Assembly: GCF_018736065.1 (NCBI RefSeq)
Contig: NZ_CP076128.1
Location: 2,046,001 to 2,110,000 of the forward strand
DNA length: 64,000 nt
Origin: Flammeovirga kamogawensis
GTDB taxonomy: Bacteria; Bacteroidota; Bacteroidia; Cytophagales; Flammeovirgaceae
Direction of reading: 5' to 3'
Made by a program: the position numbers and the translations under genes. The notes beneath the pieces were generated by a model that saw only the letters and a program-made list of their open reading frames with translations, was not told the origin of the DNA and made no database searches. Positions 1 through 64,000 of the stretch are shown here, piece after piece (position 1 is the stretch's first letter; each line of letters starts with the position of its first letter).

Positions 1-1
1 A

Positions 2-814
2 GAATTATTACCTGAAGTAGTGGAAGCTACGAATAAGTTTGTAGGAAATTATCAATTAGCACAAGATGAAAATATAAATATTTTTGTTGATGATGGGCGA
101 CACAAATTAATGAAAGAAACACGGACGTATGATTTAATTACATTAGAACCACCACCTCCAACTGCAGTAGGTGTTAACAATCTATATAGTAAAGATTTTT
201 ACGAGTTGTGTAGGTCAAGATTAACCACAAATGGAATGATGGCACAATGGTGGCCAATTACAACACAGACCGTTGCAGCATCAGAATCTCTAGTTAAGGC
301 TATATTAGAAGTTTTTCCGTATGCTAATTTATGGACCACAGAGATGCACGAAATGTTAATTATTGGTTCTATGCAACCTCTTACATTAGATTTAGAGTTA
401 ATCAGAAAAAGGTTAGCCTACCCAGATGTAAAAAAAGCTCTTAATGAAGTTGGTATACACAACGAAGCGCAGTTTTTAAGTACATACGTTATGGGGAGAG
501 GTGGTTTACATGTTTTTAGTAGAAACGCTGAACCAGTATCAGATAATCACCCAATATTAGAATATGATGGATGGGTTAACAAATCTATTCTTACAGAAAT
601 TCTTCCTCAATTATTAGATGCTCAAGAAAATATTCCAAATCTTTCCGAAGGATTAAAAAATGAAGTTGATTATGAACGGGAAAACCTTCATCGTTTTTAT
701 TATGCAGGCATGGCAAGTTATGTAGGTAGAAGAGATGTTTGGTCTATGTTACTCACAGATCTGTACAAATACGACGATAAAAATGCCTATTACAATTGGT
801 ATGACCCTAAATAA
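2..814 (+). CDS. Spermidine synthase-like protein, 3' part (cut by window start)
   Basis: The reading frame is open to the first base, so this is the last 270 codons of a longer gene; the GTG at 20 is internal. The upstream codons continue the family's ELxPEVVEA-type strand. The segment DDGRHKL followed by YDLITLEPPPP matches the SAM-fold core of spermidine-synthase-like domains, often found at the end of multi-spanning membrane proteins in this phylum. The usual acidic DxxDP is replaced by LEPPPP, as in that membrane-fused subgroup, so true polyamine synthesis is doubtful. It converges with the sulfatase gene and ends before a shared terminator hairpin. Confidence 0.7.
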   Translation, partial: ELLPEVVEATNKFVGNYQLAQDENINIFVDDGRHKLMKETRTYDLITLEPPPPTAVGVNNLYSKDFYELCRSRLTTNGMMAQWWPITTQTVAASESLVKAILEVFPYANLWTTEMHEMLIIGSMQPLTLDLELIRKRLAYPDVKKALNEVGIHNEAQFLSTYVMGRGGLHVFSRNAEPVSDNHPILEYDGWVNKSILTEILPQLLDAQENIPNLSEGLKNEVDYERENLHRFYYAGMASYVGRRDVWSMLLTDLYKYDDKNAYYNWYDPK

Positions 815-894
815 ATTAGAGTTACTTTATTGTATTTTTTATAGTTAATATACCATCTGATAAAAGTATATTTTAAATACATTTTATTTGATAC

Positions 895-943
895 AAAAAA
901 TCTGTTTGGTCTAATTTTTACATAAAGACCAAACAGATTTTTT
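895..943. terminator. Bidirectional intrinsic terminator
   Basis: An 18-bp perfect inverted repeat (895-912 with 926-943), core TCTGTTTGGTCT, is flanked by A6 and T6. It lies between the convergent spermidine-synthase-like and sulfatase genes and can serve both. Confidence 0.85.
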
Positions 944-964
944 AATTTAAGTGATAGGAAATTA

Positions 965-2590
965 TTACTCTCCAGTTTTTTTAGAACCACCAGGTCCTAC
1001 TGGACCAACTTCATAACTCATTTCTTTAAGCTGACTCATCTTCCAAGAACCAGGCTTTTGTGAAGCTGGGTACTCTTTGAATGTCATTGCATACTCTTTC
1101 ATATGAGCCATAGCACTATACATGTACGGAATCTGATTGATATACCAATCCATATATGTATTCGAATCGTAATCAGCACGCTCAAAAGGATCCATTTTTA
1201 AATCAAATGCCTTAGGCATACGTAACCAAGTAAAAGGCTCTAACCAAAGCTCACCACCTTTACCACGCTGTTCTCCAAATACCCATTTTAAAGACATTTT
1301 TTGCATTTTACCTTCAATATCCTGTCGGACAGCAACTGGTTCTGCTTCAGATGTATGATATATAAACCATTTACGTGGTGAATCTTCTACTTTACCTTGT
1401 AGGTATGGCAGCATGTTATAACCATCTAAATGAATTTTAAAACTTTTTCCATTGGCTTCATATCCTCCTTTAAGTAATTTTTCTTTTATATCAGTATCAC
1501 CAGCAGCAGCAACTAGTGTAGGAAGCCAATCTAAATGTGAAATCATTCCTTGAATTTTCTTACCTCCTGAAATTCCACCATCTGTCCATCTAATCATGAA
1601 AGGAACACGATAAGCTCCTTCATATTGTGTTTCTTTTTCCATACGAAATGGAGAAATTGCACCATCAGGCCACGAGTTGGTTTGTGGACCGTTATCAGTA
1701 CCATAAATTACTATTGTATTATCTGCAATACCTTTCTCATCTAAATAATCTAATAATTGACCTACATGGTTAGAATGTTCAACCATTCCGTCATTGTAAA
1801 ATCCTCTTCCTGAAAGACCATTTGATTCTTCTTTGATATGTGTTCTAAAATGCATTTTTGCAGCATTCCACCATACAAAGAATGGTTTATCTTGATCTAT
1901 TGCCTTATCCATAAATGCAATAGAACGTTTTGTAATATCATCATCTATAGTTTTAATACGTTCCACTGTTAATGGACCTGTATCTTTAACTGGACCATCA
2001 GAGGTACAATCTAAAACACCTCTAGGTCCAAATTTCTTTAAAAACTCAGGATCTTTTGGATAGTTAGGGTACTCTGGTTCCTCCATTGCATTAAGGTGAT
2101 AAAGAAATCCATAAAATTCATCAAACCCATGTTTAGTCGGTAATGTAGCATCTGCATCACCTAAATGATTTTTACCATATTGAGCAGTTATATACCCTTG
2201 GTTTTTAAGAACCTCAGCTATTGTGATATCATCATCGGCTTGCCCTTGAGGAAAACCAGGCATTCCTACTTTTGTCATTCCTGTTCTTAAACCTGATTGA
2301 CCTGTAATGAAAGATGATCTACCTGCTGTACATGATTGCTCTCCGTAGTAATCAGTGAAAAGTACACCTTCGTCTGCAATTCTATCAATACCTGGAGTAG
2401 TATATCCCATCTGACCATTAGAATAAGCACTGATATTCCATAGTCCGATATCATCACCCCAAATAATTAAGATATTTGGTTTCTTGCTTGACGATTTATC
2501 TTTTTTCTTTTTTTGTGCAAGAGAATCTTCACAAAAAATCAGACTTACAAGAAATGCAAGTAAGATGTTAATAGATAGTTTTTTAGACAT
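965..2590 (-). CDS. Secreted arylsulfatase-family sulfatase
   Basis: 541 aa with an N-terminal signal peptide (about residues 1-25, ending SLAQ) and then a Lys/Ser-rich linker. The alkaline-phosphatase-like sulfatase fold starts at PNILIIWGDD (metal-binding Asp pair). The formylglycine site is C87-T-A-G-R91 followed by SSFITG, a variant of CxPxR with Ala in place of Pro. GKNHLGD and the later YGTDNGPQ supply further metal and substrate residues. It should hydrolyse a sulfate ester in the periplasm or outside the cell and needs a formylglycine-generating enzyme that is not in this window. The substrate cannot be told from sequence alone. It stands alone, with no polysaccharide-utilisation genes beside it. 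Confidence 0.88.
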   Translation of the reverse strand: MSKKLSINILLAFLVSLIFCEDSLAQKKKKDKSSSKKPNILIIWGDDIGLWNISAYSNGQMGYTTPGIDRIADEGVLFTDYYGEQSCTAGRSSFITGQSGLRTGMTKVGMPGFPQGQADDDITIAEVLKNQGYITAQYGKNHLGDADATLPTKHGFDEFYGFLYHLNAMEEPEYPNYPKDPEFLKKFGPRGVLDCTSDGPVKDTGPLTVERIKTIDDDITKRSIAFMDKAIDQDKPFFVWWNAAKMHFRTHIKEESNGLSGRGFYNDGMVEHSNHVGQLLDYLDEKGIADNTIVIYGTDNGPQTNSWPDGAISPFRMEKETQYEGAYRVPFMIRWTDGGISGGKKIQGMISHLDWLPTLVAAAGDTDIKEKLLKGGYEANGKSFKIHLDGYNMLPYLQGKVEDSPRKWFIYHTSEAEPVAVRQDIEGKMQKMSLKWVFGEQRGKGGELWLEPFTWLRMPKAFDLKMDPFERADYDSNTYMDWYINQIPYMYSAMAHMKEYAMTFKEYPASQKPGSWKMSQLKEMSYEVGPVGPGGSKKTGE

Positions 2591-2902
2591 TGTTTTTTAA
2601 TTAATTTAAAGAATAACTAAGCATTAGTTATTACAATGAGTTATTGGGTGTTTTGATAATGAAAAGATTGTTTTAATAAGTTTATCTATAATTCCGAACT
2701 ACCCAAACTATTCTTTTTTTAATTATATCTTTTAATAATTTTATCTTACCCTTTTGGAGTAAATTTCTTTTGTAGAGATACTTGTTTGAGATAAGTAATT
2801 GATAAAAATTATCGAATTTCTGAAAATTAGCGTAACCTTTTATAAACTTCTATCGTAATAAATAATAAAAACCGACTACACGGTCAGTCATTTAATTTAA
2901 AT
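2591..2902. other. Divergent intergenic region, sulfatase / TetR
   Basis: 312 bp, very A+T rich, separating divergently transcribed genes. No ORF is supportable. I see no clear TAnnTTTG box on either strand. The only distinct signal is a candidate TetR operator at the TetR end, listed separately. Confidence 0.6.
2871..2889. promoter_or_regulatory. Candidate TetR-family operator
   Basis: ACCGACTACACGGTCAGTC, 14 nt ahead of the TetR start codon, has nested inverted repeats (ACCG..CGGT and GACT..AGTC). This resembles autoregulatory TetR/AcrR operators. The call rests on position and symmetry only. Confidence 0.4.
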
Positions 2903-3442
2903 ATGGATAAAAAAGAACAAATAATAGAAGTTGCCACTAAACTCTTTGCTAAGAAAGGGTTTGAAAACACCTCAATATCAGAAGTATGTGAAACAGCAGG
3001 AGTTTCTAAAGGACTTATTTTCCATCATTTCAAATCAAAAAATGGCTTACTAAGGGAAATTTTTTCTAGAACAACAAATGATATAAAAAAGAATAATTTA
3101 ACCCATAAAGCAGAGAATCCATATCAAATACTCTCTCTTTTATTGAACTCTTTTTTTGAACAACTCAAAAAAGATAGTACTTTCTTACAGTTGAATGTTA
3201 GTGTAATATCACAACCAACAACAAGAGAAATTGTAAAAGATTTGATAGACGAAAGAGCTGCTTTAATTTTTGAATCAACAAAAAAAATATTTAATGAAAT
3301 CGACCCAATAAATTCAACGATAAGAAGTTACATGTTCATTGCAGAACTTGATGGCATTGCCTTAAACTACTTATCCATTTTTAATGATTTCCCAATAGAG
3401 GAAATCAAATCAGAATTAATAAAAAAATATATACAGCAATGA
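2903..3442 (+). CDS. TetR/AcrR family transcriptional regulator
   Basis: 179 aa. The N-terminal HTH is typical: KKEQIIEVATKLFAKKGFEN, then TSISEVCETAGVSKGLIFHH with the recognition helix near residues 30-50. The remainder is a helical ligand-binding and dimerisation domain of unknown specificity. The stop codon overlaps the start of the GNAT gene (ATGA), and rsgA follows 14 nt later, so the three genes are probably cotranscribed. A symmetric element just upstream suggests self-repression. The ligand is unknown. Confidence 0.88.
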   Translation: MDKKEQIIEVATKLFAKKGFENTSISEVCETAGVSKGLIFHHFKSKNGLLREIFSRTTNDIKKNNLTHKAENPYQILSLLLNSFFEQLKKDSTFLQLNVSVISQPTTREIVKDLIDERAALIFESTKKIFNEIDPINSTIRSYMFIAELDGIALNYLSIFNDFPIEEIKSELIKKYIQQ

Positions 3443-4227
3443 ATTTTATTCAAACAGAAAACATAAATTTAATAAGTCAATATCGATCAGAACTATATAA
3501 TCAATTTACAGGTACTTTAGACGGGATGTGGCAAGATCTTTATATTGCTTCTGCAACTCCCTTTTTAATAGAAATTGATAGTAATACAGTAGGGTACTGT
3601 TGTATTGACGATAACAAAAGTCTACTTCAGCTATTTTTGAAAGATGAGGCTAAATACTTAATGGAAGCAGTTATAAGTACATTGATTACTAAAGAATTAA
3701 TTACTTTTGCAAGCTTAAGTAGTATCGATCCCATCTCCTTTAATACAGCATTAAGTTTATCAAAAAGTAATAAAATAAATACTTTTTGTTTCCAATATGC
3801 AGGTAGTCCGTTAATCAAAAATTCAGCATTCGAAATCACGAATGCCACAGTTAAAGATGCAGATACAATGCGTGCATTTTTAAAAAACAACGCTGGCTTT
3901 GATGACACATTCGGTTATACTGATAACCTTATCAATAGAAAAGAATTATACATAGCAAAAGAAGGAGATAATATTATTGCATCTGGAGAATGTAGAATTA
4001 GTGATACTCAAAAAGATGTAGCAGACCTTGGTGTAATTGTAAATACAGAATACCGTAAAAAAGGTTTAGGTGCAAAAATGCTTAATGCATTAGCACAAAA
4101 AGCTGTAGAACTAAATAAACAACCTGTTTGTTCTACTACTTACGATAATATTGCTTCTAAAAAAGCTATTGAAAAAGCCGGTTTCTATAACTCATTTATC
4201 ATTTTTGATATGAGTTTTATCTCATAA
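3439..4227 (+). CDS. GNAT-family N-acetyltransferase
   Basis: 262 aa with the acetyltransferase fold in the C-terminal half. VADLGVIVNTEYRKKGLGAK contains the acetyl-CoA loop (RKKGLG), followed by ASKKAIEKAGF, the usual motif-B ending. The N-terminal 120 residues may be a degenerate second GNAT-like domain. It overlaps the TetR gene by 4 nt (ATGA), so translation is likely coupled. The substrate is unknown; many such TetR-GNAT pairs act on small toxic compounds or tRNA/peptide amines, but nothing here decides it. Confidence 0.82.
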   Translation: MNFIQTENINLISQYRSELYNQFTGTLDGMWQDLYIASATPFLIEIDSNTVGYCCIDDNKSLLQLFLKDEAKYLMEAVISTLITKELITFASLSSIDPISFNTALSLSKSNKINTFCFQYAGSPLIKNSAFEITNATVKDADTMRAFLKNNAGFDDTFGYTDNLINRKELYIAKEGDNIIASGECRISDTQKDVADLGVIVNTEYRKKGLGAKMLNALAQKAVELNKQPVCSTTYDNIASKKAIEKAGFYNSFIIFDMSFIS

Positions 4228-4241
4228 AATTATTAGAAATA

Positions 4242-5303
4242 ATGACAAATATTGAATTAGGTTTTACAGAACTACTCAGTCAATACCAACAATCAGAAGG
4301 TTTAGATGGTTTTGAAGTAGGGCGTGTAATCTTAGAACATAAAGATAGATATATCATTAAAACTCCTACTCAAGAATTTGATGCAGAATTAATGGGGAAT
4401 TTGCGTTTTATGGCAGAAAGTAAATACGATTTACCCGCTGTAGGAGACTGGGTTGCTTTTTCTGAATTTGATGAAGGTAAAGCATTAATTCATGAAGTTT
4501 ACCCTCGCTCATCTATTATTGAAAGACAGGCTGTTGGAAAAGTAGGGCAGATACAGATTATTGCAGCTAATATTGATTTTGGATTGATAGTTCAATCTGT
4601 TAATCGAGACTTTAATCTAAATAGGTTAGAACGCTATTTAACAATTTGCCATGCTTCTAAAGTTGAACCTGTTATTGTGTTAAGCAAAATTGATTTAATA
4701 GATGAAGATACTTTGCTTACCATCAAAAATCAGATTAATGAACGTATTAATGACGTGGCAGTTGTAACTGTAAGTAGCCAAACAAAAGGATATGATGAAT
4801 TAAATACTTTTCTCAAAAAAGGTAAAACATACTGTTTATTAGGTTCTTCGGGTGTTGGTAAATCAACCCTGATTAATCATATCTCTGGAAAATCTGTGAT
4901 GAAAACAGGCAATATTAGTAGCGCTGTGAACAAAGGGAAACATGTTACTACTCATAGAGAATTGATTGTACTTGATAAAGGTATTTTAATTGATAACCCA
5001 GGTATGCGAGAAATTGGAATAACTGACGCATCTGGAGGTTTAGAAGTTACTTTTGAAACGATCTTAAGTTATGCTGAAAATTGTAAATACAGTGATTGTA
5101 CACATGTACATGAAAAAGGTTGTGCAGTTTTAGAAGCATTAGATAATGGAGAAATTGATGAAGGTGCTTATGCAAATTTCCGAAAAATGGAGAAAGAAAA
5201 AGAGCATTTTGAATCAGATACTTTAGAACGAAAGAAGAAAGATAAAAATTTAGGGAAATTGATAAAAAGTGCCGTAAAACAGCGTAAAAATCAAAAATTC
5301 TAA
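4242..5303 (+). CDS. rsgA: Ribosome small subunit-dependent GTPase A
   Basis: 353 aa circularly permuted GTPase that assists late 30S subunit maturation. An N-terminal OB-fold is followed by G4 (LSKID, 147-151), then G1 (GSSGVGKST, 201-209) and G3 (DNPG, 251-254). The zinc knuckle is C281, C286, H288, C294. The permuted G4-G1-G3 order is diagnostic of the RsgA/YjeQ family. It is longer at the N-terminus than many 300-aa homologues. It follows the GNAT gene by 14 nt and is closed by a terminator. This may be a second, stress-type copy, since the main rsgA need not sit behind a TetR gene. Confidence 0.92.
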   Translation: MTNIELGFTELLSQYQQSEGLDGFEVGRVILEHKDRYIIKTPTQEFDAELMGNLRFMAESKYDLPAVGDWVAFSEFDEGKALIHEVYPRSSIIERQAVGKVGQIQIIAANIDFGLIVQSVNRDFNLNRLERYLTICHASKVEPVIVLSKIDLIDEDTLLTIKNQINERINDVAVVTVSSQTKGYDELNTFLKKGKTYCLLGSSGVGKSTLINHISGKSVMKTGNISSAVNKGKHVTTHRELIVLDKGILIDNPGMREIGITDASGGLEVTFETILSYAENCKYSDCTHVHEKGCAVLEALDNGEIDEGAYANFRKMEKEKEHFESDTLERKKKDKNLGKLIKSAVKQRKNQKF

Positions 5304-5324
5304 ATTATTATAATCCTATATTTT

Positions 5325-5359
5325 AGTCTCATCTAAGTTAGTTTAGGTGAGACTTTTTA
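5325..5359 (+). terminator. Intrinsic terminator after rsgA
   Basis: A 12-bp stem (5325-5336 with 5343-5354, one G-U pair) and a 6-nt loop are followed by T5, 21 nt after the rsgA stop codon. Confidence 0.82.
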
Positions 5360-5435
5360 ATTTTCAACTGAAAGTATTTCAAATTACCTTATATTTATAT
5401 ATATCACATTTAACACCCTTATTAATCCAGAAAAA

Positions 5436-6311
5436 ATGTCAAATAACCATTCATCAACTTCTAATTATTACGAAGTATATGGTAGTAAAATACATGTCTT
5501 AGAATATGGAAAAGGAGAAGGAAATCCTATTTTATTTCTACATGGCAATCCCTCAAACAGTTTTCTATGGCGAAATATCACTCCATATTTAGAAGGTACA
5601 GGCCATCATATTATTGTTCCTGATTTAATTGGAATGGGTAAGTCTGATAAGCCATCAATTGATTATACTTTTATGGAACAATATGCGTATCTAGAAAAGC
5701 TTATTGAAACCATGAACCTAAAAAATATTATTCTAGTATTGCATGACTGGGGATCGGGGTTAGGATTTAATTACTTTGCTAATCATTCTAAAAATGTAAA
5801 AGCAATTGCATTTATGGAAGGTATTATTCAAGATATTGGTACGTTCTTTCCTAAAGAAAACATTGATTTCTTTAATAAGTTAAGAGGCCCAAACGGTTGG
5901 AAAATGATTGCTGAAGATAATATGTTCTTAAATGATGTATTACCAACTTGGGTAGCTAGAGATTTAACAACCGAAGAATTGGCTGCTTACAAAGAACCTT
6001 TTCAAACTGTTGAAAGTAGGAAACCTATATGGAAGTTTGTTTCTCAAGTTCCCTTAAATGGAAAACCAGAATTGACAGCTTCAATTGTAAAAAATTACAG
6101 AGAAAAGCTGGCTGAATCATCCCTACCTAAACTCTTTTTATATGCAGAACCTGGTGCATTCATGCCTAAGCCTGTAAGAGATTGGATAATTGAAAATATT
6201 CCGAATTTAGAAGTAGTAAATATTGGGAAAGGAGTCCATTTTATTCAAGAAGACAACCCTGAATTAATTGGTAAAAAAATAAAAGAATTTGTTCTAAAAT
6301 TAGATAAATAA
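5436..6311 (+). CDS. Haloalkane dehalogenase (alpha/beta hydrolase, HLD-II type)
   Basis: 291 aa alpha/beta hydrolase that closely follows DhaA-type haloalkane dehalogenases from end to end. The halide-stabilising pair is N38 (HGNPSNSFLWRN) and W105. The nucleophile is D104 (LHDWGSGLG), the catalytic acid E128 (AFMEG) and the base H268 (GVHFIQEDNPELIG). The PDLIGMGKSDKP segment is also characteristic. The acid on the strand after the nucleophile elbow marks subfamily II. It would hydrolyse carbon-halogen bonds in the cytoplasm. It is a single gene between two terminators, with no haloacid dehydrogenase or dehalogenase partners nearby. Confidence 0.85.
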   Translation: MSNNHSSTSNYYEVYGSKIHVLEYGKGEGNPILFLHGNPSNSFLWRNITPYLEGTGHHIIVPDLIGMGKSDKPSIDYTFMEQYAYLEKLIETMNLKNIILVLHDWGSGLGFNYFANHSKNVKAIAFMEGIIQDIGTFFPKENIDFFNKLRGPNGWKMIAEDNMFLNDVLPTWVARDLTTEELAAYKEPFQTVESRKPIWKFVSQVPLNGKPELTASIVKNYREKLAESSLPKLFLYAEPGAFMPKPVRDWIIENIPNLEVVNIGKGVHFIQEDNPELIGKKIKEFVLKLDK

Positions 6312-6328
6312 ATCTTACAAAAAGAAGA

Positions 6329-6366
6329 AAGACGTTGTATTCATCAAAATGTGAATACAACGTCTT
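6329..6366. terminator. Bidirectional intrinsic terminator
   Basis: A perfect 15-bp inverted repeat (6329-6343 with 6352-6366), core GACGTTGTATTCA, is followed by T5. It lies between the convergent dehalogenase and DUF3592 genes. Confidence 0.85.
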
Positions 6367-6372
6367 TTTGAT

Positions 6373-7125
6373 TTAGAATTGCTCTTCTTTTTTGAAAATT
6401 GAACGTACATACTCTGGAAGAGACCCCGAAAGGTTATCAACAAATAATGCTCTATCAGGCTTATTGCTATGATAAATAATATTATCTCTTTTATTGTAAA
6501 ATAAAAACTCGGGGCTATGTGTTCGAATTGTCAATTCATGTTCTTTGTTATTTGCGTCTTTATAGCTGAAGAAATATTTATAAACTCTTCTATCGTTGAT
6601 TTCCATTGATGTCATTTCATTTCTGAAATAACAACCATCAGTTAATACGCCATGCTCAATGATGTCTAATTTTCTTCTACCAAAAAACACATTGATTGAG
6701 AACCATATTAGACCAATAATAAACGGAATTAAATAGAAGAATATTAAACTATTTGTATTACTCATCCCCGCAATTCTATTCACTTCTGGCTTGTCAATGT
6801 TGTATTCAATTTTCACTTTATCACCTACTTCTATACCATAGCCTGCATTATAAGACGACCAATAATAACTTATTCCATCTAGCCCAAATTCATAATCATA
6901 TCTATAGATATATTCATCATTTACTATTGAGGACGTTTGATAAACATCTAAAATAACTCCAGAACCTATTGCTGTATTTGAGGATAAGTATATGTATTCG
7001 TCAAAATCAATATGATTAAAACTGTAGAGTGCAGTGCCACAACCAATAGTAAATACTATAGCAGAAAGTAGCCCTTGAGTACCATTTGTCAATACCCTTA
7101 ACTTCTTTATTAGAGAGAGTTTCAT
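6373..7125 (-). CDS. DUF3592-like membrane protein
   Basis: 250 aa with two membrane segments, about residues 14-34 and 127-148. Between them is an extracytoplasmic beta-rich domain with the DUF3592 pattern (GSGVILDV, YRYDYEFGLDG, VGDKVKIEYNIDKPE). The second half (FFSYKDANNKEHEL..., then PDRALFVDNL) looks like another degenerate copy on the other side of the membrane. Function is unknown for the family. It is a single gene running towards the dehalogenase terminator. Confidence 0.65.
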   Translation of the reverse strand: MKLSLIKKLRVLTNGTQGLLSAIVFTIGCGTALYSFNHIDFDEYIYLSSNTAIGSGVILDVYQTSSIVNDEYIYRYDYEFGLDGISYYWSSYNAGYGIEVGDKVKIEYNIDKPEVNRIAGMSNTNSLIFFYLIPFIIGLIWFSINVFFGRRKLDIIEHGVLTDGCYFRNEMTSMEINDRRVYKYFFSYKDANNKEHELTIRTHSPEFLFYNKRDNIIYHSNKPDRALFVDNLSGSLPEYVRSIFKKEEQF

Positions 7126-7274
7126 GTTGTATAATTAAGATTGAAGTTATTTAGTTTAAAAATATAGTCTCATTTTCACTTGAACTTCGTGAAAAATCAT
7201 TATTCTCACAAATAATCAATTACTATAATTATTAGTTATATTAATAAAAAGATTAAAAAAAACTATCTCATTAT

Positions 7275-8525
7275 ATGTCAAATAACACGTTTACTAAAGA
7301 TTTACAATATTGGAAATTCTGCTCTTATGGTTTTTTAAAAAACCTTCAATTTTTTGATGCTTTTCTATTACTATTTTTAGTACAACATGGTTTATCATAT
7401 ACTCAAGTTGGTTTTTTATATGCTCTAAGGAAACTCGTATCTTTCTTTTTAGAAATTCCTACAGGTATTTTAGCTGATCAGATGGGTAGAAAACAATCTC
7501 TTATTTTAGGTTTTATGGCATATATATGCTCGTTCCTAATGATGTATTTCTTACCTCAGTTTCATTTTCTAATTATCGCTTTCTGCCTTTATGGGCTAGG
7601 AGAAACATTAAGGAGTGGAACACATAAAGCCATGATTATGTCTTATTTAGAGATAAAGGGATGGTTAAATTACAAAACTGATTATTATGGCCACACAAGA
7701 GGTTGGTCGCAAAGAGGTTCTGCTGTTTCTGCTTTACTTGCAGGAGCTATGGTTTACTTTTCAGGGAACATTGATAATGTTTTTATTTTCTCTACAATTC
7801 CATTTATTATCAATACTATAAACTTAGTAACCTACCCTAGTGAACTAAATAAAGGTAAGCGAAAGAAAAAAGGAGGTAATAGCTTTATTAAAGACTTATG
7901 GTCTGTTTTACAAACACCACATCTTATTAAAATTATTACAAATTCGAGTACGCATTCTTCTTTTTTAAACGCAATTAAAGATTTTATACAACCAATTATT
8001 GGAGCTTTTGCACTTACACTACCTTTTTTAACTAAAGGAACTCATGAACAAAAAATAGGACTTACTGTAGGTGTTACCTATACGATAATCTATATTTTCA
8101 CAACTATTGCTAGTGTAAACTCTGCAAAATTTGGTGAACTCTTTACTAGTAAAGATAAACCTATAATTATAACGCTATACTTAGGATTGTTCTGTGGATT
8201 AATAACAGGTTTATTTTATATAGAAAATTATTTATTAATTTCTATTGTATTCTTTACGTTGATTTACATTATAGAAAACATCAGAAAACCAATGCTAACA
8301 GGTTATATATCTGATGACTGTCCAACTTCTATGCTTGCGACAATTTTATCTGTTCAATCATTTGTAACAACTATTGTTACGGCTACACTAAGTTTTGTAT
8401 TTGGTGTTTTATCAGATCATTATGGAATTGGTATTGCACTTATTATTTTATCAGTTGGGATTATTATTACAATTTCACTAATCCAATTTATAGTTAAAAG
8501 CAACACTATAAAGGCGCGTGAATGA
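7275..8525 (+). CDS. MFS transporter
   Basis: 416 aa with about 12 hydrophobic helices. The loop between helices 2 and 3 carries the MFS motif A variant GILADQMGRKQSL, and a shorter echo occurs at GVLSDHYG in the second half. The N-terminus (KFCSYGFLKNLQFFDAFLLL) is like a large uncharacterised Bacteroidota MFS group. The substrate cannot be inferred, and no enzyme or regulator is attached to it. It converges with the barrel gene 17 nt away without an obvious terminator. Confidence 0.82.
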   Translation: MSNNTFTKDLQYWKFCSYGFLKNLQFFDAFLLLFLVQHGLSYTQVGFLYALRKLVSFFLEIPTGILADQMGRKQSLILGFMAYICSFLMMYFLPQFHFLIIAFCLYGLGETLRSGTHKAMIMSYLEIKGWLNYKTDYYGHTRGWSQRGSAVSALLAGAMVYFSGNIDNVFIFSTIPFIINTINLVTYPSELNKGKRKKKGGNSFIKDLWSVLQTPHLIKIITNSSTHSSFLNAIKDFIQPIIGAFALTLPFLTKGTHEQKIGLTVGVTYTIIYIFTTIASVNSAKFGELFTSKDKPIIITLYLGLFCGLITGLFYIENYLLISIVFFTLIYIIENIRKPMLTGYISDDCPTSMLATILSVQSFVTTIVTATLSFVFGVLSDHYGIGIALIILSVGIIITISLIQFIVKSNTIKARE

Positions 8526-8542
8526 GAATGATTTTAATGAGA

Positions 8543-9649
8543 CTAAAAAGCTTCTCCAATGCTAAAATAAATCCCTTTATCTTCTTTTCCCCAAGCAGCA
8601 TCAATACCAATATTTATGTTACGTTTAGGTATAGCTAGATATCTAATTCCTAAGCCTATTGTTGGAAGAATACCATTTTCTTCAATCATATCACTATCGT
8701 CTCCTACAATAGATACCGACCCGAAAGTTACTATACCCCATTTATTATAAAAATTATACCTCCACTCTGCTTGTAATGAATACATTTGTTTTCCCCTATA
8801 TCTTCCATTCGTATATCCCCTAGGTTCATTATGTTTAGTTCCAGACATTCCTACAATTGCTTGTTCTTCAAAAGGAACATCATTAACCCCAATCTTAGAA
8901 TAAAATTTACTTGCCAAAATATGCTTTTTAGATTTACCCACACTTACATAATGACTCATATTAAGCTCAAGAATTTCAAAATTATTATCACTCCCTATTT
9001 TATTTCTAAAAGCACTTACCTTTAAATCGACAACAAAACCTTTACTAGGTTTTAAAATATTGTTCCGTGTATCGTAAGCCATCATGAAACCAAGTCCATG
9101 ATATTTAGCCTCTCTTGAATAAGTCGGCAAAGCTTCATTTAAAGAATTATCTTGTTTAAATTCGGTATAAAATGAAGAATATTTACCATAGATTCCTGCA
9201 TAAAAATCACCTGTTACTTTCCTTAAAAAATCATATTCTAAATAACCTATAGAAGTAGAGTATTGAATAAAGGCTCCGTTATTATTTTCAAAAGGTAACT
9301 CTTGATAATACTGAAAGTTCCAATTAGATTTTACCCCAATAAATTTAAACCAATAATCATTATTATGTAAAAATCCTTCTTGTATTACTGCACCAACCCA
9401 TGTATTATTTTCAGAATAAAAACCATGTGCTAAAGTTAATGACGGTTTCGATAAAGAATCGGAAGAGTTCATTAAATAAAAAACACCTGCTGTAAGAGCA
9501 AATCCAAAACCTTGTACATCATTATAAGATGGCTGTGGTAATGCTACAAAGTCTACCTTTCTTTTTTGAGTGTTTAATAAAGTATCATCTTCCTGACCTA
9601 AACACGTTAATGTTAAGGTTAAGAAGAAGATTGTAAATTTTATTTTCAT
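8543..9649 (-). CDS. Omp85-type outer-membrane beta-barrel protein without POTRA
   Basis: 368 aa with a signal peptide ending near CLGQ. The rest is a bacterial surface antigen (BamA C-terminal) barrel. It contains an AYDTRNN-ILKPSKGF strand-turn and the barrel motif PRGYTNGRYRGKQMYSLQAEWRYNF (in two overlapping pieces), and ends in IYFSIGEAF, a C-terminal aromatic beta-signal. There is no POTRA domain, so it is not the assembly factor itself. It lies 46 nt downstream of the oxidoreductase fusion gene and is possibly cotranscribed. A paralogue sits at 40554-41735 with the same ending (FGIREAF). Confidence 0.75.
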   Translation of the reverse strand: MKIKFTIFFLTLTLTCLGQEDDTLLNTQKRKVDFVALPQPSYNDVQGFGFALTAGVFYLMNSSDSLSKPSLTLAHGFYSENNTWVGAVIQEGFLHNNDYWFKFIGVKSNWNFQYYQELPFENNNGAFIQYSTSIGYLEYDFLRKVTGDFYAGIYGKYSSFYTEFKQDNSLNEALPTYSREAKYHGLGFMMAYDTRNNILKPSKGFVVDLKVSAFRNKIGSDNNFEILELNMSHYVSVGKSKKHILASKFYSKIGVNDVPFEEQAIVGMSGTKHNEPRGYTNGRYRGKQMYSLQAEWRYNFYNKWGIVTFGSVSIVGDDSDMIEENGILPTIGLGIRYLAIPKRNINIGIDAAWGKEDKGIYFSIGEAF

Positions 9650-9695
9650 TTTATTCTTGTTTGCTTATTTATCAATAGATTACTTTAAATTATGC

Positions 9696-11912
9696 TTACC
9701 CAAAATCATCAACTTTAATATCCTCTTTCCCTACATTCAGAGTTGTTAGTGTAGTTGATAATTCCTTAACAAACTTTCTTGTTCCAATTAGGTAATATTG
9801 GAAGTCGGTAAACACTGGAATCGTTGCTTTCAATAATGCCTTATCTATTCTTTTTTCTTGAGAAGTAATTACTGGAACATAGTTAAAATTGGGGTTGTTA
9901 TTTTCTAATAATTGAAGATGATAAGCAGCTGCATCTTCAAATCTATTTGAATAAATAAGGTAAATTGTTTTTTGAGGAGATGTAATCTTTAACTCTTTCA
10001 AAATAGGTAGTATAGGAGTGATCCCTATACCTGCTACAAGAAAAACAATTCCTTTTGATGTAGGAGCAACAGAAAATTGTCCCATCGGGCCAAAAACTCT
10101 ACTTTTATCTCCTATTTCTAATGCTTTTACAGATTGTTTATAACTACTATCGCTATAACGCATAGCAAAACGGAGTACATTTTCTGAGGGATGAGAAACC
10201 AAAGACAACGCTCTATGGGGAATGTCTATTTCAGAATATTTTGGGTTTAATAATTCTAAAATAGCATACTGACCTACTTTATAATCAAAATCTTTAGGCC
10301 TAGAATAAACAAGTTCAAGAGTATTTTTAGCTATTTCTATTTTTCTTAGTAATTCTAATGTATTTCCAGAATCAATTAATGATAAATCAGACTGTTTTAC
10401 TTTTACTTTTTTATCAACTTTTAAAGCACATAAAAAACCACTTATTATCGCACCTGTAAAACCTCCTCCTGGAAATGTCCATGCTCCTGCAAAATATAAA
10501 TTCTTAATTGGAGAGGTAAATGGTGTTCTTCCCATACCTGCTTGCTCTGGAGTTTGAGCAAAACCGTAAGGTGTTCCTTCTGGGTTAGAAGTAAAACGTT
10601 GAATAGTTTTAGCTGTACCTACTTCATAATAATCTATTTCGGCTTTAATTCCAGGAATATGTTCTTCTAACCTATCAAATAAAGTATGTGCTACTTCCTC
10701 TTTCTTTGCTTGATATTCCTCTGCAGATAAGTGTTCCCAATCTATATAATAGTCAGCAGAACATATAGCACCAAATGATTTTCCTTTTGGTGCTAAGCCT
10801 GCATCAATTTGGCTATAATCTACAAATACAAAGTTTTTATCCTTCCATTCTCCATGGCAATTTGCATGAATATCTTTTATAGAATTTACATTCTTTCCAG
10901 TTATAAATGTAGAATAATGTTTATTACCTATATCTTTAATTTCTTTTTTAAACCCAATATAAATGCTTAATAAAGAACAGGCTGTTTTTAGTTTATCAAC
11001 TTTTTTTCCAAGTTTATCACTTTCCCCTCTAGGTAAAAGTTTTTTAACTAGTGGTATTGCTGCATTAGCAATTACCGATTGGCCATATAATGTGATTTTC
11101 TTAGAAGAATTAAACGAATCAACATAAGATACTCCTTTACAAATCCCATTATCAGTAATTATTTCTGTTACCGATTTTCCTAATAATACCTGCCCTCCGT
11201 TACTTTCTATTACTTCTACTAAATAGTTTGATAATTTTTGAGAACCTCCTTTAATAAAATGTCCACCACCCTTAATATATCCTGCTTGAGCTGTTGCAAA
11301 ATAGATCATAGACATTGTATATGGATCATCATGATAGTAAACTAAATTAGCTTGAAGTATAATTTTTAACTCTTCATCAGTAAATAAATAATCTAACCAT
11401 TCACCAACAGTTTTTCTTGATGCCTTGAATATGTTTGGAAACAAAACCGGTACGAAAGGTTTAGATAGATTTTGTTTCCATTTATCGGTAGGAAAAGCAG
11501 CAATTTCAGAAAGCACCCCCTCTAATAATGCAATAAATTTAGTAATCGCTTCAGTTTCTTTTGGAAATCGATCAATTAATGCCTCCATCGTTTCAGTTAT
11601 TCCATGAGGGTGAACAAAATCTGTTTTTGTTGTTTTTAAACGGAACAATTCGGGTACTTGAATAAAGTCTATATGCTTATCAATTTCAAGAAATTTAAAA
11701 ATATCTAATTTTGCATCGTGCTCACATAAACCATCCATTTCATGTAAGCCAACTTCCATTACAAATTCTTTTCTCTTAAAAGTTGTTGCACAACCACCCG
11801 GAATATAATGCTTTTCTAAAAGAACAACTTTATTCCCTTTTTTTGCTAAAGTGGCTCCAGCTACTAAACCGCCTAAACCACCTCCAATAATTATTGTATC
11901 AAAATTCCTCAT
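9696..11912 (-). CDS. CrtI/RetSat-like FAD oxidoreductase fused to an FNR-like NAD(P)H reductase module
   Basis: About 738 aa from the ATG at 11912. Residues ~1-500 are a phytoene desaturase/retinol saturase-type flavoenzyme: DTIIIGGGLGGLVAG (FAD Rossmann), EKHYIPGGCATTF, and the C-terminal FAD motif NLYFAGAWTFPGGGFTGA. Residues ~505-738 form a ferredoxin-NADP+ reductase-like module: RALSLVSHP (FAD-binding RxxS), FGPMGQF, LVAGIGITPILPIL (pyridine nucleotide), and a terminal DDFG. The fusion suggests that NAD(P)H electrons are passed to the first flavin, favouring reduction or saturation over desaturation of an isoprenoid-like substrate (inference). An in-frame ATG at 11945 lies inside the -7 box, so 11912 is preferred. 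LytTR-type repeats lie upstream. Confidence 0.82.
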   Translation of the reverse strand: MRNFDTIIIGGGLGGLVAGATLAKKGNKVVLLEKHYIPGGCATTFKRKEFVMEVGLHEMDGLCEHDAKLDIFKFLEIDKHIDFIQVPELFRLKTTKTDFVHPHGITETMEALIDRFPKETEAITKFIALLEGVLSEIAAFPTDKWKQNLSKPFVPVLFPNIFKASRKTVGEWLDYLFTDEELKIILQANLVYYHDDPYTMSMIYFATAQAGYIKGGGHFIKGGSQKLSNYLVEVIESNGGQVLLGKSVTEIITDNGICKGVSYVDSFNSSKKITLYGQSVIANAAIPLVKKLLPRGESDKLGKKVDKLKTACSLLSIYIGFKKEIKDIGNKHYSTFITGKNVNSIKDIHANCHGEWKDKNFVFVDYSQIDAGLAPKGKSFGAICSADYYIDWEHLSAEEYQAKKEEVAHTLFDRLEEHIPGIKAEIDYYEVGTAKTIQRFTSNPEGTPYGFAQTPEQAGMGRTPFTSPIKNLYFAGAWTFPGGGFTGAIISGFLCALKVDKKVKVKQSDLSLIDSGNTLELLRKIEIAKNTLELVYSRPKDFDYKVGQYAILELLNPKYSEIDIPHRALSLVSHPSENVLRFAMRYSDSSYKQSVKALEIGDKSRVFGPMGQFSVAPTSKGIVFLVAGIGITPILPILKELKITSPQKTIYLIYSNRFEDAAAYHLQLLENNNPNFNYVPVITSQEKRIDKALLKATIPVFTDFQYYLIGTRKFVKELSTTLTTLNVGKEDIKVDDFG

Positions 11913-11942
11913 TATAATTTGCATTTTGTAAATGATATGATG

Positions 11943-11950
11943 CAAACATA
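11943..11950 (-). promoter_or_regulatory. Bacteroidota -7 promoter box for the fusion oxidoreductase
   Basis: TATGTTTG on the minus strand fits TAnnTTTG. No TTG appears at the usual -33 distance, which would suit an activator-dependent promoter served by the repeats upstream. Transcription would start near 11936, giving a leader of about 25 nt to the ATG at 11912. Confidence 0.5.
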
Positions 11951-11981
11951 AATGGAGATTTACTGGTTAAATACGTAAAAG

Positions 11982-12051
11982 TTGTAGATGGGATTCTGTT
12001 ATAAGAATGGGCTTTATTTTGCTATCAATGGGCCTTTTTGTGATAAACGGG
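11982..12051 (-). promoter_or_regulatory. Four direct repeats, candidate LytTR operator
   Basis: On the minus strand, in order: CCCGTTTATCA (12051-12041), CCCATTGATAG (12032-12022), CCCATTCTTAT (12011-12001) and CCCATCTACAA (11992-11982). Starts are 19, 21 and 19 nt apart, about two helical turns. LytTR proteins (AlgR, VirR, AgrA) bind direct repeats of this kind. The array lies between a LytTR gene and the promoter of the next gene, ending about 32 nt upstream of its -7 box. Confidence 0.65.
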
Positions 12052-12058
12052 ACTAGTT

Positions 12059-12919
12059 CTATATATAAATGGCAATTAATTCTTTTGAAAAGCTTCTAGA
12101 TACAGGAATAGAAAAATCTAAATTTGAGATATGAAGTTCATAATTTCTTGCATTACCAGAAACCTTTGTTACAAATTTAAAATTAGCAATGTAAGAACGA
12201 TGACAATTATGTATTTCTGCAATATCCGAAAGTTGTTGAGCTGCTTTTTTTAAAGAGAATCTTATTACATCTCTCTCCACATTATTGTTTTGTATAGAGT
12301 ATACTTCTAAATAATTACCTTCTGATTTTATACATAACAAACCTTGTAATTGCACTGATACTTTTTGATTTCCTTCTCCAATAGTTACTTCTTCAACTTC
12401 TTCAGTTAATTCCTCTTGAAGATGGTTACTAAGATTATTGTTAATAGTTTCAGCCTGTTTCTCTTTACCTTCTCGCAAGAGTCGTTCTAAAAATAATACT
12501 AAAATAACAGTAGGAAACACCCCTACTGATAAGGTAATAAAAAAGAAATCAAATAGGGAATGATTTATTGTTGGAGCTACTTCGCTTATTACTATTGTAA
12601 AGTACCAATTAAAAATACTAATTACACATAATTGAAATAAGATAAAGGTCAATGTTTTTAAAACAGTCCATCTATCTACATTAAATTGTTTAGGTAAAAG
12701 TTGAGGTAATAAAAATAAAAAAACTACTAGAACAAAGAAGGTTATTAATCCATATCCAAAAATATATTCAGGTTGTTTTACAGCCACCCTTTCTATTTGA
12801 AAAGGCCTAAAAACAAATAAAAAAACAGTAACAAAAAGACCAAATGAAATAGCAGTCCACAGCTTATGCTTTGTTTTATGAAGAAATGGAAATGGGGCGT
12901 TTAGTAGTTTTAAATTCAT
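12059..12919 (-). CDS. Membrane-anchored LytTR-type transcriptional regulator
   Basis: 286 aa. Four hydrophobic segments fill roughly residues 22-145, followed by a charged linker. The C-terminal LytTR DNA-binding domain includes LLCIKSEGNYLEVYS, RFSLKKAAQQLSD, CHRSYIANFKFVTKV and FSIPVSRSF. There is no receiver domain, so the signal is probably sensed in or at the membrane rather than by phosphotransfer. Bacteroidota have many such four-helix LytTR proteins of unknown stimulus. A set of direct repeats directly downstream, ahead of the oxidoreductase fusion, is the likely target (inference). Confidence 0.85.
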   Translation of the reverse strand: MNLKLLNAPFPFLHKTKHKLWTAISFGLFVTVFLFVFRPFQIERVAVKQPEYIFGYGLITFFVLVVFLFLLPQLLPKQFNVDRWTVLKTLTFILFQLCVISIFNWYFTIVISEVAPTINHSLFDFFFITLSVGVFPTVILVLFLERLLREGKEKQAETINNNLSNHLQEELTEEVEEVTIGEGNQKVSVQLQGLLCIKSEGNYLEVYSIQNNNVERDVIRFSLKKAAQQLSDIAEIHNCHRSYIANFKFVTKVSGNARNYELHISNLDFSIPVSRSFSKELIAIYI

Positions 12920-12956
12920 TCTTTAGTAATGTAAACTTCCTTCTTATTAATTCTAT

Positions 12957-12964
12957 CAAAGATA
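12957..12964 (-). promoter_or_regulatory. -7 promoter box for the LytTR gene
   Basis: TATCTTTG on the minus strand fits TAnnTTTG, 37 nt ahead of the ATG. No convincing -33 TTG is seen. Confidence 0.4.
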
Positions 12965-13014
12965 AAAAGTACATTATTTAAAACACTCATATTATTTAAT
13001 TAAAAAAATAAAAA

Positions 13015-13038
13015 AGAGAGCAGGAATACCTACTCTCT
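13015..13038 (-). terminator. Intrinsic terminator after the YceI gene
   Basis: A 10-bp stem (AGAGAGCAGG with CCTACTCTCT, one mismatch) and a 4-nt loop are followed on the minus strand by a T-rich run. It separates the YceI gene from the LytTR gene. Confidence 0.7.
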
Positions 13039-13066
13039 TCTTTAAATGATTCTACAATTAACAATC

Positions 13067-13597
13067 TTAATATTCTAATCGTATTTCTACCTTTACTTCA
13101 TTTCCAACAACATAACTTATGGTACCTCCTCCAATTGTATAATCTTCTAAGGATACCTTAAAATCACTTTCTAAATAATGTTTCCCATCTTTATCTAAAG
13201 TCTTAAATGAGATAGTTTGTTCTTTGGTTATCCCTTTAATTGAGATTGAAAATAAGCCTTCAAAGTGATTTTCTTCTACAGCTTTAATCGTTATACTTGA
13301 TATAAGTATTTCAGGAAATTCACTACTATCAAACCATTCTTTCGCTTGTAAATGAGTATCTCTTTTTTCATCAGATGTATTAATATCAGAGATAGATACT
13401 TTACCATATATTTTTGAAGTTTTAAGGTGTTCAGGATCAAATTGAATATTGTAATCAACTTTATCAAAACTTCCTTCTACATTCCAAAAAAACTTTGATA
13501 TAGAAAACTGTACTTCTGCTTTTTCATTTTCTTGAGCAAGCCCCGTAATTCTAAAACCAAAGATTAATAAGAGTGTGGCAATAATAATTTGTTTCAT
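13067..13597 (-). CDS. YceI-family periplasmic lipid-binding-like protein
   Basis: 176 aa with a signal peptide ending around GLAQ. The single YceI-like lipocalin-type domain shows FSISKFFWNVEGSF near its start. SSEFPEILISSITIK and GLFSISIKGITKEQTISF follow, and EDYTIGG lies near the end. Family members hold polyisoprenoid or other long lipid chains in a beta-barrel. It is shorter than many (about 190 aa) but complete. It lies between a LytTR regulator and a DUF1295 gene, each boundary marked by a terminator. Confidence 0.82.
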   Translation of the reverse strand: MKQIIIATLLLIFGFRITGLAQENEKAEVQFSISKFFWNVEGSFDKVDYNIQFDPEHLKTSKIYGKVSISDINTSDEKRDTHLQAKEWFDSSEFPEILISSITIKAVEENHFEGLFSISIKGITKEQTISFKTLDKDGKHYLESDFKVSLEDYTIGGGTISYVVGNEVKVEIRLEY

Positions 13598-13629
13598 GCT
13601 TGAATAGATTAATAATTAACTTGATAGCA

Positions 13630-13637
13630 CAAATTTA
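13630..13637 (-). promoter_or_regulatory. -7 box of the YceI gene promoter
   Basis: TAAATTTG on the minus strand fits TAnnTTTG, with a TTG (13654-13656) 16 nt upstream as the -33 element. The leader to the ATG at 13597 would be about 27 nt. Confidence 0.5.
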
Positions 13638-13689
13638 TGGAGTCTCAGCTTCTCAAAATTGTATAAATCGGAAAACAATTATCAAAAAA

Positions 13690-13720
13690 AAGCTACCTAT
13701 TTTTAATCAATAGATAGCTT
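13690..13720 (-). terminator. Intrinsic terminator after the DUF1295 gene
   Basis: Stem AAGCTA-CTATT with AATAG-TAGCTT (one mismatched pair inside) is followed on the minus strand by T-rich sequence. It lies 23 nt past the DUF1295 stop codon. Confidence 0.68.
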
Positions 13721-13742
13721 GTAATTAGAAGGTTATATAACC

Positions 13743-14606
13743 TTAAAAAGGCAATACTCTTGCTACTTCTTTCTTATATTTTTGAAACGATTCAGGCCTG
13801 TTTTTCATCATCTGCTTATCTTTTAACGGAATTGATGCAAACATAAACATCATCCACATACCCACTGAACCTAAAACGGTATACCAAGGAGCTGCATAAG
13901 CTGTACCCATCATGGCAACGCCAAACCAAAACATCATCTCTCCCAAATAATTAGGATTTCTTGATTTAGCCCAAATTCCCGTTCTTAAAATATCGTCTTT
14001 TTTCTTATTAGGTCTTAACCTAAATTTAGCAAGTTCATTGTCCGCTAAATATTCAAAAATAGTCCCTACAAAAGCTGTTGCTGCTCCTAAATAAAACAAC
14101 CATCCAATTTCTAAAATACCTGCTTCATAAACCCATTGAAGTCCCCACATACTAGCAAAAACTATTAATGTTGGATATAAATGAATGGCTAAGAAATTTA
14201 TAGGTTGAAAGAATGCCTTAAACTGATGTCTGAAACTTACATATCTAAAATCTTCGTGCTCCCATCCAGACCAACCTCTTGCCCAACTTAATGTAAGTCG
14301 CCAAGACCATAAACTAACTACAATAGCACATATCCATTGAGGTGCTGACCAATCTGCTCCATCGAATAGATAAAAATATTGAAGAATAAAATAGAATGGA
14401 ATAACGCTCCAATACGCATCATATACACTGCTATTTTTCTTAATTACAGAAAACATATACGTTACCACTGTCATTGCTAAATCTGCATATAACATACGTA
14501 ATACTAGCGGTTTCTCTTTAAAATATTGAAAAGCAGAATAACCACCTACAGCCACTATAAAATAAATGACTGTAATTTCTAGAAGAGCAATTTGTTTCTT
14601 ATTCAT
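13743..14606 (-). CDS. DUF1295 / steroid 5-alpha-reductase-like membrane protein
   Basis: 287 aa with about seven hydrophobic segments. The C-terminal half carries the DUF1295 signature: FEYLADNELAKFR, then GIWAKSRNPNYLGEMMFWFG, and at the end MMKNRPESFQKYKKEVARVLPF (in two overlapping pieces). RNPNYLGE is the NADPH-binding segment shared with steroid reductases and isoprenylcysteine methyltransferase-like proteins. The substrate is probably an unsaturated lipid or isoprenoid, but this is inferred from the fold family only. Its ATG overlaps the stop of the upstream MBL-like gene (ATGA), so the pair is translationally coupled. Confidence 0.85.
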   Translation of the reverse strand: MNKKQIALLEITVIYFIVAVGGYSAFQYFKEKPLVLRMLYADLAMTVVTYMFSVIKKNSSVYDAYWSVIPFYFILQYFYLFDGADWSAPQWICAIVVSLWSWRLTLSWARGWSGWEHEDFRYVSFRHQFKAFFQPINFLAIHLYPTLIVFASMWGLQWVYEAGILEIGWLFYLGAATAFVGTIFEYLADNELAKFRLRPNKKKDDILRTGIWAKSRNPNYLGEMMFWFGVAMMGTAYAAPWYTVLGSVGMWMMFMFASIPLKDKQMMKNRPESFQKYKKEVARVLPF

Positions 14607-15376
14607 GAGATTGTTGTTAGTTTATAATGATCTAAAGGTTGATAGGTTGACGAAAGCCAAGGCAATGCTTTTAATTGATCTGTTGGTACTGCACGCACTA
14701 CTTTTGCGAAAAATGTGACTAACCCTTTTGCATGTTTGTCCTCATCGTGTGTTGGTACTATCACTTTAGGTTGTATCTGATCAAAAAGCGTTTTTACTCC
14801 ATCTATTCCTGGCGAAACAACCCCACCTAAAAAGAAAGGAAGCTTATATAAATTAAAAGGTGTAATTAATAGTTTACAATCACTTACTCCCGCAAGTTGG
14901 TCTTTATGTTTTTGATCTAAAGAAAAACCATGAGTTGCGAAATAAACACTCTCTTTACCATCATCTAAAACAAAGCAATCATAAATGGGATCTATAGCTC
15001 TGCGTGTTGGTAAAAAATGTATATCAACCTCTTTTATGGTAATTTTATTTACTTTTTTATCTAAAGGAAGAAATGCTGTTTGAGGTAATATTTTTTGTAC
15101 GTCTTTTGCAATGCTTCTTGGACCAATAATTACTTTTGGCTGAAGTTTAAGTAAAGTTTCCTTATGAAAATGATCTGGATATTTCTGTGTGATTAATACA
15201 GCATCATAACTCGGTACATTATCAAATGCCAACGGTGGAGTTCGATGCCACTGCATGTTAAACCAAGAGAAGAAGTCTATTTCTGTTCCTTGAAGCCAAG
15301 GATCAACTAATAATTTTATGGTATCAAACTCAATAAACCAAGAATTGTCCATATTGAGTCGTTGTAAGTTTATCAT
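14603..15376 (-). CDS. MBL-fold hydrolase-like protein with altered metal site
   Basis: 257 aa. LLVDPWLQGTEIDFFSW and SYDAVLITQKYPDHFHKETL resemble metallo-beta-lactamase-fold lipid hydrolases. The metal motif HxHxDH reads QKYPDH: the first His is Gln and the second is Tyr, keeping the Asp-His pair. A later His occurs in VPTHDEDKHAKG. It may bind one metal, act on a different substrate, or be catalytically inactive. It forms a two-gene operon with the DUF1295 gene, overlapping it by 4 nt. Confidence 0.68.
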   Translation of the reverse strand: MINLQRLNMDNSWFIEFDTIKLLVDPWLQGTEIDFFSWFNMQWHRTPPLAFDNVPSYDAVLITQKYPDHFHKETLLKLQPKVIIGPRSIAKDVQKILPQTAFLPLDKKVNKITIKEVDIHFLPTRRAIDPIYDCFVLDDGKESVYFATHGFSLDQKHKDQLAGVSDCKLLITPFNLYKLPFFLGGVVSPGIDGVKTLFDQIQPKVIVPTHDEDKHAKGLVTFFAKVVRAVPTDQLKALPWLSSTYQPLDHYKLTTIS

Positions 15377-15490
15377 TTTAATAGAGAGAAAGAAAGCTAT
15401 AATTTAACTCTAATATAAACCTTAAAAATCACTTGTTGTTTAAACTTTATTAATTATTATTTGAGTTTTTTTTTAGCGAAAGTAAAGTAA

Positions 15491-17935
15491 TCAAAACTCA
15501 GGGGAAAACGCAAACATAATTCCGTACTTACGTGATGCATTTTCTTGATAGGTAGCTCTATAGATAAACATTACTTTTACCATTCTAAATATATTCTCAA
15601 CTCCTCCACCAACTTCTACATAAGGTGTAGAAGGATCTAAACTTCCAAAAGAAGTACTGTTCTCATCCCATGGATTTACATTGGCTGTTTGATTTGCATC
15701 AGAAACACTTCCCCATAAAATATTAGAAAGAACAAACGTTTTGGCATTCCACTTCTTTAATAATGGGAGTCTATTAAGTACTAAACCCTCAAAATGATGA
15801 AATACTCTGATACTAGCATATTGATCGCTCATAAACTCTCCAAAACCCATAAGGTTATAACTAGAGCCACTGTAGATATAGCGTAGATTATTTCCTCTAT
15901 GTACAAATAAGAGTGGAAAAGGCACTGTAGAAGGTGTCCAACCAGAAGATATTCCATAATCTAACCTACCAATTGTACCTAATTTAAAACGGTGACTTAA
16001 ATTAAATTCTACTTTATGATAGCTATCTGTTGCCCCTAAAACACTTGGTAACCCACGTTGATAACTCAAAGAAATTGTTGGTAACTTTCCGTTTGCTGCA
16101 ACATATCTATTTAGATGTCTACTAGAAACATACCGTTTACCAAAATCAAAAATTATTGATCCTCCTATTTCTGCAGTTGTTATATTAGAAAATGCGAGAG
16201 TATCTGTTAATTCTGTTGCAAAATAGTTTTCGTCTTTATAGGTAAATTGCCCTCTAAGTTGAATTCCCTCACTTATATATGTACCTGCAATAAGTTTAGC
16301 TTCATCTAAATAATAAGGGTTAGAGTATGTACCCCAAGCTTGAGAAATCCATAAATAAGGATCTTGACCTGGATAGGTAATTCCAGCTCCTAGCCTCTGT
16401 AAAGAATGTTGTGCTCTTGCATATAAAAATGTCCATGTATCGTGGTTAAGAATATACTTTGCCATTGCTCCCCACTTCCATTCTTGGTCGTTTGTACCAT
16501 ATGCAACATACCCTCCACCAATTAAATTCTTATTCCATTGTGTGTTTGTTAAACCTCCTACCTGAATTCTATGTTCTTCTACATTATTTTGTGCATATAA
16601 AACAGTTAATGGTCCGAAATCAAATCCTCCCATCCTATAATATCCTGTAACCGCTATGTCTGCTATTTTTGCTGCAGATTTAACAGTGGGCATTTGCTTT
16701 ACAGTATCAATCATTGCAAAAGTAGTGGTATCTACTTCTTCAAAATTTATGGTAGAATCTTGTGTAATAAAGGTATTTTCAGTTTCAATATCTACTAAAA
16801 ATTTCTGCCAGTTTTCTTTCAATTTCCCTCCTACCCACAATTTTATATTCTGTTGGTAAGGAAACCATATTTGAGTAGTATCTAAAGGAGCCATTTTCTG
16901 CTCAACTGTAATACTATCAATAAAATTTAAGGGTGATTTCCGACCTATTTCGGCATATACTTTTTTAATAGCAAATCCCTTTTCCTCATCAGTTATCCAA
17001 ATAGTACCACCAAAAGTTTGGTCATTCTCTCTTCGAGGTATGTAATTGATTTTATAGCACCAATCTTTATCTATTTTTTCGTAGGTAACTAATTCAAAAT
17101 CATAGAAGTTTTTAAAACTAGGATTTAATGGCGATGCAAAATCATACCTTAAAAACCGTAACCAATGCTGATAAAAATTTACAGTAGTCTTCTCATTATC
17201 TAACCCTTCTTTAAATTGGTTTTCAAACTCAGGTCCTAAAAAAGCTTCTTTGTAATAAAATTGATCCCTATCTTCTGCTCTTCCTTTCGCATTGTAACTC
17301 ACTTTCTGTTCAGAATGAGACACGTACATTGGAATAAGAGGTTTTCCGTTATCATCTTTTTTAAGAGAATCTATTGCCTCCATTCTTTTAATTGCAGAGG
17401 CGATTAATTTACGTTCAGTAAACTCCTTATTTATATCTGCTAAAAAAATGTTTGTGCGCATTTTAGATTGGTACTGAAAATCTTCTTGACCTTGAAAATT
17501 ATGCGTATCAGCGTTTTTCATTGCCAACCTGATAATTTCCCAAGCTGGATTTTCGTATCCTCTTCTTCCTACAACTACTTCTTCTAATTGATGTGCAGCT
17601 TTATCGAGGTAGATCAAAGATTCTTTTCTATCTAGTGTATCTAACTTTATCAGTTTGGAAGCATATCCTAAACAAGAAATTTCTAGAGTAACTGTATCAG
17701 ACGATATACTTATTATAAACTTCCCTTTTTCATCAGTAGAAGTTCCATCACCGCTACTTAATAAAGTAAGGTGTGCAAAACCAACAGGACGTAATGATGA
17801 ACTATCAATAACCTTCCCGGCCCATTGTATTTCTTGTGCATTACCAATTAATACACTACATGTAAGCAGTAATGATAATAATGTGGTTCTAAAAAATTGG
17901 TTTAAACTTAAATCTAGTGAACTAATAACTTCTAT
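15491..17935 (-). CDS. DUF5686 outer-membrane protein with carboxypeptidase-regulatory-like domain (no canonical start codon)
   Basis: The first standard start (TTG at 17617) cuts into a domain. In the same frame, codons up to 17938 read through a signal peptide (LLSLLLTCSVLIGNAQ) and a CarboxypepD_reg-like domain (GKVIDSSSLRPVGFAHLTL, GTSTDEKGKF, SCLGYASK), leading into LEEVVVGRRGYENP and the DUF5686 body and barrel. The frame is bounded upstream by TAA at 17941-17939 and contains no ATG, GTG or TTG before the signal peptide. An ATA at 17935-17933 overlaps the stop of the M20 gene exactly where a TAATG-type coupled start would be. From there the protein is 814 aa, normal for the family. Its role is an outer-membrane barrel of unknown function. 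Confidence 0.72.
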   Translation of the reverse strand: MEVISSLDLSLNQFFRTTLLSLLLTCSVLIGNAQEIQWAGKVIDSSSLRPVGFAHLTLLSSGDGTSTDEKGKFIISISSDTVTLEISCLGYASKLIKLDTLDRKESLIYLDKAAHQLEEVVVGRRGYENPAWEIIRLAMKNADTHNFQGQEDFQYQSKMRTNIFLADINKEFTERKLIASAIKRMEAIDSLKKDDNGKPLIPMYVSHSEQKVSYNAKGRAEDRDQFYYKEAFLGPEFENQFKEGLDNEKTTVNFYQHWLRFLRYDFASPLNPSFKNFYDFELVTYEKIDKDWCYKINYIPRRENDQTFGGTIWITDEEKGFAIKKVYAEIGRKSPLNFIDSITVEQKMAPLDTTQIWFPYQQNIKLWVGGKLKENWQKFLVDIETENTFITQDSTINFEEVDTTTFAMIDTVKQMPTVKSAAKIADIAVTGYYRMGGFDFGPLTVLYAQNNVEEHRIQVGGLTNTQWNKNLIGGGYVAYGTNDQEWKWGAMAKYILNHDTWTFLYARAQHSLQRLGAGITYPGQDPYLWISQAWGTYSNPYYLDEAKLIAGTYISEGIQLRGQFTYKDENYFATELTDTLAFSNITTAEIGGSIIFDFGKRYVSSRHLNRYVAANGKLPTISLSYQRGLPSVLGATDSYHKVEFNLSHRFKLGTIGRLDYGISSGWTPSTVPFPLLFVHRGNNLRYIYSGSSYNLMGFGEFMSDQYASIRVFHHFEGLVLNRLPLLKKWNAKTFVLSNILWGSVSDANQTANVNPWDENSTSFGSLDPSTPYVEVGGGVENIFRMVKVMFIYRATYQENASRKYGIMFAFSPEF

Positions 17936-19389
17936 TATTTAGTTGAATTCTTAATCAATTGAGCGTAAAATCTTATCGCATTATTAAACTCTTCTACACC
18001 TATTCTTTCATTCGTTCCATGAAACGTTTTTAAATTCTTTTTATTTAAATGAAAAGGGCAAAAACGATATACATTTGATGAAATCTCTGTAAAATATCGA
18101 GAGTCTGATGCGGCAATCATGATATATGGTGATATAACAATATCTCCAAAAATTTGTTTGATTGATTTATCTAAAGTGATGTAATTAGGAGAATTTACAT
18201 CAGAAACTATTGCTGCTTCTGATTTATTCAAAATACGTAAATGTACCTTATCATCGTTTATAGATTCTTTGATATACTCATATACATAATCAATACTTTC
18301 TCCAGGAAGTATTCTAATATTTAAAACTGCTTTTGCATGAGTTGGTAATACATTATTCTTTGCTCCACCTTGAATGATGGTTGGTGCAACAGTAGTACGT
18401 ACCAAAGCATTTGATGAGGGCGATTTTTCATAAACACTCATCAAAACAGGTTCTAATAAGTCTGCATTAGAAAACACAATCTCAAAACCTAACGGCATTT
18501 CTGGGCCAACATAATCAATAAAGTTTCTTAGTGGAGGGGAGATATAAGATGGAAATGGATTTTTTTTAATATTTGTAATCGCTTTACTAATTACGTCAAT
18601 TGCTGTTTCTGGCTTTGGCATAGAAGCATGACCTCCTTCTATTTTTGTTGATAGTTCTAACGTTAAATATCCTTTTTCTGTAGTACCAATTAAAGCAACA
18701 TCTTGCGACATTCCAGGTACTAACCCTTGCGTTATATATCCACCTTCATCTAAAACAAACTCAGCTTCTACTCCTTTTTGTTTTAAATAATGTGCTACTT
18801 GACTTGCCCCATTTACTCCCATCACTTCTTCATCATGACCAAAAGATAGATAGATAGTGCGCTCTGGTTTAAACCCAGATATAATAAGGTTTTCTACTGC
18901 TTCGCAAATACCAATTACACCAACTTTATCATCAATAGCACCTCTACCCCATATTAACCCATCTTTTATTACACCTCCAAAAGGATCTTCTTTCCATTCA
19001 AATTTATTTTCTTCTGGAACGGGAACCACATCATAATGCGACATTAAAATGATCGGTTTTAAACTGGGGTTACTTCCTTTCCATTCAATAAGCATTGTAA
19101 ACCTACCAAACAGATGGTGTGTAGTTGTTTTAAAAGAATTTGGGTAAGTTTCTTTTAGAAAGGCTAAAAACTGAAAAAATGAAGCTGAATCTAACGCAGC
19201 TGGATCATCATAAGAAATTGTTTTAATCTTAATCGCTTCTGATAAATGTTTAGCAGCATCTTTATTTACATGTGCCTTAGGTATTATTTCTACCTTAGAC
19301 TGCTTTGATGAAAACAGTGCTAAATTGCTAAAAATATAAATGCTCGCAATAACAAGAGTACCTAAGATAATACCAATCAGACGTTTCAT
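17935..19389 (-). CDS. M20-family metallopeptidase (PM20D1/CPS1-like)
   Basis: 484 aa with an N-terminal membrane anchor (about residues 3-25). The dizinc M20 site is visible in order: SHYDVVP, GRGAIDDK, SFGHDEEVMG (catalytic Glu pair), VLDEGG, and FHGTNERIG near the C-terminus. The dimerisation/lid domain includes GGHASMPKP. Length and order match the carboxypeptidase-S/PM20D1 branch, which cleaves or forms N-acyl amino acids or dipeptides. It faces the periplasm if the anchor is real. The DUF5686 gene starts at or immediately after its stop codon, suggesting coupling. Confidence 0.85.
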   Translation of the reverse strand: MKRLIGIILGTLVIASIYIFSNLALFSSKQSKVEIIPKAHVNKDAAKHLSEAIKIKTISYDDPAALDSASFFQFLAFLKETYPNSFKTTTHHLFGRFTMLIEWKGSNPSLKPIILMSHYDVVPVPEENKFEWKEDPFGGVIKDGLIWGRGAIDDKVGVIGICEAVENLIISGFKPERTIYLSFGHDEEVMGVNGASQVAHYLKQKGVEAEFVLDEGGYITQGLVPGMSQDVALIGTTEKGYLTLELSTKIEGGHASMPKPETAIDVISKAITNIKKNPFPSYISPPLRNFIDYVGPEMPLGFEIVFSNADLLEPVLMSVYEKSPSSNALVRTTVAPTIIQGGAKNNVLPTHAKAVLNIRILPGESIDYVYEYIKESINDDKVHLRILNKSEAAIVSDVNSPNYITLDKSIKQIFGDIVISPYIMIAASDSRYFTEISSNVYRFCPFHLNKKNLKTFHGTNERIGVEEFNNAIRFYAQLIKNSTK

Positions 19390-19473
19390 AAATAAGATTT
19401 GATGAGATGTTTTTCAGTTCTAATAATTTAAATTAGTCAGTCTGTTAATCTCCTCCAAAAACCTACCCACTTT

Positions 19474-20751
19474 TTATGCCTCTACTGTAAAAATATGTTG
19501 CCTATGTTCATATTTATACGAAATAGTTAAACCACTTACTTTACATATTTTATGTACTAATGCTAATCCTAAACCTAAAGATTGAGAAGATGAATTTCCT
19601 TTTATAAAACGTTTAAACAGTTGATCTTCTGGAATAGTTAGTGGTGCACCATAATTACTAATTGAAAAAGAGACTTCTGTCGTCTTTATTTTAATGGGAC
19701 CCTCATTAGATCCATACCTAATTGCATTCTTAAGTAGATTCTTTAAAATGATATCAAAAAGGTACGGATCGATAGTTAAAGTATGAGTGAAAAGTAAATT
19801 CTTTTCTATTGATAAGGATTTCAAGCTAGCCAATTCTTCTATGGCTTCTACTTGTTTATTTATTTCTGCTTCGGTTTTGATTTCTTGTATATCGGTAAAC
19901 TCTCCATTCTCAATCTTTGTGATTAAGTTAAGTGTTGTCCCCAATCTAGAAAGGTGATTTGCTTCGTCGTAAATAGTTTTAATCACACGGGCATCTTTTT
20001 CTTCAAGTTCCTCAGAGATCATTAGTGTTTCTGCCTTATTTCTAATAATTGCTAAAGGTGTTTGTATCTCGTGTGCAATATCTTCTGTATACTCTTTTAG
20101 ATGATTATAATCTGCATCAATCCTCTTCACCATATTTGTAAATAGATTTTGCATTTCAACAAATTCAGAAGTAGATGTTTCTACTTTTTCAATCTTATCT
20201 GCAGAACCTACTTTAAAGCGTTGCATTTGCTCTAGAATTCGTCTAAAAGATTGTAAGAAGTAACCAGAAAGAAGATAGTTAAATGTTACTGTTAGAATAA
20301 TTAAAACGATAAATGAGGGAACGACATATTCAAAAATATCATCTCTAAAATAATAATAATTTTGAACCTCTCTATCCATTTCTATTCTATAAATTTTGCC
20401 ATTGGCTTCTATTAAAGAAATTCTTTTTCTATGGATAAGATTACGCTCAATATCTTCATGAAATACTGTTATATCTTCATTTACAGGGTATTCTGTCTTC
20501 TTACAACGTTTAGAAACTTCTTTGATTTTTGTAATATTATGACCTATGATAGAGTCTGGAGACATACCTTCTTCTAGTAGATACTTTGCTTTTTTCTCTA
20601 ACCAGCCAAAACGCCTATTCAGATCTGAGTCAATAAACTCATCGGCTTCTCTTGTTAAGAATTTTGCATTAAACAAAAAGACAACCAATGTAAATATTAA
20701 ATAGAAAAACGTAATTCTTGATAGTAAATTAAATGTCTTCTTGTTACTCAT
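19474..20751 (-). CDS. Two-component sensor histidine kinase
   Basis: 425 aa. A membrane segment (about 12-28), a periplasmic domain of roughly 110 residues and a second membrane segment (143-165) precede a linker and kinase core. The phosphoacceptor is H227 in EDIAHEIQTPL. The N box is NLLKNAIRYGS and the G2 box GLGLALVHKI. The G1 region is shortened (ISNYGAPL). It begins 2 nt after the response-regulator stop codon, as the last gene of a receptor-regulator-kinase operon, so the kinase probably monitors the envelope function of the TonB receptor encoded first. Confidence 0.92.
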   Translation of the reverse strand: MSNKKTFNLLSRITFFYLIFTLVVFLFNAKFLTREADEFIDSDLNRRFGWLEKKAKYLLEEGMSPDSIIGHNITKIKEVSKRCKKTEYPVNEDITVFHEDIERNLIHRKRISLIEANGKIYRIEMDREVQNYYYFRDDIFEYVVPSFIVLIILTVTFNYLLSGYFLQSFRRILEQMQRFKVGSADKIEKVETSTSEFVEMQNLFTNMVKRIDADYNHLKEYTEDIAHEIQTPLAIIRNKAETLMISEELEEKDARVIKTIYDEANHLSRLGTTLNLITKIENGEFTDIQEIKTEAEINKQVEAIEELASLKSLSIEKNLLFTHTLTIDPYLFDIILKNLLKNAIRYGSNEGPIKIKTTEVSFSISNYGAPLTIPEDQLFKRFIKGNSSSQSLGLGLALVHKICKVSGLTISYKYEHRQHIFTVEA

Positions 20752-20753
20752 AA

Positions 20754-21434
20754 TTATAGAGAAGTGGAAAACTTATATCCCATGCCATAAACAGATTTTA
20801 TTCTATCTACACCACCAGATTTCTGAAGTTTTTTTCGTAAGTTTTTTATGTGAGAATAAATAAAGTCAAAGCTATCGGCTTGGTCAACATGGTCGCCCCA
20901 CAAATGCTCTGCAATATTCTCTTTTGTAAGCATTTTATCTTTATTATAAAGGAAGTAGATCAATAAATCATACTCCTTTTTAGTGAGTTCTAAGGGAATA
21001 TTATTGACAGAAACATTTTTAGATAAAATATCTACTTTCAATTCCTTGATTATAATATCATTACTCCCTTTAAATTTTTTTCTTCTGAAAAGAGAACGAA
21101 CTCTAGCTATTAATTCTGCCATATGAAATGGCTTTGTAATGTAGTCGTCAGCACCAAGATCTAGCCCAAGTACCTTATCGTCTATACTATCTCTAGCAGT
21201 AACGATAAGGACTCCAGCATTTGGATCAACTTGTTTGATTAGTTTGACAATATCCAAACCATTACCATCTGGTAAACCTAGATCTACCACTAAGATATCG
21301 TATTCATAAACACCAATTTTATCCCTAGCCTCTTCGAGTGTACTTACCCACTCAATGCTAATTTTCTGGTCTTTAAATGCAGATATTACCCCTTCTGATA
21401 ATGCTTCATTGTCTTCTATCAACAATAATTTCAT
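20754..21434 (-). CDS. OmpR/PhoB-family response regulator
   Basis: 226 aa. The receiver domain has the acidic pair E7/D8, phosphoacceptor D51 (VVDLGLPDG) and the conserved Lys of ITKPFH near residue 101. The C-terminal winged helix starts near residue 128 (ELTKKEYDLLIYFL, VYGMGYKFS). It is the cognate partner of the kinase 2 nt downstream, and the TonB-receptor gene ends 41 nt upstream, so all three are probably one transcript. Confidence 0.94.
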   Translation of the reverse strand: MKLLLIEDNEALSEGVISAFKDQKISIEWVSTLEEARDKIGVYEYDILVVDLGLPDGNGLDIVKLIKQVDPNAGVLIVTARDSIDDKVLGLDLGADDYITKPFHMAELIARVRSLFRRKKFKGSNDIIIKELKVDILSKNVSVNNIPLELTKKEYDLLIYFLYNKDKMLTKENIAEHLWGDHVDQADSFDFIYSHIKNLRKKLQKSGGVDRIKSVYGMGYKFSTSL

Positions 21435-21475
21435 CCACTTATATTTTATTCAATAATTTTGATAGTAATAGATTT

Positions 21476-23920
21476 TTAGAAATCCATTCCACCACCATCA
21501 CCACCTCTACGAGATGGCTTAAAGTTATTCAATCTATACGTTAAAGTTGCAGTAACTACATGAGGATATCTAAAATCTTCAGTATAATTATTAAAACCTA
21601 TACCTTCTGAGTAACTTTTTCTTCTTGCAGTACCAAGAACATCGTTCATAGAAACTGTAAGTGATAATTTTCTTTTCAATAAGCTCTGCTTTACAGCTGC
21701 AGTCATCATAAAGTAACCTTCATTTCTACCCTGAGCCGTCACTGTTTCACCAGTATATCTATTATTTACTTGAATAGAAGTCCCTTTTCCTAACTTAAAT
21801 GTATTGTTAAAACGACTACTCCAGTTTAAACTCTGACGATCAAAGCTTTCTCCTTCTAACTCTCCCTCTACTCTGTAATCATATAGGTTACCCATTATAT
21901 CCATGGTCCACCAAGTAAATGGTTGGAAATTTAAAGAAAGTTCTAGTCCTAATGCATAATCAGTACCTACATTTTCATAGGTATGTAATATTACTCCTTC
22001 TTCATACACACTTTGTACACGTTCAATCTTATTGTGAGTCATTCGGTAATAAGAATCTAAAGATACAGTTGCTTTATCTCCTAGATTTTTTAGGTATCCA
22101 AAATCAAAAGAATCAATATTTTCAGGTAATAAAGCAGGGTTACCTCGTCTTACGTTAAAGGCATCTTGCCAAGTTACAAATGGCTCTAAATAATACCCCC
22201 TAGGACGTTCAATTCTGCGAGAATAGCTCAACATTAATTGATCGTCCTTAGGAAGATTATAAGATAAGTGAATTGTTGGAAAAATGTTCCATTGGTCAAC
22301 AGGAAAGTCTTCTTCTTGTCCTTTTAAGTTAATGTTTCTCCCTGTGTACTCCGCTCTTAAACCACCTTGGTAGCCAAATTTTCCAATTCTACCAGCGTAA
22401 GTACCATAAAGAGAATGAATAGTTTGGGTGTATTGAGTTGTAAAACTAAAGTCAGGTGCAAAAATATAATCTCCAGTAGCCACATCATAATTGTAAACTT
22501 CATTTACATCTTCACTTTTATTCAAGCGTGTTTGCCACCCTGCCTCTATTTTGTCAGTTGCTCCAATTGGTAAAGTATAATCTATTTTGGCTCTTAATCT
22601 TCCACCCGGTCCAATTTCTGTAGAACGTTGCCCACTTGAAGGTGTTTCTGCCACATTTCCATTACTATCTTTTTGGTATAATTCGTTTTTAGAACTCTCT
22701 GTCATATCACGTCCGCCATAATCTACTTGAGCATCAAGAACGTGTCCTTTTTTAGCAAATTTATGTTGATAGTTTAAGTTTGCAGAATAATACAATCCGC
22801 CTCTTTCCCAATATTCGCTACTAATGTATCTATTTTCATTTATCGGGTTTTCACCACCACCAATTCTTTGATACTCATAAAAATCAGCATCCATTCCTCC
22901 ATACATTTTAAAGTCACCTATTCTACCAGAAAATTTGATGAAATCATTATCCGAAATAGCATATTCAACCCCACCTTGAATACCAGCAACTTCAAAAGTA
23001 CGCTCTCTATCTCCTTCAGAAATTACATAAGAAGCTGTATCATTTGAATTTGTAATTCGTTCAGATTTATAAGAGCCAGGCCCTGGACGTTTATTGTAGT
23101 TTGCTCCGATGTAATAATTCCACTTCTTCTTTTTAAAGTTAAGCAGGAAATCAGCACCTACACGGCCATACATACCACCATTTACATTAAAAACGCCATT
23201 AACACCTTCTAGCTTATTCTTTTTAGTAATAATATTAATAATACCGGCAGTACCATCTGGATCATATTTTGCAGAAGGGTTCGTTATTAATTCAATATTT
23301 TCAATAGTACTTGCAGGAATTTGTTGTAGAGCTTCAGAAGCATCTAATACAGATGGTCTACCATCAATTAAAACTGTAAATCCTGAAGACCCTCTTAAAC
23401 TTACATTTCCATCTCCATCTACAGAAACAGAAGGTAAATTCTCTAAAATATCAACAGCCGTACCAGACATAGATGCAAACTGAGTTCCCACGTTTACTAT
23501 CTTTTTATCAATATCATACTGAATAGAATTTTTTGTTCCTACAACCTCAACAGCATCTAATACCTCAGCATCAGTAGAAAGTACTACATTTCCTAAATTC
23601 TTAGAAGATGATGTTTTAGATATCTCTACGTCATCAATAACAGTTTTCTGAAATCCTATAAAAGTAATTTCAACAGTATATAGACCTTCTGGAATATTTT
23701 TAATTTGAAACACACCTTCAGCAGAAGTAATTGTACCGCCAATTAATTTTCGAGATACTTTTTCAAATACACTTACTGTGGCATATTCTACTATCTGATT
23801 TGTCTCAGATTCTGTCACTTTTCCAGAAATTGACCCTTGTTTTAAAGGGTCGTTTGCAAATACAGATGTAAAAAGAACGAAAGAAAGTATTGAAAAAATG
23901 AATGCTATTTTTTTATTCAT
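21476..23920 (-). CDS. TonB-dependent outer-membrane receptor (OMP_b-brl_3 family)
   Basis: 814 aa. After a signal peptide (to about residue 22) comes a carboxypeptidase-regulatory-like domain (GSISGKVTESETNQIVEYAT). A plug domain follows (VDGDGNVSLRGSSGFTVLIDGRPS, IINIITKKN), then a 22-strand-type barrel ending RGGDGGGMDF. There is no SusD partner, so it is not a starch-utilisation-type pair. It leads an operon with a response regulator and histidine kinase, a layout that suggests feedback control of its own expression or sensing of its ligand. The ligand is unknown. Confidence 0.88.
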   Translation of the reverse strand: MNKKIAFIFSILSFVLFTSVFANDPLKQGSISGKVTESETNQIVEYATVSVFEKVSRKLIGGTITSAEGVFQIKNIPEGLYTVEITFIGFQKTVIDDVEISKTSSSKNLGNVVLSTDAEVLDAVEVVGTKNSIQYDIDKKIVNVGTQFASMSGTAVDILENLPSVSVDGDGNVSLRGSSGFTVLIDGRPSVLDASEALQQIPASTIENIELITNPSAKYDPDGTAGIINIITKKNKLEGVNGVFNVNGGMYGRVGADFLLNFKKKKWNYYIGANYNKRPGPGSYKSERITNSNDTASYVISEGDRERTFEVAGIQGGVEYAISDNDFIKFSGRIGDFKMYGGMDADFYEYQRIGGGENPINENRYISSEYWERGGLYYSANLNYQHKFAKKGHVLDAQVDYGGRDMTESSKNELYQKDSNGNVAETPSSGQRSTEIGPGGRLRAKIDYTLPIGATDKIEAGWQTRLNKSEDVNEVYNYDVATGDYIFAPDFSFTTQYTQTIHSLYGTYAGRIGKFGYQGGLRAEYTGRNINLKGQEEDFPVDQWNIFPTIHLSYNLPKDDQLMLSYSRRIERPRGYYLEPFVTWQDAFNVRRGNPALLPENIDSFDFGYLKNLGDKATVSLDSYYRMTHNKIERVQSVYEEGVILHTYENVGTDYALGLELSLNFQPFTWWTMDIMGNLYDYRVEGELEGESFDRQSLNWSSRFNNTFKLGKGTSIQVNNRYTGETVTAQGRNEGYFMMTAAVKQSLLKRKLSLTVSMNDVLGTARRKSYSEGIGFNNYTEDFRYPHVVTATLTYRLNNFKPSRRGGDGGGMDF

Positions 23921-23947
23921 AAACAGATGAGGTTAATAAGTTCATTA

Positions 23948-23955
23948 CAAACGTA
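23948..23955 (-). promoter_or_regulatory. -7 promoter box of the TonB receptor operon
   Basis: TACGTTTG on the minus strand fits TAnnTTTG, 27 nt ahead of the receptor ATG. No good -33 TTG is seen. Confidence 0.5.
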
Positions 23956-24113
23956 GTATTCAAATCTGTTTGAAATTTGGAGAAATCTGAATTATGGAAA
24001 AATAGTATCAAAAGATAGCAAGAGACTTCGTTCTTTTTTGTGGGATATGGAATAACTAAGAATAAGAATTGAAAAAGATTGATAATAAATAGCTAATCTT
24101 TCTTTCAATTATC

Positions 24114-24121
24114 TATATTTG
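24114..24121 (+). promoter_or_regulatory. -7 promoter box for the SAM riboswitch-metK transcript
   Basis: TATATTTG fits TAnnTTTG and sits 11 nt before the start of the riboswitch P1 helix. Transcription would begin just before the aptamer. Confidence 0.6.
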
Positions 24122-24132
24122 CAATCGCAATA

Positions 24133-24310
24133 CTTATCAAGAAAGGCAGAGGGACTGGGCCCTATAACGTCTTGGCAACCTGCGCTCTCCATAGCAAGGT
24201 GCTAATTCCCAACTCGAAGGTGTTCGAGAAAAGATGAGTTTATCTCCTAAAATGACAAAAAGAGGCATTTTCATGTCCTCATGCTAATCAAATAAGTAAT
24301 GCCTTTTAAT
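24133..24310 (+). ncRNA. SAM-I (S-box) riboswitch with expression platform
   Basis: The aptamer 24133-24238 has the S-box landmarks: CTTATCAAGA, then GGCAGAGGGACTGG, TTGGCAACC, GGTGCTAATTCC, and a closing GATGAG. P1 pairs CTTATC (24133-24138) with GATGAG (24233-24238). Downstream, 24263-24269 can pair with 24298-24304 ahead of TTTT, while GAGGCAT (24262-24268) can instead fold locally with ATGTCCTC. These two are mutually exclusive and look like a switch, though which one terminates is inference. It should shut off the lipoprotein-metK transcript when S-adenosylmethionine is abundant. Confidence 0.9.
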
Positions 24311-24332
24311 TATTAAACTAATTGGACATTTA

Positions 24333-24992
24333 TTGATTTTGATATTTAGAATTTTACTCTTTTGTAGCTTATTAACTTTAACAAGTTGCTTTGAACTAAA
24401 TGAAAAGTTACAAATAATGAAAGATAACAAAGGAGATTACTCTTTTATGTTTGATTTCAGTGAAAGTAAAGAGCTTTTAAATATTATTTCAACATATAGA
24501 AATGATGAAGGGCAACACATCTTTTCTGTCAATAAGTTTAATAGACCATTACAATTAATTACTGATGATCTAAATGCTATTCCTGGTATTTATGACTGTA
24601 AAGCAACTTTAGACTCGGTTGATTGGAAAATGGGCATACGTTTCGCTTTTGTTGATATTGCAGCTTTAAACTCTGCTCTATCTAAAATTGACGGTCAGAA
24701 AGAAATAGAATACCTCAAAATTCGCAAAAGAAAAGCACAATGGAAACAGAATATTAACTGGAAACAACTGATCACATCTCATTTACCAACCTCTTCTAAA
24801 TCTCAGGAGACCATGATAAATGCGATTGATTCAGCCTCTTATTCTTACCATTGGTATTTAAATAGAGAAATTAAGACGATTAAGTCTTATGAAATAAATC
24901 GCCTTGGTTCTTCTGAGGTCGAATATATAGGTAAGATTCCAGATGCCAAGACAAGTGCTTACATCACACAATGGAACATTAAGTTTAAATAA
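24333..24992 (+). CDS. Putative lipoprotein, first gene behind the SAM riboswitch
   Basis: 219 aa. A short hydrophobic leader ends in a lipobox (LTLTSC, Cys19). The mature part is hydrophilic with no motif I recognise. The start is TTG at 24333 (or TTG at 24339); no in-frame ATG lies upstream of the leader. It stands between the riboswitch and metK, 20 nt before metK, so it belongs to the SAM-controlled transcript. A role in methionine or SAM physiology is suggested only by that position. It could simply be an unrelated gene inserted into the leader. Confidence 0.7.
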
Positions 24993-25012
24993 GATTACGA
25001 ATTTTATATAAT

Positions 25013-26296
25013 ATGACATATTTATTTACATCAGAATCCGTTTCTGAAGGACACCCAGATAAAATTGCAGATCAAATTTCTGATGCAATATTAGACGCAA
25101 TGCTTACTCAAGATCCTAAATCTAGAGTTGCATGCGAAACTATGGTTACTACAGGTTTAGCAGTGATTGCTGGAGAAGTAACTACAAAAGCATATGTTGA
25201 AATTCCTGATGTTGTTAGAGATACTATCAATAAAATAGGATACGATAAAGAAGACTATTCTTTTGCTGCTCACTCATGTGGTGTACAAGTAGCTTTACAT
25301 AGTCAATCACCTGATATTGCTCAAGGTGTAAATGTTGGCGAAGGTGTAGATAAAGAACAAGGTGCTGGCGACCAAGGAATGATGTTTGGTTATGCTACAA
25401 AAGAGACAGAAGAGTACATGCCAATGGCACTAGCTTTCTCTCATAGCCTTGTAAAAAGATTAGCGGAAATACGTAAGAATCATACTGATTTAATTGGTTA
25501 CTTACGTCCTGATGCTAAAGCTCAGGTTACTATTGAATATAACGAAGATAATACTCCAAAAAGAGTACATACTATTGTTGTTTCTACACAACATGATGAA
25601 TTCCCTGGTGTATCTGATGATGTAGCTTTAGGTCAAATTGCTACAGATATTAAAGAGCATGTAATTAATAAAGTTATTCCTGCAGAATTAATAGATGCTG
25701 ATACAATCTTCCACATTAACCCTACTGGTAAATTTGTTATTGGTGGTCCTCATGGCGACGCTGGGTTAACTGGTCGTAAAATAATTGTTGATACTTACGG
25801 TGGTAAAGGTGCTCATGGTGGTGGTGCTTTTTCTGGTAAAGACCCTTCTAAAGTAGATAGATCTGCAGCTTATGCATCAAGACATATTGCTAAAAACCTT
25901 GTTGCTGCAGGTGTAGCCGACGAAGCATTAGTACAAGTTGCATATGCAATTGGTGTTTCTGAGCCTGTTTCGTTAAACGTAACAACTTACGGAACAAGTA
26001 AAGTTGATATGACCGATGCTGAAATCAGTAAAGAAATTGAGAAAATATTTGACATGCGTCCTAGTGCAATTGTAAAAAGATTAGGTTTAACTAACCCAAT
26101 CTTCTTACCTACTGCTGCTTACGGTCACATGGGTCAAGCTCCATATACTAAAGAAGTGGAAATCAACTCTACAGAAGTTTCTGAAAATAACGGTAAGAAA
26201 GTAAGTACTACTGTTACAGAGAAAAAAGAAGTTGAATTCTTTACTTGGGAAAAATTAGACTATGTAGATAAAATCAAATCTGCATTTAAAATTTAA
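25013..26296 (+). CDS. metK: S-adenosylmethionine synthase
   Basis: 427 aa. It makes SAM from ATP and methionine in the cytoplasm. Near-universal motifs are present: [19 protein letters not shown] (catalytic His14, Asp16), [12 protein letters not shown] (117-128), and [19 protein letters not shown] (269-287), the phosphate loop. The length is typical of Bacteroidota enzymes, which carry a C-terminal extension (here Thr/Lys/Glu rich, about residues 378-408) compared with E. coli. Expression is under the SAM-I riboswitch 0.7 kb upstream. Confidence 0.97.
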
Positions 26297-26325
26297 TTTT
26301 TTTTAAGTGAAAATTATTTTTTCTG

Positions 26326-26364
26326 AATCCTTGTTGGTAGTTTCACCAACAAGGATTTTTTTTT
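26326..26364 (+). terminator. Intrinsic terminator after metK, abutting the next start codon
   Basis: A 13-bp stem (26326-26338 with 26345-26357; AATCCTTGTTGGT and ACCAACAAGGATT) with a 6-nt loop is followed by an unbroken T run ending 5 nt before the ATG of the patatin gene. Confidence 0.85.
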
Positions 26365-26368
26365 AACT

Positions 26369-28768
26369 ATGCATATCATCAAAACAACCCTTCTTTTTCT
26401 ACTAATAGTAATGACCAATTCATTTTGTATTGGGCAGCACTCTTTTACTGATTCTCTTTCAGAAGTCAGTCATAATAAGGGACGAAAAACCGTGGGCCTT
26501 GTCTTAAGTGGTGGTGGTGCTAAAGGAATAGCTCACGTTGGAGTAATAAAAGTATTAGAAGAGAACGGTATACCTATTGATTATATCGCTGGTACATCAA
26601 TGGGGGCAATAGTAGGTGGTTTCTATGCCGCCGGATATACAACAGATGAGTTAGAAGCATTTTTAAGGGACCCTCAATTTCAAGTTTGGGTATCAGGGCA
26701 AATTGATCCAGCAGATGAATATTACTTCGGTAAACAGGATAAAGGTGCTGAGTGGGTTAATTTTAATATTGAACTCGATTCAAATTATGATGTTTCTTGG
26801 GATCCAACAATCGTAAAAGATGCTTCATTAAATTTTGCATTGTCTGCAAGACTCTACAAGGCATCTTATGAATCACATTATAATTTTGATAGTCTTCAGA
26901 TTCCATTTAGATGTATAGGCAGTGACATCTTTGAACGAAAGGCGGTTACTATAAAGTCTGGATCTGTAGAAAGAGCAATGAGAGCATCTATGGCTGTACC
27001 TCTTGCTTTTAGACCTGTTAAAATTGATGGTAAATACCTATTCGATGGAGGTGTTTACAACAATATCCCTGTCGATGTTATGAAAGAAGACTTCAACCCC
27101 GATATGGTTATTGCTGTAAATTTAGGGGCTCATGACATGATTGAAGAGTACCCGTATGAGAATGATGATATAATGGTAAAAGGTAATGTACTTAAATACA
27201 TTATCATGAATAATACCTACCCAGAAGAAATTGACTCATTAAAAGATGTCTATCTAGGCGTACCTGTTGATGCTTTTTCTTCTGCTGATTTTACTCCTGT
27301 TGATACACTAATGAGCATTGGGTACAATTATGCACAATCTCAAATTGAATTCATTAAAGAAAAATACGGAGACAACCCAAGAGTTGAACCAAAAAAATCA
27401 GAATTCAAAAAATTATATGACCCTACAGTAGAAGATATTTCTTTTGTTGAATTAAGTGATGACTTAAACTTTGGGCAACGTGTTTTTGTAAGAAACATTA
27501 TTAAACCAAATAGAAGAAAAGATACTTCAATAGAACATCTTTTGGAACGATATAATATGCTTATATCAAATAATTATTTTAGTGATATTGATGCCTATTT
27601 CTATTATGATACTTTAGATTATAAACCTCGATTACATATTGATGTGACTCCTAATAAAAAAATTAGGGTAGGTGTAGGTGGTAATATCGCTTCAAGAAAT
27701 ATCGGTCAAGCTTATTTAAATGCTCAACTAAGTGTATTTAGGAAATCATTAAAAACGATTAGAGTAAATGCATTTGCAGGGGCATTTTATAGTTCTATTA
27801 AAGCAGAAGTTGAAACAATGTATGCAAAGGCACTGCCTTTCTCTATAGGCGGAGAATACATTTTAAATAGGTGGAATTATGGTAATGCAGGCGAATTAAT
27901 TTTTGAACCTAGAGAGCGATTAGATGTATACAGAGCAGATAATTATGCTGGTATCAAAGCAAGTACAGCTACCGGCAGAAAATCTAAAGTTACAATGTTT
28001 GGTGGCTATTTCTGGAACACAGACAAATATGATCAAGTAGTATATTTAGAGAATGATTCTAATGATATTTCATTACCTATTGATATTATTGGAGAAGAGC
28101 AGCTTTCAGGTTGGACTTTTGGTGCTACATGGGAAATGAATAGTTTAAATAACCCTACTTTTCCAACTACCGGAAAACGCCTAAAAGCTTCTGCAAAAGC
28201 TATTTTAAGTGACAATAAATTTAAAATTTATGTAGGTACCCCAATAACAAGTGATTTTTATAATCCTTGGGAAATGATTCAGGTACAATATGAACAATAC
28301 TTTCCCTTTAAGTTTTTTACTTTAGGTATAAGAGGTCATGCTGTTGCTTCAAACTATCAGAATTCTATTACAAAATCTACTTCTCTAGCAAACGCACCTG
28401 CATATTATCCATTGTTTGATTCCAGATCTCTATTTACAGAGGGATTTAAAGGGCCAAACTTTATAGCAGGAGGTGCTAAAATCATCAAAAATATAGTTGG
28501 AGAAAGTGTACGGTTACAGCTAGAAGGTCATTTCTTTTCATCTAATGTATCTTATGAAAGTAATAATAGCGTTGACGTAACCGTTGTAAAACATGATTTC
28601 TTTGATAAAGATTATATGGACTATGCTCTTTCTGGATCCTTAATTTATAGTAGTCCAATAGGACCAATAAGTTGCTCTGTAAGCCATTATAATGAAGAAG
28701 ATTATAACTATATGTTTTTACTAAATATTGGTTTCCTTCTCTACAATAAAAAAATTCTTGAAGAATAA
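26369..28768 (+). CDS. Patatin-like phospholipase with C-terminal Omp85 barrel
   Basis: 799 aa. A signal peptide ends near residue 22. The patatin domain has the oxyanion loop SGGGAKG (47-53), nucleophile elbow GTSMG with Ser77, and catalytic Asp226 in DGGVYNNIP. A POTRA-like linker (about 355-435) precedes a surface-antigen barrel (about 440-799). This architecture matches PlpD/RssA-type type Vd autotransporters, in which the lipase is exported or stays tethered at the outer membrane. The start codon lies 5 nt after the metK terminator T run, so its promoter or read-through route is unclear. Confidence 0.88.
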   Translation: MHIIKTTLLFLLIVMTNSFCIGQHSFTDSLSEVSHNKGRKTVGLVLSGGGAKGIAHVGVIKVLEENGIPIDYIAGTSMGAIVGGFYAAGYTTDELEAFLRDPQFQVWVSGQIDPADEYYFGKQDKGAEWVNFNIELDSNYDVSWDPTIVKDASLNFALSARLYKASYESHYNFDSLQIPFRCIGSDIFERKAVTIKSGSVERAMRASMAVPLAFRPVKIDGKYLFDGGVYNNIPVDVMKEDFNPDMVIAVNLGAHDMIEEYPYENDDIMVKGNVLKYIIMNNTYPEEIDSLKDVYLGVPVDAFSSADFTPVDTLMSIGYNYAQSQIEFIKEKYGDNPRVEPKKSEFKKLYDPTVEDISFVELSDDLNFGQRVFVRNIIKPNRRKDTSIEHLLERYNMLISNNYFSDIDAYFYYDTLDYKPRLHIDVTPNKKIRVGVGGNIASRNIGQAYLNAQLSVFRKSLKTIRVNAFAGAFYSSIKAEVETMYAKALPFSIGGEYILNRWNYGNAGELIFEPRERLDVYRADNYAGIKASTATGRKSKVTMFGGYFWNTDKYDQVVYLENDSNDISLPIDIIGEEQLSGWTFGATWEMNSLNNPTFPTTGKRLKASAKAILSDNKFKIYVGTPITSDFYNPWEMIQVQYEQYFPFKFFTLGIRGHAVASNYQNSITKSTSLANAPAYYPLFDSRSLFTEGFKGPNFIAGGAKIIKNIVGESVRLQLEGHFFSSNVSYESNNSVDVTVVKHDFFDKDYMDYALSGSLIYSSPIGPISCSVSHYNEEDYNYMFLLNIGFLLYNKKILEE

Positions 28769-28801
28769 GCTATCAGTGTTAATAATTTTCAGAATAAATA
28801 A

Positions 28802-28840
28802 TAAAGGCAGTAAAAGAAATAAATTCTCTTACTGCCTTTA
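28802..28840. terminator. Bidirectional intrinsic terminator
   Basis: A perfect 12-bp repeat (28802-28813 with 28829-28840; TAAAGGCAGTAA) lies between the convergent patatin and rodA genes. The U tract is short on both sides. Confidence 0.7.
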
Positions 28841-28861
28841 CTGTCATATAAACAATAGTAT

Positions 28862-30139
28862 CTAAGATCTACTTAACATCTGAGATCTATGACTATCTAG
28901 TTTGATAAACGTAAATAATAATAGTGTAAATGCCCAAAGAGACGATCCTCCATAACTAAAGAATGGTAAGGGAATACCAATTACTGGAAATATTCCTATC
29001 GTCATTCCCATATTAATCATAAAGTGAATAAAGAAAATACAGGCGGCGCTGTAACCGTACACCCTAGCAAATCTAGATTTCTGCCTTTCTGCCAAAATGA
29101 TTAACCTAATAATAAGAGCAGCAAATAACCCTATCGTTACAAGGCTGCCTATCCAACCATGCTCTTCTCCAATAGTACAAAAAATAAAATCGGTACTTTG
29201 CTCAGGAACAAAGTTAAACTTAGTTTGAGTACCTTCTAAGAACCCTTTTCCTACTAATCCTCCAGAACCAATAGCAATTTTAGATTGTGTTACTTGATAA
29301 CCAACACCTAAAGGATCAATATTTGGGTTTACTAAAACTTCTATTCTTTTTCTTTGATGGGGGCGCATTACATCATACATAATGTAGTCAATTCCTTCTG
29401 TAAATAAGAAAGAGACCACACCAATTGTAGTGACTAATAAAATGAGAGATTTATTTTTCTTTTTATAAACAATATATGATATACATAACACCACTAATAA
29501 GCCTAGAGATATCATTATTATAGTCTCAGAAAGTACCAAAGCCATTATAAATAAGAATATTGCCCATAGTCCTAATGTCATAATCCAATCTGGCAATCCC
29601 TCTCTATAAAGCATAAGAATAAAGGCACTAAAAACCATTGCAGAACCAGTATCTTTTTGCAGCATAACTAATGCAGTAGGTAAACCGATAATTGCTAAGG
29701 CTGCCAATAGACCCGAAGGCTTATCAATTTTAACTGTTGGATTATCTATATACCTTGCTAAGGCTAATGCCAATGCATATTTTGCAAATTCTGAGGGTTG
29801 AATACGTATAAAGCCTATTTTAAACCAAGATGTATTACCTCCTGCAGAGTGTCCTATAATTAAAACCCCTAACAAGGCAATTAATGTAACACCAAATATT
29901 GGGTAAGCGAATGTATTAAAGAACTTAAAATCAATTAGCATGATAGAGGTTGCAATAATTGCAGCACCACCAATCCACATTAACTGTTTTCCAGAATTTA
30001 AGCTTAAAGAAAAAATACTTGTTGGAGCATCAGGTTGATAAACCGCCGCATATATATTTAACCATCCAACAATAACCATTGTGATGTATAAAAAAACGGT
30101 AAGCCAATCGACGTTCTTTTTTGTAGTATCCTGACGCAT
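28862..30139 (-). CDS. rodA: Rod shape-determining peptidoglycan polymerase RodA
   Basis: 425 aa SEDS-family glycosyltransferase with about ten membrane helices, elongating peptidoglycan with a class B PBP. It contains VDWLTVFLYITMVIVGWLNI at the start (RodA-like in this phylum rather than FtsW), SWFKIGFIRIQPSEFAKYAL (in overlapping pieces) and, late, HGWIGSLVTIGLF and GIPLPFFSYGGSS. A TTG at 30172 would add 11 residues; ATG at 30139 is preferred. It stands apart from the mreBCD and pbp2 genes that often accompany it. Confidence 0.9.
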   Translation of the reverse strand: MRQDTTKKNVDWLTVFLYITMVIVGWLNIYAAVYQPDAPTSIFSLSLNSGKQLMWIGGAAIIATSIMLIDFKFFNTFAYPIFGVTLIALLGVLIIGHSAGGNTSWFKIGFIRIQPSEFAKYALALALARYIDNPTVKIDKPSGLLAALAIIGLPTALVMLQKDTGSAMVFSAFILMLYREGLPDWIMTLGLWAIFLFIMALVLSETIIMISLGLLVVLCISYIVYKKKNKSLILLVTTIGVVSFLFTEGIDYIMYDVMRPHQRKRIEVLVNPNIDPLGVGYQVTQSKIAIGSGGLVGKGFLEGTQTKFNFVPEQSTDFIFCTIGEEHGWIGSLVTIGLFAALIIRLIILAERQKSRFARVYGYSAACIFFIHFMINMGMTIGIFPVIGIPLPFFSYGGSSLWAFTLLLFTFIKLDSHRSQMLSRS

Positions 30140-30215
30140 ATTTATTTTACTCCTAAATAGGATCTTTATCAATCAAAAAATGAATGCTAAAGTTCCTCAA
30201 AGTTTTGAACAAAAA

Positions 30216-30253
30216 AAAGTCCTCAGAACTAAGTTTTCAATTCTGAGGACTTT
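30216..30253 (-). terminator. Intrinsic terminator after accD
   Basis: A perfect 13-bp repeat (30216-30228 with 30241-30253; AAAGTCCTCAGAA) is followed by eight T on the minus strand, 20 nt past the accD stop codon. It separates accD from rodA. Confidence 0.88.
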
Positions 30254-30272
30254 ATATTTAGTTAATTAACTT

Positions 30273-31115
30273 TTAGTTTTGAAGCATCTTCAAAATTGTA
30301 GTTAATTTTCTTTTTAATTCTCTTCTATTAACAATCATATCCACAAAGCCTTGCTCTTGTAAGAACTCAGCACTCTGGAAACCTTTAGGTAAATCTTTAC
30401 CGATTGTTTCACGAATTACACGAGGACCTGCAAAACCAATTAATGCACCAGGTTCAGCAATATTTAAATCGCCTAGCATAGCATACGATGCTGTAACACC
30501 ACCTGTTGTTGGATCTGTTAATAAACTGATGTAAGGTAAACCTGCTTCATCAAGTAATGCTAATTTAGCAGAAGTTTTTGCCATTTGCATTAATGAGAAA
30601 CCTGCTTCCATCATACGTGCACCACCAGATTTAGAGATCATTAGGAAGGGCATTTTATTAGCCAATGCGTGATCAATACCTCTAGCAATTTTCTCACCTA
30701 CAACAGAACCCATAGAACCACCAATAAAGCTAAAGTCCATACAGCTTATAACTAAGTCTAAGCCGTTTACTTTACCTACTGCTGTTCTACAAGCATCTTT
30801 TAGGTCTGTCTTTTTCTGACTAGCAGCAATACGATCTTCATAAGTTTTGCTATCCTTAAAACTTAAAGGATTTCCTGAAGTCATATTTGCATCTAATTCT
30901 TCGAATTTATTTTGATCAAAAATGATTTCAAAATATTCTTTTGAACCAATTCTGACATGAAATTCATCATCAGGGCATACGTAGGCATTCTCACGTAACT
31001 CCTGCATATGTATGATCTTGCCTTGGTTTGTTTTATACCAAAGACCGTCTGGTGAATCTTTCTTTTCACTGGTAGGGGTTTGTATCCCCTGTTCCTTTCT
31101 TTTGAACCAAGCCAT
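30273..31115 (-). CDS. accD: Acetyl-CoA carboxylase carboxyltransferase subunit beta, zinc ribbon degenerate
   Basis: 280 aa. The carboxyltransferase core is well conserved: [55 protein letters not shown] and [13 protein letters not shown]. It transfers carboxyl groups from biotin to acetyl-CoA, the first step of fatty-acid synthesis, with AccA (not in this window). The N-terminal zinc ribbon normally has two CxxC pairs near residues 29/32 and 47/50. Here those positions read Thr, Gly, Cys47 and Asp, so zinc is unlikely to be bound. It is a single gene closed by a strong terminator. Confidence 0.94.
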
Positions 31116-31506
31116 AGGAAACTTCTATACTGTGTGTAGAAATAAAAATCTATGTACACACTAAATGTACATTTGGATCGTAAAGATATTCATAAACATA
31201 AGACAACAAAAGTCTATTAGTATGTTAGCATACTTTTTTTTCTATTTTTTTCTATTTTTTCGGCTTTAACCTCTACTGTTACATGTATATAGGCCATTTT
31301 TGCAAAAGCCTAAATAATTATAAATATTCACAAATAAGATTCGCTTTTTTATCAAATTAATATTTTAACTGATAATTATAGGTAAATTAATATTACTAAA
31401 GTCACCAAAATCGGACTACCATAATCGATATACTTGTTGTATATTTGTGCTGCAAATTTGCATAAGTAGTTTATGCATGCTATCACAAATTATTCAAAAT
31501 AATATT
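31116..31506. other. Divergent intergenic region, accD / fba
   Basis: 391 bp with no supportable ORF. It holds the fba -7 box at 31440-31447. Near accD are two palindromic ATGTACA-type hexamer cores (31151-31158 and 31165-31172), 14 nt apart, which could be an operator (weak). The rest is A+T-rich sequence with no recognised signal. Confidence 0.55.
31440..31447 (+). promoter_or_regulatory. -7 promoter box of the fba gene
   Basis: TATATTTG fits TAnnTTTG. With a start near 31454 the leader to the ATG at 31507 is about 50 nt. It overlaps the first codon of the longest frame, which argues against that longer start. Confidence 0.55.
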
Positions 31507-32592
31507 ATGTCTTTTAACATTAACGACATTAAACCAGGTGTTATCACTGGTGAGGACGTAGAGAAAGTATATCAGTATGCTCTTGAAAAAGGTTTTGCAC
31601 TTCCTGCAGTAAACTGTGTTGGTTCTAACTCAGTAAACGCTGTAATGGAAACTGCTGCTAAATTAAAAGCTCCAGTTATTATTCAATTCTCTAACGGTGG
31701 TGCTTCATTCTATGCTGGTAAAGGCATTAAAGGTGAAGGTCAAGCTGCTGCAATCGCTGGTGCAATCGCTGGTGCAAAGCATGTTCATGAATTAGCTGAA
31801 GCTTATGGTGCTCGTGTAATCTTAAACACTGACCACTGTGCTAAAAAATTACTTCCTTGGATCGACGGTTTATTAGACGCGTCTGAAGAGTACATGAAAG
31901 AAAAAGGTAAGCCTTTATTCTCATCTCATATGATTGACCTTTCTGAGGAGCCAATCGAAGAGAACATGGAAATTTCTGGAAAATACTTCGAGCGTATGGC
32001 TAAATTAGGTCAAACTCTTGAGATCGAATTAGGTATCACTGGTGGTGAAGAAGATGGTGTTGACAACTCTGACGTTGATCCTTCTCGTCTTTACACTCAA
32101 CCTTCTGAAGTTGATTACGCTTATGAAAAATTAGGTGCAATTGATCACAAATTCTTAGTAGCTGCAGCTTTCGGTAACGTTCACGGTGTATATAAGCCAG
32201 GTAACGTGAAGTTAACTCCATCTATCTTAGATGATTCTCAAAAATATATCGTTGAGAAGCATGGTACTGAATCTAAAAAACCTGTGAAATTTGTATTCCA
32301 CGGTGGTTCAGGATCATCTTTAGAAGAAATTCGTGAAGGTATTTCTTATGGTGTTATCAAAATGAACATCGATACAGATACTCAATGGGCTACTTGGGAT
32401 GGTATCCGTGGATACGATGCTAAATACCATGATTATTTACAAGGTCAAATCGGTAACCCAGAAGGTGCTGATGAGCCTAACAAAAAATATTATGATCCTC
32501 GTAAATGGTTACGTGTATCTGAAGAGTCTATGATTACTCGTTTAGAGAAAGCATTTGAAGACTTGAATGATGTAAACATCTTCGAAGACTAA
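31507..32592 (+). CDS. fbaA: Class II fructose-bisphosphate aldolase
   Basis: 361 aa zinc-dependent aldolase of glycolysis and gluconeogenesis. Motifs include LPAVNCVGSNSVNAVME, NTDHCAKKLLPW (zinc His and catalytic Asp), FVFHGGSGSSLEEI and GVIKMNIDTDTQWA. It belongs to the class IIa, E. coli/yeast-like length group. The start is placed at MSFNINDIKPGV because the longer frame begins inside the promoter. Codons are markedly biased (GGT, AAC, TTC rich) compared with neighbours, as expected for a highly expressed gene. Confidence 0.96.
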   Translation: MSFNINDIKPGVITGEDVEKVYQYALEKGFALPAVNCVGSNSVNAVMETAAKLKAPVIIQFSNGGASFYAGKGIKGEGQAAAIAGAIAGAKHVHELAEAYGARVILNTDHCAKKLLPWIDGLLDASEEYMKEKGKPLFSSHMIDLSEEPIEENMEISGKYFERMAKLGQTLEIELGITGGEEDGVDNSDVDPSRLYTQPSEVDYAYEKLGAIDHKFLVAAAFGNVHGVYKPGNVKLTPSILDDSQKYIVEKHGTESKKPVKFVFHGGSGSSLEEIREGISYGVIKMNIDTDTQWATWDGIRGYDAKYHDYLQGQIGNPEGADEPNKKYYDPRKWLRVSEESMITRLEKAFEDLNDVNIFED

Positions 32593-32630
32593 TCTTTGAT
32601 TATTTCTGATTTAATTATCAGTAAATATAA

Positions 32631-32665
32631 AAAAGGGTTCTAGATTAATTTCTAGAACCCTTTTT
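32631..32665. terminator. Bidirectional intrinsic terminator after fba
   Basis: A perfect 14-bp repeat (32631-32644 with 32651-32664; AAAAGGGTTCTAGA) with T5 lies between the convergent fba and glycosyltransferase genes. Confidence 0.88.
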
Positions 32666-32685
32666 GCTATTCAAATGATGGCTAC

Positions 32686-33567
32686 CTATATTTCATAATC
32701 AGGCATTTTCCATTTTCCAAATAGCTTTTTAATATTTTTCTTTAAGAAACCAGAAGCTTCATAGGCTAATTTTGGTTCTTGCAATGGTCTTGGGTCAATT
32801 TTTTCAAAATGGTTTGAAATAGCTTCTGAATTCTGATATTTATCAAAAAATATTTTCAATACAGTTCTATATTCCTTAAAATTCCAATAATGATATATAA
32901 AAGGCTTTATCAGTTCAAAAGCTCTATCTTTTTGGTTAGAAAAAATAACTGAAAAGGCAAATTGTTCAGAAACATGCGTTTGCCTGTTTTTATGAATACT
33001 GTCAGAAAATAATAATACCTGATCTAATAGCTCTTTATCAGATTTTTTAAAGCCCAATACTCCAGCGTTATACATTGTTTGTTTCAATGGAAAATCACCT
33101 TTTTCCTTAAATCGGACTTTTAAATATTTTGTTAGTTTTTTATGAACAATATTTTTTTTATTCTCTACAATAACACCTTCATCATCGTGCATAAGTAAGA
33201 TATTGTTATTTATTTTCTCAAAAATAACATCCGAATTTTCAGTAAAAATTGTATCTGTATCTAGATAAAGAAGGTTAAAGTCTTGCTCAAAAGTCGAACT
33301 ATTTAAATAATCAAGAAGAACTTTTATTTTAACTCTATGAATAAATAAATATTCTCCTTTCCACTTTACAAGCTGCTCATGGGTAATTTTCCTAAAATCA
33401 TATTCATACTTTTTAGGTAATCGTTGTTCTAAATAACTTACACTATCTGTGTAAATTACAATTAGATCGACTGTATTGTCATATTTCGACAAGGAATGAA
33501 TTGACATTATACATTCATTCAGAATTTCTTCCATTCCATAAGCCTGATATATGATTATATTTCTCAT
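32686..33567 (-). CDS. Putative GT-A-fold glycosyltransferase
   Basis: 293 aa. NIIIYQAYGMEEILNECIMS opens a nucleotide-sugar fold, and LLYLDTDTIF carries the metal-binding DxD of GT-A enzymes such as family 8. YNAGVLGFKKSD and SEQFAFSVIF fit the acceptor side of that fold. There is no signal peptide or membrane helix, so it is cytoplasmic. Donor and acceptor sugars are unknown. It is a lone gene downstream of aroC with a terminator between, and not in a recognisable polysaccharide cluster. Confidence 0.65.
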   Translation of the reverse strand: MRNIIIYQAYGMEEILNECIMSIHSLSKYDNTVDLIVIYTDSVSYLEQRLPKKYEYDFRKITHEQLVKWKGEYLFIHRVKIKVLLDYLNSSTFEQDFNLLYLDTDTIFTENSDVIFEKINNNILLMHDDEGVIVENKKNIVHKKLTKYLKVRFKEKGDFPLKQTMYNAGVLGFKKSDKELLDQVLLFSDSIHKNRQTHVSEQFAFSVIFSNQKDRAFELIKPFIYHYWNFKEYRTVLKIFFDKYQNSEAISNHFEKIDPRPLQEPKLAYEASGFLKKNIKKLFGKWKMPDYEI

Positions 33568-33592
33568 ATAAAATAATTTTGTCCATAAAAAA

Positions 33593-33622
33593 ACAAACTA
33601 CTTCAAAATAGAAATAGTTTGT
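33593..33622 (-). terminator. Intrinsic terminator after aroC
   Basis: An 8-bp stem (33593-33600 with 33615-33622; ACAAACTA) is followed by T7 on the minus strand, 24 nt past the aroC stop codon. Confidence 0.72.
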
Positions 33623-33645
33623 CTTTTAATATATTTTATCTTGAA

Positions 33646-34740
33646 TTATTTATCAAGAATTTGATCTAATCTGTTTCCTTTTGCTCTTATTACCATATCT
33701 GCAATTGTTAAAGCAGACATTGCTTCTACAATCGGAACTGCTCTTGGAACTACACATGGATCGTGTCGTCCTTTTCCAGATACTGTAGCTTCATTCCCGT
33801 CCTTATCAATAGAATCCTGATCTACCATAATTGTAGCAACAGGTTTAAATGCAGTACGGAAGTAAATATCTTCACCGTTCGATATTCCACCTTGAATACC
33901 TCCTGATAAGTTCGTTTTTGTTCTAATTTTCCCAGCATCATCAGCATAGAAAGCATCATTATGTGTAGAACCTCTTAATTTAGTTCCCGCAAAACCACTA
34001 CCATATTCAAAGCCCTTACAAGCATTGATACTTAGCATTGCTTTACCTAATTCTGCATTTAAACGATCAAAAACAGGCTCACCTAAACCAGCAGGTACAC
34101 CTGAAATAACACAAGATACTATACCTCCAATGGTATCTCTATCTTTTCTTACTTGATCAATTAATTCTATCATTGCATCTGCCTTTTCAGCATCTGGACA
34201 ACGAACTATATTTTTTTCTACTTCTGCAAAATCTAAAGTAGAATAATCGTCAGATACTTTTATATCTCCTACTTCAGAAACATAAGCATTAAACTTTATT
34301 CCTAAACTATTTAAAAACTGTTTTGCTACAGCTCCGCCTGCAACTCTTGCTGCAGTTTCTCTTGCAGAACTTCTTCCTCCACCTCTATAATCTCTATTAC
34401 CATATTTTGCATGGTAAGTATAATCAGCATGAGAAGGTCTGAATACATCTTTAATATGAGAATAATCTTTACTTCTTTGATCTTGATTCCAAATTAGTAA
34501 TCCAATAGGTGTCCCAGTTGTAACTCCTTCAAAAACTCCTGAAAGAACTTCTACAGAATCTGCTTCTTTTCTTTGTGTTGTAATTTTTGATTGACCTGGT
34601 TTACGTCTATCCAATTCATTTTGAATTTCCTCAAGGTCAAATTGTACGCCCGCAGGACAACCATCTATTGTTACACCGATCGCTCTGCCATGAGATTCGC
34701 CAAAAGTTGTGATTCGAAATGCTTTTCCAAATGTATTCAT
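33646..34740 (-). CDS. aroC: Chorismate synthase
   Basis: 364 aa. It converts EPSP to chorismate, the last shared step of aromatic biosynthesis, using reduced FMN. Signatures are present throughout: [40 protein letters not shown] (active-site Arg-rich loop), [13 protein letters not shown] and [16 protein letters not shown]. The length is standard. It is transcribed divergently from the STAS gene and as a single unit. Confidence 0.97.
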
Positions 34741-34869
34741 CGCCTTACTTTGATAGTTCTACTAATAAAAAATGCTTTTTTTTCCTTATTATTTTAAAAG
34801 AAACACACTTTCAACCCCGAAGTTATGATAAAATTATAATTGATTACAGTTTCCTAACTATCTTCAAGT

Positions 34870-34877
34870 TATATTTG
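34870..34877 (+). promoter_or_regulatory. -7 promoter box of the STAS gene
   Basis: TATATTTG fits TAnnTTTG, 29 nt ahead of the ATG. No clear -33 TTG is seen. Confidence 0.5.
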
Positions 34878-34906
34878 TGAGGTTTTTCACTAAAAACTAG
34901 AAAAAT

Positions 34907-35257
34907 ATGGAATACAGCTTCTTTATTTATGATCAAATTATAAATATTAAGTTAAAAGGAGATTATTTAGGATTACCTAAAGAAAAAATTTTAATTCGAG
35001 ATGCAAAAATTTTCACGAAGTCTGGTAATATTGATTTTGTAGTGGATGCATCAGAGGTTAATCACATGAACAGTGGTGGGTTAAGTATGCTTGTGCGATT
35101 GTATACTGACATTTCTCAACATAATGGAAAAATGTTAATAATTTCACCGCCAGAACAGCTAACAAAGTTGTTAAAGATCACGAAACTAGATAAGGTATTC
35201 CAAACAGTAACTAGACGTGGAGAAGCAATGCAATTACTAAGGTTAAACCGTAGTTAA
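34907..35257 (+). CDS. STAS-domain protein (anti-anti-sigma factor-like)
   Basis: 116 aa, a single STAS domain. FVVDASEVNHMNSGGLSML carries Ser56 at the position phosphorylated in SpoIIAA/RsbV proteins. It likely binds a partner kinase or anti-sigma factor reversibly, but no RsbW-like kinase or PP2C phosphatase is nearby. purA follows 55 nt later on the same strand. The function is therefore only generic. Confidence 0.82.
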   Translation: MEYSFFIYDQIINIKLKGDYLGLPKEKILIRDAKIFTKSGNIDFVVDASEVNHMNSGGLSMLVRLYTDISQHNGKMLIISPPEQLTKLLKITKLDKVFQTVTRRGEAMQLLRLNRS

Positions 35258-35312
35258 TTGTATTATTTATTATTGAAAATTAATACAGGACTATAATATA
35301 ATTCTATTAAGA

Positions 35313-36578
35313 ATGGATATTCTTTTAGGTATGCAGTGGGGAGATGAAGGAAAAGGCAAAGTTGTCGATGTCCTTGCTCCAAAGTATGATGTTGTTGCAC
35401 GTTTCCAAGGTGGACCCAACGCAGGACATACTTTAGAATTCGATGGTAAGAAGTTTGTACTTCACCAAATTCCTTCAGGTGTTTTCCAAGAGGGGACAGC
35501 TAATATTATTGGTAATGGTGTAGTACTTGACATTCGTATTTTCCGCGAAGAAATTGAGAAATTAGAAGCAGCTGGTTTTTCAATTAGAGAAAAAATACTA
35601 CTTTCTAAGAAAACACACTTAATTATTCCTACTCATAGATTGCTTGACGCTGCCTATGAAAAGAGTAAAGGTGATCAGAAAATTGGTTCTACTTTAAAAG
35701 GAATTGGACCTACTTACCAAGATAAGTCTGCACGTGTAGGTTTAAGAACTGGTGATTTGTTTGCTGAAAACTTCCAAGAAAAGTACGACGCATTAAAAGC
35801 TAAACACATTGAAATCTTAAACTTCTATAAGTTCGATTTCACTGAGCAATTACCTGCAATGGAAGAAGAATTCTTTAGTGCTATTGAGTTCTTAAAGAAA
35901 CTTACTTTCGTAAATAGCGAATACTTTGTAAACGATGCTTTAAAAGCTGGGAAAAAAGTATTAGCTGAAGGTGCTCAAGGTTCTTTACTTGATGTAGATT
36001 TTGGTTCATATCCATTTGTAACAAGTTCTACTACTTTTGCTGCAGGTGCTTCTACTGGTTTAGGTGTTGCTCCAAATGCACAAAAGAATATCTTTGGTAT
36101 CTTTAAAGCTTACTGTACTCGTGTAGGTTCAGGTCCTTTCCCAACAGAACTTTTTGATCAAGTTGGAGAAGACTTACAAAACTTAGGTCACGAATTTGGT
36201 GCTACTACAGGTCGTCAAAGAAGATGTGGTTGGTTAGATCTTCCTATCTTAAAATATGCGGTGATGCTTAACGGTGCTACTGAATTATTTATGATGAAGG
36301 CAGATGTAATGAATACTTTCAAAGAGATCAAAATCTGTACTGAATATGTTCTAAAAGACGGTACTACAACAACTGAAGTACCTTACGATTTAGAAGATAT
36401 TAAAGAGCCAGTTTATACTACTTTAAAAGGATGGAATCAAGAAGTGGATGTAAAACTTCCATTTGAACAACTTCCTACAGAGCTTTTAGAGTATGTAAAA
36501 TTCATTGAAGATTACATTGGTGTTCCTATCACAATGGTTTCTATGGGACCAGACAGAGAGGAAACTATTATGAAGTAA
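35313..36578 (+). CDS. purA: Adenylosuccinate synthetase
   Basis: 421 aa. It joins IMP and aspartate with GTP in AMP synthesis. The N-terminus MDILLGMQWGDEGKGKVVDV has the P-loop-like GDEGKGK, followed by GPNAGHTL. Further motifs are GTTLKGIGPT-like (STLKGIGPTYQDK), AEGAQGSLLDVDFGSYPFVT (in overlapping pieces), RVGSGPFPTEL and TTGRQRRCGWLD. It may share a transcript with the STAS gene upstream and is closed by a strong terminator. Confidence 0.97.
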   Translation: MDILLGMQWGDEGKGKVVDVLAPKYDVVARFQGGPNAGHTLEFDGKKFVLHQIPSGVFQEGTANIIGNGVVLDIRIFREEIEKLEAAGFSIREKILLSKKTHLIIPTHRLLDAAYEKSKGDQKIGSTLKGIGPTYQDKSARVGLRTGDLFAENFQEKYDALKAKHIEILNFYKFDFTEQLPAMEEEFFSAIEFLKKLTFVNSEYFVNDALKAGKKVLAEGAQGSLLDVDFGSYPFVTSSTTFAAGASTGLGVAPNAQKNIFGIFKAYCTRVGSGPFPTELFDQVGEDLQNLGHEFGATTGRQRRCGWLDLPILKYAVMLNGATELFMMKADVMNTFKEIKICTEYVLKDGTTTTEVPYDLEDIKEPVYTTLKGWNQEVDVKLPFEQLPTELLEYVKFIEDYIGVPITMVSMGPDREETIMK

Positions 36579-36597
36579 TAGACTTACTTCTATATAT

Positions 36598-36637
36598 AAA
36601 AGTGAGTCACTTCTTTAAGAGGTGACTCACTTTTTTT
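36598..36637 (+). terminator. Intrinsic terminator after purA
   Basis: A perfect 13-bp repeat (36598-36610 with 36622-36634; AAAAGTGAGTCAC) with T7 lies 19 nt past the purA stop codon. Confidence 0.88.
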
Positions 36638-36711
36638 ATTTATTTACTAAACTTATCAAGTATATTATTTGTTATATATACCCGTTGATCTTAATACTAA
36701 ACCTAATTATC

Positions 36712-36918
36712 ATGGAAAATATAGAATTAGACAAAATCATTCAATGCTTTAAAACTTTTAAAGAGTCTCAAGTCATATTTACATCTTCTGAAGGTGAAAT
36801 TGTGGTTCCTAGATCAGAAGATGAAGCATTTTTATTAAGTGAAAAAGGACATACTGCTATCTTTAGAGACGATTATTCTAAAGATTTAGGATTTGATGGA
36901 CTAGGCCTTTTTTACTAA
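36712..36918 (+). CDS. Small hypothetical acidic protein
   Basis: 68 aa from the ATG at 36712 (MENIELDKIIQCFK). The longer frame starts with GTG inside the purA terminator stem and adds a hydrophobic run, so it is rejected. The protein is acidic with a GEIVVPRSEDEAFLLSEKG segment and no family I recognise. Its stop overlaps that of the convergent SDR gene by 4 nt, with no terminator between. It is plausible as a real gene given codon use and position, but unproven. Confidence 0.5.
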   Translation: MENIELDKIIQCFKTFKESQVIFTSSEGEIVVPRSEDEAFLLSEKGHTAIFRDDYSKDLGFDGLGLFY

Positions 36919-37670
36919 ATATTTTTATTGACTATTGTTGCAGATGCTTGTGCAGTTGGATAAACAACAAGGTCTGCAATATTCACATGACGTTTTCTTG
37001 ATACCATAAAATAGATAATATCAGCAATATCTTCTGCATATAAAGGGTCGTAACCTTTATAAACATTCTCTGCCTTTTCTTTATCTCCCTTAAAACGAAC
37101 TTCAGAGAATTCAGTATTCACTAATCCCGGATGAACAGCTCCAACTCTAATTCCAAATTCATTAAGATCATAGCGCATAGCTTCATTTAAAGCATTTACA
37201 GCAAATTTTGATGCGTTATAAACATTTCCGTTTGGATAAACATCTTTTCCCGCAATTGAACCAATATTTATAATATGCCCCGCCTTACGTTCTTTCATCT
37301 GATTGATAATAACTTTAGAGACATATAATAATCCTTTTACGTTAATATCAATCATTGCATCCCAATCATCAACATCTCCATCTTGGATAGGTGATAGGCC
37401 ATGTGCATTACCAGCATTATTTACTAGAATGTCTATTACTTTAAACTCTTCTGGTAAAGAATCTATTTTAGTAAACACTGCTTCCTTATCTCTTACATCA
37501 AAAGATAAAGTATGTACATTAACCTTTTCTTTAAGTTCTTTTTTTAATTGATCTAATCGGTCTTGTCTTCTTCCGCAAAGAATTAAATCAATACCATTTT
37601 CTGCAAATAATTCTGCGGTGGCTTTTCCTATTCCAGAAGTTGCTCCTGTTATTAATGCTGTTTTACTCAT
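36915..37670 (-). CDS. Short-chain dehydrogenase/reductase (YdfG-like)
   Basis: 251 aa. The cofactor motif TGATSGIG lies at 9-16 and NNAGNAHG at 84-91; the catalytic Ser138, Tyr151 and Lys155 are in NIGSIAGKDVYPNGNVYNAS and K155. It resembles classical SDRs of the YdfG group that oxidise serine, threonine or 3-hydroxy acids with NADP+, though the substrate is not certain. It is the last gene of a three-gene overlapping operon, its start overlapping the methyltransferase stop by 8 nt. Confidence 0.88.
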   Translation of the reverse strand: MSKTALITGATSGIGKATAELFAENGIDLILCGRRQDRLDQLKKELKEKVNVHTLSFDVRDKEAVFTKIDSLPEEFKVIDILVNNAGNAHGLSPIQDGDVDDWDAMIDINVKGLLYVSKVIINQMKERKAGHIINIGSIAGKDVYPNGNVYNASKFAVNALNEAMRYDLNEFGIRVGAVHPGLVNTEFSEVRFKGDKEKAENVYKGYDPLYAEDIADIIYFMVSRKRHVNIADLVVYPTAQASATIVNKNI

Positions 37671-38247
37671 TTATATTTATTTTTTTAAAACACATAAACG
37701 ACATTTCCATACAACTTTCTTCTGTTTGATTAGGGGGTATGAATAAATGATCAATATGTGAATTGAATTGGAATTGTAATGATTTATACTTTTTTTCAAA
37801 AAGCTTAATTAGGTGATCTTCTCTCATATCCCACTGATGCGTAATTAAGAGTAAAAAGCCATTATTTTGTAAGTTGTTCTCAATGGAATTAAATAACTGA
37901 CTTTCCTTTTCTAGATCTTCTTGCTGACAATGTATTACAGCATCTAAAAGTATAATTTGATAAGACTGACTAATCTCATATTCAAATATATCTGCTACCT
38001 CTGTAGCTATATTAGCATAGGTATTTTTAATTATAGATATTCCTTCTGCAGAATAATCTACAGCAGTTACTTTAAAACCTATTTCTGCTGCAATTAATGC
38101 TGTTCTTCCTTGTCCTGCTCCTAGATCTAATAAGTTTTTTTTTGATTGAATATTCTTTAAGAAATGAATCAATTCAGGGTAAGGTTTTCCAAATGCATTA
38201 GGTGATTTATAAAAGGTATTCCAACCTTCGACCTTATTAATTTCCAA
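37663..38247 (-). CDS. Class I SAM-dependent methyltransferase (TehB-like)
   Basis: 194 aa. The SAM-binding loop is LLDLGAGQGRTAL (about residues 39-51), with the acidic end of strand 2 in KVTAVDYSAEG and a DALF-like region IILLDAVIHC. It resembles tellurite-resistance TehB or thiopurine-type small methyltransferases. The substrate is unknown. It overlaps both neighbours (11 nt with the nucleotidyltransferase, 8 nt with the SDR), showing tight translational coupling. Confidence 0.82.
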   Translation of the reverse strand: MEINKVEGWNTFYKSPNAFGKPYPELIHFLKNIQSKKNLLDLGAGQGRTALIAAEIGFKVTAVDYSAEGISIIKNTYANIATEVADIFEYEISQSYQIILLDAVIHCQQEDLEKESQLFNSIENNLQNNGFLLLITHQWDMREDHLIKLFEKKYKSLQFQFNSHIDHLFIPPNQTEESCMEMSFMCFKKININE

Positions 38248-39247
38248 AATTTATTTCAGTATGATCTCCTAAATTTAAACTCTGTGCTATTCCTTTAAGT
38301 GTTGAATCATGCCCGACCAAAGAGTTTTTCAATAATAAATCTTTAAGGTCTGTATAAGCACCAATTATTGAATTTTGAAGATTACAATTATCAATAATAG
38401 CATCTTCTCCAATTACTACATTAGGTCCAATAATTGAATTCTTAATGATTGTGTTTTTACCAATCTTTACCGGTTGGATAAGAATAGAGTTTTTACATTT
38501 CACATCATCAGGCGTTGTGACTTGGAATCCAGGACGACCTAATAATGTTGCATTAGCTTCTAATAAAGATCTTTTTGCTCCACAGTCATACCAATTTCCT
38601 ACCTCTTGAACATCAAAATGAGCTCCTTTTTCCACCATTCTTTGAATTGCCCCTGTAATAACAATTTCATTCTGAGATGTAATATTATTCTCGATCACCC
38701 AATCAAGACATTCAATAAAAGTAGGAACATCAACTATTTTATAAATACCCACCAAACCTAAATTAGATTTTGGTATGGTTGGCCTCTCTACAAACTTCTT
38801 TACTTTATTACCTTCTATTACTTCTGCCACTCCTACTTTACCAGGATTATCAACTTTCTGAATACCAACCACAGAATTTGGATTTGCCAACATCTTCTTT
38901 GCATCAAAGTTTACAATTGAATCTCCTAGGCAAACAACAACTTCTTTTTCATTTTTAAATAACTCATGGGCAACAAATACTGCATGAGCAGAGCCTTCTC
39001 TAGGTATTTGTACTACAAAATTAAATTGAATTTTTGTATCTTTGTAATTATCTAGAATGAAAGATTCTATTCTTGCTCCCATATAACCTATTACAATTAT
39101 AAAGTCATCAAAACCTGCATCGATAAATATATCTATAATATGAGCGATAACAGGTTTTCCCGCAACTGGTAATAGGGCTTTTGGTTGGGTGTTTGTTAGA
39201 GGTCTTAAATTAGAACCTCTACCCGCAACTGGAATAACTACTTTCAT
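38237..39247 (-). CDS. Sugar-phosphate nucleotidyltransferase with left-handed beta-helix
   Basis: 336 aa. The N-terminal GT-A-like domain opens with VVIPVAGRGSNLRPLTNTQP and KALLPVAGKP, the NTP-binding and catalytic loop of glucose-1-phosphate thymidylyl/uridylyltransferases and GDP-mannose pyrophosphorylases. From about residue 250 hexapeptide repeats (GKNTIIKNSIIGPNVVIGED) form a beta-helix. It makes an activated sugar in the cytoplasm; which nucleotide and sugar cannot be told. It is the first gene of the operon and has its own -7 box. Confidence 0.85.
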   Translation of the reverse strand: MKVVIPVAGRGSNLRPLTNTQPKALLPVAGKPVIAHIIDIFIDAGFDDFIIVIGYMGARIESFILDNYKDTKIQFNFVVQIPREGSAHAVFVAHELFKNEKEVVVCLGDSIVNFDAKKMLANPNSVVGIQKVDNPGKVGVAEVIEGNKVKKFVERPTIPKSNLGLVGIYKIVDVPTFIECLDWVIENNITSQNEIVITGAIQRMVEKGAHFDVQEVGNWYDCGAKRSLLEANATLLGRPGFQVTTPDDVKCKNSILIQPVKIGKNTIIKNSIIGPNVVIGEDAIIDNCNLQNSIIGAYTDLKDLLLKNSLVGHDSTLKGIAQSLNLGDHTEINFGN

Positions 39248-39272
39248 TTTCTTATAATATAAAGTGAATGTT

Positions 39273-39280
39273 CAAATATA
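39273..39280 (-). promoter_or_regulatory. -7 promoter box of the nucleotidyltransferase operon
   Basis: TATATTTG on the minus strand fits TAnnTTTG, 25 nt ahead of the ATG at 39247. Confidence 0.52.
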
Positions 39281-39426
39281 ATCTACATTTAAGAACTCTC
39301 ACGAAATTTTAAACCAATTAATTCGATTTTTAATCGAATATAATCACTACTAAATAATTCAGCTTACTAATATAGCTAATAGTAAACCTATTTTTAATTC
39401 TTACACATAGTCTTAAATTCAATAAA

Positions 39427-40479
39427 ATGAAAAACGCAGTAATTTATATTTCTGTTATCGCATTTTTACTAACATCTTGTTCTAGCGATGGCAAGAAATC
39501 AGAATCGACAAAAGCAGAAAAAGTAACAAAAGAAGAATGGAAAGTTGCTTCTTCTATGTTTGGAGTGTTACCTAAAACAGCACCAAACCCTGACAACCCA
39601 TTAAATGATTCTAAAATCGAACTTGGGAAACTTCTTTATTTTGATACTCGTCTTTCTAACGAAGGAAATATTAGTTGTAACTCATGCCATGATTTAGCAA
39701 CTTTTGGTGTCGATAATAAACCTACATCTCCAGGTGACACAGGTGAATTTGGAGAAAGAAACTCACCTACAGTTTATAATGCAGCACTACAATTTACCCA
39801 ATTTTGGGATGGAAGAGCTAAAGATGTTGAAGAACAAGCAATTGGACCTATTTTAAATCCTATTGAACATGCAATGCCACATGAAAAAGCAGTAATTGAT
39901 AGATTACAAGAAGTAGCTGAGTATGCTAAATTATTTAAGAAAGCATTTCCAGATCAAAAAAATCCGGTGACTTATCAAAATGTTGGAAATGCAATTGGTG
40001 CTTTTGAAAGAACATTATTATTTCCTTCTAGATTTGATAGGTTTTTAGCACAAGAGAGCAATGTTTATTTACTATCTGCAAAAGAAGCACAAGGACTTAG
40101 AGATTTTCAAGAAGCTGGGTGTGTTACTTGTCATTCAGGAAATATGCTAGGTGGAAATATGTTTCAAAAATTTGGCTTATATGGTGATTATTGGGATTTA
40201 ACAGGTTCTACAAGACAAGATGAAGGTAGAAAAGATGCTACAGGAAAAGATAGTGATAAATATTTCTTTAAAGTACCTACCCTAAGAAATGTATCTAAAA
40301 CTGCCCCTTATTTTCATGATGGCTCAGTTGCAAAACTTGAAGATGCAGTTAAGATTATGGCCAAATTACAATCAAACAAAGATATCACAGATGAACAAGC
40401 TTCGAACATAACTGCTTTTTTAGGTACTCTTACTTCTAAAATACCTGAAGAAATAACAAAAGCACCTGTTTTACCTTAA
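39427..40479 (+). CDS. Di-haem cytochrome c peroxidase (MauG/CcpA family) lipoprotein
   Basis: 350 aa. The lipobox LLTSC places Cys18 at the mature N-terminus. Two c-type haem sites are visible: C84-N-S-C-H88 and C232-V-T-C-H236. Conserved family segments include LGKLLYFDTRLS, FWDGRAKDVEEQA and PTLRNVSKTAPYFHDGS. It reduces hydrogen peroxide in the periplasm with electrons from small cytochromes. It needs cytochrome c maturation genes, not in the window. It is a monocistronic unit closed by a terminator. Confidence 0.92.
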   Translation: MKNAVIYISVIAFLLTSCSSDGKKSESTKAEKVTKEEWKVASSMFGVLPKTAPNPDNPLNDSKIELGKLLYFDTRLSNEGNISCNSCHDLATFGVDNKPTSPGDTGEFGERNSPTVYNAALQFTQFWDGRAKDVEEQAIGPILNPIEHAMPHEKAVIDRLQEVAEYAKLFKKAFPDQKNPVTYQNVGNAIGAFERTLLFPSRFDRFLAQESNVYLLSAKEAQGLRDFQEAGCVTCHSGNMLGGNMFQKFGLYGDYWDLTGSTRQDEGRKDATGKDSDKYFFKVPTLRNVSKTAPYFHDGSVAKLEDAVKIMAKLQSNKDITDEQASNITAFLGTLTSKIPEEITKAPVLP

Positions 40480-40493
40480 TCATATACTAAACT

Positions 40494-40532
40494 ATAAAAG
40501 CTCTATTTGATAGGTTCAAATAGAGCTTTTAT
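40494..40532. terminator. Bidirectional intrinsic terminator
   Basis: A perfect 17-bp repeat (40494-40510 with 40516-40532), core AAAAGCTCTATTTGA, lies between the convergent peroxidase and barrel genes. Confidence 0.88.
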
Positions 40533-40553
40533 TTTTATTATAATAAGTTGTGT

Positions 40554-41735
40554 TTAAAATGCTTCTCTTATCCCAAAATACCATATAAACCCATCTTTAC
40601 TATAGGTTGTATCTAATCTTATATTAATTCTTTCATAAGGTAAAATAGCATACCGTACACCAACACCAACAACGGGAAGCCATTCAGCATCGGTAAAGTC
40701 ATTGTAGTAACCAAAAACTTTACCATTCCCTAAAAGTCCCATAAACCTTAATCTATTATCCAATAAAGGAGTAGTCCATCTATATTCAATTTCAATGTTT
40801 AAAGCATTTTTATCAACTCTTCTTCCTGATTGGTACCCTCTTTGAACATCTCCATTAACTCTACCATAATATGAGAAATTAGCAACTTCTGGATTTCCTG
40901 CTAGCAAATTTGCATAGACTTTTGCCGCTATAACGTGTCTAGAATTTTTATTGATAGACCAAAAACCCATTATTTTAATTAGGTTAGCAAAATATGCATT
41001 TGATTTTCCTCCAGAATTAAAATATTGATAGCCGGTATAACTCAAAAAATAGCCTTTGTAAGGGTAATTTACATTATCTCTGGTATCAAAATCCATTTTA
41101 TAAGCTACTCCATTATTTCCAGAACTTCCTGTTAATCCATTTGCTTGTACTAAAGTATCAGCTCTTGATGTATTTCCTTCAAAATCAATCTTTTTATAAT
41201 TATACCCTAAACCCATGTATAATTTATTATATACTCTTCTCATTAAATATGAGTCAAACTGAAATACAATTTGTTTAGCATCTGCTGTAGTAATATTAGT
41301 GGTATCAACATCTAGAGTATTATCATAAACATTATATACAGAAATATCTTTATTTAATCCACCGCCTCCTGCACGAACACGGATTCTCCAAGTATCTTCT
41401 TTTAAATACAGTTCATTATTAAAACCTGCAATATAAGATTTGTTTGTAGTGTACATTCCATAAAAAGATGTCATGGAAACTGGAGATATTGTATCACCTT
41501 TAGAAGGGTAATAAGTTAACATTGGAGCTACGAAAAGACCAAACTTTATTGAAGGATCGTACATAGGTCCTGGTACTACTCTAAGTTTAACACCTTTCCG
41601 TTCCTCAACAGTATTAAACTTTGTCATCTCTTTTTTCTCACTCTTCTTTTTTTCAGTTTGAGCAATAACAGAATTCTGAGAAAACAAAACTAAAAGGAAT
41701 AAGAATAGGTAAGGAGAGTATTTTTGAAAGCGCAT
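40554..41735 (-). CDS. Omp85-type outer-membrane beta-barrel protein without POTRA
   Basis: 393 aa with a signal peptide ending near SVIAQ, followed by a Lys/Glu linker (TEKKKSEKKEMTKFNTVEER). The remainder is a surface-antigen barrel with the DFDTRDNVNYPYKGYFLSY strand turn, GRVNGDVQRGYQSGRRVD and the terminal WYFGIREAF. The pattern parallels the barrel at 8543-9649, so the two are paralogues that lack POTRA domains. Their role is unknown; they could be transport or anchoring barrels. It is a single gene. Confidence 0.75.
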   Translation of the reverse strand: MRFQKYSPYLFLFLLVLFSQNSVIAQTEKKKSEKKEMTKFNTVEERKGVKLRVVPGPMYDPSIKFGLFVAPMLTYYPSKGDTISPVSMTSFYGMYTTNKSYIAGFNNELYLKEDTWRIRVRAGGGGLNKDISVYNVYDNTLDVDTTNITTADAKQIVFQFDSYLMRRVYNKLYMGLGYNYKKIDFEGNTSRADTLVQANGLTGSSGNNGVAYKMDFDTRDNVNYPYKGYFLSYTGYQYFNSGGKSNAYFANLIKIMGFWSINKNSRHVIAAKVYANLLAGNPEVANFSYYGRVNGDVQRGYQSGRRVDKNALNIEIEYRWTTPLLDNRLRFMGLLGNGKVFGYYNDFTDAEWLPVVGVGVRYAILPYERINIRLDTTYSKDGFIWYFGIREAF

Positions 41736-41786
41736 AGATTTTTATTTAGCGTGCAATATTAAAATAATGAATATCCCCTAAAAGAA

Positions 41787-41820
41787 AAAGGGAAGGTACC
41801 TTTTAAAGTACCTTCCCTTT
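41787..41820 (-). terminator. Intrinsic terminator after pfk
   Basis: A perfect 13-bp repeat (41787-41799 with 41808-41820; AAAGGGAAGGTAC) with T-rich flank on the minus strand, 32 nt past the pfk stop codon. Confidence 0.82.
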
Positions 41821-41852
41821 TATATGAAATAAATTATCAGAGTATAATAATA

Positions 41853-43193
41853 TTATTTATCCTCATTGGTCATATTTATAGGCTGTCCAGTTGTTTCTAA
41901 AACTGACCACCATAAAGAACCATCAACATCTATTTTCTTTCTTGAAGCAGTTGCTACAGGAATAGGTAAATAAGTGAATTGGTTATGCCAACGTCCAACA
42001 ACAAAATCAGTAAGACCTGCCATTGCACCATGTACTGCATTCAAAGCTAAATCATTACAGAATACACTATCCGCAGGGATAGCAACTTCTGAACGAATAA
42101 TATATGATGGATCAATATATTTTACTGTAGCCTCGATACCTTCACCTGTAAAGAATTTACCGATCTCATCCTTAAGGAATACACCAATATCTTTATGCTT
42201 TACATTTCCTGATTTATCTTTTACTTCGCTACCCTCATCAAAAAGGTGTTGACCAGCGCCTTCTGCTACTACTACAAGTGCATGATGACGATCTACAACT
42301 CTTGATTTTAATGCTGCTAAAAATCCTTTTTCACCGTGAAGGTCAAATTTAGATTCTGGTACCAACACAAAGTTTACATCTGGCATTGCTAAAGCTGCAT
42401 TTGCTGCAATAAAACCTGAGTCTCTACCCATTAATTTTACAATTGCAACACCATTATATGCACCTGTCGCTTCATTATGAGCATCTCTTACTACAGCTGC
42501 TGCCGTTGTAAAAGCTGTGTCAAAACCAAATGTTTTGGTCATATAATTAACATCGTTGTCAATAGTTTTAGGGATACCTGCTGTAACGATTTTTAAACCT
42601 CTACGTTTAATTTCCTCGTTAATTACGTGGTTACCAGCTAAAGTACCATCACCTCCAATAGTAAATAATATATTGATGTTTTCTCTTTCAAGAGCATCTA
42701 CCATTGCAGAGATATCTTGACGACCTCTTGATGAACCTAAAATTGTTCCACCAAATAAGTGAATATCTTTAACAACCTCTGGAGTTAATTTAATCATTTC
42801 ATGGCCATACTCAGGAATGAACCCTTGGTAACCATACTGAATACCCCAAATGTTTCTTACTTTATATCTGTAGTATAATCCATTAACTAATCCACGAATT
42901 ACATTATTAATTCCAGGACATAAACCACCACAAGTTACAATTGCAGCTTTAGTTTTAGATGGATCAAAATAAATTTCTTTTCTAGCGCCTGCTTTTAAGA
43001 ATGATATTGGTTCTTCACCAGATTCCATATTAGCTTTATATGCTTCTATAGATGGATCATAAATAATCCTTCTTGAATCGTCAATAAATTCTTTGTCTGG
43101 AGCTTCTTCGGCGTAGTTTTTAAAAATCGGAGATAATAACGTGGCTTTACCTAATCTATTAACCTCAAAATCTGATCTTTTCAAGTCGTTCAT
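41853..43193 (-). CDS. pfkA: 6-phosphofructokinase, long plant/TP0108-like type
   Basis: 446 aa, longer than the 320-aa E. coli enzyme, with an N-terminal extension of about 80 residues like the plant and spirochaete group. GGDG at 180-183 keeps the Gly associated with ATP use, while PKTIDND at 208-214 has the Lys found in PPi enzymes. This mixed pair is known from long-type ATP-dependent PFKs such as the Entamoeba 48-kDa form. ATP as phosphoryl donor is therefore the better guess but not certain. MGRDSGFIAANAA and the catalytic Asp of TIDND are present. Confidence 0.9.
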   Translation of the reverse strand: MNDLKRSDFEVNRLGKATLLSPIFKNYAEEAPDKEFIDDSRRIIYDPSIEAYKANMESGEEPISFLKAGARKEIYFDPSKTKAAIVTCGGLCPGINNVIRGLVNGLYYRYKVRNIWGIQYGYQGFIPEYGHEMIKLTPEVVKDIHLFGGTILGSSRGRQDISAMVDALERENINILFTIGGDGTLAGNHVINEEIKRRGLKIVTAGIPKTIDNDVNYMTKTFGFDTAFTTAAAVVRDAHNEATGAYNGVAIVKLMGRDSGFIAANAALAMPDVNFVLVPESKFDLHGEKGFLAALKSRVVDRHHALVVVAEGAGQHLFDEGSEVKDKSGNVKHKDIGVFLKDEIGKFFTGEGIEATVKYIDPSYIIRSEVAIPADSVFCNDLALNAVHGAMAGLTDFVVGRWHNQFTYLPIPVATASRKKIDVDGSLWWSVLETTGQPINMTNEDK

Positions 43194-43427
43194 GAGATAA
43201 TTTTTCTTTTTATATATTTCAAGTTTGAAAACACGAATAACAGTATTTTAAATCTAAAAAAGGATGACAAAAGTAACCCTATTTAAATGGATCTTCATTT
43301 CATGCAACCTTTAAGGTTAAAGCATGTCTTTAAAGCATAATACTATTAATTTCACACAATATTTAGTTTGTTAATTGTTGTTATTCAACATTAATAAAAA
43401 TATTGACACACAAAATTACAATAAAAA

Positions 43428-44114
43428 ATGAATTATAAATTTATTATTAGTACTCTTCTTCTACTTTTTACAACTTTTCTTTATGCTCAAGAAGAAACAA
43501 CGAGGAGTTTAGATAATTTCAAAAAAATAAAAATAAGCGGGTCTTTCGATGTTGAAATATCTCATAGTAACGAAAACACTGTGACTATAATAGCACACGG
43601 AAAAACTAAAACAACAGATATCATTACAGAAATTACAAATGGGAAATTAAGTATTTACCCACGTAAAGGTGTTCGAAATGTAAATGCTGATATCATTATT
43701 ACTTATACTGAAAAATTATCTGGAATAGGTTTTTCAGGTTCTTCAGATATTAGATCAAAAGGTTTATTAGAAACTGATGATATTGGTATTGCTGGCAGTG
43801 GATCTGGATCTTTTAAAGGAGAAATAAATGCCAACTCTATTGAAACATCTCTAAGCGGATCTGGAGAATTATATCTTAAAGGCAATGCAAATAACTTATC
43901 TATTTCTGTGAGTGGTTCTGCTGATATTGACACTAAAGAACTTGAAGCAAAAATTGTTACGATCTCTGTTAGTGGCTCTGGGGACGTAGATTGTTTTGCT
44001 ACAGAAGAAATTACTGCTAGAGTTTCTGGTTCTGGAGATATTAGATATAAAGGTCAACCATCTCGCACAAAAATTAAAGTGAGTGGATCTGGTGATATAG
44101 AACAAATCAATTAA
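43428..44114 (+). CDS. DUF2807 (head GIN domain) secreted protein
   Basis: 228 aa. A signal peptide ends near LYAQ. The rest is a DUF2807 beta-solenoid-like domain starting FKKIKISGSFDVEIS, with repeating SGSGxI/SGSADI units about every 20 residues in the second half. Such proteins are probably surface or periplasmic; the function is not established. It is a single gene ending in a strong shared terminator. The repeats create long antisense open frames that are not genes. Confidence 0.82.
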   Translation: MNYKFIISTLLLLFTTFLYAQEETTRSLDNFKKIKISGSFDVEISHSNENTVTIIAHGKTKTTDIITEITNGKLSIYPRKGVRNVNADIIITYTEKLSGIGFSGSSDIRSKGLLETDDIGIAGSGSGSFKGEINANSIETSLSGSGELYLKGNANNLSISVSGSADIDTKELEAKIVTISVSGSGDVDCFATEEITARVSGSGDIRYKGQPSRTKIKVSGSGDIEQIN

Positions 44115-44132
44115 TGATCGACATAATACAAA

Positions 44133-44177
44133 AAAATAGCCCATTAATCAAAGTAAATGATTAATGGGCTATTTTTA
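44133..44177. terminator. Bidirectional intrinsic terminator
   Basis: A perfect 19-bp repeat (44133-44151 with 44159-44177), core AATAGCCCATTAATCA, between the convergent DUF2807 and ccoI genes. It overlaps the ccoI stop codon. Confidence 0.9.
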
Positions 44178-46601
44178 TTTCCCTAACAATCTAGCTCCAC
44201 TCATTGTTGTTCCTAACATACCTATTAAAACCACAGAAATTGAACTTAACGGCATCAGTATTGCAGCAATTAAAGGTGATAAATTTCCTTGAACAGCGTA
44301 GGACAACCCAAGTATGTTATATAGGAATGATATCACAAACCCAACATAAACCATTACTGTGGCTGCTTTTGAAAAACGTAAATACATGGCTAATTTCTTC
44401 ACTTTATTTGCTGCCAAAATTCCATCACAAGCTGGAGAAAATTGATGGGCATCTTCTGCCACTGCAATACCAATATTAGCTTGTTTTAAAGCTCCGGCAT
44501 CATTTAATCCATCACCAATCATTAATACCTTGTCTCCTTTTTCTTGGTTTTTACTAATAAAATTCATCTTATCTTGAGGTGATTGCTCAAAATGCATTGT
44601 TGTTCCATTAGGAAAAATTTGTTCTAATTTTTTTCGTTCAGAAGAATTATCACCAGATAATAATGAAATCTTGTAGCCTTTTGTATTTAGTTTGTACATA
44701 AGTTTATCAATATCCTTTCTCAAAGATTGAGCTAAGGTAAACCTACCTAACACTTTATTATCAATACAAACATAAGAAACCGTCTGAAAAGTTTTTTCCA
44801 TACTATTGTCTGCATTTACAAAAGAGGCTTTTCCGAGTTTAATTAATTTACCATTAATTATTCCCTCAATGCCAGAAGCTTCTACTTCTTTAAAGTTTTC
44901 TACATCTATCTTTTTATCAAATGATACTAAAGATTGAGCTATTCTACTACTTACTGGATGAGTAGATTGAGATGTAACGGCATAAATAAGTGCTTTATCT
45001 TGTTCAGAAAGTTCTTCGCCTTCAAAATTTATAGCTTGTTCTTTTGCTGAAGTTATAGTTCCTGTTTTATCAAATACTAAATGATTAATCGACGACATTT
45101 TCTCTACAGCCTCAGTATCTTTAGGAAAAAGGCCAAACCTTGCCATTATTCTCATTGAATTACCCAAAGCAAATGGAGCATTTAATGCTAAAGCACACGG
45201 ACAAGCAATAATCAATACTGATGTAAATGTATTAACTGCATGAGTAGCTCCATCTACAGACCACCAATAACCTCCAGCAATACATGCTACTAATAAAATT
45301 ATGAGTGTAAACCATTTAGAAATAATATTAGTTTTGGTCTGAAGAAATGCTTTTGTATCCTCCTCCTGAAAAGTTTGTTCATTCCATAATCGAGTTAAAT
45401 AACTTTGAGAAACTTCTTTTGTTGTTTCAACTTCAATAACTCCCCCCATTTGTTTTCCTCCAGCATATAATCCATCACCTGATAATTTCTTAATAGGTTT
45501 AGATTCTCCTGTAACAAAAGAGTAGTCAATTTCACCAACTCCTTTTTTTAAGATAGCATCTGCAGGTATTAATTCACCATTTTTTATAATCAATGTATCG
45601 TGAACAGCTAATTTAGAAAGAGGTATATTTTCTTGTACTCCTTTTACAATTCGAGTAACTGCTATTGGAAAATAAGATTTATAATCACGCTCAAAAGATA
45701 TATTATCAAAAGTTTTTTGTTGGAACCACTTCCCTATCAACAAGAGAAAAATTAAAGCACCCAAAGAATCAAGGTAACCAGCTCCTGTTTCTGTAAAAAT
45801 TTCATATAAACTTCTAAACATTAGTGCCATAATACCCAAAGATATAGGTACATCAATATTTACACCCCAATGTCTAATTGCATTCCAGGCAGAAGTTAAG
45901 TAATCTCTTGCTCCATAAAAGAAAACTGGAATACTTAATAAAATATTTAAGTATCCGAATAACTCAATAAAACTCTGGTCTTCTACAGTAATACCTAAAT
46001 ATTCTGGAAACGAAAGCATCATGATATTTCCAAAGCAGAAACCAACAACACCAAACTTTATATAAAAAGATTTTTCTTGCTCACGCGACGCTTCTTTTTT
46101 CTTATTTTTTTCTAAATCTTCTAAATTAATTAATGGTTCATACCCAAGATTAATCAAAAGTTCTACTAATGCTCTTAGCGTTAATTTACTCTCCGAAAAA
46201 GTAATATAGATTTCTCTTTTTAAGAAATTGACTTTAGCTTCATGAACCCCACCATGTAAAGCAGGTAACTTTTCTAAAAGCCAAATACATGATGAACAAT
46301 GAATTTGAGGCAAATAAAAACTTAACTTAGATACACCACCATCTGTAAAATCAATTAATTTTCTACGGATAGTTTCATCGTCTAAATAGGCTAGCTTATC
46401 TTTTTGAGACCTTCCTTTTTGACGAACGCCAGGCTGATTATTTAATTTATAGTAATCGGATAAATCATTTTCTTGTAAAAGTTCATATACCATATGACAA
46501 CCATTACAACAGAATGATTTTTCTTCTTCATTTTTTATTATTTCATCCTTGCAGTCCTCTCCACAATGATAACAAGTTTCTAAATGTTTGTCTGAGTTCA
46601 T
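44175..46601 (-). CDS. ccoI: Heavy-metal P-type ATPase, CcoI/FixI-like copper pump
   Basis: 808 aa from the ATG at 46601; a TTG at 46640 would add 13 residues. An N-terminal cysteine cluster (CYHCGEDC, then FCCNGCHMVYELL) is followed by a heavy-metal domain (IHCSSCIWLLEKLP). About eight membrane helices include the CPC metal site (IIACPCALALNAP). The phosphorylation site is FDKTGT and the soluble-domain HP motif is in STHPVSS. The Cys-rich N-terminus is typical of FixI/CcoI, which supplies copper for cbb3 oxidase assembly. The ccoNOP and ccoGHS genes are not adjacent here. Confidence 0.92.
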   Translation of the reverse strand: MNSDKHLETCYHCGEDCKDEIIKNEEEKSFCCNGCHMVYELLQENDLSDYYKLNNQPGVRQKGRSQKDKLAYLDDETIRRKLIDFTDGGVSKLSFYLPQIHCSSCIWLLEKLPALHGGVHEAKVNFLKREIYITFSESKLTLRALVELLINLGYEPLINLEDLEKNKKKEASREQEKSFYIKFGVVGFCFGNIMMLSFPEYLGITVEDQSFIELFGYLNILLSIPVFFYGARDYLTSAWNAIRHWGVNIDVPISLGIMALMFRSLYEIFTETGAGYLDSLGALIFLLLIGKWFQQKTFDNISFERDYKSYFPIAVTRIVKGVQENIPLSKLAVHDTLIIKNGELIPADAILKKGVGEIDYSFVTGESKPIKKLSGDGLYAGGKQMGGVIEVETTKEVSQSYLTRLWNEQTFQEEDTKAFLQTKTNIISKWFTLIILLVACIAGGYWWSVDGATHAVNTFTSVLIIACPCALALNAPFALGNSMRIMARFGLFPKDTEAVEKMSSINHLVFDKTGTITSAKEQAINFEGEELSEQDKALIYAVTSQSTHPVSSRIAQSLVSFDKKIDVENFKEVEASGIEGIINGKLIKLGKASFVNADNSMEKTFQTVSYVCIDNKVLGRFTLAQSLRKDIDKLMYKLNTKGYKISLLSGDNSSERKKLEQIFPNGTTMHFEQSPQDKMNFISKNQEKGDKVLMIGDGLNDAGALKQANIGIAVAEDAHQFSPACDGILAANKVKKLAMYLRFSKAATVMVYVGFVISFLYNILGLSYAVQGNLSPLIAAILMPLSSISVVLIGMLGTTMSGARLLGK

Positions 46602-46735
46602 GTCTAATTTGATCTGAGGTTTATGCAATTTCGTTAGCAATTCTGAATTCTCTACTGATATCTATCAATTGTATGAGGATATTGACAAATAAAAACTAAA
46701 ATTGTAACAAATTAGATAAATAGAATATTCATTTC

Positions 46736-47599
46736 ATGAAAATACACATCGGTACTGGAGCAAAACAAATGCTTGCAGCTGCATTTGTAATGACCTCAAT
46801 GCAGTTAATAGTAAAATCAATTCCACAAATTCCACCTCAAGAAGTTGTATTTTTTAGAGCACTCACTTCTCTTGTTATCAGTTATATTACATTGAAAAAA
46901 GCGGGAGTTTATTTATGGGGAAACAACAAGAAATTACTTTTTTTAAGAGGTTTTTTTGGTACAGTTTCTTTAATATTAGTTTTTGCTAGTTTTCAAAATC
47001 TACCTTTAGCTACTGCTGTAGTATTACAAAATTTAGCACCATTATTTACTGCTATTTTCGCAATGCTATTTTTAAAACAACCTTTAAAGCCTATACAGTT
47101 TTTATTTATGGGGCTAAGTATAATAGGGGTTGTACTTATAAAAGGTTTTGATCCCAGAGTTGACCCTGCTTTTCTAACAATTGCAATTCTTGGAGCAATT
47201 GGGTCTGCTGCTGCATATACTGTTATTGGTAAATTAAAGGGTTTAGAAAACCCTGTAGTGGTAGTTTTTTACTTCCCTTTTGTGGCTGTTCCAATTACGG
47301 GTTTATGGACTTATTTTGAATGGGTTACTCCACAAGGGATCACTTGGGTTGCTTTAATTTCTATAGGTATCCTTTCTCAAATTGGCCAAATATTACTTAC
47401 AAAGGCTTATCAATCTGACGATGATGCCGCAACTGTATCGAGTATGAATTATACTAGTGTAATTTATGGAGCTTTGTTTGGGATGTATTTCTTTGGTGAA
47501 TTTTTCTCTTTAGAAGTTATTTTAGGTATGCTACTTGTAATTGCAGGAACAATATTAAACCTGATTTACAAATCATATATTGGAAAAAAAGATGCATAA
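46736..47599 (+). CDS. DMT-superfamily (EamA) transporter
   Basis: 287 aa with ten predicted membrane segments in two EamA repeats. The first ends in FASFQNLPLATAVVLQNLAP and FLKQPLKP, the second in SMNYTSVIYGALFGMYFFGE. The motif order matches drug/metabolite exporters of the RhaT/YdcZ-like EamA type. The substrate is unknown. It is divergent from ccoI and convergent with ftsZ, sharing no operon. Confidence 0.85.
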   Translation: MKIHIGTGAKQMLAAAFVMTSMQLIVKSIPQIPPQEVVFFRALTSLVISYITLKKAGVYLWGNNKKLLFLRGFFGTVSLILVFASFQNLPLATAVVLQNLAPLFTAIFAMLFLKQPLKPIQFLFMGLSIIGVVLIKGFDPRVDPAFLTIAILGAIGSAAAYTVIGKLKGLENPVVVVFYFPFVAVPITGLWTYFEWVTPQGITWVALISIGILSQIGQILLTKAYQSDDDAATVSSMNYTSVIYGALFGMYFFGEFFSLEVILGMLLVIAGTILNLIYKSYIGKKDA

Positions 47600-47603
47600 A
47601 AAA

Positions 47604-47629
47604 AACCTCATTGTTGAAACAATGAGGTT
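47604..47629. terminator. Bidirectional intrinsic terminator
   Basis: Twelve-base arms (47604-47615 with 47618-47629; AACCTCATTGTT) leave only 2 nt between them, so the innermost pairs must open. It is flanked by A-rich sequence upstream and lies between the convergent DMT and ftsZ genes. Confidence 0.75.
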
Positions 47630-47650
47630 CTAAATATTTTATTAGAGCAA

Positions 47651-49096
47651 TTACTCTGAATCTTCATCTGAAGACTTATTTGAAGAGTTAAGTTTTACTC
47701 CTCTTCTTAAATAAGCAGGAATATCACGAAGGTCTTTCATATCCTCGCTAGTAATATCCTTCACAGATTCAAACTTTTTATAACTACTTAAATGTTGATC
47801 TTCTTCAGACTCTTTTGGAGTTGGAATTTCTGCTGGTGCATCAGATTTCTCCTCTTTACCTACATACTCATCATTTAAAGAATAGATTACTTTTTTAGGA
47901 GTATCATCAACTTTTTCGACTTTTTCCAGGGGAGCCGCCGAAGTTTCAACTTTTTCAGGTACTTCTACCTTTTCTGTTTTTACTTCCGCAACAGGAGTTA
48001 CCTCCTTTACCTCTGAGATTGGTTTAGGAGCATTGACTTGCGTTTTAATTCTTTGTGAACCACCTAAACTTGACTCCCCTTTGCTAAAAAAATTTTCAGC
48101 CGGTTTGTCATTTTCATCTTCTTCAAAGCCTGTTGCAATAACAGTAACACTAATTGCATCACCAAGCGACTCATCTTTAGCCACACCAAAAATAACTTCG
48201 GCTTCTTGACCCGCACGTTCTTGAATGTAACTAGTTACTTGCTCAAGTTCGCTCATGTCTAAATCATCATAATCGCTTACAACAAGACTTAATAAGATAT
48301 ATTTCGCATTAGTAATATCTGTATTATTCAATAATGGAGATGCTATTGCAGATTCAGTCGCACGGATTGCACGGTCTTCACCAGATTCAATAGATGATCC
48401 CATTACGGCAGTTCCTGCATCACGCATTACAGTATTAACATCTTCAAAATCGACGTTAATGTATGCATCTACAGTAATGATTTCAGCAATTGATTTTGCA
48501 GCTCTTGCTAATACATTATCAGCTTGTGCAAATGCTTCTCTCATTGAAGAACGGCCATATACTTCTTTCAATTTCTCGTTTAGAATTACAAGAACTGTAT
48601 CACAGTGTTCTTTTAATTCTTCGATACCTTGAAGAGCTCTTCTTTCTTTTGGTTTTCCTTCAAACCTGAATGGCATAGTTACTATACCTACAGTAAGGAT
48701 ATTTAAGCTACGTGCAATTTCGGCAATTACAGGTGCAGCACCTGTACCTGTTCCTCCACCCATACCAGCAGTAATGAAAACCATTTTTGTACCATTTGAA
48801 AGGTACTGCTTGATTTCCTCTTTAGTTTCTAGTGCAGATTCTCTACCTACTTCAGGTTTTGCACCAGCTCCTAAACCACTAGTCAATTCCAAACCTAATT
48901 GAATTTTGTAAGGTACAGGACTTGATTCTAAGGCTTGTTTATCTGTATTTGCGATAAAGAAATCCACATCATGAATTCCCAATTCGTACATGTGGCGTAC
49001 GGCATTTCCACCGCCCCCTCCTACACCAATCACCTTAATGATTTTATTAGCAGCAGGGTTGCTAGACATGTCAAACTCGTAGCTCGTCTCAGTCAT
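47651..49096 (-). CDS. ftsZ: Cell division protein FtsZ
   Basis: 481 aa from the ATG at 49096; a TTG at 49120 adds eight residues. The tubulin-type GTPase has VIGVGGGGGNAVRHM, the signature loop GMGGGTGTGAAP and the T7 loop NVDFEDVNTVM. A long, acidic, Pro/Val/Lys/Glu-rich linker (about 120 residues) leads to the C-terminal peptide DIPAYLRRGVKL, which binds FtsA. It assembles the division ring. It closes the dcw run and has a 16-nt palindrome 25 nt upstream. Confidence 0.97.
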   Translation of the reverse strand: MTETSYEFDMSSNPAANKIIKVIGVGGGGGNAVRHMYELGIHDVDFFIANTDKQALESSPVPYKIQLGLELTSGLGAGAKPEVGRESALETKEEIKQYLSNGTKMVFITAGMGGGTGTGAAPVIAEIARSLNILTVGIVTMPFRFEGKPKERRALQGIEELKEHCDTVLVILNEKLKEVYGRSSMREAFAQADNVLARAAKSIAEIITVDAYINVDFEDVNTVMRDAGTAVMGSSIESGEDRAIRATESAIASPLLNNTDITNAKYILLSLVVSDYDDLDMSELEQVTSYIQERAGQEAEVIFGVAKDESLGDAISVTVIATGFEEDENDKPAENFFSKGESSLGGSQRIKTQVNAPKPISEVKEVTPVAEVKTEKVEVPEKVETSAAPLEKVEKVDDTPKKVIYSLNDEYVGKEEKSDAPAEIPTPKESEEDQHLSSYKKFESVKDITSEDMKDLRDIPAYLRRGVKLNSSNKSSDEDSE

Positions 49097-49121
49097 AGAC
49101 TTAAAAAATTTATTTTTCAAT

Positions 49122-49137
49122 CAATCAATATTGATTG
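49122..49137. repeat. Perfect 16-nt palindrome upstream of ftsZ
   Basis: CAATCAATATTGATTG is fully self-complementary and lies 25 nt before the ftsZ ATG. It could be a dimeric regulator site or an RNA hairpin in the leader. There is no T run, so it is not a terminator. Confidence 0.45.
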
Positions 49138-49286
49138 GTTACGTATTTCTAAAATATTATGCTAAAATAATAGCATTATTTGAAAGATTATAAATAATAT
49201 GGTACAATCTTTTACATCTTTCTTAAATTATAAATTAAAATAAGAAAAATTTAAGTGAATCGCTAAACGTATTAGAATAATACTAT

Positions 49287-50645
49287 TTAATCTTTATAAT
49301 CTTCTGTATCATCATAATCATCAATTAGCAGGTCTTTTGCCTTTTGAAGAAAATCTGAAAATATATTTTTGCCTCTTGCAGGTGAAGTGTCAGCAACTTT
49401 AATTCTATCAGAAGTTGGTTCTTTAGGAACTGAATCTCCTGTAGTAGGCTGTTGGTAAATACTTCTAGGTCTATCCAACTCTCTTTGATCTAACGCCTTA
49501 AAACCAGCTAATGCTAAGCCTAAAGCTGTAGAGAATTTTGGATCTTTTACTCTTTCAGATCTATCACTTTTACCTAAAAAAGCAGTCGGATAACCAATAC
49601 GAGTATCTAAACCTATTTTGTATTCAAACAGATGTTGAATATTCTTTAATTTTGATCCACCACCTGTAAGTACTAAACCTCCAGCAAGTTTATCAAAATA
49701 ACCAGAATCTGCTAGTTCTGCTTTTACAAGGTCAATAATTTCTTCCATTCTTGCTTCAATAATATAAGCAAGGTTTCTAATTGATATTTCTTTTGGTGTT
49801 CTATTATTAATACCAGGAATCTCAACAACTTCAGTATCTTTGGTATCTACAGCCATAGATTGTCCAAAATTTACTTTCAAGAGTTCTGCTTGGTGTTGCA
49901 TAACTGCACACCCTTGTTTAATATCAGAAGTGATAATATCACCACCAAAAGGAATTACCGCTGTGTGACGAATTATTCCATCATAGAAGATTGCTATATC
50001 TGTAGTACCTCCTCCAATATCAATAATTGTTACACCTGCTTCTTTTTCTTCTTCAGTTAGAACAGCCATACTCGACGCCAATGGCTCAAGCATCATTTGA
50101 TCACACTCCAAATTACTTCTTTCAATACACTTTTTTATGTTTCGAATAGAATTACTATTTGCAGTTACAATATGAAAATCAGCTTCTAACTTAACCCCTG
50201 CCATTCCAACAGGATCTTTAATTTTTTCTTCGCTATCTACAGTGTAGTGCAAAGGTAAAACGTGTATAATTTCTGTACCTGGCTCTGTAATCACACGGTA
50301 CATATCATTTGTCAATCTATCCACATCTGTTACAGAAATTTCATCCTCTTGATGTGGTAATGTTATACTACCGTGTTGGCGGAAACTTTTAATATGCTTA
50401 CCCGCAACACCAACATTAACTACATTAATTTCAATCTGAGAATCGTTTTCTGCTTCAGTTATTGCCTGATCAATTGCTTCGGTTGTTTTAGCAATGTTAC
50501 TAACAGTACCATCCCTCACCCCTTCAGATGTTGCATGACCTAGACCTAATATTTCCAATTGATTATATTCATTCATTCGCCCTACCACAGCACAAACTTT
50601 GGTTGTACCTATATCAAGCCCTACTATAATCTTTTCTTCTTGCAT
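49287..50645 (-). CDS. ftsA: Cell division protein FtsA
   Basis: 452 aa from the ATG at 50645; a TTG two codons upstream is less likely. The actin-like ATPase has phosphate-1 IIVGLDIGTTKVCAVVGRM, phosphate-2 VTIIDIGGGTTDIAIF and adenosine motif LTGGGSKL. It tethers FtsZ to the membrane. The C-terminal helix (IFSDFLQKAKDLLIDDYDD) contains an amphipathic stretch as expected. Bacteroidota FtsA proteins have a longer C-terminal linker, seen here between about 390 and 435. Confidence 0.96.
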   Translation of the reverse strand: MQEEKIIVGLDIGTTKVCAVVGRMNEYNQLEILGLGHATSEGVRDGTVSNIAKTTEAIDQAITEAENDSQIEINVVNVGVAGKHIKSFRQHGSITLPHQEDEISVTDVDRLTNDMYRVITEPGTEIIHVLPLHYTVDSEEKIKDPVGMAGVKLEADFHIVTANSNSIRNIKKCIERSNLECDQMMLEPLASSMAVLTEEEKEAGVTIIDIGGGTTDIAIFYDGIIRHTAVIPFGGDIITSDIKQGCAVMQHQAELLKVNFGQSMAVDTKDTEVVEIPGINNRTPKEISIRNLAYIIEARMEEIIDLVKAELADSGYFDKLAGGLVLTGGGSKLKNIQHLFEYKIGLDTRIGYPTAFLGKSDRSERVKDPKFSTALGLALAGFKALDQRELDRPRSIYQQPTTGDSVPKEPTSDRIKVADTSPARGKNIFSDFLQKAKDLLIDDYDDTEDYKD

Positions 50646-50783
50646 ATTCAAATTGAATTTTTGATGAGTAACAAGTGGGTTTCTTTGTTTGTAGAATTTA
50701 TCACTAAATTCATAAAGTTGATTAAAAAGTCAAAATTTCTGATAATGTTATCAAAAAAGCAAATAAATCAAATTGATTTTTAC

Positions 50784-51563
50784 TTAATTACAAACTATTT
50801 GACCTTCATACTGTAATTTAATTTTATTGTATACATTCCATCCTTTTGAGGAAACGATTGTATTGTAATAAACTTTTAACTTACCCAATTTCTGATTAAA
50901 ATCAATTGGGTACCCAAATTCAATTCTTTCTTTCCCTATCTGAGGAAATGCTGTAATTGTCATATCAGGTTGTAAATCCAATTGAGTAATCTGTGCATTC
51001 CAAAATCTATCGTTTGCCAACTTATTTACAAAATACAATAAATTTCGACCATACACGGTCTCTTTCCAATATTTTTCATCTAATAATCTATCTGCACCTC
51101 TACCAGTTATCAAAACAACTCTCGCTGCATACTTTTTAGATAATCCTATCAGTTTTCCTTCTTTATTAATGTATGTTGATTTCCCAGAAGCTGAAACCAC
51201 TCTAGCTATAGGTCTATCTTGTTCAATATCGATTACTAAATTATCTTTAAGATCTTTAGAAACCTCCGCTTTTCTTACAAACTGAATATCATTTAACGAC
51301 TGTTCAATATCCTTAATAGAAATTGCATCAATCTCTTTTCTATCCAAATTCATTTTAGAAATTGCATCCTTAATTTCTGTATCTTCTACAAATCTAGGTG
51401 CATCATAATTCGTTACGTTAATAACAACTTCTCCGGTGTTATTAAATTTATTCTTATTGGCAATGGTATAAAGAATTGTAAAAGCTATTATTACTAATAA
51501 AACTACAACTCCTGTTATGCCTTTTTGGGATTGAAATTGTTTGTAAAATTTATTTTTCTCCAT
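50784..51563 (-). CDS. ftsQ: Cell division protein FtsQ
   Basis: 259 aa. A single membrane helix (about 16-34) follows a short basic cytoplasmic tail. The periplasmic POTRA-like domain then runs through DRKEIDAISIKDIEQSLNDI and FVRKAEVSKDLKDNLVIDIE, and an FtsQ/DivIB beta domain follows. It links division-septum proteins across the membrane. Only 1 nt separates it from the murC stop codon, and ftsA begins 138 nt downstream. Identification rests on architecture and position more than on conserved residues. Confidence 0.88.
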   Translation of the reverse strand: MEKNKFYKQFQSQKGITGVVVLLVIIAFTILYTIANKNKFNNTGEVVINVTNYDAPRFVEDTEIKDAISKMNLDRKEIDAISIKDIEQSLNDIQFVRKAEVSKDLKDNLVIDIEQDRPIARVVSASGKSTYINKEGKLIGLSKKYAARVVLITGRGADRLLDEKYWKETVYGRNLLYFVNKLANDRFWNAQITQLDLQPDMTITAFPQIGKERIEFGYPIDFNQKLGKLKVYYNTIVSSKGWNVYNKIKLQYEGQIVCN

Positions 51564-51564
51564 A

Positions 51565-52938
51565 TTAAGAGTAAATTGAAGCTATTTCTTTTATAAAACG
51601 ATCAATATTACCAGCTCCAACAGTTGCTACAACTCGGTTGTCTAGTCGTTTTACTTGATTTATCAAATCATCATCCAAGACAATTCGTTTATTATCATGT
51701 GTAATCTTGCCTAAAAGCATTTCAGAGTTTACACCTTCAACAAATTCTTCTCTAGCAGGGTATAAAGGTAAAAGCCATACTTCATCTGCCAATGATAAGC
51801 TTTCGCCAAATTCATCTGCAAAATCAGCTGTACGAGAATATAAATGAGGTTGAAAAATTACAGTAATTTTATCTTTAGGATATAATGCCTTTAAAGACTT
51901 TATAAAGGTAGTAATTTCTGTAGGATGATGTGCATAATCATCTACATAAACTTTATCTTTCGTTTCTACCCATTTTTCAAAACGTCTCTTTACTCCTTTA
52001 TATGATTCAATTGCTTGTTTTATTTCTATTTCAGATAGCCCAACTTCTAACGCAATAGACATTGCTAATAATGCATTTTCAACATTATGAAAACCGGGCA
52101 TTTGTAGTCCTATATTTAAAATAGTTCTACCATCTCCAAAGTTTGCATCAAAATAAAACTTAGCATTTTCAACTCTTAAATTTTCTGCATAAATATCTCC
52201 TTTATTTATACCATATTTTTTTGAATTTGAAGGATTTTGTCCTCTCAGCTTAGAAATACTATTTTCTAAATAGAGTTTACCATTTTCCGGAAGTTTATTA
52301 ATAAACTCCTGGAATGATGAAAATACAGCTTCTTCATCTCCATAAATATCTAAATGATCTGCCTCACAACTTGTCACTCCAATAATATTCGGAGATAATT
52401 GGAGAAAAGAACGGTCAAATTCATCTGCTTCTACAACTACAATATGATCATCCTTTTTACTATCTCCCAATAGCATATTTGTACCATAATTAGTAGAAAT
52501 ACCACCAAGAAAAGCTGAACAATTTCTATTGTTTGCTTCTAAAAGATGTGATAACATAGATGAAGTTGTTGTTTTACCATGCGTACCTGCAATACCAATT
52601 GTAAAACTTGTAGAAGTTATTATACCTAACACTTCTGCACGTTTTTTAATAGTAAATCCCTCTTCTCTCAAAAAGTTCATTCCTCTATGTATTTTAGGTA
52701 TAGCTGGAGTAAAAACTACTAGAACATCATTTTTTGGTAATGTTAGTAGTTCTTTTGGTAAAGCCTCAACAGCATCATCAAAAATTATTTCTATACCTTC
52801 TTCTTGTAACTGAGCAGTTAAATCAGTTGGTGTTTTATCGTATCCAACTACTTTTGTCCCATTTGCATTAAACCAACGAGCTAAAGCGCTCATTCCAATC
52901 CCTCCAATTCCTAAAAAATATATATAAGCAGGTAACAT
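51565..52938 (-). CDS. murC: UDP-N-acetylmuramate--L-alanine ligase
   Basis: 457 aa. It adds the first amino acid to UDP-MurNAc in peptidoglycan precursor synthesis. It shows the N-terminal UDP-binding IYFLGIGGIGMSALARW, ATP P-loop GIAGTHGKTTTSSML, VVEADEFDRSFL and the C-terminal DDYAHHPTEI. All four are diagnostic of MurC rather than MurD/E/F. It follows murG by 12 nt in the dcw run. Confidence 0.97.
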   Translation of the reverse strand: MLPAYIYFLGIGGIGMSALARWFNANGTKVVGYDKTPTDLTAQLQEEGIEIIFDDAVEALPKELLTLPKNDVLVVFTPAIPKIHRGMNFLREEGFTIKKRAEVLGIITSTSFTIGIAGTHGKTTTSSMLSHLLEANNRNCSAFLGGISTNYGTNMLLGDSKKDDHIVVVEADEFDRSFLQLSPNIIGVTSCEADHLDIYGDEEAVFSSFQEFINKLPENGKLYLENSISKLRGQNPSNSKKYGINKGDIYAENLRVENAKFYFDANFGDGRTILNIGLQMPGFHNVENALLAMSIALEVGLSEIEIKQAIESYKGVKRRFEKWVETKDKVYVDDYAHHPTEITTFIKSLKALYPKDKITVIFQPHLYSRTADFADEFGESLSLADEVWLLPLYPAREEFVEGVNSEMLLGKITHDNKRIVLDDDLINQVKRLDNRVVATVGAGNIDRFIKEIASIYS

Positions 52939-52950
52939 TTTATAGTTCTT

Positions 52951-54069
52951 TTAGTTCATTCGTTTGTAATGTGCTTCTGCAGCAGAAATAATATTTTGAG
53001 CGATATCTTTTGCTGCATTTGGCTTTGCTAATTTCAGAATCTGAGTACTCAATTCGTTTCTTTTAGCATCATCATTAGCTAAAGATAGTATCTCATTAAT
53101 CAATATTTCTCTTGCTTCAATATCTTTTACAAGAACTGCTGCATCTACATTTACTAATGCATTTGCATTTTTAGTTTGATGATCTTCAGCAACGTTTGGA
53201 GAAGGCACCAAAATAGTTGGTAAACCTGCTAAACACAATTCTGAAATAGATAAAGCTCCTGCTCTTGCTACTACAATATCTGAGATTGCATACACACTCG
53301 CCATGTCCTTTACAAAAGGAACAACATGTAGACCTTCTTTCTCTCTATTTCCAAATAACTGATTATACTTTTCAAAATAGTATTTTCCAGTTTGCCAAAT
53401 TACTTGAATATTTTGATCTAGTAGTTTTTGTACTCCATTTGCCATACTTTCGTTTAAAGTAAGAGCACCTAAACTACCTCCAAATATAAAAGCCACCTTT
53501 CTATCATTAGAAAATCCCCATTGCTTAAGACCTTCTTCTTTTTTGTCTGCTAGATCTGTAATATCTTGTCTTACAGGATTTCCTGTAAATTCAATTAAAT
53601 CTTTAGGGAAATAATATTCCATATCTGGATAAGCAACACATATTTTACTTGCTCGCCCACCCAATATTTTATTTGTTAAACCAGCGTATCCATTCTGTTC
53701 TTGAATAATGGTTGGAACTCTACGCGACTGTGCTCTCCACATAATTGGACCACTTGCGTAACCTCCAACACCTACAACAGCATTTGGTTTAAAATCACTG
53801 ACAATCGATCCTGCTTTTAATAAACTCTTAATAAGTTTAATTGGAAACGATAAATTTTCTAGTGTCAGTCTACGTTGAATACCACTAATTGGCAACCCTA
53901 TTATTTTGTAACCAGCTTCTGGAACTTTTTCCATTTCCATTCTCCCTTCTGCACCAACAAATAATATTTCTATTTCATTATTGATTTCTTTAATTGCATT
54001 CGCTATTGCAATTGCAGGATATATATGACCACCCGTTCCGCCGCCACTAATGATTACTTTTAAATTCAT
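52951..54069 (-). CDS. murG: UDP-GlcNAc: lipid I GlcNAc transferase MurG
   Basis: 372 aa from the ATG at 54069; an upstream in-frame ATG at 54093 adds eight residues not expected in the family. It forms lipid II on the inner membrane face. Motifs are ISGGGTGGHIYPAIAIANAI, GVGGYASGPIMW, QEQNGYAGLTNKIL, FGGSLGALTLNESM and RAGALSISEL. ftsW and murD, which usually precede murG, are absent; a CHU_C gene lies there instead. Confidence 0.96.
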   Translation of the reverse strand: MNLKVIISGGGTGGHIYPAIAIANAIKEINNEIEILFVGAEGRMEMEKVPEAGYKIIGLPISGIQRRLTLENLSFPIKLIKSLLKAGSIVSDFKPNAVVGVGGYASGPIMWRAQSRRVPTIIQEQNGYAGLTNKILGGRASKICVAYPDMEYYFPKDLIEFTGNPVRQDITDLADKKEEGLKQWGFSNDRKVAFIFGGSLGALTLNESMANGVQKLLDQNIQVIWQTGKYYFEKYNQLFGNREKEGLHVVPFVKDMASVYAISDIVVARAGALSISELCLAGLPTILVPSPNVAEDHQTKNANALVNVDAAVLVKDIEAREILINEILSLANDDAKRNELSTQILKLAKPNAAKDIAQNIISAAEAHYKRMN

Positions 54070-54147
54070 AGTTTCTGATCCAGAAAATTTCATTTGTTTA
54101 CCTACTCAAAACTAATACTTGATTAAGTACACAAATCATTAAATACA

Positions 54148-54178
54148 GTAAAAGTATCCCTTTTGAGGATACTTTTAC
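54148..54178 (-). terminator. Intrinsic terminator after the CHU_C gene
   Basis: A perfect 12-bp repeat (54148-54159 with 54167-54178; GTAAAAGTATCC) lies 32 nt past the stop codon. The T tract is weak, so efficiency is uncertain. Confidence 0.65.
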
Positions 54179-54210
54179 AAAAATAGGATTATTTTATAAA
54201 CAGTTCGACT

Positions 54211-57135
54211 TTATTGTGATGTAGACGAATCTTTACCTCTTAATATTACAAAAGAGCCTTTTATATTCACCTTTTCATCACTTTCATTCAGTCTATAATT
54301 TACGAGTTCACCTTGATAATAATAATTACCAGGTTCTACTTCATTTCCATTTCTATCTTTACCATCCCAATTAATTTCAATATCTCCATTGTTATCTTCA
54401 GAATCATATACATATATTACTTGCCCCCATCTATTAATAACAGAAAATCTGATACTTTTTGTAAATCTTGGACACCTCATTGGTATTAAAGTATCATTAA
54501 ATCCATCATTATTTGGGCTAAAAGCATTTGGCATTTCATAAAACACACAATTATCTTGCTCTATAATGTTACTCAATTCACTTTCATTTCCAGAATCATC
54601 AACTGCAGTAACTGCATAAACACCAGCTACATATTCTCTATCAATCATATCATAAAGAATAGTTGATGTTAATGGTTTTCCTGCGGGATGTTCAAAAGTG
54701 TCATAGGGAGTTCCAAAATCAGATTTTCGAGAAATTTTTCTTGGTGAGAAGTAAACATTATATCTAACAATATCATCATCACAACTACCTGATAAATCAT
54801 TTAACCATGATAATTTAACAGTAAATCTATCTTTCTCACAACTTAAACTTCCGTCAGTAGAAGGTCCTGAAACACAACTATCCATCAACACTCCACTCTC
54901 ATAATTTTTCAATGTCAAAACAGGAGGACAAGGAGGTATTGTATCTAATAGTTCTACAGTAATTTCTTGTGTTCTATTTACCAATGGCTCTGGTAAAAAA
55001 GGAACCTCAAAAGATCCATAAGTTGAAACATAGTAAGAGTACAACTTTTTATCATCAAGAGGTATAGAATTTCCTCTATCTGTATATCTTAATCCATTTT
55101 GATTAACAAAAACACTATCATAAAGAGAATAACTTGGTTCATCACCTTCTATCTTTCTATATATATAATGATATACTCCAATAGTATCAGGCCCAATTAT
55201 TACAGAATCTGGAGTCAAATTCCACGGAACGTTACCATTCCAAGTAAGATCTACAAAATCTAATCCTGCATCTGCTTTTAATCTAATATTGGTTGCAATA
55301 TAAGTAGTATCAGTTGGTAAATTATTTTCTAATAATTCAATTCTATATTGATACTGTGTTTCTTCTGTATTCAATAAGTTATCAACATAAGATGTATCTT
55401 GATTTGATTGAGGCGAACCGTTTAATTTCACATAATCGCCATCTTCAAGAAGCTCATCACCCTCGGCTCTATAAATATTATAAGTAACCGTATTTATATT
55501 TGCTACATCTAAAGGAACAGTCCATTTCAAATTTATTCTTCCATCATCTGTTCCTGTTTGATCTACATCTACATTAACTATATATTGTGAATCAGGAATA
55601 AAAGCACAAGCCTCTAAAGATGCTATACTTTCTCCACCCCCAGGAGGTGAAAAAGTAGCATAAATTCTATAACAATAATTTGCACCTTGACTTACAGTTC
55701 TGTCTGTAAAAGTTGTTTCGGTAGCATCTACTTTACCAACATATTGATATCCTGTCCAAGATGGCAACCCCGTTTCACAAACAGGATTAAAATCTAAAGA
55801 ACCTATTTTTCTATAGATATATATTTCATCTGCTCCCGAACAATTATAAGCATCCCATGAAAGCGATACTTTTGTATCATTTTTAGCTAATTCAGCTGAA
55901 GTTGATGGAGTTGCCTGCAGGTTTTCAGGGGCTGCTCCAATAACAGTCACATTCCAGTTTTCTAATGTACCTAATTGAGTATTTCCCGCTTGAGGTTTAT
56001 CTTTTGCTTCAAATGTAATTTTATATGGTTGTTGCCTTACATCAGTACATTTTGGACTCCAACTAAATTGTCCTGTAGCATTTTGCTGATTAGAACCAGT
56101 AATTGTTACATTAAAATTCATATCTGAATAAGGAACAATCTTTACTTCATCACTCTTTTGTGCTATTTCCAATTCGATTGGATGTGGTCCCCAATCAATT
56201 GTTGAATCTGGATTATAACAAGGTGCTTGATCTTGATCATAAGCCAATATTGTTTTAAATAAATCAGAACCTACAACAACACAAGTATCATTTTGAGGTT
56301 CAATAATTGGTCTCAAGTTTAATGGGTCAGTAATAATAACTTGCATATCCCTATTTACAGCACCAATCTTAATACCATCTCTCCATTCTTCTACAAAAAA
56401 GGCAACATTATATTCACCAGGTAAAAAAGGTGTATCCCATATTAAGTCTCCTGTTATTTCATCAATATAAAACAAAGCAGGTTGTGCACATTGTTCAGTA
56501 AATTTAGACCACTCTTCATTTGGATCATCTGGGAATCTATAGTTTTGAACTGGCGTATCTTTACCTTGTAAACAAACTGTTAATCTATAAGACAAACTAT
56601 CTCCATCAACATCATAAGCACCAGCATTATGGATAAATCTCTGCCCAACAGCACCTTTAATTACTGGCGGTATCAATAAAAATGGAGAGCTATTCAACCC
56701 TAATACTGGGTTAATCATAAATTCAGATTGAATAAAAAATGGAGTTTCAGATGAAATTTCCATATTCCTTACACCAGGATTTCTATTCCTCTCAAAATAA
56801 CTCACTTTAAACTTCCCTGAAGAAGGGAAAGTGTGTCTTGTAGTGTATTGAATAATTTCTGTCTCTCCATCTTCAGTAAAACCTAAAGATCTAGGAGATA
56901 CACTCACAGATTCTGTTCCATCACCAAAATCTACTAGGCCTTCACCAGCTTGAACACCAGTTACATCTCTATATAGAATTACTGTTGCTTCATATTCTAA
57001 TGAAACATCATTTGTTCTTCTTAAAGTTAAATCACCTGCACGAATGTGAGTTGCCAAAGATTGCAAAGGGCTAAGTATACTTATGAACAATAGTGCTAAC
57101 AAGTAGCTAATTTGCTTATATGTTTGTCTTTTCAT
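54211..57135 (-). CDS. Large secreted protein with gliding-motility (CHU_C) C-terminal domain
   Basis: 974 aa. A signal peptide (to about residue 28, ending SLATHIRAG) precedes beta-rich domains; the N-terminus THIRAGDLTLRRTND and GDGTESVSVSPRSLGF resemble PKD-like segments. Several fibronectin-III-like repeats occupy roughly 400-850 (TYNIYRAEGDELL, YHYIYRKIEGDE). The end is a CHU_C domain: NAFSPNNDGFNDTLIPM, SVINRWGQVIYVYDSED and WDGKDRNGNEVEPGNYYYQG. CHU_C domains mark type IX secretion cargo anchored at the cell surface, so an adhesive or structural surface role is likely. Confidence 0.88.
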   Translation of the reverse strand: MKRQTYKQISYLLALLFISILSPLQSLATHIRAGDLTLRRTNDVSLEYEATVILYRDVTGVQAGEGLVDFGDGTESVSVSPRSLGFTEDGETEIIQYTTRHTFPSSGKFKVSYFERNRNPGVRNMEISSETPFFIQSEFMINPVLGLNSSPFLLIPPVIKGAVGQRFIHNAGAYDVDGDSLSYRLTVCLQGKDTPVQNYRFPDDPNEEWSKFTEQCAQPALFYIDEITGDLIWDTPFLPGEYNVAFFVEEWRDGIKIGAVNRDMQVIITDPLNLRPIIEPQNDTCVVVGSDLFKTILAYDQDQAPCYNPDSTIDWGPHPIELEIAQKSDEVKIVPYSDMNFNVTITGSNQQNATGQFSWSPKCTDVRQQPYKITFEAKDKPQAGNTQLGTLENWNVTVIGAAPENLQATPSTSAELAKNDTKVSLSWDAYNCSGADEIYIYRKIGSLDFNPVCETGLPSWTGYQYVGKVDATETTFTDRTVSQGANYCYRIYATFSPPGGGESIASLEACAFIPDSQYIVNVDVDQTGTDDGRINLKWTVPLDVANINTVTYNIYRAEGDELLEDGDYVKLNGSPQSNQDTSYVDNLLNTEETQYQYRIELLENNLPTDTTYIATNIRLKADAGLDFVDLTWNGNVPWNLTPDSVIIGPDTIGVYHYIYRKIEGDEPSYSLYDSVFVNQNGLRYTDRGNSIPLDDKKLYSYYVSTYGSFEVPFLPEPLVNRTQEITVELLDTIPPCPPVLTLKNYESGVLMDSCVSGPSTDGSLSCEKDRFTVKLSWLNDLSGSCDDDIVRYNVYFSPRKISRKSDFGTPYDTFEHPAGKPLTSTILYDMIDREYVAGVYAVTAVDDSGNESELSNIIEQDNCVFYEMPNAFSPNNDGFNDTLIPMRCPRFTKSIRFSVINRWGQVIYVYDSEDNNGDIEINWDGKDRNGNEVEPGNYYYQGELVNYRLNESDEKVNIKGSFVILRGKDSSTSQ

Positions 57136-57227
57136 ACTAATAATATGAGGAGTATCTTTTCAGGTTCAGTCTTGATTCTCTAATTTAGTTATTTAATATA
57201 CAATTTTTAACCGTCATAAGTCAACGA

Positions 57228-57737
57228 TTACCACTGAATTGTTTCGGTTATTTTTTTTTCATCAAACAACCAGCTCACTTTATCTTCATTACAAGTTAAA
57301 TGTACCATATTTCTTTGGTCATTATGCACTGCCAATAAAACAGTATTTTTAACTTCTAAAGTTTTAATTTTTTTAATTTTAGTAACTTCCATGTAGACCC
57401 AAATTGCTTGAATATCATGTTTCGGATCAGTTTCTCTACCTACCCACTGTAATTTTACGTCTTTCTCGTTCACTTTAAATTTGATATGTTTCTGGAAATA
57501 TTTAGCTAACCACAAATCGCTATCTTTATGTTCTTTATCTGTATATAAATGAAGTTTAGGGCCACCCATTAACTCAATTCCATCTTCTAAATCATCTATA
57601 AATACTTTTTGAGCAACTTCAATACTTTTTGATTCAGAATTATAATTTACTTCACTTACACTTAAATGAATAGGGTGTGCAAATACTGATGAAATAAGAA
57701 GTAAAATAAGAATAAAGGGCAACATCGAATATTTCAT
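57228..57737 (-). CDS. DUF6702-like secreted protein
   Basis: 169 aa. A signal peptide ends at about residue 20, followed by HPIHLSVSEVNYNSESKSIE, the usual start of this Bacteroidota family. Later segments include VAQKVFIDDLEDGIE and NMVHLTCNEDKVSWLFD. The mature part is a single beta-rich domain of about 150 residues with unknown function, probably periplasmic or at the outer membrane. It lies 92 nt upstream of the CHU_C gene in the same direction. Confidence 0.78.
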   Translation of the reverse strand: MKYSMLPFILILLLISSVFAHPIHLSVSEVNYNSESKSIEVAQKVFIDDLEDGIELMGGPKLHLYTDKEHKDSDLWLAKYFQKHIKFKVNEKDVKLQWVGRETDPKHDIQAIWVYMEVTKIKKIKTLEVKNTVLLAVHNDQRNMVHLTCNEDKVSWLFDEKKITETIQW

Positions 57738-57904
57738 TCTAAAATGGCTTAGGTCTAAAAAAATTACAAGAATAAATGCATTATAACATTTAATATTTTT
57801 ATTTTTGATATATAGTTTGTAGCTTTTTAAATGTTCTTTACATGAACTATAAAATCTAAATTATACTACATAATTCTATAATCCATCTGAAACTATAATT
57901 ACAA

Positions 57905-58279
57905 ATGGGAAAAAAAATACTAGTAGCTGAAGATAGTTCAGTTATACAAAATATCACTAGAAAAGTACTTCAATTTCAAAACTACGAAATTATTTCTGTT
58001 AAAAATGGTCAGCAAGTACTTGACAAATTAGAAAAAACTGATTTTGACGCTATTCTACTCGACATTAACATGCCTGTTATGGACGGCATGGAATGTGCTC
58101 AAAAAATTAGAGCTTTAGACGACACATCTAAAAATAGTGTACCTATTGTTGCAATAACTGGAAATGCAAAGAATTATAGCATGGACGACTTTAAAGCAGT
58201 AGGAATTAATGAATACCTACCAAAGCCATTAAATTTTGATAATTTGGTTAACGTTGTAAACAAAGTAACTAATAACTAA
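57905..58279 (+). CDS. Single-domain response regulator (CheY-like)
   Basis: 124 aa, receiver domain only. The acidic pocket is E9/D10, the phosphoacceptor is D53 (ILLDINMPVMDG), and the conserved Thr and Lys appear in IVAITGNAK and YLPKPLN. With no output domain it must act by binding a partner, such as a hybrid kinase or motility component. The kinase is not nearby. It ends before a strong terminator. Confidence 0.9.
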   Translation: MGKKILVAEDSSVIQNITRKVLQFQNYEIISVKNGQQVLDKLEKTDFDAILLDINMPVMDGMECAQKIRALDDTSKNSVPIVAITGNAKNYSMDDFKAVGINEYLPKPLNFDNLVNVVNKVTNN

Positions 58280-58310
58280 TATTAGCGTTAAACTATTCCA
58301 AAATTTTCAA

Positions 58311-58352
58311 CTGAATAAGTTACATTGCAATGTAACTTATTCAGTTTTTTTT
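58311..58352 (+). terminator. Perfect 34-nt palindromic terminator touching the next start codon
   Basis: 58311-58344 is a perfect palindrome (17-base arms, CTGAATAAGTTACATTG) followed by T8. The next base begins the ATG of the downstream gene. Confidence 0.88.
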
Positions 58353-58643
58353 ATGTCAGTTAAAAAGACCAACTTAAAGCCAACTAAAGGGCTCCAAGTA
58401 AAATTAGAAGATCTATTTGCAGAAACAGATTTTAACCTTAGGTACGAAAAAGGGAGTTTTAAATCTGGATATTGTCTAATTAAAAATGCTAAAGTGGCTA
58501 TTATAAATAAATATTATAGTCAAGAAGGTAAGATTCAATCCATGATTGATATCCTAAAAGAAATTGACGTTGATATATCACAACTTAGTGAGAAAAACAT
58601 TACACTTTACGAAACTGTTACTGCAGAAGATTTTTCTATATAG
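58353..58643 (+). CDS. Small conserved hypothetical protein
   Basis: 96 aa, rich in Lys and Glu. FNLRYEKGSFKSGYCLIKNA and KVAIINKYYSQEGKI are the most distinctive segments. I believe similar small proteins occur next to MBL hydrolases in other Bacteroidota, but cannot verify it here. The ATG follows directly on the T8 run of a terminator; no other start fits. The PhnP-like hydrolase gene begins 18 nt after its stop, suggesting an operon. Function unknown. Confidence 0.68.
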   Translation: MSVKKTNLKPTKGLQVKLEDLFAETDFNLRYEKGSFKSGYCLIKNAKVAIINKYYSQEGKIQSMIDILKEIDVDISQLSEKNITLYETVTAEDFSI

Positions 58644-58661
58644 TAGCAAATATGATTTAAA

Positions 58662-59432
58662 ATGGAAATTACTTTTTTAGGAACTGGTACATCTCAAGGC
58701 GTTCCAATTATTGGTTGTGATTGCGAAGTTTGTAGATCTATGGATTATAGAGATAAACGACTCCGTACATCAATTCATATCAAAACTGATGATGATCAAA
58801 GTATAATTATTGATTCTGGACCAGATTTTAGACAACAAGTATTGCGCGAAAATATTCGACAACTTGATGGTTTAATCTTCACGCATCAACATAAAGATCA
58901 TACAGCTGGAATGGATGATATTAGAGGTTTCTATTTTTTAAATAATATGAAACCAATAGAACTTTATGGCACTACTTCAGTTTTCGAACAATTAAAACAA
59001 GAATACAGTTACATTTTTGCAGAGAATAAATACCCTGGAGTTCCCTCTGTCAATCTAAATGAGATAGAAAAAAATAAACCTTTTAATATAGGAAAAACAA
59101 CAATTGAACCTGTACAGGTATGGCACTATAAACTTCCTGTGATGGGTTTCAAAATTAATAAGTTCGCTTACATTACTGACGTAAATAAAATTGATACTGA
59201 CCAACTAGAGAAGTTAAAAGGACTTGATGTATTAATAATTGATGCATTACAACGAACACAACATATCTCTCATTTCACATTAGATCAAGCTGTTGAATTA
59301 TGTAATAATTTACAACCTAAAACAGCTTATTTAACCCACATGGGACATAAAATTGGATTTCATAGTGACCTGGAAAAGGAATTACCTGATTACATAAAAC
59401 CTGCTTTTGATGGATTAGTTCTCAGTATATAA
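58662..59432 (+). CDS. MBL-fold metal-dependent hydrolase (PhnP-like)
   Basis: 256 aa. It starts EITFLGTGTSQGVPIIGCDC with EVC next, a Cys cluster as in PhnP. The metal motif is THQHKDHTAGMDDIRG (HxHxDH), with IDALQRTQHISHFTLDQAV and THMGHKIGFH supplying the remaining ligands. PhnP proteins hydrolyse cyclic phosphodiesters of ribose; many Bacteroidota copies are simply annotated as hydrolases. It follows the small gene by 18 nt and ends at a bidirectional terminator. Confidence 0.85.
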   Translation: MEITFLGTGTSQGVPIIGCDCEVCRSMDYRDKRLRTSIHIKTDDDQSIIIDSGPDFRQQVLRENIRQLDGLIFTHQHKDHTAGMDDIRGFYFLNNMKPIELYGTTSVFEQLKQEYSYIFAENKYPGVPSVNLNEIEKNKPFNIGKTTIEPVQVWHYKLPVMGFKINKFAYITDVNKIDTDQLEKLKGLDVLIIDALQRTQHISHFTLDQAVELCNNLQPKTAYLTHMGHKIGFHSDLEKELPDYIKPAFDGLVLSI

Positions 59433-59471
59433 AAAAAGGTATTCACTGTTTAAACAATGAATACCTTTTTT
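59432..59471. terminator. Bidirectional intrinsic terminator
   Basis: A 14-bp stem (59432-59445 with 59458-59471; AAAAAAGGTATTCA) extended by an inner TGTT/AACA pairing lies between the convergent hydrolase and psd genes. Confidence 0.85.
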
Positions 59472-59487
59472 AGTGATATCTTATATC

Positions 59488-60153
59488 TTAACGACTTGGA
59501 AGTTCTGCAATGATAGTTTCGCCTCCACGTGTTTTTTGTTCAATATTTACATTAATCTTTGTATCTAAAGGAAGGTAAATATCAATTCTAGAACCAAATT
59601 TAATAAAACCAAATTCTTCACCTTGGTTTACACTATCACCTTCTTTTACATACCATCTAATTCTCCTTGCTAATGCACCTGCAATCTGACGATATAATAC
59701 TTGAACACCATTTTTGTTTTCGGTTACAAAAGTTGTCCTTTCATTATCTGTACTAGATTTTGGATGCCAAGCTACTAAAAATTTACCTGGATGGTATTTA
59801 AAGTATTTAATAATACCTGAAATTGGGTTCTTACTTAAATGAACATTTAAAGGAGACATAAAGATTGAAATCTGTATTCTCTTGTCGTTAAAATATTCAG
59901 ACTCTTCTGTTTCTTCAATTACAACTACTTTTCCATCCGCAGGAGCAATAACAAGATTGTCACCTTGAGGAATTGATCGTCTTGGATTTCTGAAAAATTG
60001 AAGTATTAAAAGAAATAAAATTACACTTACCGTTAATGCTACGCCATGCCAAATACCGAATTCTGGCATATAGTAATAAAGTGGTGCGTTTAGGGCTGCT
60101 AAAACGACCAATAAACCGATTAACAACGAATGCCCTTCTTTATGTATAGTCAT
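59488..60153 (-). CDS. psd: Phosphatidylserine decarboxylase (short, archaeal-type proenzyme)
   Basis: 221 aa. Two hydrophobic segments near the N-terminus (about 10-55) are followed by FFRNPRRSIP and APADGKVVVIEE. FMSPLNVHLSKNPISG carries conserved residues, and the self-cleavage site is in FIKFGSRIDIYLP. Cleavage between Gly187 and Ser188 would form the pyruvoyl group. It converts phosphatidylserine to phosphatidylethanolamine in the membrane. The partner pssA is not adjacent. Confidence 0.95.
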   Translation of the reverse strand: MTIHKEGHSLLIGLLVVLAALNAPLYYYMPEFGIWHGVALTVSVILFLLILQFFRNPRRSIPQGDNLVIAPADGKVVVIEETEESEYFNDKRIQISIFMSPLNVHLSKNPISGIIKYFKYHPGKFLVAWHPKSSTDNERTTFVTENKNGVQVLYRQIAGALARRIRWYVKEGDSVNQGEEFGFIKFGSRIDIYLPLDTKINVNIEQKTRGGETIIAELPSR

Positions 60154-60252
60154 GAATATGTTTAATATGAACTAATTACCCTCCACTTAAATTCCGTTAT
60201 TTCTTGAACAGGAATAACTATAAATAATATGGTGAGATAAAATAAATCATAC

Positions 60253-60260
60253 AAAGGTAA
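60253..60260 (-). promoter_or_regulatory. Possible -7 promoter box of psd
   Basis: TACCTTTG on the minus strand fits TAnnTTTG but lies 100 nt before the ATG, with no -33 TTG at the right spacing. Confidence 0.32.
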
Positions 60261-60300
60261 TACTTCTATTTAAAATAACATTTAAAATCAATCAAAAATT

Positions 60301-61272
60301 CTAGTGTCCAGCTCCAATAATTCTTAATCTCTTTCTATTTCGTTTCTCTTTTTTCTGTATTCTATCTTGTTCCCTTGATGATTTAGTCTTTTTCTTTTTA
60401 GATTTTTCTACTTGTCCTCTATGTACATCACCATATTTCTGGTTTTGACGATAATTATAAGTATTACCTCTCACTCTTGCACCACCTAAAATCGCATGTG
60501 CATGTTCTTGTTGAACGCTACAGCTACTTATTGGACAAAGAGGTTTTCTTTGTTTAATAGTATACGCTACTTTTGCTTCAACAGAAAACCTAGAAACAAA
60601 AGCAGATGTTGACGAAGGAGTAGTTGTATAAGAAGGCTCATTAATATATGATAGATTTTCTATACTATGACCTCCAGAAAAATCCATATTTGCAATTGCC
60701 GAAATACTAATTCTATCTGTTACATACTTAGTATACCCAACACCTAAAGTTAGCCCAAAACCAGAGCTTCCATTAATATTTACAGTAGTATCTTGAACAA
60801 CAATAGACGAACTATCTGCAAAAGTAAGATTCCCAGGCTTTACTTTCATACCATGATATACAGGAGCTACTCTTACAAAAAAGCTTTCTTGAACATACGG
60901 CAAGAAATCATTTCGGAAGAATTTTAAAATATAAAAATCTCCATAAATAGAAATATCGCTAAACGCTAATTGTACTTTGTCTGCTGACTGATTCTCAGAT
61001 GAAGTATTTTTTGCTGAAAATGAAGAGTATCCATAACGCAAACCTACAGATATACCATCTTTCACAAGGTAATCTGTAGAAAGGTTATATCCCCAACCCC
61101 AAGATAAATTTGAATAATTTGGTCCTAAAGCATCATTCCAAGGAGATGCAATCATATTTTCAGATTGAAAACCAACACCCACTTTCCATTTTGCATACTG
61201 TGCCCAACCTACTTGTGAAAGTAGCAATAGGAGAAGAAGGGTACTTATTTTTTTATAGAGTAAATGAGTCAT
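60301..61272 (-). CDS. Outer-membrane barrel-like protein with long basic C-terminal tail
   Basis: 323 aa. A signal peptide ends near VGWAQ. Residues about 26-240 are alternating beta-strand sequence typical of a small outer-membrane barrel (VGLRYGYSSFSAKN, GFGLTLGVGYTKYVTDRISI). Then comes a motif with paired Cys and His (CPISSCSVQQEHAHAILGGA) and RVRGNTYNYRQNQKYGDVHR. The last 45 residues are strongly basic (KSKKKKTKSSREQDR, KKEKRNRKRLRIIG). A soluble basic tail after a barrel is unusual and may bind peptidoglycan, lipopolysaccharide or nucleic acid. I know no named family for it. Confidence 0.62.
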   Translation of the reverse strand: MTHLLYKKISTLLLLLLLSQVGWAQYAKWKVGVGFQSENMIASPWNDALGPNYSNLSWGWGYNLSTDYLVKDGISVGLRYGYSSFSAKNTSSENQSADKVQLAFSDISIYGDFYILKFFRNDFLPYVQESFFVRVAPVYHGMKVKPGNLTFADSSSIVVQDTTVNINGSSGFGLTLGVGYTKYVTDRISISAIANMDFSGGHSIENLSYINEPSYTTTPSSTSAFVSRFSVEAKVAYTIKQRKPLCPISSCSVQQEHAHAILGGARVRGNTYNYRQNQKYGDVHRGQVEKSKKKKTKSSREQDRIQKKEKRNRKRLRIIGAGH

Positions 61273-61390
61273 CTGAAAAGGACTTCAATAAATATTTAAA
61301 GCTTGTTTATGCTAATGCAACTACTGTGCAAATTTTATAACAAAAAGACAAATATAAGAGATGTATTGTCAATTTATCTAAAAAATAAAA

Positions 61391-61460
61391 AAAGAGCCTC
61401 CGAAATTCAGAAACTCTTTCCTTCTTAAACTAAACTAACAAACAAACTTTCAACTAATTT
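61391..61460 (-). repeat. Conserved 3'-end element, copy 1 (terminator hairpin plus conserved block)
   Basis: Read on the minus strand, the conserved block 61460-61428 contains AAGTTTGTTTGTTAGTTTAG and is followed by a hairpin (61420-61391; AAAGAG/CTCTTT outer stem, TCTGAA/TTCGGA inner) and T7. It lies 29 nt after the stop of the small ORF at 61489. Copies 2 and 3 share the block almost base for base. Confidence 0.8.
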
Positions 61461-61488
61461 ATTTTTTTAGTAAAGTCATTTTAATGTT

Positions 61489-61836
61489 TTATGATGCCTG
61501 TAGATAATCTACATTATCAGACACAAAATGCATATCTCCAACTACTTCTTTTACTAAAGGAGCAGGAGCCTCTTTACTTATAATTTCTATATATTCATTT
61601 TCCGTTAGTGTATTACCTTTTTCTCTTGTTGATGAAAATAATTCATAAACTCTTGATTCTACATATTGTTTAAAAACGTCTTTCATTAATTTTAATAAAT
61701 CGACATTTTTAGAACCTTGATTCAAAGTAACATCATAAACAGGAGATGTTTCAGAGATCATTGTGATGTTTAATTCACCTGTTAAATCTGAATTTGATTT
61801 AGGATCTTGAAATTTGAAGTTATATTTGATAATCAT
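61489..61836 (-). CDS. Small hypothetical protein, paralogue A
   Basis: 115 aa. The first half is beta-like (IIKYNFKFQDPKSNSDLTGE), the second helical, with QYVESRVYELFSSTREKGN and EYIEIISKE. That helical segment aligns by eye with QYTETRIFETFLKFREEG and DYISVLSDE in the ORF at 62207, and more weakly with the ORF at 62869. Both A and B end in Ala-Ser. There is no signal peptide or membrane helix. Function unknown. It is followed by the conserved 3'-end element and preceded by a long non-coding leader with repeats. Confidence 0.62.
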   Translation of the reverse strand: MIIKYNFKFQDPKSNSDLTGELNITMISETSPVYDVTLNQGSKNVDLLKLMKDVFKQYVESRVYELFSSTREKGNTLTENEYIEIISKEAPAPLVKEVVGDMHFVSDNVDYLQAS

Positions 61837-61980
61837 ATAGGTTATTATTTGATGGATACACTTGGTTATGCGTTAACAACATCTAACGGCATTGCAAACA
61901 ACACATTTAAATAAGTTTAAACAAGATTTAACTCCATAACATTAAAATAATCCAATTTTTTCTTGGTTAAAATCTATATG

Positions 61981-62026
61981 TTAACGAATTGTGAATAAAA
62001 TATTAACGAATATGATTAATCATATT
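61981..62026. promoter_or_regulatory. Direct repeats and palindrome upstream of small ORF A
   Basis: TTAACGAAT occurs at 61981-61989 and 62003-62011, exactly 22 nt apart, and overlaps an 18-nt perfect palindrome, AATATGATTAATCATATT (62009-62026). It lies 145-190 nt upstream of the ORF start. On the minus strand the repeats read ATTCGTTAA, similar in spacing and core (CGTTA) to LytTR sites. Regulatory function is inferred only. Confidence 0.38.
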
Positions 62027-62093
62027 TATATACAAAGTGATTACATTCAATAACATCATATAAATATCTATCAAAATATGAATTGATAATAAA

Positions 62094-62160
62094 AAAAGAG
62101 CCCGTAAAAATTACGAGCTCTTTTCTAACTAAACTAACAAACAAACTTCCAACTAATTTT
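62094..62160 (-). repeat. Conserved 3'-end element, copy 2 (terminator hairpin plus conserved block)
   Basis: The conserved block is at 62160-62127 and the hairpin at 62124-62094 (14-bp stem, AAAAGAGCTCGTAA with TTACGGGCTCTTTT on the minus strand), followed by T7. It begins 47 nt after the stop of the small ORF at 62207. Confidence 0.8.
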
Positions 62161-62206
62161 TTAATTCTATAGTAAATAGTATTTCTGGGTTATAATATTT
62201 TTAATT

Positions 62207-62560
62207 CTAAGAAGCAGATTTCATAAATGCTCCCTCAGAAATTATTGACAATTCAACTAATGTATCATGGATATCTTCTACTGATAACTCATCAGATAAT
62301 ACACTAATATAATCCGAAATATCTGCTGATATTCCTTCTTCTCTAAATTTTAAAAATGTCTCAAAAATCCTTGTTTCAGTATACTGAGACATGCCTAACT
62401 GCAACAATGCTTCTCTTTCTGATGCTGAAATAAATTCTCCTTTTGCATCAATAGAGAACTTAAATAAATTGTTCTTTTTCGTAACTTTTAAAAATACTGA
62501 AAAGAAAATATCCGAATTCTTCAATTCACCTTCTAATGCAATTTTGTAGAAATTAGTCAT
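62207..62560 (-). CDS. Small hypothetical protein, paralogue B
   Basis: 117 aa, soluble and acidic. An N-terminal beta-like half (YKIALEGELKNSDIFFSVFL) is followed by a helical half with QYTETRIFETFLKFREEG and DYISVLSDE, the segment shared with the ORF at 61489. Codon use and A+T content match the surroundings. There is no motif for a catalytic function. It is isolated by 308 nt from the next ORF upstream and carries the conserved terminator element downstream. Confidence 0.62.
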   Translation of the reverse strand: MTNFYKIALEGELKNSDIFFSVFLKVTKKNNLFKFSIDAKGEFISASEREALLQLGMSQYTETRIFETFLKFREEGISADISDYISVLSDELSVEDIHDTLVELSIISEGAFMKSAS

Positions 62561-62868
62561 AACAATTTACTTTAAGTATTAAACAATTATTAAATTGTAA
62601 TCAATTCGTTCTGTTTTGATTACATCTGCAAATAATTGTAAATATTTTAATTGTACAATAGTAAGAGGCGTAAAAAGTACATTTTATTAGAATTGTTATA
62701 TGATTTACTTCATATCATTATATTATGAATAATTAAAAAGTACAAAAAACAATACATAAGGTGAACTATTATCTATTTTTCTAATTAGTTCCAAAATTAT
62801 ATTCTGCAGTATCAATCATTCTTAAAATTATCACACTATTTAAATACAAATACAAAATAGGAGTTATT
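62561..62868. other. Intergenic region between small ORFs B and C
   Basis: 308 bp, extremely A+T rich, with no ORF and no copy of the conserved 3'-end element. An inverted repeat ATATGA..TCATAT (62698-62715) is the only visible structure. A promoter for ORF B should lie here, but no TAnnTTTG box was found. Confidence 0.5.
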
Positions 62869-63108
62869 TTATTTCTTCCTTTTTAATAACTCATCTTTAA
62901 TAATACTATCTATACATTCTTCTAGAGAAATATTTTTTTTATTCTTCCGTAGCTGTAAAAATTTTTCATAAATAATAGAGAGTAATTCATTTGAATCAAT
63001 GAACTCTAAATTTATTTCTTTAAACTTTACAGAAGAATAAGCTATAATTTTAGAAAGGTACTGAGGCTCTGGTTCAGTAAATAAAGGTGAGGTAAAGTTG
63101 GTAGTCAT
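62869..63108 (-). CDS. Small hypothetical protein, probable paralogue C
   Basis: 79 aa from the ATG at 63108 (MTTNFTSPLFTEPEP); the longer frame from 63162 adds an Ile/Tyr-rich run likely to be chance. The C-terminal part IIYEKFLQLRKNKKN and LEECIDSIIKDE resembles the helical segment of the two downstream small ORFs, but the beta-like N-terminal half is missing. The protein ends in LLKRKK. It could be a shortened family member or only a chance similarity. Confidence 0.42.
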   Translation of the reverse strand: MTTNFTSPLFTEPEPQYLSKIIAYSSVKFKEINLEFIDSNELLSIIYEKFLQLRKNKKNISLEECIDSIIKDELLKRKK

Positions 63109-63186
63109 GATATAAAAAATTATGAGGTAGTAAAGAATACACAAGAAAGTCTTATTATACAAATACGGTATTTTTTAAGAAATAAA

Positions 63187-63254
63187 AAAAGAACCTGTAA
63201 AAATTACAGGTTCTTTTCACTAAAACTAAACTAACAAACAAACTTCCAACTAAT
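63187..63254 (-). repeat. Conserved 3'-end element, copy 3 (terminator hairpin plus conserved block)
   Basis: The conserved block is at 63254-63222 and the hairpin at 63217-63187 (14-bp stem, AAAAGAACCTGTAA with TTACAGGTTCTTTT), then T7 on the minus strand. It lies 165 nt beyond the stop of the SH3b gene and upstream of small ORF C. Compared with copy 2, stem bases change on both sides so that pairing is kept. Confidence 0.8.
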
Positions 63255-63419
63255 CGAATATTTTTAAAAACTGAGATTTAATCAGTTTGTATTTTCTTGG
63301 TAAATCAACATTTTTTGTTGTTGATATTTCTAAACAAGTATAAATTTTACACTTAAACAAATTTTCATTCAAACTTATTTACATTTCCCTTAATTATTAT
63401 ATTATAGATGTACACAATA

Positions 63420-64000
63420 CTACTTTTTTAAAAATTCTTGATAAACGTAACCAATTTCATTTCTACAATTCACTTTCAACCAACCTTCTTTTATTTCTGT
63501 AATTTCAACAGTTTCATTATTATTTAATCCATTATTAACTAATTTCTCAGAAGATAAATTGGGTTTTTCTCTAATATTCAAATGTCCATTTTTTAATTTC
63601 ACTTTACCCACACAACCATTTTTAGTAATATATTTATCAGATACCCATCCAGATAATCCAATTGTTTGTACCTCTACCCATTCATTTAGAAGACCTTTTA
63701 CTATAATTTCTTCATTATCTTCTAATGTTTTAATTATACTTTCACTAGTAGATGGTCCTTTTCTAAGGTTTAATTTTGATTTTACATTGACGAATGCATG
63801 ATCTCCAACTTTTAGAGGTGAAAGCATATTTTCTACTTCAAGAGTTAAGTCATCTTCAAATAGCAGTTTCTCTTCTTTATGTTTCGATGTAATTTCAATT
63901 TCGAATTCAGAACATAAGTTCAATAATTCATCCATGGTCTTTCTAGACCTAAGAATATCTAAAATGCCATCTTTTTTTATGTGTTTACGCTTTGTTTTTA
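63420..64000 (-). CDS. SH3b-domain protein, 5' end outside the window
   Basis: The frame stays open past the ATG at 63935 to the window edge (KHIKKDGILDILRSRKTMDE), so at least 192 residues are visible and the true start is probably outside. Two bacterial SH3 (SH3b) domains follow each other: VNVKSKLNLRKGPSTSESII..GWVSDKYI and LKNGHLNIREKPNLSSEKLV..GYVYQEFL. SH3b domains bind cell-wall peptides or other proteins. No catalytic domain is visible. The preceding segment (LLNLCSEFEIEITSKHKEEK) is charged and helical. Confidence 0.68.
   Translation of the reverse strand, partial: KTKRKHIKKDGILDILRSRKTMDELLNLCSEFEIEITSKHKEEKLLFEDDLTLEVENMLSPLKVGDHAFVNVKSKLNLRKGPSTSESIIKTLEDNEEIIVKGLLNEWVEVQTIGLSGWVSDKYITKNGCVGKVKLKNGHLNIREKPNLSSEKLVNNGLNNNETVEITEIKEGWLKVNCRNEIGYVYQEFLKK

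What the first reader, a model, noticed from the sequence alone, without database searches (positions are those of the whole stretch)
61391..63254. Three copies of a structured 3'-end element: near-identical 30-nt block plus covarying terminator hairpin
Copies at 61391-61460, 62094-62160 and 63187-63254 share an almost invariant single-stranded block (minus strand AAGTTTGTTTGTTAGTTTAG with flanks) directly before a hairpin and T7. Hairpin stems differ but keep pairing (GAGCTC../GGGCTC versus GAACCT../AGGTTC), so structure rather than sequence is conserved there. A constant seed-like region joined to a terminator is the layout of a small RNA family or of 3'-UTR-derived RNAs. Simple duplication would not explain compensatory stem changes.
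Basis: partly seen in the sequence, partly recalled or inferred. Interest (0 to 1): 0.72.

Follow-up and report, generated by a model that had tools for sequence, protein, structure and literature searches.

The report
Multicopy small RNA family in Flammeovirga
Three stretches of this marine bacterium's DNA look like members of an undescribed family of small regulatory RNAs whose 20-letter front part has hardly changed across two bacterial families and may silence other genes by pairing with their messages.

Summary
Three minus-strand copies share an exact 20-nt block (AAGTTTGTTTGTTAGTTTAG) followed by a terminator hairpin with different stems. The Flammeovirga genome holds six exact copies. 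The block occurs in 17 of 18 genomes of its family and 10 of 13 of a second family, and in none of the other 359 sampled from the order. In 53 distinct copies, 13 of 15 stem pairs show compensatory changes. 'Founder' loci have the block at the RNA's expected 5' end, behind a near-palindromic AAC-N17/18-GTT motif (19 of 29). In Flammeovirga it multiplied: window copies 1 and 2 sit in 3' UTRs of paralogous small-protein genes; copy 3 looks free-standing. No Rfam match. Best explanation: a multicopy sRNA family whose open seed pairs near start codons, as GibS/FopS do in Bacteroides. Support for pairing is moderate: ≥10-nt seed complements are enriched at −32..−1 in this genome (14 versus 4.2, 0 of 200 controls) but not in an RNA-less genome. 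A close relative was inconclusive, the reversed seed gave 11 against 16 at −60..−1, and whole-genome near-complements were not enriched. Expression and targets are untested.

The parts
61384..61457 (-). RNA copy 1: TTAGTTGA + 20-nt invariant block (61430-61449) + terminator hairpin (about 61387-61423) with T run; 31 nt after the stop of the 115-aa ORF
   Evidence: (79.6 bits, E 3e-14)
62088..62156 (-). RNA copy 2: TTAGTTGG + invariant block (62129-62148) + terminator hairpin (about 62092-62126); 50 nt after the stop of the 117-aa ORF
   Evidence: (76.6 bits)
63181..63253 (-). RNA copy 3 core: TTAGTTGG + invariant block (63226-63245) + terminator hairpin (about 63186-63218); looks free-standing, 166 nt after the stop of the DUF5675/SH3 gene
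   Evidence: (76.5 bits)
63268..63288 (-). Upstream hairpin of copy 3 (AAACTGA...TCAGTTT); a hairpin with a different stem stands at this place in the 15 free-standing copies folded
   Evidence: RNAalifold on a MAFFT alignment did not recover it
63304..63325 (-). Second upstream hairpin of copy 3 (ATCAAC...GTTGAT)
63331..63361 (-). Promoter-like stretch for copy 3 (TTTG ... TACTTGTTTA), imperfect match to the Bacteroidota TTTG / TAnnTTTG consensus; would give an RNA of about 140 nt
   Evidence: consensus quoted in a PMC7366714 passage; inference
61489..61836 (-). 115-aa ORF, small protein family, C-terminal QAS; carries copy 1 in its 3' UTR
62207..62560 (-). 117-aa ORF, paralogue of the 115-aa ORF; carries copy 2 in its 3' UTR
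62869..63108 (-). 79-aa ORF between copies 3 and 2, weaker paralogue, no RNA copy in its 3' UTR
14614..14624 (-). Candidate target site in the window: 11-nt exact complement of the seed, 18 to 8 nt before the ATG of the 287-aa DUF1295 ORF (13743-14606)
   Evidence: statistical, not shown to be a target

Best explanation
The three copies are members of a multicopy family of small regulatory RNAs in Cytophagales. The ancestral form is one RNA of about 65-70 nt. It starts at the invariant block, which stays single-stranded as a long 5' seed, and ends at an intrinsic terminator. It is made from its own near-palindromic (AAC-N17/18-GTT, ECF-sigma-like) promoter. In Flammeovirga the core was duplicated. 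Some copies became longer free-standing RNAs with an added 5' hairpin; two came to lie in the 3' UTRs of paralogous small-protein genes, from which RNA 3' ends could be released. The seed most likely pairs with matching AC-rich stretches just before start codons and lowers translation, without Hfq and perhaps with an RRM protein. Shown here: copies, conservation, covariation, synteny, terminator, promoter-like motif, and enrichment of seed complements before start codons in one genome. Inferred: transcription, processing, pairing, repression, protein partner.
For: Copies with at most one mismatch in 17 of 18 own-family and 10 of 13 second-family genomes, 0 of 359 others, no control match seen. 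Stem covariation. In 16 of 33 type-A sites the RNA is divergent from the same TetR-like gene, whose protein is 32-57% identical to the own genome's (94% in the close relative G006), while the 20-mer is unchanged. Proteins beside copies 1 and 2 are 36-50% identical to this genome's in five of six other species, while the block differs by at most one base. AAC-N16-19-GTT with AAC 32-35 nt before the block in 19 of 29 type-A loci, 9 genera; shuffles mean 1.2, max 5. Seed complements of at least 10 nt at -32..-1: 14 against 4.2 +- 2.2 (0 of 200) in 618 ORFs of this genome; RNA-less G037 2 against 2.6 in 320 ORFs; sibling block not enriched. No Hfq, one RRM_1 protein. Same layout as GibS/FopS, which pair at start codons (PMC7366714 and PMC11697453 passages).
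Against: No expression data. Near-complements of a 17-nt stretch of the seed are not enriched genome-wide (116 non-self against 142 for the reversed control). The reversed seed complement itself gives 11 runs of at least 10 nt in the same 618 leaders, against 16. Enrichment in the close relative G006 is weak (4 against 2.0; 33 of 200 controls reach it). Several word lengths and windows were tried, so the p-values are exploratory. Candidate sites in aroA and trpA are kept within the genus but not clearly beyond it. The Flammeovirga founders and G017 lack the AAC-N-GTT motif (10 of 29), and a first positional test with a wrongly guessed window gave 0 of 29. Sites were collected by similarity to the block, so its invariance is partly by construction.
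Confidence: 0.55

Rival explanations
1. The RNAs exist, but the block is a protein-binding site: its UUUG/UUAG repeats bind an RRM-type protein, so the copies act as sponges or protein-stabilised 3' ends rather than by base pairing.
For: The block is near-invariant over 20 nt; the genome has one RRM_1 protein and no Hfq; the sibling family shares GTTAGTTT in its block; RbpB of Bacteroides binds FopS RNAs (PMC11697453 passages). The reversed seed complement is also fairly frequent in leaders.
Against: Seed complements are enriched before start codons in this genome but not in an RNA-less one. Protein and pairing roles can coexist, as for FopS.
Confidence: 0.27
2. Ordinary 3' UTR and terminator sequence carried along by duplication of a small-gene unit, with no trans function.
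For: Copies 1 and 2 follow paralogous ORFs.
Against: Copy 3, the two contig-C2 copies and the founder are not behind such ORFs. The proteins diverge to 36-50% while the block stays the same, and it is kept across two families.
Confidence: 0.07
3. 5' leader or attenuator of the next gene (a cis element with a regulated terminator).
For: Each window copy lies before another gene on the same strand, and a terminator behind a conserved block is the attenuator layout.
Against: The next gene differs between copies (OMP-like gene, 115-aa ORF, 79-aa ORF; for the founder of the own genome hemL, a name from recall), and a copy on contig C2 runs towards the VF530 gene on the other strand. One 15-pair stem is predicted and no competing structure came out of the consensus fold.
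Confidence: 0.08
4. A repeat or mobile element with no function.
For: Multicopy, partly in tandem (contig C2).
Against: Positions are syntenic across 7 Flammeovirga genomes and stems covary. No match in phages; one 19-mer match in viral contigs, with no terminator seen; plasmid matches only weak (E 0.2), in transposase genes.
Confidence: 0.03

Closest known systems
FopS sRNA family and GibS of Bacteroides thetaiotaomicron (PMC11697453, PMC7366714; passages read)
   Same: Multicopy paralogues of about 65-70 nt (FopS) with a shared 5' seed; GibS has a mainly single-stranded 5' seed and an intrinsic terminator; one FopS member is 3'-UTR-derived; GibS has a conserved near-palindromic PM2 promoter (boxes at -10 and -30), which the AAC-N17-GTT motif resembles; the partner named for FopS is RbpB, of the RRM-1 proteins.
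   Different: Found in Flammeovirgaceae and a family with Bernardetiaceae and Thermoflexibacter records; model R1 found no copy among 395 class-wide genomes other than the own one. The seed letters of FopS/GibS were not available, so homology is untested. Two copies here sit in 3' UTRs of paralogous small genes.
Yfr1 of cyanobacteria (PMC2190773, abstract read)
   Same: Short (54-69 nt) RNA with an ultraconserved unpaired motif kept across a wide clade.
   Different: Motif is 11 nt, ACUCCUCACAC, in an unpaired stretch between two stem-loops; here 20 nt, U/G-rich, at the expected 5' end of the founder, and multicopy.
Sibling sRNA families such as Qrr (Vibrio) and LhrC (Listeria) (named in the PMC11697453 discussion)
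   Same: Several paralogous sRNAs that share sequence and are thought to share targets.
   Different: Other clades; sequences not compared here. Hfq dependence of Qrr is recalled and from no call.
Second Flammeovirga RNA-like family found here (block AGTAATAGTTAGTTTTTGGGT)
   Same: Same layout by eye: upstream hairpin, constant block, terminator; tandem copies; shares GTTAGTTT.
   Different: Different block; no enrichment of its complement before start codons; not in the window.

Membership tests
GibS/FopS sRNA family | R1/R1' seed sequence at the 5' end | not testable with these tools
   Seed letters not found in the main text by the strings searched; supplements could not be opened
GibS/FopS sRNA family | Occurrence in Bacteroidaceae | tested here: inconclusive
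   R1 found only the own genome among 395 genomes drawn from the class, but names are hidden, filters strict and 13 candidates scored per genome, so whether Bacteroidaceae were among them is unknown
GibS/FopS sRNA family | Unpaired 5' region followed by intrinsic terminator | tested here: met
   in the founder the block is the expected 5' end, not mapped by experiment
GibS/FopS sRNA family | Pairs near start codons of target mRNAs | tested here: inconclusive
   Enrichment in G000 only; no direct test
GibS/FopS sRNA family | Bound by the RRM protein RbpB | not tested
   One RRM_1 protein is encoded; binding not testable
Any Rfam family | Score above the family's gathering cut-off | tested here: not met
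   Only a SAM riboswitch elsewhere in the window; permissive scan of three loci gave five matches, none above its cut-off
Hfq-dependent sRNA | Hfq present | tested here: not met
   PF17209 not found in the own genome; found in 5 of 14 control genomes
Yfr1 | Unpaired ACUCCUCACAC motif | tested here: not met
   The aligned block differs
3'-UTR-derived sRNA | Shares its terminator with an upstream mRNA | tested here: inconclusive
   Position fits copies 1 and 2 in all 7 clusters examined; processing not tested

The most novel reading that the evidence does not exclude
An ancient Cytophagales small RNA, driven by an alternative-sigma promoter, with a near-invariant 20-nt 5' seed that tunes a biosynthesis regulon (candidate sites before trpA, aroA, hisB, glyA and cobalamin genes, and a trpG/pabA-like gene in a close relative). 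It works without Hfq, and in Flammeovirga it was both multiplied and built into the 3' UTRs of a paralogous protein family, tying those genes to the regulon.
Probability: 0.25. Interest if true: 0.75.

Novelty: new member of a known kind. Interest (0 to 1): 0.58.

Why it matters
My searches found no paper on small RNAs in these bacteria: 'Flammeovirga' with 'small RNA' gave one, on argonaute nucleases; 'Cytophagales' with small-RNA terms listed 12 papers, none holding the word Cytophagales. An sRNA family with a 20-nt seed kept across two families, clear covariation, a likely promoter and a short list of candidate mRNAs gives a direct test of whether seed pairing at start codons, shown for GibS and FopS in Bacteroides, is general in the phylum. 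A transcriptome study of F. pacifica exists (PMC6581685, seen in the listing only) and might hold reads for it.

Tried and rejected
Rfam: nothing. Phages and plasmids: nothing of weight. Viral contigs: one 19-mer match without a visible terminator, taken as chance.

Whole-genome near-complement count of the seed: no enrichment. Duplex energy of the seed against start regions versus mid-gene: weak (difference -0.32 against -0.05±0.17 for controls). Counts of ≥8 nt not enriched (48 against 52). Reversed seed complement: 11 runs of ≥10 nt against 16. Of the 16 sites, 14 have their centre at -25..-8, but so do 66% of shuffled-seed hits.

A positional form of the AAC/GTT test with a wrongly guessed window gave 0 of 29. 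RNAalifold on 13 upstream hairpins gave no common structure. Single folds of 15 of 23 free-standing type-B copies, upstream stretches chosen by eye and near-duplicates left out, are more stable than shuffles (mean -5.0 against -1.2 kcal/mol, 0 of 300); at least one copy not taken (G006 C2:1123929) folded otherwise.

Pfam and NCBIfam: no family over its cut-off for the small proteins. The model of the 117-aa protein (pLDDT 85.6) had no PDB match at E 0.001.

Five of 74 sites were dropped before alignment because they lack a terminator in place or are cut by a contig end; four of these were dropped. In one search, 25 of the 30 aroA loci fetched were shown (left out: G037, G023, G119 and two pieces of G019), and one row (L333) is misplaced by a contig edge; all 28 trpA loci were shown. 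One search was too loosely posed to say anything.

Full report
The observation. Three minus-strand copies at 61384-61457, 62088-62156 and 63181-63253 share an exact 20-mer, AAGTTTGTTTGTTAGTTTAG, preceded by TTAGTTGG or TTAGTTGA and followed by a hairpin and a T run. At up to 3 mismatches only these three sites exist in the window; 0.02 are expected by chance. A covariance model built partly from them finds the same three at 76-80 bits, with nothing else in the window close (next best 20.8 bits).

Copies elsewhere. The own genome (6.97 Mb, 4 contigs) has six exact copies: three here, two in tandem on contig C2, and one at C1:404054 between a TetR-like gene and a gene I read as hemL (hemL is from recall). 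The genus is Flammeovirga: contig lengths of its member G005 equal those of F. pacifica records. Of 390 genomes of the order, 27 match the 21-mer with at most one mismatch: 17 of 18 in the own family, 10 of 13 in a second family, 0 of 359 others; I saw no match of the reversed control. A scan of the contigs of 84,980 species for the 21-mer (one ambiguous base) gave 32 stretches. Their titles name Flammeovirga, Flexithrix dorotheae, Thermoflexibacter ruber, Bernardetiaceae, Flammeovirgaceae and other Cytophagales MAGs, and two MAGs labelled Thalassobius and Thalassovita. Model R1 found strong copies in the same two families among 108 genomes of the order, and weak matches (E 1e-6 to 8e-5) in five genomes of four other families; these have related but altered blocks. 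Among 395 genomes drawn from the class it found only the own genome at E 1e-5, under strict filters.

Anatomy. Seventy-four sites were collected, five were dropped, and 53 distinct cores were aligned. Columns 1, 2 and 4-17 of the block never vary; since sites were found by similarity to the block (at most two mismatches), part of this is by construction. Diverged copies do exist: the model found a few with altered blocks in G004, G007 and G008. The stem varies freely but stays paired: 13 of 15 pairs have double-sided changes, and the covariation score is 0.662 against 0.328 for shuffles and at most 0.25 for slid pairings.

Two types. Type A, the founder, is a single or near-single copy in a genome. 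In 16 of 33 type-A sites it is divergent from one TetR-like gene. That protein is only 32-57% identical to the own genome's, apart from the close relative G006 at 94%, while the 20-mer is unchanged. AAC-N16-19-GTT lies with its AAC 32-35 nt before the block in 19 of 29 type-A loci, from nine genera; shuffled upstream regions give a mean of 1.2, at most 5. The ten that lack it are the nine Flammeovirga founders and G017. This spacing puts the start of the RNA at about the first base of the block, so the block would be the 5' end. The motif resembles the near-palindromic PM2 promoter of B. thetaiotaomicron, with boxes at -10 and -30, which is conserved before GibS (PMC7366714 passages), and a -10 'TGTT' matching that non-canonical promoter has been linked to ECF sigma factors (PMC12596196 passages). 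The resemblance rests on those descriptions; the logo itself was not seen.

Type B, in Flammeovirga, carries TTAGTTG before the block. Free-standing copies have a hairpin further upstream whose stem differs between copies (15 of 15 folded, out of 23 such copies; stretches chosen by eye). In the seven clusters examined, of nine genus genomes, the order is DUF5675/SH3 gene, RNA 3, a 77-90-aa ORF, the 117-aa ORF, RNA 2, a 109-116-aa ORF, RNA 1, an outer-membrane-protein-like gene, with RNA 2 at 47-97 nt and RNA 1 at 8-31 nt behind their ORFs' stops (domain names, own genome only). The small ORFs are paralogues (hhalign probability 96.8 and 87.3). Their orthologues in five of six other species are only 36-50% identical to this genome's, while the RNA block beside them differs by at most one base. 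The block is therefore under its own selection, and two of three window copies look like 3'-UTR elements.

How it may work. In GibS an open 5' seed, and in FopS a 5' seed, pairs around start codons and lowers expression, and for FopS RbpB counteracts this. Here the own genome lacks a Pfam-detectable Hfq and has one RRM_1 protein. I tested pairing statistically on the leaders (upstream of the first ATG) of predicted ORFs of at least 100 aa: 618 of the own genome (864 kb), 267 of the close relative G006 and 320 of G037, a genome of the order with no copy and similar G+C in the stretch measured. For exact complements of at least 10 nt at -60..-1 the counts were 16 against 5.6±2.6 with shuffled seeds (0 of 200 reach it), 5 against 2.1 (17 of 200) and 3 against 3.6 (132 of 200); the reversed complement gave 11, 4 and 7. 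At -32..-1 they were 14 against 4.2 (0 of 200), 4 against 2.0 (33 of 200) and 2 against 2.6 (148 of 200); at -60..-29 nothing was clearly enriched in any of the three. The block of the sibling family served as a second control and showed no enrichment. Against this, near-complements of a 17-nt stretch of the seed are not enriched genome-wide (116 non-self against 142 reversed), and counts of at least 8 nt are not enriched. The result is moderate support, from one genome, with several thresholds tried.

Candidate targets. All 16 genes with at least 10 nt and 4 of the 11 with 9 nt were scanned with Pfam. They include trpA, aroA (EPSP synthase), hisB (IGPD, 9 nt), serine hydroxymethyltransferase, two cobalamin-pathway proteins, an Lrp/AsnC regulator, two TPR-CHAT proteins and a transhydrogenase subunit, beside a thioredoxin-like protein, an ExbB-like protein, an epimerase-like protein, DUF2807, DUF1295 and DUF3857 proteins and four without a family. 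In G006 there is also a trpG/pabA-like gene (named from sequence, recalled). The share of biosynthesis genes was not tested against a background. In six Flammeovirga genomes ACTAACA stands before aroA in 6 of 6, where it overlaps the upstream stop codon, and AACAAACA before trpA in 5 of 6; neither is clearly kept in other genera, though G016 has another 10-nt run before aroA.

A second RNA-like family. Model R1 also pulled in a sibling with the block AGTAATAGTTAGTTTTTGGGT, an apparent upstream hairpin and a terminator, in tandem arrays about 200 nt apart. It has 8 sites in the own genome at up to two mismatches and occurs in 11 of 18 family genomes; the terminators of the own genome's copies were not looked at. 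It shares GTTAGTTT with the first family, which could be a common protein-binding part.

Verdict. That this is a real, undescribed RNA family I hold at about 0.85. The whole best explanation, with base pairing near start codons, I hold at 0.55. It works like GibS/FopS; whether it belongs to that family was not testable. It is a new family of a known kind.

Noticed in passing
Own genome C1:499892-500314 (three tandem copies), C1:743792, 1164161, 4039854, 4628964, C2:1073049; L146, L147, L148: A second multicopy RNA-like family (block AGTAATAGTTAGTTTTTGGGT plus terminator) in tandem arrays with a period of about 200 nt, nine copies in one array in G005; 11 of 18 family genomes.
   Followed up: partly
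window 61489-61836, 62207-62560, 62869-63108: Family of small paralogous proteins of unknown function (77-117 aa) beside the RNAs in the seven Flammeovirga genomes examined; the two larger end in ...AS; AlphaFold model of one (pLDDT 85.6) without a PDB match.
   Followed up: partly
window 24131-24240 +: SAM riboswitch above Rfam's gathering score.
   Followed up: no
L106, L119: Two MAG records titled Thalassobius and Thalassovita carry the founder block; contigs of the same lengths lie in genomes the tool places in the window's own family, so the titles are probably wrong.
   Followed up: no
L149, L150, L151: Diverged copies (AAGTTTGGGTTTGTTAATTTAG, AAGTTTGATTGAAAGTTTAG) before terminator-like hairpins in G008, G007 and G004.
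   Followed up: no
L152, L153 (own genome C1:3943691 and G006): AAAATTATTTGGTTTAATTGTTAAGGGGAG, identical in both genomes, before a strong terminator-like hairpin, perhaps a further RNA.
   Followed up: no
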